A stretch of DNA of 36,093 nucleotides from NCBI GenBank assembly GCA_009694095.1, contig SHVV01000008.1, positions 1 to 36,093 of the forward strand, in the 5' to 3' direction. The DNA is from Alphaproteobacteria bacterium (GTDB lineage: Bacteria; Pseudomonadota; Alphaproteobacteria; SHVV01). This document shows positions 1 through 36,093 of this stretch, piece by piece. The notes beneath the pieces were generated by a model, which saw nothing but the letters and a program-made list of their open reading frames with translations, ran no database searches and was not told the origin of the DNA. Each line of letters begins with the position of its first letter. Positions within the stretch are counted from its first letter, which is position 1. Position numbers and translations under genes: made by a program.

Positions 1-259
1 TTTCGAAGTTACCCGCGCCCACCAACTGAATGCCGACGGTCGAGCCCTTGCCGTCCTCGATTTCGACGTCGAGGCCTGCTTCTTTGTACCAACCTTTCTC
101 AGCCGCCAAGTGGTACCAAGCGTGAATTGCGCCGGGCAACCACTCAAGCTTGACCCGAAGCGGCTCGCCGCTGGCCGAACCGACGGCGGCGAGGCCGGTG
201 ATCGCGGCCGCGACAAGGCCGCTCATTAGACGAAAACTGTTCCCGAAACTGTTTCTCAT
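1..259 (-). CDS. NMT1/THI5-like ABC substrate-binding protein, N-terminal part (truncated by window edge)
   Basis: Manual reverse-strand translation from ATG at 259: MRNSFGNSFRLMSGLVAAAITGLAAVGSASGEPLRVKLEWLPGAIHAWYHLAAEKGWYKEAGLDVEIEDGKGSTVGIQLVGAGNFE; signal peptide and close similarity to the protein at 1101..2099. Confidence 0.85.
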   Translation of the reverse strand, partial: MRNSFGNSFRLMSGLVAAAITGLAAVGSASGEPLRVKLEWLPGAIHAWYHLAAEKGWYKEAGLDVEIEDGKGSTVGIQLVGAGNFE

Positions 260-323
260 GGCACATCTCCCTGCGAGGTACTTGATTGTCATGGTTTTCC
301 GAATTGTGTCGATCTAACCGCGG

Positions 324-1022
324 TTAGTTGATGGTTTTGACGACCCGATCAATATCATCGAACATCAACATGAACATATCGAGCGTCTCATCGACGGTCC
401 TGATGACGAGCCGCCGCTCCGCTTCGGTTTTTGCGAATTGGTCGAGTAGCTGGAAGCCGATGCCCGAGTGATCTTCGTCGGCGTGCTGGTGAACGATGAA
501 AAACTCGAGCGCGTGATCGTCGAGGCCGTACTTGTCGCGAAGAGCCTTGTAGCGACTCGCGCCATCCTTGGGCACCGGCGCTTCGCCCGCGAGCATGTGG
601 GCCGACACGCCTTCAAGGAAGGTCTTGCCGCATTTCTCGGAGAAGAATGCGCGGAATGCGAGAGCGCCGGCACAGTACGGCGTGTTCCACATTTCGTCGT
701 GGCTGATCCCGAGCGCCTCCCCGAACTGAAGGTAAAGGCTGTAGTGACCTTTGCCGTTGGCGTAGAGCCGTCCGGTGCCCTCTTCATACACCACCTCCGC
801 GATCTTGGCGCGCCACGCCGGATCGGGACAGACCACGTAGAGACGGCCGTGGTAGTTGTGGTTGTGCATCGGAATGATGCCGTTTTGGCGAATCAACATC
901 TTCAACTGGTTGCGCGAATGTTCACCGTTGTAGAGCTTTTGCCAGACCGGATGTTTGTAGAACGGTTTTTTCTTGTGCAGTTGTTCGATTTCCGCGAGGA
1001 CGGTGGCGTTGTCGAGAGGCAT
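324..1022 (-). CDS. TenA/PqqC-fold, HO-like diiron oxidase-type (iron-containing redox enzyme) protein, copy 1
   Basis: 232 aa; YEEGTGRLYANGKGH and HQHADEDH (H-x3-D-x2-H) motifs as in HO-like diiron enzymes; RBS GGAG upstream; paralogous to 23903..24601. Confidence 0.8.
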   Translation of the reverse strand: MPLDNATVLAEIEQLHKKKPFYKHPVWQKLYNGEHSRNQLKMLIRQNGIIPMHNHNYHGRLYVVCPDPAWRAKIAEVVYEEGTGRLYANGKGHYSLYLQFGEALGISHDEMWNTPYCAGALAFRAFFSEKCGKTFLEGVSAHMLAGEAPVPKDGASRYKALRDKYGLDDHALEFFIVHQHADEDHSGIGFQLLDQFAKTEAERRLVIRTVDETLDMFMLMFDDIDRVVKTIN

Positions 1023-1100
1023 CGATCGTTGCTCCTTGAAGTTCGTTCTGCGTTCAGCCGTTCGCGCGAAAAGGGCGGGCTATCGGCACGGCGCATCCAA

Positions 1101-2099
1101 CTATTGGACGAAGTTGTTGGTGAAGAGATCGTTGATCTTCACCTCACCGGACAGCAATCCTGCTTCGGTCATCGCCTTGATATTTTTCGTCCAAAGTTCC
1201 GGCGACATGTAGCCTGAAGGCTTGTTTTTGACCAAGTCATCGGCGAAGAGCGGGCGATAGAGCTTGACCGCGGTGATGTTGCCCTCGCGATCCACTTTTC
1301 CGTCGGGGCGCGCTTTGATCACGGCATCGACGCCCTCGGCTTCGTGGCCATTATTCACGTAGTCGAACGCTTTCATCGTGATCGTGACGAACTTGCGCAG
1401 CTCGTCCGGCCGCGCGGAGATGACCTTGTCGCTGCTAATGAGGCCCCAGCCCGGCAGAATTAATCCAGCCTCGTGCAGCATGAGCGACTTCGACGGCTGA
1501 TCTTTTTCCACAACCGGAAGAATCGCCGGCGGAACGGTGGTGACGACTGCGTCTTTCTTGGCAATGTAGGTGGCGATCTTCGAGGCGCCGCTCACGTTGA
1601 GCAATTTGGCATTCTTGCTGTCGAGGCCGCTCATCCGCAGCACGGTCTCCATCAGCGGCCCCCAAGCCGTCTCGGGCGTGATGAGGATTTCCGCACCGGC
1701 GTCGATGAAGTCTTTGACCGATGTCCAGTTTTTCGATCGCGGGAAAAGGAAGCCGAGGTCTGACTTGTGCGCCATGCCGGCGATTGCCTTGACCGGAACG
1801 CCTTTCGAATTCGCAATCGCCAGCGAGCTGAAACTGATGGTCCCGCCGACATCGGCCGCGCCGCTGGCGACGATTTGAATCGTTTGCACCGATCCGGTGC
1901 CGTCTTCGAACACGACGTCCAGTCCGGCCTCCTTGTACCAACCCTTTTCGGCGGCAAGGTGGAACCAGCTATGCAGCCCGGTCGGCAGATATTCGAGTTT
2001 GACCCGCAACGGCTCGGCCTGGCTTGGGAGAGCGCCCAGCAGAAGCGATGCGACGGCCAGCGCTAATTTCGTTGCGGTCCGTGTCCCGACGATCTTCAT
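1101..2099 (-). CDS. NMT1/THI5-like ABC transporter substrate-binding protein
   Basis: Signal peptide, then EPLRVKLEYLPTGLHSWFHLAAEKGWYKEAGLDVVFEDGTGS typical of NMT1/SsuA-type SBPs; RBS GGAGGTAGG before ATG. Confidence 0.88.
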   Translation of the reverse strand: MKIVGTRTATKLALAVASLLLGALPSQAEPLRVKLEYLPTGLHSWFHLAAEKGWYKEAGLDVVFEDGTGSVQTIQIVASGAADVGGTISFSSLAIANSKGVPVKAIAGMAHKSDLGFLFPRSKNWTSVKDFIDAGAEILITPETAWGPLMETVLRMSGLDSKNAKLLNVSGASKIATYIAKKDAVVTTVPPAILPVVEKDQPSKSLMLHEAGLILPGWGLISSDKVISARPDELRKFVTITMKAFDYVNNGHEAEGVDAVIKARPDGKVDREGNITAVKLYRPLFADDLVKNKPSGYMSPELWTKNIKAMTEAGLLSGEVKINDLFTNNFVQ

Positions 2100-2172
2100 G
2101 GGTCCTACCTCCTCACGATGGTTTTAGTTGAGCTTTGCACGGTGGTAACCCGTCTTCGAATGAATTACGGCT

Positions 2173-3063
2173 TCAGTCTGTGAAGCCGTAAAGGCGATGC
2201 GGGTTATCCACGAGAATGCGCTTCAAGTTCGCCGCGTTCGGCACGGCTTCGTGCATCAAGTTCAACAAGTCGCCGTCATCGGGCAGCGGATCATTGAACT
2301 TGTGCCAATTCTTGTAGACGACGTGCGGCCAGTCGGTTGCCCAAATCAAGCGCTCGGGCGCCGTGTCGACCATCGCCTTGATGAACGGAATGCCGTCGCG
2401 ATAGTGCGGCGCGCCCTCCACCGACCAGCGGTCGGTATTCGCGATCTTGACCCAGCAGTTGTCTAGTTCGAGCAGCTTGAGCAGCACGCGAAACGGCTTT
2501 TGGTCGGTGCCCTCCTTGATCGGCATGTGGGCAATGTGGTCGATGATGAAGGGAATCGGAATCTTCCGGAACGTCGATTCGTAGTGGAGGATGTCCTCGG
2601 CCTCGCCGTGTACGACCACGTGCCAACCATAGGCATTGATGCGTTTAATCACCTGATTGAAGAACTCGACGGTCGGCGCCGACTCGTAGAACCGCATGAA
2701 ATTGAAGCGAACACCGCGAACCCCAAGCTCGTGCATCATTTTGAGTTCGTCGTCGGTCGTCGATTCGTCAATGATGGCGATACCGCGGTAGCGTCCCTTG
2801 AGCTGCTTGAGTGCGTCGAGCATCGCCCGGTTATCGGACTTGTAGATCACCGACTGAATCAGCACACCGCGCTGGATACCGAGGTTGCCGTGCATCGTCA
2901 TCACGTCCGCCGGCGTGACGAGCGGATGGTCGTATTTCCGGTTCGGGTCGGCGGGGTACTTGTCCTTTGGACCGAACACGTGCACGGCCGCATCGCATGC
3001 CTTTGCCGGCATGGCGAACTTCGGCTTGGATACCGCGGTCCTCGGCACGAAAGTCTTGATCAA
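2173..3063 (-). CDS. Amidohydrolase-2 family protein, LigI (2-pyrone-4,6-dicarboxylate lactonase)-like
   Basis: ACDAAVHVFGPKDKYPADPNRKY, GVRGVRFNFMRF, IWATDWPHV, LVDNPHRLYGF; TTG start at 3063 preferred because GGGGGAGG lies 6-7 nt upstream (ORF track opens at 3081). Confidence 0.85.
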   Translation of the reverse strand: MIKTFVPRTAVSKPKFAMPAKACDAAVHVFGPKDKYPADPNRKYDHPLVTPADVMTMHGNLGIQRGVLIQSVIYKSDNRAMLDALKQLKGRYRGIAIIDESTTDDELKMMHELGVRGVRFNFMRFYESAPTVEFFNQVIKRINAYGWHVVVHGEAEDILHYESTFRKIPIPFIIDHIAHMPIKEGTDQKPFRVLLKLLELDNCWVKIANTDRWSVEGAPHYRDGIPFIKAMVDTAPERLIWATDWPHVVYKNWHKFNDPLPDDGDLLNLMHEAVPNAANLKRILVDNPHRLYGFTD

Positions 3064-3115
3064 AGCTGGCCTCCCCCTCAATTGGATTTAGACCGGCCAA
3101 AACCCCGGCGCACGG

Positions 3116-3130
3116 TCAAGGACCCCTTGA
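3116..3130. promoter_or_regulatory. Inverted repeat TCAAGG-ACC-CCTTGA in divergent intergenic region; candidate operator
   Basis: Perfect 6-bp arms (7 bp if the flanking G/C at 3115/3131 is included) between divergently transcribed amidohydrolase and Rieske gene. Confidence 0.35.
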
Positions 3131-3394
3131 CGGATCTTCGCCGCCCTTAGGACGCCACCGGGGCTTATATTCCGCGTCGGCCCCAAATAACCCCGCCGAC
3201 GATCATCCGCATCATTGGCGCCGAGTTCATGCGAGTCAAGCAGTGCACGGTCGAGGACGAGGCGTCCACGACGCTCGTGGCGCGGTTCGTGCTGCGCACG
3301 ATCTTGGGGCAAGCGTCGAGGCACCAGACGGGTGACAAGGCCGATGCAGGTCCTATAGTTTCGATCGGCAAGTCGCCCCTTCACGGAGTGCGCT

Positions 3395-4696
3395 ATGGTT
3401 CACCCACAGGCCTATCAGTGGCCGGAGAAAGACTTCAGCCGCGTTCCTTACTCGGTCTTCGTCGATCCCGAGATTTTCACCATCGAGCAAGAACGAATTT
3501 TTCACGGCCCGGTCTGGTCGTACGCGTGCCTCGAAGCAGAGATCGCTAATCCAGGCGACTTTCTGACGACGTACATCGGCGATACCCCGGTGGTTGTGGT
3601 GCGAGCCGATGACCGATCGCTGCATGCATTCGTCAACCGTTGCGCGCACCGCGGCACGCTCTTGGTGCGATCGACGCACGGCAATGCGCGCGACTTCACC
3701 TGCGTCTATCATCATTGGTGTTATGACCAGCGCGGAAAATTAATCGGCATTCCCTTTCTTCGCGGGCTCAAAGGCAAAGGCGGCATGCCGCCCGAGTTCA
3801 AACTAGGCGACCATAGCCTGCGGACGCTTCGCACGGCTGCCTATCGCGGCGTTGTGTTCGTCACATTCCGCGACGATACCGAGAGCCTCCACGACTATCT
3901 CGACAGCCCGATGCGTCGCTATCTCGACGACATCTTCGCCAAACCGATCGAGATCATCGGCTACGTTCGCCAGCGCATCCCGTGCAACTGGAAGCTCTAT
4001 TACGAAAACCTGCTCGACGACTATCATGGTGTCTTGTTGCACAAATTCCTGGTGACATTTGGGCTGTCGCGCGCAACGCAGAAGGGCGGGTCGGAGATGG
4101 ACCGGCGCGCCCGGCATCGAATCGTTTATGTCATTCCAAGCGAAGAAGACACGGTCGGAACCCAGCAGGGTTACGCCGAGACGACGTTGCTCGACGAAGG
4201 GCTTTACCTTCGCGATCCGTCGATCAACGAGTACCGCGAAGAAATGAACGACCGGCGCGCGGTGCTTCTATGCGCTTTTTTCCCAAATTTGCTGGTCCAG
4301 CGCCTCTCGAACACGCTCGCCACCCGGCAAATCCGCCCGCGCAGCGCAAAGGAGTATGAGCTGTATTGGACATTTTTCGGATACGCGGACGACGATCCAG
4401 CGATGCAGTTGTTGCGCAAGAAACAGATTAATCTCGTCGGTCCGGGTGGACTAGTTTCGATGGAAGATGGTGAAGCTGGCCGGCTGCTGCAGCTCGGGAT
4501 CAACGGCGACTTTGCCGATGCCCATTCGATTCTAGCGATGGGGGGGCGTGGCGAAATTCCGCTCGTGGGTCATGATCTTTTGACTGAGAGTTCGGTTCGT
4601 GGTTTCTGGCGCTACTGGTGCGACCTTACCGGCATCGGTCCGCAAACTGGGATCTCCGCCCCTGGCGGCGTGCACCGCGCCGCCGCCGCGGAGTGA
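3395..4696 (+). CDS. Rieske aromatic ring-hydroxylating oxygenase alpha subunit (AndAc / salicylate-5-hydroxylase-like), RO1
   Basis: Rieske motif CAHRGTLLVRSTHGNARDFTCVYH; mononuclear Fe site NLLDDYHGVLLH (D-x2-H-x4-H); GLKGKGGMP. Confidence 0.93.
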   Translation: MVHPQAYQWPEKDFSRVPYSVFVDPEIFTIEQERIFHGPVWSYACLEAEIANPGDFLTTYIGDTPVVVVRADDRSLHAFVNRCAHRGTLLVRSTHGNARDFTCVYHHWCYDQRGKLIGIPFLRGLKGKGGMPPEFKLGDHSLRTLRTAAYRGVVFVTFRDDTESLHDYLDSPMRRYLDDIFAKPIEIIGYVRQRIPCNWKLYYENLLDDYHGVLLHKFLVTFGLSRATQKGGSEMDRRARHRIVYVIPSEEDTVGTQQGYAETTLLDEGLYLRDPSINEYREEMNDRRAVLLCAFFPNLLVQRLSNTLATRQIRPRSAKEYELYWTFFGYADDDPAMQLLRKKQINLVGPGGLVSMEDGEAGRLLQLGINGDFADAHSILAMGGRGEIPLVGHDLLTESSVRGFWRYWCDLTGIGPQTGISAPGGVHRAAAAE

Positions 4697-4775
4697 ATTC
4701 TCAAGTTGGCGCACATAATCGATTTCAAAATATCGATTTTTTATTTAACCTGTATTGGGAAAGGGAGGAACTTTT

Positions 4776-5798
4776 ATGACAAGTCGATTGATGACCGTAC
4801 TTTGTTCTGGCGTGGTCGCTGGCGTGGTTGCGTTGGCGGCACCGGCGAACGCGGCGGGGCCGTGCGAAGCCGCGGCCGAAACCAAGAAAATCACCGTGAT
4901 GGCCTCATGGATTCCCAATCTCTACGATTCGGGACCGCTGTGGGTCGCCAAGCTCGCCGGTTACTATAAGGATGAGGGGATCGAGGTCGAGATCATCGCC
5001 CCGGCGAACCCGGCCGATCCAATCAAGCTCGTGGCGCGAAATCGGGTTCAACTGAGCGAGACCTATGTTCCCGAGGTGATGATTTCGCGTGACACCGGTA
5101 TTCCGGTGGTTGCCGTGGCAACGACACTGCGTGAACTGGAGTCCGGACTGATGTCGCTCGCGGAGACCGCCATCGACCAACCGTCCGCTTTGAAGGGCAA
5201 GACGCTCGGCATCGGGCCCAAGCTTGATGCACAGGCTTTCCTTGATACCGTGTTGACGACCGGCGGACTGACTCGAAAGGACGTCAAGATCGTCGATCCC
5301 GGTTTCGGCCATATCCCCTACACGCTCGAGAAAAAGGTCGATGCAACGCACGCGCTGCTGAACTTCGAAGTGGTTCTCGGCAACGAGATTCTCAAGAAAC
5401 AGGGCAAGCCGGTGCTTCGATTCATGCCCTACACGAGCGCAGGCGTTCCGAAATTCCACTATCAGTTGCTGGTCGCCAATGAGCAGTGGGCGAAGAAGAA
5501 CGCCAACACCGTTTGCCGTTTCTTGCGGGCATCAATGCGCGGAGTCAAAGACTATGGCAAGCACGAACAGGCCGCGCTCGACTACATCATCAAGGCGAAC
5601 AACATCATGACGCCCGAAGAGCACAAGATCATCTCGGGCGCCGCGCAGGCCGGCTGGACGGGAAAGGACGGAACGATTTTCCGGATGGACCCGAACTACT
5701 GGAAGGCGGCCCAAGAGTGGGCGCTCAAGTACAAGATCATTACGCTTGGGGCCGATGTTGCAAGCTACTTCACTAACAACTACATACCCAAGAACTGA
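4776..5798 (+). CDS. NMT1/THI5-like ABC substrate-binding protein
   Basis: RBS AAGGGAGGA before ATG 4776; signal peptide; KKITVMASWIPNLYDSGPLWVAKLAGYYKDEGIEVEII. Confidence 0.87.
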   Translation: MTSRLMTVLCSGVVAGVVALAAPANAAGPCEAAAETKKITVMASWIPNLYDSGPLWVAKLAGYYKDEGIEVEIIAPANPADPIKLVARNRVQLSETYVPEVMISRDTGIPVVAVATTLRELESGLMSLAETAIDQPSALKGKTLGIGPKLDAQAFLDTVLTTGGLTRKDVKIVDPGFGHIPYTLEKKVDATHALLNFEVVLGNEILKKQGKPVLRFMPYTSAGVPKFHYQLLVANEQWAKKNANTVCRFLRASMRGVKDYGKHEQAALDYIIKANNIMTPEEHKIISGAAQAGWTGKDGTIFRMDPNYWKAAQEWALKYKIITLGADVASYFTNNYIPKN

Positions 5799-5815
5799 CC
5801 AATAGCTTGCTTCCA

Positions 5816-5840
5816 CCAGCGCGGACAAAGACCGCGCTGG
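5816..5840 (+). terminator. Hairpin CCAGCGCGG-ACAAAGA-CCGCGCTGG (first of two tandem hairpins)
   Basis: Perfect 9-bp inverted repeat just downstream of the SBP stop codon; no T-tract directly after. Confidence 0.55.
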
Positions 5841-5854
5841 AACCCGCGGATCGC

Positions 5855-5887
5855 CGCCTCGTCGCTCACCCGAGCGGCGAGGCGTTT
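5855..5887 (+). terminator. Second tandem hairpin CGCCTCGTCGCTC-ACCC-GAGCGGCGAGGCG followed by TTT
   Basis: 13-bp arms with one non-Watson-Crick (G-T) pair, 4-nt loop, then TTTCGTCTT. Confidence 0.6.
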
Positions 5888-5993
5888 CGTCTTCGCGGGG
5901 GACGTCTAGGTGTCACCGGGCGCCGGGGATAGACGAACGAGGGGTCCCGACGTACCCTTGCTGGAACGCGCCGAGGAAATGAGGGACCCACCT

Positions 5994-7256
5994 ATGCAGA
6001 ACACGTGGCACGGACTGACGTGGCCGGCGGCAGACTACAGCCGCGTTCCGTATGGCGTGTTCACCGACCAAGCGATCTTCGCCGAGGAGCAAGAGCGGAT
6101 TTTCCGCGGTCCGGTTTGGATCAATGTCGCGCTCGAAGCCGAGATCCCAAACGTCGGCGACTACCGCGCGTCGTTTGTCGGCGAGACACCGGTCGTCGTC
6201 GTCCGCGCCGACGACGGCAATGTCCATGCCTTCGTCAATCGCTGCGCGCACCGCGGCACCGTGTTGGTGCGGGACCTCTCCGGCAACGCCAAGGACTTCA
6301 CCTGCGTCTATCATCACTGGTGCTACGACACCAAGGGCAACCTGATCGGTGTACCGTTCCTGCGCGGCCTCAAAGGCAAAGGCGGCATGCCGCCCGACTT
6401 CAAGATGTCCAACCACGGGCTAAGAACTCTTCGGGTTGCGGTCTATCGCGGCGCCGTGTTCGTGACCTTCCGTGCCGATGCCGAGAACTTCGAAGATTAC
6501 GCCGATCCGCTGTCGCTCAAGTTTCTCGATCGCATGTTCCACAAACCGATCGAAATCATTGGCTACATGCGCCAACGCATCCCGGCCAACTGGAAGCTCT
6601 ATCTCGAAAATCTGAAAGACGCGAACCATGCCGGCCTGTTGCATCAGGTGCCGACGACGTTCGGGTTGTGGCGCAACACCCAAGAAGGCGGTTCATCGAT
6701 GGACAAGAAGCGCCGCCACGAAGTCCACTACGGCTATCTCGGCACCGATACCGACGAGGACGCGGCCGCCGGCTACGCGGGCTTCACCCCTTACAACGAT
6801 CAGCTCAAGCTCAACGATACATCGATCGTCGACTATCGAAATGAGTGGAACGACAATATTTCGTCCGAATTCCTGTCATTCTTCCCGTCTTCGGTGTTCC
6901 AGCAGTTTTCGAACACCATCGCGACCCGCCAGGTGCGGCCGCGCAGCGCGACCGAGTTCGAATTGTTCTGGACCGTGTTCGGCTATCAGGACGACGACTC
7001 GACGCTCCGGATGATGCGGTTGAAGCAAAACAACCTGGCCGGTCCCGGCGGCGTCGTGTCGATGGAAGACGGCGAAGTTGGACGCCTCGTGCAAATGGGC
7101 ATCAAACGCGAGCGCGATTCGCACTCGATAATCGAAATCGGCGGCAAAGGTCCGATCGAGGATCAAACGACCGTCATTACCGAAGTCGCGGTCCGCGGGT
7201 TCTGGAAGAACTACTGCGAACTAATGGGTGCCCCGGTCGCACAGGCCGCCGAGTAG
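5994..7256 (+). CDS. Rieske aromatic ring-hydroxylating oxygenase alpha subunit, RO2 (paralogue of RO1)
   Basis: Start ATG 5994 aligns with RO1 start; CAHRGTVLVRDLSGNAKDFTCVYH; NLKDANHAGLLH; GLKGKGGMPPDF. Confidence 0.93.
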   Translation: MQNTWHGLTWPAADYSRVPYGVFTDQAIFAEEQERIFRGPVWINVALEAEIPNVGDYRASFVGETPVVVVRADDGNVHAFVNRCAHRGTVLVRDLSGNAKDFTCVYHHWCYDTKGNLIGVPFLRGLKGKGGMPPDFKMSNHGLRTLRVAVYRGAVFVTFRADAENFEDYADPLSLKFLDRMFHKPIEIIGYMRQRIPANWKLYLENLKDANHAGLLHQVPTTFGLWRNTQEGGSSMDKKRRHEVHYGYLGTDTDEDAAAGYAGFTPYNDQLKLNDTSIVDYRNEWNDNISSEFLSFFPSSVFQQFSNTIATRQVRPRSATEFELFWTVFGYQDDDSTLRMMRLKQNNLAGPGGVVSMEDGEVGRLVQMGIKRERDSHSIIEIGGKGPIEDQTTVITEVAVRGFWKNYCELMGAPVAQAAE

Positions 7257-7271
7257 TCGCGATGCGTTCGT

Positions 7272-8018
7272 CTAGCTGATCAGCTTGCCGCCTTCGACCG
7301 GCCACATCACGCCCGTCATCCACGCGGCGCGGTCCGACGCGAGGTAGGCAACCGCTGCGGCGATGTCGGCCGGCTCGCCGACCCGCCCGAGCGGATAGAG
7401 CTTGTTCCATTTAGCGATTTCGGCGGCGATTTGGTCATCGGTGTAACCAACCGTCTTGAACATGTCGGTTCGAATGAGGCCGGGCTGGACCGCGTTGGCG
7501 CGCACTCCCGCGGGTGCCAGTTCGACGGCGAGCGAGCGCGTGTAGCCTTCGATCGCACCTTTCGAGGCGACGTAGAGCGAGATCGTCGGGTAGGGCCGCG
7601 CCACCAGCCCGGTCGACAGATTGACGATCGCGCCTCTGGTCTTCTTGAGGGCCGCCACGCATGCGGTCGTCATCGTTATCGTGCCGATCAAATTGATCCC
7701 GAGGACGTGGTCGATGTCGGCACGAGGAGTCGCTTCGATCGGCGACTCGCGGTAGACCCCGGCATTATTGACCAACACATCGATGCGCCCGAAGTCGGCG
7801 ACGATCGAGCGGATCGTCTTCGCGACTCCTGCTTCATCGCGGATGTCGCAGCGGTAGACGAGCCGACGGCGGCCGCGCCGAGCGCGCCAGCGGATGGGCG
7901 CCACGTCGATCGTCGCGATGGCAAATCCGTCGTCCGCCAAACGCTCGGCGCAGGCGCGCCCAATCCCCCGCGCCGCACCAGTAATGACGGCGACTTTTTG
8001 CGCTGAACGACGAGCCAT
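7272..8018 (-). CDS. SDR family NAD(P)-dependent oxidoreductase
   Basis: VAVITGAARGIGRACAERL, NNAG, Y-x3-K (YVASKG); WMTGVMWPVEGGK C-terminus. Confidence 0.92.
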   Translation of the reverse strand: MARRSAQKVAVITGAARGIGRACAERLADDGFAIATIDVAPIRWRARRGRRRLVYRCDIRDEAGVAKTIRSIVADFGRIDVLVNNAGVYRESPIEATPRADIDHVLGINLIGTITMTTACVAALKKTRGAIVNLSTGLVARPYPTISLYVASKGAIEGYTRSLAVELAPAGVRANAVQPGLIRTDMFKTVGYTDDQIAAEIAKWNKLYPLGRVGEPADIAAAVAYLASDRAAWMTGVMWPVEGGKLIS

Positions 8019-8022
8019 CGTG

Positions 8023-8772
8023 CTATGCCACCAGCTTGCCGCCCTCGACGGGCCACATCACGCCCGTTAGCCAGTTGGCGGCATCGGAGGCCATGTAACG
8101 CACGATCGACGCGATGTCAGAAGATTCGCCGACACGACCAAGCGGGTAAATCTTACCCCATTTGTTCAGTTCGGCTTCGAGCTGCGCCGCGGTCCACCCT
8201 TGAGCGGTGAAAATCTCCGTCCGCACAAGTCCCGGCAGAATAGCGTTCGCCCGCACCCGATGCGGCGCAAGTTCGACGGCCAGGGACCGGGTGTACGCTT
8301 CCATCCCGCCTTTGGTCGCCGAATAAAGCGACGTGCCGGTGTAAGGCCGAAGGCTCAAGGCCGAGGATATGTTTATGATCACGCCCCGCGCGGCCTTCAA
8401 GGCCGGCGTGGCGGCGACGGTAATATTGATCATACCCACAAGGTTCGTGCCGATGATCATGTCGATATCCTGCCGGGTCGTCTGCTCGATCGGGATTTCC
8501 TTGAATACGCCTGCATTGTTGACGAGAACGTCGATGCGGCCGAGATCGCGCACGACGGCGGCGATCGTTCGTTTGGCCGCGACATCATCGGCGATGTTGC
8601 AGGCATAGGGGCAGAACCGCTCGCCCCGTTTCGGCTGCAGCCGATCGGGGCGCCGCCCCAAGACGGCGACGCGAAAACCATCACGCTCCAGCCAACGTGC
8701 GCATTCGCGCCCGATCCCGGTGCCGCCGCCGGTAACGACCGCCACCTTTGTACCCGATTTCACCCTCTTCAT
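8023..8772 (-). CDS. SDR family NAD(P)-dependent oxidoreductase, tandem paralogue
   Basis: Start ATG 8772 with GGAGG RBS; VAVVTGGGTGIGRECARWL, NNAG, YSATKGG; WLTGVMWPVEGGK. Confidence 0.92.
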   Translation of the reverse strand: MKRVKSGTKVAVVTGGGTGIGRECARWLERDGFRVAVLGRRPDRLQPKRGERFCPYACNIADDVAAKRTIAAVVRDLGRIDVLVNNAGVFKEIPIEQTTRQDIDMIIGTNLVGMINITVAATPALKAARGVIINISSALSLRPYTGTSLYSATKGGMEAYTRSLAVELAPHRVRANAILPGLVRTEIFTAQGWTAAQLEAELNKWGKIYPLGRVGESSDIASIVRYMASDAANWLTGVMWPVEGGKLVA

Positions 8773-8976
8773 TTTTCCTCCGTCAAACCCGATCGATACC
8801 CGATGTCGCACGCAAGCGAAGCGACTGGTGCACCCATCGACCGGAAACGCCGTGCCAACAACTTATCCCGAAGAGTTCAGGCAGCGTTGGACTTCATCGC
8901 GTGGCGCCCGAACCACCAACCGGACGGCGAAAAGCGCACGGACAAAACGGACGATGGCAGCGACCGCCATGAATGT

Positions 8977-9699
8977 TCACGCCTGTCGTACCGCAGGGTT
9001 GATAGACAAAGAAGCGCCCACCGCCCCGCCCGCTTCGTAGGCAACCGGCGCGACCATCCGGGTGGCACGTCGGACGGTCCGTAACTTTAAGTCGAGCTTC
9101 TCGAGTTCGGCATCGACAACCGCCGCCTTGAGGATGACAAGATCGCGCCCGGTGCCTCTATTCGCCGTGTCGCGCGCGGCTTTCATCTTTATCAATTTAT
9201 CGGCAATGGTCGCGACCATTCCAAGTGCGAAGGAGCCGTTTGCGAGATGTCGGTCCTGGTGCCGGAGCCGCCGATAGTCGTTTGACGTTTTGTAACGGCC
9301 GAGTTCGAACCGCACGGCGTTGTCGATTAGGTCGGTCAGGTAATGCGCAACCTCGATATCCGCGCGGAGACCGTAAAAGACATATCGCACGCCTCCGTCT
9401 CGGTTCTTCTCGCGCCAAACCCGGCAATCGCAGAAGACGGCGATCGCGCCAATGCAGTCGTCCAATGGGATGCGTTTCTTGCGCCGGGTCTCGTATTCAA
9501 GTCGATCGCATCCCGAATCGCGGATTTCGACATCGCTCAGCGACAGGTCGTGCCGATCGAGAAGTTCGGCAACCTTGACGGCCGCCAACAGCGCCTCGGC
9601 TTCGGTGCAGCCATTGTTCGTGGTCTTGGCACGCAAGCCTTGAATGCGCGTCTTGAGCTTATCGAGGGCGGCGAGGTCGGAATGTTCGGTCACGAACAC
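8977..9699 (-). CDS. DUF2786-domain protein
   Basis: LDKLKTRIQGLRAKTTNNGCTEAEALLAAVKVAELLDRHDLSLSDVEI matches the DUF2786 pattern; GTG start (9699 or 9693) just after the DctM stop; longer ORF to 10368 is out-of-frame read-through of dctM. Confidence 0.75.
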   Translation of the reverse strand: MFVTEHSDLAALDKLKTRIQGLRAKTTNNGCTEAEALLAAVKVAELLDRHDLSLSDVEIRDSGCDRLEYETRRKKRIPLDDCIGAIAVFCDCRVWREKNRDGGVRYVFYGLRADIEVAHYLTDLIDNAVRFELGRYKTSNDYRRLRHQDRHLANGSFALGMVATIADKLIKMKAARDTANRGTGRDLVILKAAVVDAELEKLDLKLRTVRRATRMVAPVAYEAGGAVGASLSINPAVRQA

Positions 9700-9704
9700 G
9701 CCGC

Positions 9705-11006
9705 TCAGCCCATGTGAGTGGGCAGAAACAAAACGAATGCCGGTGCGAACACGACGATCGCCAAGCGGATGACGTCGGCCAGGATGAATGGCCCGACGCC
9801 ACGGAAAATCGTGCCGATCGGCACCTCCGGCATCATCGCTTTCAACATGAAAACGTTGAGCCCGATTGGCGGAGTGATGAGGCTGATTTCGATGACAACG
9901 ACGATCAAAATGCCGAACCAGACCGGGTCGAACCCAAGCGAAGAGATGACCGGAAAAAAGATCGGAACGGTCAGCAGCATCATCGATAAGCTTTCGAGGA
10001 TGCAGCCGAGAACGATGTAAATCGCCATGATCACGAGGATGATGACGATCGGTGCGACGTCGAGGCCCTTGATCCAGTCCAGCATCAGAGCCGGGAACCC
10101 CGATACCTCGAGGTAGTTCGAGAACAGCAGCGCGCCGATCAGCAACACGAACATCGCGGTCGCCGTCTGCGCCGTTTCCATCAGGACATCGAGAACGATC
10201 CGAACCGACAAGGCGCGCCGGAATAATGCAAACAGAAATGCGCCGGCCGCACCGACGCCGCCCGCTTCGGTCGGCGTGAAGAGGCCGGTGTAGATGCCAC
10301 CGATCACCACCAGAAAAAGCAGCAACACGCCCCAAATATTTTTCGTCGTTGCCAGTCGACGGCTCCATGAGCTGCGCTCCCCGGCCGGGCCGAGTTCAGG
10401 GCGGAACTGCACCAGCAAGAAGATCGTTACGATATAGAGCAGCGCGCCGAGCAAGCCTGGCAACACGCCCGCCATGAACAGTTTGGCGATATCGGTCTCG
10501 GTCATCAGGCCGTAAATCACCATGATGACGCTTGGCGGGATCAGGATGCCGAGCGTTCCCCCCGCCGCGATCGTCCCGGTGGCAAGGCTATCGGCGTAGC
10601 CGTAGCGTCGCATCGACGGCATCGCGACGTTCGCCATCGTCGCCGCGGTCGCGACGCTCGACCCGCACACGGCGGCAAAGCCGGCGCACGCCGCGATCGT
10701 CGCCATCGCCAAGCCGCCGCGCCGGTGCCCGAGGTAGGCGTACGACGCATCGTACAAGTGCTGCGACATTCCCGATTTGGCGATGAAGTTACCCATCAAC
10801 AGGAACAGCGGCAGCACGGCGTAGCTATAGTCGTAGACGTTCGCATAGGTGAGCTGGGCCGCCATCGACAGCGCCGGCTCGAGTCCGACCAGAATGGCGA
10901 ACCCGATCACGCCGACGATGCCCATGCCGAAGGCGATCGGCACGCCGAGAAAAAGAAGAACGAAGACCGCAACGAATCCGGCGCCGACGAGAGCAGCGTT
11001 CTCCAT
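9705..11006 (-). CDS. dctM: TRAP transporter large permease subunit (DctM)
   Basis: GIPIAF-type start (FLGVPIAFGMGIVGVIGF), GGTLGILIPPSVIMVIYG, TPTEAGGVGAAGAF, ITPPIGLNVFMLK. Confidence 0.95.
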   Translation of the reverse strand: MENAALVGAGFVAVFVLLFLGVPIAFGMGIVGVIGFAILVGLEPALSMAAQLTYANVYDYSYAVLPLFLLMGNFIAKSGMSQHLYDASYAYLGHRRGGLAMATIAACAGFAAVCGSSVATAATMANVAMPSMRRYGYADSLATGTIAAGGTLGILIPPSVIMVIYGLMTETDIAKLFMAGVLPGLLGALLYIVTIFLLVQFRPELGPAGERSSWSRRLATTKNIWGVLLLFLVVIGGIYTGLFTPTEAGGVGAAGAFLFALFRRALSVRIVLDVLMETAQTATAMFVLLIGALLFSNYLEVSGFPALMLDWIKGLDVAPIVIILVIMAIYIVLGCILESLSMMLLTVPIFFPVISSLGFDPVWFGILIVVVIEISLITPPIGLNVFMLKAMMPEVPIGTIFRGVGPFILADVIRLAIVVFAPAFVLFLPTHMG

Positions 11007-11012
11007 GGTCCC

Positions 11013-11582
11013 TTACCGTGCCCTGCGTTCGAGGCGGTCGCGGAGGTTAACGAACACGATCGCGAGATGAAGAAGGATCGCGATAACGGCCAAGCCAGTC
11101 ATCGCATAAGCAAACCAAGCCTTCGGCAGCCAGGTGTAATACGACCACGTCGACTTGAAGCGGACGAGGTCGATCCCATAGCGCCATAGCCGCCACGCGA
11201 GAACGGTCAAGACAAACGCGCTGACGAGATTGACGAGAGTAGATCGAAGCCAACCGCCATTCCGGCCATAGATCGCCTCATCGAGCAGCGAGATTGTGAT
11301 GTGGCTTTCGCGCGACGCGACGAGGGGCAGCGCGGCGAAAATGACGATCCCCAGCGAAATCTGTACCAACTCGTACGCCGCCGGAATCGGTTGCAGAAAA
11401 TCGACCACCGACGCGCCTTTGCGGCCGATTACGTTGATGAAAACGACCCACATCATGAAGAACAGCAGCAACCCCGAGATGGTCCCGAGGATGCGTTCCA
11501 GAAGAGACACGAGCGCGGACCCCGCCAACGGGCTAGGGCGGCTCTCGTCCACGGTGACGCTATCGTTGGTCATGGCGTGCAC
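11013..11582 (-). CDS. dctQ: TRAP transporter small permease subunit (DctQ); ATG at 11573 is an alternative start
   Basis: About four hydrophobic segments, MMWVVFINVIGRK, LPLVASRESHITISLLDE; adjacent to dctM. Confidence 0.9.
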   Translation of the reverse strand: MHAMTNDSVTVDESRPSPLAGSALVSLLERILGTISGLLLFFMMWVVFINVIGRKGASVVDFLQPIPAAYELVQISLGIVIFAALPLVASRESHITISLLDEAIYGRNGGWLRSTLVNLVSAFVLTVLAWRLWRYGIDLVRFKSTWSYYTWLPKAWFAYAMTGLAVIAILLHLAIVFVNLRDRLERRAR

Positions 11583-11588
11583 GACGTA

Positions 11589-11626
11589 CGCCCCCCGAGC
11601 ATCCCCGCGTGGGACGCTCGGGGGCG
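11589..11626 (-). promoter_or_regulatory. Strong GC hairpin in dctP-dctQ spacer
   Basis: CGCCCCCCGAGC / GCTCGGGGGCG arms (one-base bulge) with inner TCCC/GGGA pairing, lying between dctP stop and dctQ start. Confidence 0.55.
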
Positions 11627-11645
11627 CTTCGTCACTATGCTGTGC

Positions 11646-12698
11646 TTAGTTGGTCTTCTTGATCGACGCGATGTACTTGTCCTGCTCGTCGAGCAAGGTC
11701 TGGATCGCGGCCTTCCCATCGATGCCGCGCGATGCCGCGAGTTTGATCCAGTCTTCCTGCAGGAACGCCATCGCCTTGAACATACGGTCGCGCTCGGCGC
11801 CTTGAATGATTCCGATCTTCACGCCGTCTTTTACCATGTTCACGCGCGCGTTCGCGACCATTTCTTCCCACGCCTTGCCAAACATCGCCGCCATTTTTTC
11901 GCCTGAGCAGCAATCCATGATCTTCGCCCGATCAGCCGGTGAAATCTTGGCCCACGATTTCTCGTTGACGACGAGATAGAGGCTCGAGCTATAGAACCCG
12001 CCCTCAATCTCGGTCAGCGCCCGCACGAACTTTTGCAGGTGGTACGATTCCCAGGCATCGGTGTTGAAAAATGCGCCGTCGACCACGCCTTTCGACATGA
12101 GCTCGTGCACTTTGGTCGCCGGCTCCATGACTGGAGTCGCGCCGAAACGCTTAGCGACTTCAACGATGGCCGGCGTCGGAACACGAAGCGTTTGGCCCTT
12201 GAAGTCTTCGATCTTAGCAACCGGTTCTTTCGCCGTGAGCAAGATGCCCGGCGGCTGCACCCACATCGTGATGAGCTCCACCCCTTTGTGCTCGCCCGCC
12301 GCTTCGAGGTACTTCTTCTGGACGCGCCACAGCGCGACACCCATCGCATCCGCGGTCTTTTCGATACCGGGGATCTCGATCACGCGCGTGACGTCGAACT
12401 GCCCCGGCGAATAGCCGTGAATCCCAAGCGCCGCATCGGCGATGCCGTCACGGACGCACTCGAACTGCTGCGCCGGCGGGCACAAGGTCGATGCGGTCAA
12501 TTCGACTTTGACCCGTCCTTGAGTTGCGTCTTCGACCATCTTACCCCATGGCAGAATCTTTTTCTGATTCATCCAATGGGTCAAAGGCAGAAAATTGTTG
12601 AACCGCAATGTCAGAGTTTGCGCTTCGGTCGGTCCGACCGAAGAGAAGGCTGCGCCCGCGACGATCGCGGCGACAGCAAAGTGGACCACCTTATTCAT
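11646..12698 (-). CDS. dctP: TRAP transporter substrate-binding protein (DctP)
   Basis: Start ATG 12698 with signal peptide MNKVVHFAVAAIVAGAAFSSVGPTEAQ; GQTLRVPTPAIVEVAKRFGATPV. Confidence 0.93.
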   Translation of the reverse strand: MNKVVHFAVAAIVAGAAFSSVGPTEAQTLTLRFNNFLPLTHWMNQKKILPWGKMVEDATQGRVKVELTASTLCPPAQQFECVRDGIADAALGIHGYSPGQFDVTRVIEIPGIEKTADAMGVALWRVQKKYLEAAGEHKGVELITMWVQPPGILLTAKEPVAKIEDFKGQTLRVPTPAIVEVAKRFGATPVMEPATKVHELMSKGVVDGAFFNTDAWESYHLQKFVRALTEIEGGFYSSSLYLVVNEKSWAKISPADRAKIMDCCSGEKMAAMFGKAWEEMVANARVNMVKDGVKIGIIQGAERDRMFKAMAFLQEDWIKLAASRGIDGKAAIQTLLDEQDKYIASIKKTN

Positions 12699-12882
12699 TG
12701 GATTCCCCCCCTTTATGAGCGTGTCGACGCCCGACCCCTTACAGGAACGGGCAAGAATTATAACAGACTTTCGACGATTAGTAACGGCTCGCAAACCTCG
12801 CGCGACGAACCGGATCGATCTTCGCGCGCGCACCGAGCGCGGTGCCACCGCTGGTTGAGTACCGCTACTCCTTCGCGCTCGT

Positions 12883-14010
12883 CTACGGAGCGAACACCCG
12901 ATCGAGATGGTTATTGATGGCGTGGTGGATGGCGACCTCGCGCACCGACATCGGACCTGGAACGAAGTGGCGAGAGCGCATGGCGCGCTGCAGGGACGCA
13001 ATCATGCCGCGGTCTTCCTCGAGCACTCGCTGTTGAAACTCGCGATAACGAGCGATCTTCGCCGCATACGCGGGGTCATCGAAGAATGCCTTTGGGATCA
13101 AGTGGTAGCAGATCATCCTACAGCGGTCCGTGCCGAGCGGCCAGGTGATGTAGCCGTTGATGTTGTCGCAACGCGCGAAGAGCGAAAAGTTAGGCGGGAG
13201 ATAGCCGTTGATCGCGAACTCCTCGCCCTTGTCGGCAATCCAGGCAATCGGCCCAAACAGCGGTTTACCGCCGTCGACCTGGGTTTTCGTTTTGTACGTC
13301 GTGACAAATCCGCCTCGTGGCAGAAGGTTGTAATGAGAGCGGTCCGTGACGTAGTAGGCGCCGATCGTCGCCGCATGCAGCGTATCGGCATGATAAAAAT
13401 CGAGCAGGTTCTCGTAGATGAACTTCCAGTTGCAGTCGAACTCGAGTTCGAAGCTATAGGCGACGCTTAAGTCCTGCTGACGCATCACGTCGAACGTGGA
13501 TGCGAACGGGCCCATTTGGTCGACGAGCGGCGCCGGCGCCGGGTCGAACGAGACGAACACCCAGCCAGCCCACGTATCGAGGCTGAGGCGCGGCAGCCGG
13601 CAGGATTTCGGATCGAAGCCCTCGGCTTCCTTCATATACGGCGCGCCAACGAGGCGGCCTTCCCAATCGTAAAGCCAGCCGTGATAGGGACACATGAACT
13701 CTTTGACGTTGCCCGATCCGGCTGCGACTTCGACGCCGCGGTGAAGACACACGTTTGAAAATGCGTTGAGCGTGCCCCGCTCGTCGCGAACGATGAGGAC
13801 CGGCTCCTCAAACAGGCGCATGGCACGGTAGTCGCCGGCCTGTTTGAATTCTTCGACGCGGCCGACGCAGAGCCAGTCTTTGAGAAACAGCCGCTCTTTC
13901 TCGCGTTCGAGAATTTCGAGCGAGGTGTAGATTTGGCCCGCCGTGTGCCGCGCCCGTTCGACCACTGTGCGCGTCGCGCCAAATTCATCCAAGGTTGTTT
14001 CGCGATTCAT
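12883..14010 (-). CDS. Rieske oxygenase alpha subunit (phenylpropionate dioxygenase-like), RO3
   Basis: Start ATG 14010; CLHRGVEVAAGSGNVKEFMCPYHGWLYD; NLLDFYHADTLH. Confidence 0.93.
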   Translation of the reverse strand: MNRETTLDEFGATRTVVERARHTAGQIYTSLEILEREKERLFLKDWLCVGRVEEFKQAGDYRAMRLFEEPVLIVRDERGTLNAFSNVCLHRGVEVAAGSGNVKEFMCPYHGWLYDWEGRLVGAPYMKEAEGFDPKSCRLPRLSLDTWAGWVFVSFDPAPAPLVDQMGPFASTFDVMRQQDLSVAYSFELEFDCNWKFIYENLLDFYHADTLHAATIGAYYVTDRSHYNLLPRGGFVTTYKTKTQVDGGKPLFGPIAWIADKGEEFAINGYLPPNFSLFARCDNINGYITWPLGTDRCRMICYHLIPKAFFDDPAYAAKIARYREFQQRVLEEDRGMIASLQRAMRSRHFVPGPMSVREVAIHHAINNHLDRVFAP

Positions 14011-14041
14011 TGCACCCTCCTGCGTTTCCTTTGGTCTCGGC

Positions 14042-15445
14042 TCAAAGCGTTGGCCGGCGGTCGACGAACGATCGAACGGTCTCGAATGCGCGCGCGGCAC
14101 GGAGCACGCGCTTGTCGCCGAAGCGCGGACCGACAATCTGCAATCCGATCGGCAGTCCGCCCTTGGTAAAGCCGCACGGAATCGAGATCGCCGGCTGGCC
14201 GGTGAGGTTGAACGGATTGCCGAACGGCGCCCAGGCGCGGATGTCGCCGGTCTTTTCGAGCTCGGGCGGACCCCAGCGATCGGCGGCGAACGGCGGAACC
14301 GCCGTCATCGGCGTGACCAGCAGATCGTAGGTTTGATGGAAGGCATGCATATGACGAATCATCGCCGCGCGAGTCTCCATCGCAGCCAAATGGTCGTCGA
14401 TACTGACCTTCTTGCCGTTCTCGAACGTCGCCTTGGCCGCGTCCCCGAGCTTTTCAAACTCCTCGGGCTTGAATCGGTTGGCGAAACGCGTGAAGTGCGG
14501 GAAAAGAATATTGCGAAAAGCGCCGCCGGGGTTGGCGAAACCCGGATCCTTTTCCTCGACACGAGCGCCGAGGTCTTCGAATACCTTAACCGCGCCGGCA
14601 ACGATTTCAGCAAGCTCCGGATCGACGTAGGGCGCGAAGCCGAGCGTCCGGCTGAACGCGATCTTAAGCCCGCGCACGCCATCGTTGAGTTCGTTCTTGT
14701 AGTTCGCGCCATCGTAAGGAAGCGAGTTCGGGTCGCGCGGATCGGGCTCAGTGATGACGTTGAGCATTACCGCTTGATCGGTAACGGTACGTGTCAATGC
14801 ACCGATCGAGAACAGCAGCGGCACCCACGCCGGCGGATGAACCGGCACGCGTCCGTTGCTCGTCTTCATCGCCACCAAGCCATTGAATGCGGCGGGAATG
14901 CGGATCGAGCCGCCGGCGTCAGTGCCGAGCGCCGCATTGCCCATTCCGGCCGCGCACGCGGCCGCGGGACCGCCCGAGGAACCGCCACACGTCTGGGACG
15001 AATTCCATGGATTGCGCGAGACTCCGGTCAACGGGCTGATGGTGACAGCGCCCAAGCCGTATTCGGGTGTCGTCGCCTTGCCAAGAAACACCGCTCCATG
15101 ACGACGCGCGGCGGCGACGTGCGAGGTGTCCTCGGTCATTGCCCCATCGCTCGAGGTTTTCGAGCCGGAACGCATCGGCATGCCGGCGACCTGAAGCGAG
15201 TCCTTGACCGGCATCGGAACGCCGTCGATCAATCCCTTCGGCTCACCTTTGGCCCAACGCGCCTCCGCTTCGCGCGCCGTGTTCAGCGCGCCGGCGCGAT
15301 CAATGTGGCAATAGACGTTGAGTTTGGCGTTGTACTTGTCGATGCGCGTCAGCGCCGCCTTGGCTGCTTCGACCGGCGAGACTTTCCTCTTCCGAAAAGC
15401 CTCGACCAAATCGACGATCGACATGAAGGCTATATCATCGCTCAT
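14042..15445 (-). CDS. Amidase-signature family hydrolase
   Basis: CGGSSGGPAAACAAGMGNAALGTDAGGSIRIPAAFNGLV and Lys of GVPMPVKDSL. Confidence 0.94.
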   Translation of the reverse strand: MSDDIAFMSIVDLVEAFRKRKVSPVEAAKAALTRIDKYNAKLNVYCHIDRAGALNTAREAEARWAKGEPKGLIDGVPMPVKDSLQVAGMPMRSGSKTSSDGAMTEDTSHVAAARRHGAVFLGKATTPEYGLGAVTISPLTGVSRNPWNSSQTCGGSSGGPAAACAAGMGNAALGTDAGGSIRIPAAFNGLVAMKTSNGRVPVHPPAWVPLLFSIGALTRTVTDQAVMLNVITEPDPRDPNSLPYDGANYKNELNDGVRGLKIAFSRTLGFAPYVDPELAEIVAGAVKVFEDLGARVEEKDPGFANPGGAFRNILFPHFTRFANRFKPEEFEKLGDAAKATFENGKKVSIDDHLAAMETRAAMIRHMHAFHQTYDLLVTPMTAVPPFAADRWGPPELEKTGDIRAWAPFGNPFNLTGQPAISIPCGFTKGGLPIGLQIVGPRFGDKRVLRAARAFETVRSFVDRRPTL

Positions 15446-15567
15446 TCACGGGCCCTTTATCTTAACTGCGTTCATCGTAAAGTCGAACTAACGGCCGGAG
15501 AAGACTCTTGCGCCGCCCGCGGCATTCAACGCCTCGTCAGATAGCCGCGCTCTCGCCGCGACCTACG

Positions 15568-16977
15568 TTAGGCAAGCGGCGGCCTGTAGTCGGCCCACGG
15601 CCGCGCTTCTTCGAACGCAGCGGCGGCGCGAAAGATGTCGACCTCGCTGTTGATGCGAGCGACCATTTGCAGCCCGACCGGAAGCTTCTGGGCGGTGAAC
15701 CCTGCCGGAATCGACGCCGCCGGCTGACCGGTCAAATTGAACGGGTAGGTATAGTAAACCCACGACACGACGTTACGGTCGAGTCCGTCGAGAAACGGCG
15801 GCAAGTTCTTGCCGACATCAAAGGCCGCGACCGGAAGCGTCGGCGAAAGGAGAATGTCGTAGTTCTCGAAGAACAACCGCGTTTTTTCTCGCAATTCGTA
15901 GCGGCGAAAAACATTGACGTAGTACTGCTCAAGCGTCTGGTTGAGCGCCTGCGACAGAATCTCGACCACCGCCGGGTCGAGCAGATGACGCGATTTCTCG
16001 AGCACCGGCTTCAGCCGCGTACCGATGCCAGCATAGAACTCGCTCGAAAACAGGTCGACCGGATCTTGGTCGAATACTTTTTCCACGTGCTCGACCGTGC
16101 AGCCGAATTCGGCAAACGCCTGCGCGGCGCGCTCGGCGATCGCGACAACCTCGGGATCGGGCTTGGCGTAGCCGAGCGTGGCGCTCCAAGCGACCCGCAA
16201 CCCTTTGGCGCCCTGGTCGCACGCCTTGAGGAAATCGGGGGTCTTTTCCGCGACCGAAAACGGATCGCGGCTGTCGTACCCGGCCTCGACCATGAGCAGA
16301 AGCGCCGCGTCCCGCACGGTTCGGGCGAGAGCCCCGGTGTGGGCTAGCGATGGCGCGGCGCTGACCGGATACATTGGCACACGGCCGAACTGCGCTTTGA
16401 TGCCGAACAAACCGGTCAACGAGCAGGGAATGCGGATCGAACCGCCGCCGTCGGTAGCGACCGCGAACGGCGTCACGCCGGCAGCCACGCTGGAAACCGC
16501 GCCAGCCGACGAACCGCCCGAGGTCTTAGCGGTGTTCCACGGATTGCGCGTGATCCCGGTCAGCGGCGAGTCACCAACCGCTTTGCAGCCGAACTCGCTT
16601 GCGGTCGTCTTGCCGACGATACAGGCGCCGGCGGCCTTGATTCGTTCGACAACCGGCGCATCGATCGCCGCGATGTTCTCCGCCATGGCGCGTGACCCCG
16701 TGGTGAGTTTCACTCCTTTAACCGGGATTACGTCTTTGACCGAAATCGGCAGACCGTCGAGCAGTCCGCGCTTCTCCTTCTTCATGATGCGGTCTTCGGC
16801 CGCGCGGGCGGCGTCCAACGCGAGTTCGGCGGTGACGGTGACGAAGCTATTGAGCTTGGGCTCCGTCGCGGCGAGGCGGTCGAGCGATGCGCGCACGATT
16901 TCGACCGGCGAGATTTCTTTGCGCTCGAGCGCGCCTTTGAGCGCGAGCGCGCTCGTATAGGTCACGTTGTCGGCCAT
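15568..16977 (-). CDS. Amidase-signature family hydrolase, tandem paralogue
   Basis: Start ATG 16977; GGSSAGAVSSVAAGVTPFAVATDGGGSIRIPCSLTGLFG; GLPISVKDVI. Confidence 0.94.
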   Translation of the reverse strand: MADNVTYTSALALKGALERKEISPVEIVRASLDRLAATEPKLNSFVTVTAELALDAARAAEDRIMKKEKRGLLDGLPISVKDVIPVKGVKLTTGSRAMAENIAAIDAPVVERIKAAGACIVGKTTASEFGCKAVGDSPLTGITRNPWNTAKTSGGSSAGAVSSVAAGVTPFAVATDGGGSIRIPCSLTGLFGIKAQFGRVPMYPVSAAPSLAHTGALARTVRDAALLLMVEAGYDSRDPFSVAEKTPDFLKACDQGAKGLRVAWSATLGYAKPDPEVVAIAERAAQAFAEFGCTVEHVEKVFDQDPVDLFSSEFYAGIGTRLKPVLEKSRHLLDPAVVEILSQALNQTLEQYYVNVFRRYELREKTRLFFENYDILLSPTLPVAAFDVGKNLPPFLDGLDRNVVSWVYYTYPFNLTGQPAASIPAGFTAQKLPVGLQMVARINSEVDIFRAAAAFEEARPWADYRPPLA

Positions 16978-17045
16978 CGTTCGTTCTCCTGAAGTGGTTG
17001 CGGCGCCGCGTGGGCGCCGCACTCCGCGATGCCAAAATCGACTCG

Positions 17046-17696
17046 TTATTCGGCAGCAACCTTTTTCCCGAGGCGGGGCTTCAAAGCCGCAATCAGCTCG
17101 TCGCGAGTGTAAAGGTCAGCGTATTTCTGCTGCATGTCGAAGAGGCCGGCATCATGCGGCGCGATCGCCCGGTCGCCGACGCAGTCGGTAGGAACGATTG
17201 GGCGGTAGCCATAGCCGAGCGCGTCGACCACGGTGGCTCGAACGCAGCCCGACGTGACGGCGCCAGTCACCACCAGCGTATCGACACGAAGACGGGCGAG
17301 CCAGCTCGAGAAATCGGTTTGGAAGAACGCCGAAGCATTTCGTTTGCGGACCATAAGTTCGCCCGGCCGCGGCGTCAGTTCACGCACCACGAATCCGACC
17401 GGATTGTCCTCGGTCAAGATCTTGAGATTGGGCACCTTGGCCGTCAGCAGATTGCCGTCGGAGCCGTCCTCGGCAAACACATAGCGCGTATAGGCAACCG
17501 GCAGGCGATGCTCGCGAAAGAAGGCAAGCAGACCGACGGTCTTCTCGACCGCCGCGTGGATGTTGCCGCCGCCAAACAGCTTGGGGTCGTCGAAGGCGAC
17601 GACGAAGTCAACGATTACCAGCGCCGGCGCTTCGCCGATCCCCAGGCTCTTGCCAAACCCCTGCTGCTTAAAAATCGCCGTTTCTGCGGTCGCCAT
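17046..17696 (-). CDS. Isochorismatase-family cysteine hydrolase (N-carbamoylsarcosine amidohydrolase / maleamate amidase-like)
   Basis: APALVIVDF, VVTGAVTSGCVRATVVDALGYGYRPIVPTDCVGDRAIAPHDAGLFDMQQKYADL; RBS GGGAG. Confidence 0.9.
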   Translation of the reverse strand: MATAETAIFKQQGFGKSLGIGEAPALVIVDFVVAFDDPKLFGGGNIHAAVEKTVGLLAFFREHRLPVAYTRYVFAEDGSDGNLLTAKVPNLKILTEDNPVGFVVRELTPRPGELMVRKRNASAFFQTDFSSWLARLRVDTLVVTGAVTSGCVRATVVDALGYGYRPIVPTDCVGDRAIAPHDAGLFDMQQKYADLYTRDELIAALKPRLGKKVAAE

Positions 17697-17823
17697 GTCG
17701 AATCTCCCTTTGTGCGATTATTGGTAGCTCCCGCCACTGCTCGCACGTGACCAGTGAGCGCATTGGAAATCTAGCGTCATTGTTGCCCAGTCCGGTACAT
17801 CACTGCAACCACCAATGGTCGGC

Positions 17824-18855
17824 TCAGCTTCGCGGGCGCCGCTTCGGTGACGGCCAAGAGAATTCACGACCCCCCGTCAACCCGCCCGGCCGCAACACCA
17901 AGATCAGCAACATAACGATGCCAATCACCACTTCTTGGACGCCCGGCGGGCTTTTGATCGACAAGCCGCCGACGACGAAACCAAGTTCGACTTGGCGCAG
18001 AAGTTCCTGCAGGGTCGCGAGAGCCACTACGCCAATGACGGCGCCAGCCAAGCTTTTCATGCCACCAATGACCAGCATCGCCAACGTGATGAACGTCATG
18101 TCGAGGTAAAAATTGTTGATGGTGATGACGCCAATGTTGTGGGCGTAGAGCACGCCTCCTAACCCGATAAACGCCGCCGATATCGTCCAAGCGATCAGCC
18201 GTTCGCGCGGTACGTTGACTCCAACCGCCTTGGCGGCGACTTCATCTTGCCTCGCGGCTCGAAGCGACCGACCGGAACGCGAACACTGATAAGCGTATGC
18301 CGCTGCGATCGTGATCGCGGCGCAGCCGAGCGCGACCCACATGTCGACGTAGCGCGGAATGCCGACCACCGAATTGGTGCCAAGTGTCACCCGGTCCCAG
18401 TTGCCGTACACCACGTTGACGATCGCCAGCACCGCAAAGGTTGCGATCGAAGCTGCGATACCCGAGAGCCGCATGATCGGAAAGCCGATGATCGCGGCCA
18501 GGATCGTCGCGAACACGACCGAGGAGACCGCCGACGGAAACAGATCAAAGGTGTTGTACCGCAGGAAATCCGGCAGCCCGGACATGTTGATCGGCTTCAA
18601 TTTCGGGCAGCAGGTCTGCCAGACGCTCGCATAGGCGCCGATTGCCATGAATGATATCGAGCCGAACGACATCACGCCCGAGTTGCCGACGAAGATGTAA
18701 AGCCCGACGACGACCACGACCTTTACCAACGCGTCGGTGACGACCCGATTGAGAATCCCGCCGCCGAATAACTCGGCAAGCGCGACGATCACGAGCAGCA
18801 ACGCCCAGAGAGCAATGACCGGCCAGATACGTTCGAGTGGTGAGGCGCCGGCCAT
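17824..18855 (-). CDS. livM: Branched-chain amino acid-type ABC transporter permease (LivM)
   Basis: SGRSLRAARQDEVAAKAVGVNVPRERLIAWTISAAFIGLGGVLYAH; start ATG 18855 overlaps LivH stop (TGATG). Confidence 0.93.
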   Translation of the reverse strand: MAGASPLERIWPVIALWALLLVIVALAELFGGGILNRVVTDALVKVVVVVGLYIFVGNSGVMSFGSISFMAIGAYASVWQTCCPKLKPINMSGLPDFLRYNTFDLFPSAVSSVVFATILAAIIGFPIMRLSGIAASIATFAVLAIVNVVYGNWDRVTLGTNSVVGIPRYVDMWVALGCAAITIAAAYAYQCSRSGRSLRAARQDEVAAKAVGVNVPRERLIAWTISAAFIGLGGVLYAHNIGVITINNFYLDMTFITLAMLVIGGMKSLAGAVIGVVALATLQELLRQVELGFVVGGLSIKSPPGVQEVVIGIVMLLILVLRPGGLTGGREFSWPSPKRRPRS

Positions 18856-19769
18856 CACACGCGCTCCGTGATCGCCCGTACTTGGATGAGGCCCGCCGGC
18901 CGCCACAATAAGATCGCGATCACCAGGAGATAGACAAAGGCATCGCGAAACTGGCGGATTTCGACCGGCAGGACGACTTGCAGGACGACGCTCGCAAAGC
19001 CGACGACGAACCCACCGACAGCAGCCCCCACCAGGCTACCCATGCCGCCGATGACGGTCGCGACAAACGCAATCAGCACCAACGGAAGCCCCATGCGTGG
19101 CGCGAGCATACCGGTGCGAGCGAGGAAGAGAAGCGATACCGCCGCGGCCAGCACGCCTGAGAGGGCGAAGGCGACAGCGATCACAGTGTTGGCCCGCACG
19201 CCCAATAACCGCGCCATGCGAAAATCCTCGGCGGCGGCGCGAATTTGGATGCCGTAGCGCGTGCGCTTGAGGAACAGGGCGAGCGAGACGATCAGCGCGA
19301 GCGTGACTGCGATGGTAAGGATTTCGAGCTTCGGAATACGCAGCTCGCCGACCATCACTTGCTCCGCGAGGTTACTGCCAATGTCGACGGCTTTTGGCCG
19401 GCCGTCATAAATCAGCAGAGTGATGTACTGCAGGGCATAGGCTAGTGCGAACGACGCCACCAACAGCGTCGGCGGGTCGGCGCGCCGGAGCGGCCGGAAC
19501 ACGATGAATTCGGTGACGACGGCGAGCGCTACAACGATCACGACGACGGCCGTCGACATGACGGCCCAGTGCCAAGCGCCGATGTAGAGCGTGGCGATGG
19601 CATTGGTCGAGGGCACGATGATCGCGTAAGCACCAATGGTGATGAAGTTGGCGTGGGCGAAATTAATCAGGCGCAGGACCCCGAAGAGGAGCCCGACGCC
19701 AAGCGCGGTCAATGCATAGAGGCTGCCCAGCGAAACCGCATCGATAAAGTTCTGCAAAAGCGTGATCAT
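18855..19769 (-). CDS. livH: Branched-chain amino acid-type ABC transporter permease (LivH)
   Basis: SLGSLYALTALGVGLLFGVLRLINFAHANF; RTRYGIQIRAAAEDFRMARLLGVRANTVI. Confidence 0.94.
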   Translation of the reverse strand: MITLLQNFIDAVSLGSLYALTALGVGLLFGVLRLINFAHANFITIGAYAIIVPSTNAIATLYIGAWHWAVMSTAVVVIVVALAVVTEFIVFRPLRRADPPTLLVASFALAYALQYITLLIYDGRPKAVDIGSNLAEQVMVGELRIPKLEILTIAVTLALIVSLALFLKRTRYGIQIRAAAEDFRMARLLGVRANTVIAVAFALSGVLAAAVSLLFLARTGMLAPRMGLPLVLIAFVATVIGGMGSLVGAAVGGFVVGFASVVLQVVLPVEIRQFRDAFVYLLVIAILLWRPAGLIQVRAITERV

Positions 19770-20491
19770 CAGGCGGCCCCGCGGTCGAATCCGAAATAGG
19801 CTGCTTCAAGCTCGGCCGACCCTTTGAGGGCGACAACGGTGCCCGATAGTTGCACTCGGCCGTCACGCATCACATAGACACGGTCGGCGACATCCATCAC
19901 GCGGTCGAGGTTCTGTTCGACGATCAACAGAGTCATTCCGGCCTCGCGCAGGCTTCGCAATAGCTCGTAAACCAGATCGACGTTCTTGGGCGCGAGCCCG
20001 AGCGAAGGCTCATCGACGAGCATGAGCTTCGGCCTGGTCAGCATGCCGCGCGCGATCGCCAGTATCTGCTGCTCGCCACCGGAGAGCCGTCCGGCTGGTG
20101 AGCGGAAACGCTCCTTGAGGATCGGAAAACGATCGAGGAGGCTTTCAAGATCCTTGGCCGCGGCGTCGCGGTCGCGGCGAATGTAGGAAGCAACACGCAG
20201 GTTTTCTTCGACCGTCAGTGTACCGAAGATTCGCCGCCCCTCCGGCACGAGCGAGATGCCGAGGCGAGCCGTATCCTCGCTCGACCGACCGGCCAACGGC
20301 CCGCCTTCGAATAGAAGACGGCCCCTGCTCGGCGTCAACTCGCCGGCGATCGCCAGCATCGTAGTCGACTTGCCGGCGCCGTTCGGCCCGACGACGCAGA
20401 CGATTTCGCCAGCGGCGACGTTGATCGATATGTCGCGTACGGCCGGTAAGCGGCCGTAGCGGACCTCGAGACGCTCGACATCGAGTATCAA
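19769..20491 (-). CDS. livF: Branched-chain amino acid-type ABC transporter ATPase (LivF)
   Basis: Walker A GPNGAGKST, signature LSGGEQQ, LMLVDEPSLGLAP; TTG start overlapping LivG stop (TTGA); longer ORF to 20704 is not needed. Confidence 0.93.
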   Translation of the reverse strand: MILDVERLEVRYGRLPAVRDISINVAAGEIVCVVGPNGAGKSTTMLAIAGELTPSRGRLLFEGGPLAGRSSEDTARLGISLVPEGRRIFGTLTVEENLRVASYIRRDRDAAAKDLESLLDRFPILKERFRSPAGRLSGGEQQILAIARGMLTRPKLMLVDEPSLGLAPKNVDLVYELLRSLREAGMTLLIVEQNLDRVMDVADRVYVMRDGRVQLSGTVVALKGSAELEAAYFGFDRGAA

Positions 20492-21264
20492 CGTCGCTGC
20501 TCCCGAACGCCGAGGTAAGCGCGGATCACTTGAGGATCGGACTGGATTGCCGCCGGCGGTCCAGCGGCAATCGTCTTGCCAAAGTCGATCACCTGGATGC
20601 GGTGGCACACCGTCATAACGACCCGCATGTTGTGTTCGATGAGTAACACCCCGCAGCCGAATCGTTCGGGGATTGCCGCGACGGTTCGCATCAACTGGTC
20701 GCATTCGACGTCGTTCAATCCTGCGGCCGGTTCGTCGAGCAGGACCCAGCGCGGCATCGCCGCAAGCGCGCGCGCAATACCGACTCGGCGCTCATCGCCA
20801 TAGGAGAGCGCATCGGTACGCTCGTCGGCGCGAGCGGTGAGCCCCAGCCAATCGAGAACCTCGGCTGCCCGGGTCCGCGCCTTGCGCGCCGACAGTCCAA
20901 CACCGATCGCCGCGACTTCAAGGTTCTCGCGGACCGTAAATTCTTTGAATAAGCGGCCATTTTGAAAGGTGCGGATCACGCCGGCGCGGGCGAAACGATG
21001 CGGCTGCCACCCCGTGCTGTCGGCATCGACGACCCAGATCGTGCCCTCGCTCGGCACTTGAAATCCGGTTAGGACGTTGACGAGCGTGGTCTTGCCGGCG
21101 CCGTTTGGCCCAATCAATCCAAGAACCTCGCCTCGTTGCAATTCGAGGCTGATACGGTCGACCGCGGTCAGTCCTTCGAAGCGGACGCTAACAGCGCGCG
21201 CTGCCAACGTAGATGGCCCCGGGTTTTCGCGCGCTGCGCCGCGTGTCATTCCTGAGGGTTCCAC
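20488..21264 (-). CDS. livG: Branched-chain amino acid-type ABC transporter ATPase (LivG); ATG at 21249 is an alternative start
   Basis: GPNGAGKTT, LSYGDERRVGIARALA, WVLLDEPAAGLN. Confidence 0.94.
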   Translation of the reverse strand: MEPSGMTRGAARENPGPSTLAARAVSVRFEGLTAVDRISLELQRGEVLGLIGPNGAGKTTLVNVLTGFQVPSEGTIWVVDADSTGWQPHRFARAGVIRTFQNGRLFKEFTVRENLEVAAIGVGLSARKARTRAAEVLDWLGLTARADERTDALSYGDERRVGIARALAAMPRWVLLDEPAAGLNDVECDQLMRTVAAIPERFGCGVLLIEHNMRVVMTVCHRIQVIDFGKTIAAGPPAAIQSDPQVIRAYLGVREQRR

Positions 21265-21316
21265 TGTTTAGTGTCTCTCTGTTATGATCCCCATATTCAT
21301 TCCAGGGAGGAAGGAC

Positions 21317-22498
21317 ATGCGCAAGATTTTTGTCACGGGCGTCGCTTTAGCGACGTTGTTGAGCGCGGGGGGCGCGACGGCAGCCGATTTCACAATCGGC
21401 TTCGCGATCGCCCAAAGCGGTTGGATGACAGCCTACGACGGCGATTCCTCGAAGGGCGCCCAGATCGCCATCGACGACATCAACGCCAAGGGCGGAATTC
21501 TCGGCAATCAGATTAAGGCCGTGTATGCCGACACCAAGTCCGATCCTGCTCAAGCCGGGATCGCAGGCGAAACGGTGCTGAAGCAAGGCGCGAAATACAT
21601 GATCGCGAGTTGCGACTTCGACATGGGCGGCCCAGCCGGTATTGCATCGCAAAAGGCCGGCGTGCTCGTGATGTCGATCTGCTCCGGCTCACCAAAATGG
21701 GGCCCGGTCGGTATCGGCGAACTCGCCTTCGCGGCCGGTCACGCTGCGCAGGTCGATGGCTATTTGATGGCGGAGTGGGCGTTCACCAAAAAGAACTGGA
21801 AGCGGGCCTATATGCTCCGCGACACCTCGCTCACTTACACGCGCGCGCAATGCGCCGGGTTCGAGGAGCGGTGGAAGGAGTTGGCCAACGCCGCGCCCGG
21901 CGTCGATACCTTCAAGAATGACGATCCCTCGGTCGCGACCCAGATCACGCGGCTCAAGGCGCTCAATCCACAACCCGACGTGATCTTCATCTGCACCTAT
22001 GCCCCGGGCGGGCCGACGGCTCTCCGACAGATTCGCGCGGCTGGCATTACCCAACCGATCATGTCCGGTCTTGCCATGGACGGCGCCTATTGGCTCGCTG
22101 GCGCCCCAGGGCTCTCCAACTTCTACGTCCCGTCCTACGGCTCGATCTTCGGCGACGATCCGTCGGCCGACGTGCGCGCCTTTATGGACAAATACAAGAA
22201 GAAGTTTGGCCAGGCGCCGGCGACCTCGCTCGCCATTCTCGGCTATCGCTCGGTACAGAAGTTCGCCATAGCGGCCGAAAAAGCAAAGAGCGTCGATTCG
22301 CAAGCCGTGCGCAAGGAGCTCGAGAAGTTCTCCGAGCAACCGGTGCTCGGCGGCGTCGTGTGGTACGACGACAAGGTTCATATTCTCGATCGCACCCGCG
22401 TGCTCGTCATGCAAGTCCAGGACGGGAAGATGTCGGCGACCAACGAGTACATTCAGTCATCGAAGCGAGTGCCTTACGACGTACTGTTCAAGGAATAA
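21317..22498 (+). CDS. Branched-chain amino acid-type ABC transporter substrate-binding protein
   Basis: RBS GGGAGGAAGG; signal peptide MRKIFVTGVALATLLSAGGATAA; FTIGFAIAQSGWMTAYDGDSSKGAQIAIDDINAKGGILG. Confidence 0.93.
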   Translation: MRKIFVTGVALATLLSAGGATAADFTIGFAIAQSGWMTAYDGDSSKGAQIAIDDINAKGGILGNQIKAVYADTKSDPAQAGIAGETVLKQGAKYMIASCDFDMGGPAGIASQKAGVLVMSICSGSPKWGPVGIGELAFAAGHAAQVDGYLMAEWAFTKKNWKRAYMLRDTSLTYTRAQCAGFEERWKELANAAPGVDTFKNDDPSVATQITRLKALNPQPDVIFICTYAPGGPTALRQIRAAGITQPIMSGLAMDGAYWLAGAPGLSNFYVPSYGSIFGDDPSADVRAFMDKYKKKFGQAPATSLAILGYRSVQKFAIAAEKAKSVDSQAVRKELEKFSEQPVLGGVVWYDDKVHILDRTRVLVMQVQDGKMSATNEYIQSSKRVPYDVLFKE

Positions 22499-22516
22499 AT
22501 AACCTCAAAACACCAA

Positions 22517-22547
22517 GGGCCGCGCCAACCGGCGCGGCCCTTTTTTT
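22517..22547 (+). terminator. Rho-independent terminator
   Basis: GGGCCGCGCC-AACC-GGCGCGGCCC-TTTTTTT, perfect 10-bp stem, 18 nt after stop codon. Confidence 0.95.
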
Positions 22548-22563
22548 ATGCCCGGCGTACCGG

Positions 22564-23739
22564 TTATTCGGCGGCGGCGCGGCCCGCGTCGAACATCCGA
22601 TCGAGGTAGTCGTTGAGCGTGTGATGAATCGCCTTTTCCAGTCTGATCGTCGGGCCGGGGACGAAATTGCGAGAGTTCACGCCGTTTTGCAGCGAGCGCA
22701 TCATATCGGCGTCCTCAGCCGCGACGAGGCGGATGAAGTCGGCGATGATCTTGTTCTTACCAGCGAACGCCGGCTGCTCGAAGAATTCGGTCGGGTACTG
22801 GGTCCAGATCGTGATCCGCGTCTTGTCGGGCGCCAACGGATAGCTGATCCACGGTTGAATCATGTCCTGTCGGCCGAACACATTGAAGGTCGGCCTGATG
22901 AACACCGTGAACGCCCAGTACTTCGACGCTTCACGCCGCCACGGCATCGGACCAAACAGAGTTTCGCCGTCCGGAGCCATCGTCAGGCTTTCATACTCGG
23001 CGTGGTATCGACCACCGGGCCCTAGTTCGAACGGGTAATCCTCCATCGTGAAGTGTTTGGCGAACGACGTGCCGTGAATCGCCTTGGCGTGATAGATATC
23101 CATCAGATTCTCGGGCACGAACTTCCAGTTGCACTCGATGTCGAAGGTGTACTCGTCACCGATCCTGGTCTTCTCCGGATGGAGATACTGCTCGGCCTTG
23201 CGTACGCCCGGATCGTCGAGAAACGCTGACAGGCTGATCGAGTTGGGATCGAAATTGACGAAGACATAGCCGCACCACGTGTCGATCTTGACCTCCGGCA
23301 GACGGCAGCTCTTGAAGTCGTATCCGGGGGTTTCCTTGTTGAAGGGAGCGCCGACGAGCTTGCCGTCGAGGTCGTAGAGCCACGCGTGATAGGGGCAAGT
23401 GAACTGCTTGGTATTGCCGCCACCGACAGGCGCCACTTCGACCCCGCGATGGCGGCACACGTTGGCGAAGGCCTTAAGCTTATTGTCCTGATTGCGGCAA
23501 ATGATGATCGGCTCGCCAGCGATCCGCATCGCCCGATAATCGCCGACGTTGGGATATTGCTCGACGCGGCCAACGCAGAGCCAATCCTTCATGAAAATCT
23601 TGTCGATTTCCTCGGCATAGATTTCCGGTGACGTATACAGGTATCCCGGCAAATGCCGAGCGTGGGCGAGTTCTCGACGCGTGGAAGAAAACTCACCGGA
23701 CTTGGTCGACTGCTGCTTGTTTTCCGTGGTTCGAGCCAT
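22564..23739 (-). CDS. Rieske oxygenase alpha subunit, RO4 (paralogue of RO3)
   Basis: CRHRGVEVAPVGGGNTKQFTCPYHAWLYD; NLMDIYHAKAIH. Confidence 0.93.
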   Translation of the reverse strand: MARTTENKQQSTKSGEFSSTRRELAHARHLPGYLYTSPEIYAEEIDKIFMKDWLCVGRVEQYPNVGDYRAMRIAGEPIIICRNQDNKLKAFANVCRHRGVEVAPVGGGNTKQFTCPYHAWLYDLDGKLVGAPFNKETPGYDFKSCRLPEVKIDTWCGYVFVNFDPNSISLSAFLDDPGVRKAEQYLHPEKTRIGDEYTFDIECNWKFVPENLMDIYHAKAIHGTSFAKHFTMEDYPFELGPGGRYHAEYESLTMAPDGETLFGPMPWRREASKYWAFTVFIRPTFNVFGRQDMIQPWISYPLAPDKTRITIWTQYPTEFFEQPAFAGKNKIIADFIRLVAAEDADMMRSLQNGVNSRNFVPGPTIRLEKAIHHTLNDYLDRMFDAGRAAAE

Positions 23740-23902
23740 TTCACCCTCTCGTCAGTAGAACCGTCGCCGAGCACCAATATTACCGCTTGTCGCGAACGCC
23801 ATCAAAAAGGACGCACCCTGATCCACGCCGATTGCTCTTCGGCGCCCCAGGTCATCCGCGCCGTGAAGCCCAGGAGCAACTCCATTCCCCGCCGCATCTC
23901 GA

Positions 23903-24601
23903 TCAATGGATTTTCTTAACGTAGCGGTGGATGTCGTCGAACATCAAATTGAACATGTCTATGGTGTCCTCGACGGTCCGGATCACCAACCGGCGATCAT
24001 CTTCGGTGCGCGCGAACTCGTCGAGCAGTTTGACGCCGATGCCGGCATGATCCTCGTCGGCGGTTTGGTGCACGATGAAAAACTCAAGCGCGTGGTCGTC
24101 CAACCCATAGACGTCGCGGAGCGCTTTGTAGCGGCTCACGCCGTCGGTCGTGACGGGCGCTTCGCCGGCCAACATATGGGCGGCGACCCCTTCAAGAAAG
24201 CTCTTGCCGCAGATCGAGCTGAAATAGGCGCGAAATGCTAACGCTCCGGCACAGTAGGCCGTGTTCATCATCGCTTCGCGGCTGATACCGAGCCCATCGC
24301 CTAATTGCAGCCAAAGCTCGCCGTGCGCCTTGCCGTTGGCGTAGAGCCGCCCGGTGCCTTCTTCGTAGACCACCTCGGCTATCATTGAACGCCAGATCGG
24401 ATCGGGGCAAACGACGTACAGGCGTCCATGGTAGTTATGATTGTGGAGCGGAATGATGCCGTACTGGCAAATCAAAGCTTTCACCTGCTCGCGGCTCAAA
24501 CGCCCGGCGTAAAGATCGAGCCAGAGCGGGTGCTTGTAGAACGCCTTCCGGCGGTGCAGTTCAGCAACTTCGGCGAGGACTGCTTTGGCGTCGAGCGGCA
24601 T
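23903..24601 (-). CDS. TenA/PqqC-fold HO-like diiron oxidase-type protein, copy 2
   Basis: Start ATG 24601 gives 232 aa, same length as copy 1 and alignable without gaps; YEEGTGRLYANGKAH, HQTADEDH. Confidence 0.8.
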   Translation of the reverse strand: MPLDAKAVLAEVAELHRRKAFYKHPLWLDLYAGRLSREQVKALICQYGIIPLHNHNYHGRLYVVCPDPIWRSMIAEVVYEEGTGRLYANGKAHGELWLQLGDGLGISREAMMNTAYCAGALAFRAYFSSICGKSFLEGVAAHMLAGEAPVTTDGVSRYKALRDVYGLDDHALEFFIVHQTADEDHAGIGVKLLDEFARTEDDRRLVIRTVEDTIDMFNLMFDDIHRYVKKIH

Positions 24602-25174
24602 CGTAAGGTTCTCCGTACAATATCCAGGCGTTCCAACAAAGCGTTCCGGGCACTCAACGGAAATTTCTCGGTCGTCCGCCGCATCCGGCCAGGCGGCCAT
24701 CACTGACGAAAGACGCGATCGAACGTTGCGGCCTTCCGACACCGAGCCCACGTCACGCAATTGAATAGGGTGCCGAGTACATTGTCACGGAGTTTTGCGA
24801 CGCGGTGCCTCAGCCGGCCCCGAAGCGAAAGAACTATGTGGCTTGCGCCGGCGATCCGGATCGCAATAAAATCCGCAGCTGCCGCGCCAAGACTAAAATA
24901 ACACCGGGTAGCGATGCTCGACGAAGCGACGTCGCGCCAGAGCTTGGCGGACTCAATTACCCGTCGTTTCTCCGTCAAGCGCCGTGAGCAAGATCGAGAG
25001 AAATCGCCCGACCGGCCGGGGCTCGTTGATGCGCTCGCTCTGGTTTCCCGTGCGCTTTCCCGGCCCAGTTGTCGCGCGGCGCTCATACGCCGGCCACGGG
25101 TCGATGTCCACCACATCGTCAACACCGGACTCAGCTAACTTGTAAGGTCGCGCCGGAAGGGTTAGAAGCTCGCG

Positions 25175-25195
25175 GTACTCTACGAGTACATTTTT
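25175..25195 (+). promoter_or_regulatory. Terminator-like hairpin in csp 5' leader
   Basis: GTACTC-TAC-GAGTAC followed by ATTTTT, about 23 nt upstream of the csp start. Confidence 0.45.
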
Positions 25196-25217
25196 ACCCC
25201 ATCATCGGAGCGTTAAG

Positions 25218-25427
25218 ATGCCAATCGGTACCGTCAAGTGGTTCAATAGCACTAAGGGTTTTGGTTTTATCCAGCCGGACAACGGCGGCGCGGACGTGTT
25301 CGTCCATATTTCAGCCGTCGAGCGGGCCGGCCTCGCCGGTCTGAACGAAGGCCAGAAAATCTCGTACGAAGAGCAGCGCGATCCCAAGCGCGGCAAGACT
25401 TCGGCTGAAAGTCTCAAAGCCGTTTGA
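25218..25427 (+). CDS. Cold-shock protein (CspA family)
   Basis: [36 protein letters not shown]. Confidence 0.97.
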
Positions 25428-25442
25428 ACATTCGTTAAATAC

Positions 25443-25484
25443 CCTTTGCCGAATGCGGCGACCAAATCGCGCGCCCGGCAAAGG
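25443..25484. other. Inverted repeat CCTTTGCCG ... CGGCAAAGG downstream of csp
   Basis: Perfect 9-bp arms, 24-nt spacer. Confidence 0.4.
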
Positions 25485-25510
25485 TTGAAGCGCCGGCTTT
25501 TCCGCCGGAA

Positions 25511-25530
25511 CGGTTGCGAAAAGGCAACCG
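25511..25530. other. Hairpin CGGTTGC-GAAAAG-GCAACCG
   Basis: Perfect 7-bp arms, 6-nt loop. Confidence 0.5.
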
Positions 25531-25590
25531 GCAGCGCGGCCCTCAATCGCGCATCGAACCGACCCAATCGATCATGTCAGCATGGTCCCA

Positions 25591-25610
25591 CGGTTGTCCG
25601 GGGGCAACCG
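25591..25610. other. Hairpin CGGTTG-TCCGGGGG-CAACCG (same stem sequence as 25511..25530)
   Basis: Perfect 6-bp arms, 8-nt loop. Confidence 0.45.
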
Positions 25611-25859
25611 AGCGACAATCAGCTTGACGCGCGAAACCGTCGACAATCCGTTTCCTCTGAAGCGAACGAGCGCGGCGGCTTGCGGGATCGGGTTCCCGTC
25701 TCTTTCAATCGGTGACCGACTTCAGTTCGGCTCGTAAGAGTACACAGCAGTGCTGCATCGCAAGCGAACACTTCGAGCCCCATCGGATTGAGCGACGCAT
25801 AGAGATCGTCGCGCCCCCGGCTGTTCAACCGGAGCGACCAATCTAACTTCGAGCGATCG

Positions 25860-26586
25860 TTAAGTCCGGTTGATTGACACTCCGCGATCGACTGGGAGCG
25901 CCGCACCGGTGGTAAACGTCGAGGCGTCGGACGCGAGATAGAGCACCGATCGCGCGATCTCGTCGGGACTGGCCAAGCGCTTTAACGCGTGTAGTCCCTC
26001 GACGAAGGAGCGCGCTTCAGGCGTCGCGATCATGGTATGCGCCATCGCCGTTTCGGTACCGCCCGGCAGGATGGCGTTTACGCGAACGCGCTTGGGACCG
26101 AATTCGGCCGCTAGAACCTGGGTGAGGTCCGAGGAGCCCCGCCTTGCTCGCAGCGTAGGCCGCGGTACTCGGCAATCCGGCCGAATAGCCGACGAAAGTA
26201 GAGGTAAAGATCAGCGAGCCGCCACCGCGGGCAACGAGCGCCGGAATCTGATGTTTGGCGCCGAGAAACGCACCGGTTAGGTTGGTGGCGGGCGTCAACT
26301 CACCGAGCGTACCGGCGTTGGTGAACCCGATATTGAGGCCGCCGCAGCGATCGAGGGCGGTTGCGACCAACGCTTCAACGTAAGATTCATCCCCGACATC
26401 CCCTGCTAACGCGAACGCGATGCCGCCAGCCGCGACGATTTCGGCCGCAAGGGCCTCGAGTTCTGCGCGGCGTCGAGCGGCCAAGACAACCCGGGCGCCT
26501 TCGCTCGCGAACAGTCTGGCGGTGGCATTTTCGATTCCAGAGCTAGCTCCGGTGATGATGGCGACTTTGTCGGCGAGCGCAGGCAT
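25860..26586 (-). pseudogene. Decayed SDR-family oxidoreductase
   Basis: SDR split over two frames (26017..26637 and 25860..26045) by an apparent 1-nt insertion near 26126; also TGASSGIE instead of TGxxxGIG and about 14 residues missing after NAGTLGELTPA. Confidence 0.8.
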
Positions 26587-26751
26587 GAAGGGCTCCGTAC
26601 CGGCGTTGCGCCGGTCCGACACCATGACCAACCGCATTCATCGAAGCAGCCCAGTTCTTGCTGTTCTGGCACAAATCCAGGAAAAACATCGCGAACCTCG
26701 ATTCGCCAAGAATCCGAGCGCTCATCGGCGAAGCGACGTCCGTCGCGGCGG

Positions 26752-27594
26752 TCAAGCCAGATCTCCGTTCATGAACTCGATCACCGTGCGATTAAAAAAA
26801 TCCGCGTGCTCGCCTTGCAGCATGTGTCCGCAGCGATCGACCAGCACCAATTTTCCGTTCCGCAGCTTCTTAATGCCGGCCTCCAGGTCCTTCACCGGTA
26901 CTCTAACGTCGTCTCGTCCGGACATCGCCAGGACAGGAATCGTCACCTGGTGGATGCGGTCGCCGCAGCGAAAGGGTCGCGACAATCCGTTGTCGAAGTT
27001 GGCCCGTGCGATAGCTTCATAAGAATCCGCCATGCCGGGTTGGGCGTAGCTCGTCAATTGCGGCAGCAGAATTTCTTCCGGAATGTTGTTCGCGTCATAG
27101 CAAACGTTGATGAGTCGCTGGCGGCACGTCTCCAGGCTGGGGTTGCGCAGCGCCGACATCGCGTTCGCGAACGATTTATCGAATCCCACGACCGTATCGT
27201 CGGGTGCCTGGAATATCCGATGCGACCCGTTCAAAATGAGCCGTTCGACCTTGGCCGGGCGCTCGAAGTAGAGCAGCGTCGCGATGGTGGCGCCGTAGGA
27301 ATGGCCGCACACGCTAAAGCGATCGACGCCCAAACGGTCGAGCAGGCCGAGCACATGGCGAACCATGAGCGGATGGGCGGCTTGGCCGTTCAACCCCGGA
27401 AAGCCGGTGAATCCATGACCGAGAAGATCCGGCGCGATGATGCGAAAGTGCTTGGCCAGCGGATCGACGTTGCGGATCCACGAATCGGCAGCGATACCGA
27501 GCCCATGCAAGAGTACGAGCGTTCGCTCATGCCCCGAACCTTCGTGGTAGTACCGCGTTTGCACGCCGTCGATTTCGGTAAATGCTACTCGCAC
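26752..27594 (-). CDS. Alpha/beta hydrolase
   Basis: LVLLHGLGIAADSW, nucleophile elbow CGHSYGA, DRCGHMLQGEHADFFN. Confidence 0.92.
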   Translation of the reverse strand: MRVAFTEIDGVQTRYYHEGSGHERTLVLLHGLGIAADSWIRNVDPLAKHFRIIAPDLLGHGFTGFPGLNGQAAHPLMVRHVLGLLDRLGVDRFSVCGHSYGATIATLLYFERPAKVERLILNGSHRIFQAPDDTVVGFDKSFANAMSALRNPSLETCRQRLINVCYDANNIPEEILLPQLTSYAQPGMADSYEAIARANFDNGLSRPFRCGDRIHQVTIPVLAMSGRDDVRVPVKDLEAGIKKLRNGKLVLVDRCGHMLQGEHADFFNRTVIEFMNGDLA

Positions 27595-27810
27595 CGACCA
27601 CCTCCCTCCGAACGTTCGAAATCTAGAGACGAAACGAGGGTCTGTTCAAGGCGGCCGTGCGATCGGCTACGACCCGTCGAAGCCAGAAACTCGAATCGCG
27701 TCGCCGTCGATTGGGTATTCCGAGCGATGCCGGCGAATGGCCGATTGGCCGCTGCCATTTTCGGCCTGCCGCGTATGAGGTGGGCGCTTGGAGTTGGCGA
27801 GACCGACCCC

Positions 27811-27846
27811 CGGGAGGTCGATACGATCTGGTCGATCGACCTCCCG
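27811..27846. promoter_or_regulatory. 12-bp perfect inverted repeat CGGGAGGTCGAT-N12-ATCGACCTCCCG
   Basis: Lies in the 27595..27920 intergenic region upstream of the alpha/beta hydrolase and downstream of the SH3 gene. Confidence 0.55.
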
Positions 27847-27920
27847 AGGGATTTTCGAGCTCTGGCGCCACGCTCGACGGATTGGCCCGCGAGCGACGCC
27901 AAGCGAGCGGACGTTCGGCC

Positions 27921-28235
27921 TTACTTCGCGGCGAGAAGCGAGGTTGCGATATACCCTTCCAACTTACCGGCGCGCACGTGAGTCCACTCGCCGGACGCAT
28001 GGAGGATTTGCACCTTGGTCCCACGCCGGAGACTGGTGATTTTCTTCGATTTTTGGTCGGGCGCCGCGCGCAGAATTGCGCTCTTCACGCGCACGGCCGT
28101 CTGTCCGCCGGATTGAGCGAGATGAACGCCGATTGCCGGCGAGGCGCCGCTCGCCGCGACCAGCGGCGCAGCGCCAGCCGCAAAAGCAAGACCCATGGAA
28201 GCCGAAACCGCGACTGCCGCAAACAAATTCCACAT
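27921..28235 (-). CDS. Secreted/periplasmic bacterial SH3-domain protein
   Basis: Signal peptide MWNLFAAVAVSASMGLAFAAGA; VKSAILRAAPDQKSKKITSLRRGTKVQILHASGEWTHVRAGKLEGYIATSLL. Confidence 0.88.
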   Translation of the reverse strand: MWNLFAAVAVSASMGLAFAAGAAPLVAASGASPAIGVHLAQSGGQTAVRVKSAILRAAPDQKSKKITSLRRGTKVQILHASGEWTHVRAGKLEGYIATSLLAAK

Positions 28236-28634
28236 CGAGTAACACTCCTTCAGGTTGATGGCGTTGTCGGCTTAACATCTAGAATTGGAGCGAGGTGCGC
28301 CAATTCGCCGCGCCACCAATTCGGTGGGATACTCGAAATCCGGACCAAATGCCAATTGATTGACGTTGGCGGCAATCTCCAGTTCAGTCGCTCGCTTGCG
28401 TTCCGCTCACGGTTTAACTTCGACCGCTGCTCATCGGATCTCGCATGCACCGGCTTCGCGCCGATCGCGAACGGCCCGTTTGCGTGCGGTGATCCGTCCG
28501 TTTCCGGCGTTCCGCGCCCTTCGCTCGCTCGACGAGACGCCCCCCCCTCGGCGCCCGCGTCCGGTTAGCATTTTGGTCGGACTGATCGTGTGGCAAACTC
28601 CTCCAATCGAGGTCGCGGAAGCGAAGGGGGATCC

Positions 28635-29465
28635 ATGCGCGCCAGTTTTGTCGAGGTCGACGGCATTCGCACCCGTTACCTGCATGCGGGCGACGGGCCG
28701 CCGCTATTGCTTCTCCACGGCCTCGGAATTTCAGCCGATTGCTGGTTCTATAATATCGACGCGCTGGCGGAGCACTTCTCGGTATTCGCATTGGACATGC
28801 TCGGCCAAGGCTTCACCGGCTTTCGCGACTTGGGCGGCCGCGCCGCGCAGCCGGTACTGATGGAGCATGTCGCGTCCTTCGCCGACAAGCTTGGCCTCGA
28901 CAGCTATTCGGCGTGCGGCAGCTCCTACGGCGCCGGCATGTCCGCGCTCCTTTACCTGCATCGTCCGGAGCGGATGAGGAAGCTCGTGCTGATCGGCTCC
29001 GGCTCGACCTTCCGTCCGTCCGACGCGCAAGAAGAAGGTTTTGCCCGATCGTATAAGAATGCGGCATCGGCTTTACGCGATCCGACGTTCGAAAACTGCC
29101 GCAAACGGCTCGCCAATGTCTGCTACGACCCGCGCTCGGTCACCAACGTCGTGATCTTCGGGCAGCTCACGAGCTACGCCCAAGACTACATCCTGCCGGC
29201 CTACGAGCAGATTGCGCGCGCCAACATGAACATCGAACTGACGCGGCCGCACCGGCTGGTGGGGCGGCTCGAACAGATTAAACTGCCGACGCTGATCGTG
29301 GTCGGCCGCGACGATCCACGATCGAGCGTCGAATTCCACATCGCCGGGCACAAGCGGATGCCGAACGCGGAACTTGTCATCTACGAGAAATGCGGCCACA
29401 TGCCGATGATCGAGCAAGTCGAACGCTTCAATCAAACGGTCAAAGAATTCCTGCTGTGCGCTTGA
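28635..29465 (+). CDS. Alpha/beta hydrolase (paralogue of 26752..27594)
   Basis: Start ATG 28635; LLLLHGLGISADCW, CGSSYGA, KCGHMPMIEQVERFN. Confidence 0.92.
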   Translation: MRASFVEVDGIRTRYLHAGDGPPLLLLHGLGISADCWFYNIDALAEHFSVFALDMLGQGFTGFRDLGGRAAQPVLMEHVASFADKLGLDSYSACGSSYGAGMSALLYLHRPERMRKLVLIGSGSTFRPSDAQEEGFARSYKNAASALRDPTFENCRKRLANVCYDPRSVTNVVIFGQLTSYAQDYILPAYEQIARANMNIELTRPHRLVGRLEQIKLPTLIVVGRDDPRSSVEFHIAGHKRMPNAELVIYEKCGHMPMIEQVERFNQTVKEFLLCA

Positions 29466-29610
29466 TCCTTCGTTGTCGACTCTCGATCCGGGGGCGCGGC
29501 GTGGCGCCGGCGCGAACGTTTGAACGATCCACGTGCCGTTTGCGCAGTGCCGGGGAAACCGCGCTTGCCGCCACGATCGATCTCGCCCATCGAGTCGCGG
29601 CGGGATCTCC

Positions 29611-30546
29611 ATGACGATGGCATCGAGCGACTGGGCGACACGACTCGCGATGCGCCACCCTTGGGCGCCGTACGGCCTCCTCACGCTCGCGATGCTGTCC
29701 TACGGCTCATACTACGTCGTGGGCCGCGCCGTGCACGACGAGTTCCCGCCGGTCGCGCTTTCGTTTTGGCGCGCGGTTGGCGCTTGCGTGCTCCTCTATC
29801 CGTTCATCGCGCCGGCATTGGCCCGAAGCTACCGTCAATTGTTCCGCCATTGGTCGCTGATCGCCGCGCTTGGGCTGACGCAGGCCGCGATCGGGCAAGT
29901 CACCATCTTGTGGGCGCTGCACACGACGACCGCGATCAATGCGGCGCTGATCTCGGCGTTGTTGCCCGCGTTCACCGTCGTTCTCGCGGCGGTAATGGTC
30001 CGCGAACGCATGAACGCCAGCCAGCGCCTCGGCATCGCCGTCGCGTTCGTCGGCGCGGTGATCGCCATCGTGCGCGGCGATTGGTCGGTGCTGATCAGCC
30101 TCGAATTCGTCGTCGGCGACATCCTGGTCTTGATCACTACGGTGGCTTGGGCGTTTTATTCGGTGTTGGTGAAGCGAGTGCCGGTCAACCTCGATCCTTT
30201 CGTCGTCTTCTTCGGCCTAACGGCGTTCGCCGCGGTGCTCTTGCTTCCGCTGCATGCGGTTGAGGCGATCGTGCTCGGCGCCTATCCAGTGCCGAGCACC
30301 GCTGCGGTGGCCGGCATTCTCTACATCATCGTGTTCACGGCGATCCTCGGGCTAGTGTTCCTCAACATCGGTATCGCCGCGCTCGGACCGGCCCGCGCGA
30401 GTTCGTTCTACTACCTGATGCCGGTGTTCACCGCCTTGATCGCCGTGGTGGCGCTCGACGAGGCGCTCCGGCTTTACCACCTCGCCGGCTTGGCGCTCGT
30501 GGTCGGCGGAATCTATTTTTCCGGCCGCCCGGACCGCGCGCGGTAA
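29611..30546 (+). CDS. EamA/DMT-family transporter
   Basis: Ten hydrophobic segments, two EamA repeats (SFWRAVGACVLL; YLMPVFTALIAVVALDEAL); start ATG 29611. Confidence 0.92.
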   Translation: MTMASSDWATRLAMRHPWAPYGLLTLAMLSYGSYYVVGRAVHDEFPPVALSFWRAVGACVLLYPFIAPALARSYRQLFRHWSLIAALGLTQAAIGQVTILWALHTTTAINAALISALLPAFTVVLAAVMVRERMNASQRLGIAVAFVGAVIAIVRGDWSVLISLEFVVGDILVLITTVAWAFYSVLVKRVPVNLDPFVVFFGLTAFAAVLLLPLHAVEAIVLGAYPVPSTAAVAGILYIIVFTAILGLVFLNIGIAALGPARASSFYYLMPVFTALIAVVALDEALRLYHLAGLALVVGGIYFSGRPDRAR

Positions 30547-30788
30547 CTCGCTCGACATCGGCCGACCCGGTCGCGATGCAACCGGGGCCCTCACCACGAT
30601 CGGGCCGTCGGAGCGACTTCCGCCGCTCTGCCACTAACTTCCATGCCAATCCTTGGGACATGGCGATGTGAACTGCCCGGTCCGATCGGTGTGAGCGAGC
30701 AGGTTATCGTTGACGTAGCTGTAGCGAGTGAGGCTCTGGCCGTCGGACCAGCGCCGGTCAAGAGCGCCGGTGCCTGGAACCTAAATCG

Positions 30789-31178
30789 TCAAACCGGAAG
30801 GTCGCTCGCGTGCGATGATAGGATCGTCAGCCGGTAGCCGCTTGGGTCGAGGACCTCGAATCGGTCGTGAATCGAGCCGCGCGCGATCGGCGTTGGCTTC
30901 ATGCCAAGCTTCGAACAGGCGTCGCATGTTGCGCCGACATCGTCGACCATAAAATCGAATGGCGCCGCTGCGCCGCGTTTGCCCCGCTCGGTCGCCTTGA
31001 GGATCAGCATTTGGGTGCCGCCGCGCAACTCAAGCACGGCGAAATCCTCCCGGCGCACGATGCCGCTGACGCCGAGCGACTCGTACCAATCGGCCGCCTT
31101 GGCGATGTCGGCGACGCGATGTTGGACGTGGCCGATCACAATCGGCTGACGCAGGTCTTTCTTCTTTCGTGCGGGCAT
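30789..31178 (-). CDS. VOC/glyoxalase-family protein
   Basis: GHVQHRVADIAKAADWYESLGV ... RFEVLDPSGYRLTI. Confidence 0.87.
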   Translation of the reverse strand: MPARKKKDLRQPIVIGHVQHRVADIAKAADWYESLGVSGIVRREDFAVLELRGGTQMLILKATERGKRGAAAPFDFMVDDVGATCDACSKLGMKPTPIARGSIHDRFEVLDPSGYRLTILSSHASDLPV

Positions 31179-31338
31179 GGTCGATTCTTCGATGCTGGCA
31201 TCGGCGACATCGAAGCGTCAAGTGCCCACTCCGCCAGCCCGACTTCAACCGATGGCCTTCGCCGATTCGGAGCGGCCTCGGCGACCGGCCCGCCGCCGCG
31301 CCCTGGCCAATCACTCTCGCCCGAGCATATAACAACGA

Positions 31339-33519
<2,181 letters not shown>

Positions 33520-33613
33520 GCATGGCACGGGTCGACGCTTCGTACCGGCGGGCGTCGGCTTCGCGGCCACGCATCGCCGGAGTACCAACCGAGAGTAAGG
33601 TGGCTCACACCCG

Positions 33614-34408
33614 ATGACCGCTGTTGCCGCCCACCGTTCGATTGGTGTCGGCGGCGAAGAAGCCGCGAACTACGGCATCGACGCACCGGTTTGGATTCGC
33701 CGGCTAGTCGTTGCCGGCGTGATCGCAATCGCCACAGGCGCCGCCTCGGCTGGCTACTGGGCAACCGCGAGCTCGAGCAGCCTCGCGCTGCAAGGCGGTT
33801 CGGTCGCAGCGATTAGAGGTGGCCTCGGGCTGCTATGGTCGGCCGCAGTGCTCTGGCGCTACGGTAGGCACCGAGAATTCCTCCATCGTGAACGCATGCT
33901 GAACGCCGTGGTGTGGCGGGGAACCGAAACCGTACTCGACATCGGCGTTGGCAGCGGGCTGCTCTTGATTGGCGCCGCCAAGCGGGTGCCGCAGGGCTAC
34001 GCGCTTAGGATCGATGTTTGGCGCTCCCAGGACCCATCGCACAATACGCCGACGATCACGCTGCACAACGCATTGCTCGAGGGTGTGGCCGCGAACTTGA
34101 TGCTGCTGACGGGAGACGCCCGCCGCTTGCCGTTTGCAAGCGAGAGTGTCGACGTCGTTCTCTCGAATCTTTGCTTGCACAACATCTCGAATGCGGCGGG
34201 TCGCTCGGCAGCCTGCCGGGAAATCGCGCGCGTCTTGGCGCCGGACGGGTTGGCATTCGTTTCCGACCACCGTCACAGCGAAACCTACATGCGGGAGATG
34301 CTCGCCGCAGATTTGACGGTCTTTGGCTCGCCGCTACTTCCATTCACGCTTTTTCCGCCGCTGCGAGTAGTATCCGCAACGAAAACAGCCGGTTCACAAA
34401 CACCATGA
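33614..34408 (+). CDS. Class I SAM-dependent methyltransferase with N-terminal membrane segments
   Basis: VLDIGVGSGLLLIGAAKRVP; DARRLPFASESVDVVLSNLCLHNI; hydrophobic N-terminal segments. Confidence 0.85.
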   Translation: MTAVAAHRSIGVGGEEAANYGIDAPVWIRRLVVAGVIAIATGAASAGYWATASSSSLALQGGSVAAIRGGLGLLWSAAVLWRYGRHREFLHRERMLNAVVWRGTETVLDIGVGSGLLLIGAAKRVPQGYALRIDVWRSQDPSHNTPTITLHNALLEGVAANLMLLTGDARRLPFASESVDVVLSNLCLHNISNAAGRSAACREIARVLAPDGLAFVSDHRHSETYMREMLAADLTVFGSPLLPFTLFPPLRVVSATKTAGSQTP

Positions 34409-35154
34409 CAAAAGTAGCGCTCGTGACAGGCGCCGGCGTGCGCATCGGCCGCGCCATCGCGCTCGGCCTCGCCGCCGATGGCTGGACCGTGGCCGTGCAT
34501 CATCGGAATTCAGCCGCCGCCGCGCGCGCCGTCGTCGCGGCGATCGCCAAGGCCGGAGGTCGGGCGCAATCCTTCGCCGCCGATCTCGCCGACGAGCGCT
34601 CGACCCAAGAGTTGCTGGGCCACGTGCGCGCGGCGCTCGGGCCGGTCACGCTCTTGGTCAACAACGCCTCGGTGTTCGACTACGACGACTGGGCGAGCGC
34701 CGATCGAGCTTCGTGGGACCGGCATTTGGCCGTCAATCTGCGGGCGCCGCTGGTGCTGGCGCAGAATTTCGCGTGCGCTTTGCCCAAGGGTGCGAACGGC
34801 AACATCGTCAATCTGCTCGACCAACGGGTGTGGCGTCTAACGCCGCAGTTTCTCTCGTACACCGTTAGCAAGACCGGCTTGTGGACGCTGACCCGGACGC
34901 TGGCCATGGCACTGGCGCCGCGAATTCGCGTCAACGCGATCGGTCCCGGCCCGACGCTCAAGAGCGCGCGCCAGAGTCCGGCGCACTTTCGCCGCCAGGC
35001 GCGCTCCACGCCGCTCGGACACGGCGCAACGCCGGCCGAGATCTATGCCGGCGTCCGTTTCATTCTCGGTGCGCCGTCGCTCACCGGCCAGATGCTGGCG
35101 CTCGACGGCGGCCAGCATTTGAACGGGCGGGCGCGAACGTCGGAGCGCGAGTAA
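34405..35154 (+). CDS. SDR, FolM/pteridine-reductase-like
   Basis: TGAGVRIGRAIA (TGxxxRxG), NNASVFDYDDW, YTVSKTGLW; ATGA overlap with upstream methyltransferase; next to folB. Confidence 0.85.
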   Translation: MTKVALVTGAGVRIGRAIALGLAADGWTVAVHHRNSAAAARAVVAAIAKAGGRAQSFAADLADERSTQELLGHVRAALGPVTLLVNNASVFDYDDWASADRASWDRHLAVNLRAPLVLAQNFACALPKGANGNIVNLLDQRVWRLTPQFLSYTVSKTGLWTLTRTLAMALAPRIRVNAIGPGPTLKSARQSPAHFRRQARSTPLGHGATPAEIYAGVRFILGAPSLTGQMLALDGGQHLNGRARTSERE

Positions 35155-35293
35155 CGGGGATCGGCTATGCTGCGGTCAGCTCATGGTCCGACAAGCGCGT
35201 CATGGCGACGAGGCGGGCACCTCGCCACCGCCTCGTCGCGGACTTCTCGAAGGCTGAGGCCGATGCCGCCAGCGCGTGATTTTAGGTTCTGAG

Positions 35294-35737
35294 ATGACCG
35301 ACCACCGCACCACCAAAACGACCCATCGCCCGATCGTCCTTGCCGATGCCGGCCGCAAACTCCGCCACGTGTTCGTGCGCGATCTCGAACTCGGGGCCAA
35401 GATCGGCGTGCACACCTCCGAGCGGGTATCGACGCAGCCGATCCGGATAAACGTCGATCTCGCGGTGCACGAGGACGACGCGCCGCTGCGCGACGAATTG
35501 GCCGATGTCGTTTGCTACGAGGATATCGTCAACGCGATCAAGGGGCTGCTCGCGCAGGGCCATGTCAATCTGGTCGAGACCTTGGCCGAGCGGATCGCCG
35601 CGCGCTGCCTGGTCGATCCGCGCGTGTACTCGGCGCGGATACGGATCGAGAAGCTCCGTGTCATCGCCGAGGCCGCGAGCGTCGGGGTTGAAATCGAGCG
35701 CCGGCGGCCCAAACTGGCCGCCAGCGTCCGGCCGTGA
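35294..35737 (+). CDS. folB: Dihydroneopterin aldolase
   Basis: HVFVRDLELGAKIGVHTSERVSTQPIRINVDL; VCYEDIVNAIKGLL; VNLVETLAERIAA. Confidence 0.9.
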   Translation: MTDHRTTKTTHRPIVLADAGRKLRHVFVRDLELGAKIGVHTSERVSTQPIRINVDLAVHEDDAPLRDELADVVCYEDIVNAIKGLLAQGHVNLVETLAERIAARCLVDPRVYSARIRIEKLRVIAEAASVGVEIERRRPKLAASVRP

Positions 35738-35945
35738 CCCGGCCGACGGCTGGTGCAGGCAGCGGCGGAACACCGGTCTGCCCCGACGCTGGCTGCGGCC
35801 GAAACGCCGAAGTTGTGCACACCCGCCACCACCGGCCACGCCGATCGGAGCAACGCGAACGATGTTGCAACCGCCATTTGTCACCGCCGCAGATATCGCG
35901 CGCAGACCGTTTCGAAAAAACCCGCAAATCCAACTGTGTAACTTC

Positions 35946-35966
35946 TTTGCCTCAATTTTAGGCAAA
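35946..35966. promoter_or_regulatory. Palindrome TTTGCCT-CAATTTT-AGGCAAA; candidate regulator operator
   Basis: Perfect 7-bp arms in an AT-rich intergenic stretch after folB. Confidence 0.55.
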
Positions 35967-36093
35967 CCGTTGCAACCCGCCGATTTTCGCCAATTCCGAC
36001 CCGGTCCTACCGGTTTGCGCACAGAGATATCGCCACGCTTGGTGGATAGCTGCTCAGTCGGGCGGCGATCGAGGCACCGGCCGCTCGACTCGC

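Follow-up and report, generated by a model that had tools for sequence, protein, structure and literature searches.

The HDO2-RO4 locus

The window, a stretch of 36,093 nucleotides from an alphaproteobacterial MAG, carries a candidate heme-oxygenase-like (HO-like) dimetal oxidase gene, HDO2, next to the gene of a Rieske oxygenase (RO), RO4. A preliminary description had proposed that the two genes form one transcription unit and that their products act successively on one substrate. Does this arrangement represent a conserved two-enzyme pathway or a local neighbourhood of genes? The following features of the window were considered.

324-1022, minus strand: HDO1, 74% identical to its paralogue HDO2; an NMT1/Thi5-like binding protein (1101-2099) lies alongside
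15568-22498: amidase B, isochorismatase-like hydrolase and LivM/H/F/G (minus strand) and LivK (plus strand), assigned by Pfam and synteny
22515-22542: strong bidirectional terminator-like hairpin of 12 pairs between the convergent RO4 and LivK
22564-23739, minus strand: RO4, Rieske non-heme iron oxygenase alpha subunit, 391 aa, PF00355 and PF00848
23740-23902: gap of 163 bp between HDO2 and RO4, holding a weak terminator-like hairpin (23829-23810, minus strand)
23903-24601, minus strand: HDO2, candidate HO-like dimetal oxidase, 232 aa, ATG start, PF14518

Metal ligands and predicted fold of HDO2

HDO2 matched PF14518 (Haem_oxygenas_2) with 65.7 bits at a cut-off of 28.9 and also passed the cut-off of PF03070 (28.6 vs 22 bits). 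The motifs reported in the preliminary description, YEEGTGRLYANGKAH and HQTADEDH with the HxxxDxxH ligands H178, D182 and H185, were verified. In an alignment with 33 relatives (16-74% identity to HDO2, including distant HDOs at 16-23%), the only fully invariant columns were those of the putative metal ligands E81, H93, E147, H178, D182 and H185, and because of this invariance the motifs are not a product of chance. The six columns are exactly the 3H/3C ligand set of HDOs, i.e. three histidines and three carboxylates on core helices (reviewed in PMC13108848). They align with E81, H88, E142, H174, D178 and H181 of CADD.

The overlay of an AlphaFold model, which had been suggested as a check, yielded a CADD-type fold with the complete ligand set. 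The AF2 model (pLDDT 91.4, pTM 0.89) has the heme-oxygenase-like helical fold, and its best match in the PDB was CtCADD (TM 0.85/0.91, 1.8 Å), followed by PqqC, FlcD, BesC, UndA and HrmI. By sequence, the closest solved relatives are the CADD-type 4-aminobenzoate synthases 9pj4 and CtCADD. HDO2 is thus a good candidate for a 3H/3C HO-fold dimetal oxidase and, judged from sequence and model, would add an uncharacterised subfamily to the known 3H/3C HDOs. In the proposed mechanism, the six residues would hold two Fe(II) ions (probably Fe2), at which O2 would bind to give a peroxo intermediate. The latter could then oxidise a small imported substrate by desaturation, C-C cleavage or N-oxygenation.

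CtCADD (Chlamydia trachomatis CT610; PDB 1rcw, 8va9) resembles HDO2 in the HO-like fold and in the six ligand positions, but the two share only ∼22% identity, HDO2 has five additional residues between E81 and H93, and the context is uptake and catabolism for the HDO2 subfamily compared with folate for CtCADD. The CADD/PabS 4-aminobenzoate synthase is marked by the sacrificial Tyr27 and by Lys152. Neither has an equivalent in HDO2, where Trp27 and Arg157 occupy these positions; the column of Arg157 contains Arg, Leu, Ile, Met or Val, never Lys. CADD is the nearest system to HDO2 both by fold and by NCBIfam model (TIGR04305), which would fit a self-sacrificing 4-aminobenzoate (pABA) synthase. 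However, the model score of 79.1 bits is far below the cut-off of 200, and ∼14 paralogues in one genome are ill-suited to a single housekeeping role. With the Tyr/Lys pair missing and the score below the cut-off, a function of HDO2 as pABA synthase was rejected as very improbable.

The fold is also shared with PqqC and TenA (TM up to 0.89). PqqC is metal-independent, whereas HDO2 keeps the six metal-ligand residues, and assignment to PqqC fails at the NCBIfam level as well (TIGR02111, 38.4 bits vs a cut-off of 240). UndA, BesC, HrmI and MboA have the 3H/3C set and the fold in common with HDO2; the structural matches among the first three are 12-18% identical to it. These enzymes work in natural-product pathways, in contrast to the importer/hydrolase loci of the HDO2 subfamily (PMC13108848, PMC13185094).

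A separate observation concerns Trp27 of HDO2 and HDO1, at the site of Tyr27 in CADD: it is invariant in 29 close-subfamily sequences.

RO4 belongs to a conserved importer/amidase block

The assignment of RO4 as a true Rieske oxygenase was confirmed. The Rieske (PF00355, 73.0 bits) and Ring_hydroxyl_A (PF00848, 86.2 bits) domains both scored well over their cut-offs. The Rieske motif CRH-x17-CPYH starts at residue 95, and the iron motif is complete (D214-IY-H217-AKAI-H222, D-x2-H-x4-H), so that both motifs and the Ring_hydroxyl_A domain identify an alpha subunit. Relatives in the PDB are biphenyl dioxygenase and carnitine monooxygenase. GbcA is the best NCBIfam model and CntA is among the top PDB matches (glycine betaine/carnitine monooxygenase type), but with 139 bits at a cut-off of 670 for GbcA, family assignment is impossible. 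Unlike these systems, RO4 is linked to a Liv importer and an amidase. All relatives of RO4 in PLSDB were below 60% identity.

An orthologue of RO4 with 81% identity is present in the sister species G001 (contig C110, L093). There, RO4 and LivK are again convergent, and LivGFHM, a gene of 336 aa, the isochorismatase-like hydrolase and amidase B come next, which is essentially the arrangement at 15568-23739 of the window. No HDO is located upstream of this orthologue; the position is taken by another gene, a fragment without Pfam match. RO4 thus stands apart as a Rieske oxygenase whose conserved block also comprises a Liv-type importer, an isochorismatase-like hydrolase and an amidase.

In the window, RO4 follows HDO2 on the same strand with no gene in between, as the preliminary description had it, and the strong hairpin at 22515-22542 ends both RO4 and LivK. 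Co-transcription of HDO2 and RO4 is possible in this genome because they are same-strand neighbours with nothing between them. The claim of one transcription unit goes further than that: for genes of one operon, 163 bp is a long distance, and the weak terminator-like hairpin lies within it.

Conservation of the HDO-RO pairing

The HDO1/HDO2-type genes of both sister species (L037, L038; 74% and 72% identity to HDO2) adjoin an FAA hydrolase gene. In the gene tree they form one clade with HDO1 and HDO2 (100/100), in which HDO2 alone has an RO as neighbour. Which of HDO1 and HDO2 is nearer to the sister copies is left undecided by the tree; pairwise identity favours HDO1 (79 vs 74%). With an RO4 orthologue lacking an HDO and HDO1/2-type genes lacking an RO in two sister species, a conserved HDO-RO operon is not borne out.

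The neighbourhood was surveyed for 37 close-subfamily HDOs (27 surveyed loci plus the loci of the window's own genome), some of which are orthologues in related species and hence not independent. The immediate non-HDO neighbour was an RO in 1 of 37 cases, HDO2 itself, and a same-strand transporter gene in 15; within two genes, the numbers rose to 4 and 23, respectively. These counts are approximate, as the gene calls came from a simple program based on codon usage and the transporter classes from clusters Pfam-labelled on representatives. In the three genomes of the genus, a large Rieske protein was found within 1.5 kb of an HDO four times, compared with ∼2.1 expected (Poisson P ∼0.17). Proximity of ROs to HDOs in these genomes is therefore at background and not significant. 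Co-occurrence of HDO homologues with ROs, on which the preliminary description had let its proposal stand or fall, is largely absent, and successive action of HDO2 and RO4 on one substrate is left unsupported. Orthologue synteny, together with the counts of neighbours, led us to reject the HDO-RO pair as a conserved operon.

Of the other RO-HDO associations, the strongest is found in two sister species (L048, 7605-10699; L050, 7732-10699): an AndAc-like RO lies there with a glyoxalase-family gene, both divergent from the HDO. In L012, the distance is ∼5 kb. In L051, an HDO, an isochorismatase, a PF11723-type RO and a hydrolase share one strand, with the HDO two genes from the RO. Each of these cases has its own RO and its own HDO. 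A tblastn search of PLSDB returned no plasmid-borne relatives of HDO2.

Origin of the HDO2-RO4 neighbourhood

Behind the supposed two-enzyme pathway there is probably no more than chance adjacency, because RO4 lies in a different conserved block and has no HDO neighbour in the sister species. We consider it likely that HDO2 is a 3H/3C oxidase of uptake-and-catabolism loci, that RO4 is separate, and that the two were brought side by side by local rearrangement in a genome rich in ROs and HDOs rather than by a fixed pathway; HDO2 would then act independently of RO4. The compared genomes are fragmentary MAGs. The source MAG itself is 63% complete in 92 contigs, and in the sister species another gene occupies this position, as would be expected if the junction were an assembly error. 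Such an error is nevertheless improbable, given that GC content is unbroken across the junction and neither gene is disrupted.

An operon of recent origin and specific to the lineage, in which HDO2 and then RO4 convert one substrate as originally suggested, would agree with the shared strand and uninterrupted order of the two genes and with the second same-strand case in L051. The pair is missing in the sister species, however, even though the remainder of the RO4 block is retained there, and an RO adjoins just one of the surveyed HDOs. Moreover, differing HDOs neighbour differing types of RO, and the gap of 163 bp contains a weak terminator-like hairpin, all of which makes this operon unlikely. 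Electrons could also pass from the Rieske cluster of RO4 to the dimetal site of HDO2, whether in place of RO4's own iron or in addition to it, a thought encouraged by the small Rieske-type ferredoxins that adjoin other HDOs (see below). RO4 retains its own full mononuclear iron motif, though, and its orthologue has no HDO neighbour, so that we give this electron route hardly any credence.

Usual neighbourhood of the HDO subfamily

The transporter neighbours of close-subfamily HDOs belong mostly to an NMT1/Thi5-type ABC importer. In L010, L039, L044, L045, L061 and L063, between one and three HDOs are enclosed by genes for its binding protein, BPD_transp_1 permease and/or ATPase. The binding protein also adjoins the HDO in L011, L055 and L058 as well as HDO1 of the window. 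Further neighbouring genes encode nitrile hydratase (L011), FAA hydrolase, glyoxalase-family proteins, a luciferase-like monooxygenase, TauD and amidohydrolases. The simplest reading is that the subfamily provides oxidases for small imported compounds, with a substrate that probably differs between paralogues.

Two loci, L010 (2028-5123) and L039 (9893-11431), have two or three close-subfamily HDOs within an NMT1/permease/ATPase ABC importer operon. In L011 (3759-5623), the HDO directly adjoins a fused nitrile hydratase and an NMT1-type binding protein. AetD is a nitrile-forming HDO, and by analogy it is conceivable that the HDO of L011 forms a nitrile that is subsequently hydrated. Among the papers searched, none linked heme-oxygenase-like proteins with nitrile hydratase and diiron.

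Association of HDOs with Rieske-type ferredoxins

Small Rieske-type ferredoxins were found beside HDOs, distant ones and one of the window subfamily, at the following loci.

L014 (contig C79 of the window's genome, G000), 5318-6394: HDO and ferredoxin
L097 (C54 of G001), 4613-6512: HDO (4613-5293) and Rieske ferredoxin (5345-5680)
L099 (C1 of the third genus genome, G002), 3879-5776: HDO and ferredoxin
L098 (C16 of G001), 4740-5815: Rieske-type ferredoxin of 99 aa directly before a distant HDO
L057, 9854-10832: HDO of the window subfamily (47% identity to HDO2) and, 22 bp on, a Rieske-type ferredoxin of 100 aa

In all three genomes of the genus (L014, L097, L099), an HDO of 226 aa is followed after 49-60 bp by a Rieske-type ferredoxin of 111 aa and then by a third same-strand gene of 249-273 aa, which in L097 encodes a beta-keto acid cleavage enzyme (BKACE). 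Two of the ∼4 small Rieske proteins of G001 lie ≤300 bp from an HDO; the chance is <1% for each, which corresponds to a rough, post hoc P of ∼0.0003. The HDO of L057 has a TctC-type binding protein upstream; its MAG is labelled betaproteobacterial (Bordetella parapertussis), a label that we do not trust. Among 379 genomes of the phylum, an L057-type HDO with ferredoxin was found in its own genome and in one weak match only. Because of this narrow spread, the ferredoxin link rests on few lineages. The wider sampling gave no further HDO-ferredoxin examples, and no redox partner gene is located beside HDO2.

On the basis of gene neighbourhood, a Rieske-type ferredoxin may serve some HDOs of this radiation as dedicated redox partner, a proposal to which we assign slightly less than an even chance. 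A dedicated redox partner is a more interesting lead than the HDO-RO pairing. MboA/MboB is described as perhaps the first HDO to be characterised along with a redox partner of its own, and MboB is a flavin/Fe2S2 reductase (PMC13185094), different from the Rieske-type ferredoxins that adjoin HDOs here. If true, the association would represent a new mode of electron supply to HDOs, unlike MboB and in a catabolic instead of a biosynthetic setting. None of the papers searched linked heme-oxygenase-like proteins with a Rieske-type ferredoxin.

Abundance of HDOs and Rieske proteins in the lineage

A genome search gave 14-15 HDO matches in the window's genome, 63% complete as noted, and 22 in G001, compared with 0-3 in other sampled relatives and 5-7 in a few other alphaproteobacteria. 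Large Rieske proteins numbered 26, 70 and 23 in G000, G001 and G002, respectively, and Rieske domains 32 in G000 and 77 in G001. Such a joint expansion of HDOs and Rieske proteins in one alphaproteobacterial MAG lineage is unusual.

Functional validation exists for about a dozen HDOs, mostly from natural-product pathways (PMC13108848). The HDO-RO adjacency, a local arrangement, matters little in itself; a lineage with 14-22 HDO matches and 26-70 large Rieske proteins (two members), in which HDOs are often found by ABC importers and hydrolases, matters more. A catabolic HDO radiation, in part equipped with Rieske ferredoxins of its own, would extend the range of uses known for the fold and would raise a question of electron supply that is open to direct testing.

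Each of five Defluviicoccus MAGs had 74-80 Rieske matches. In Defluviicoccus (L040-L043, L062), an HDO, a RidA-like protein and a second distant HDO form a run on one strand that is kept in five MAGs.
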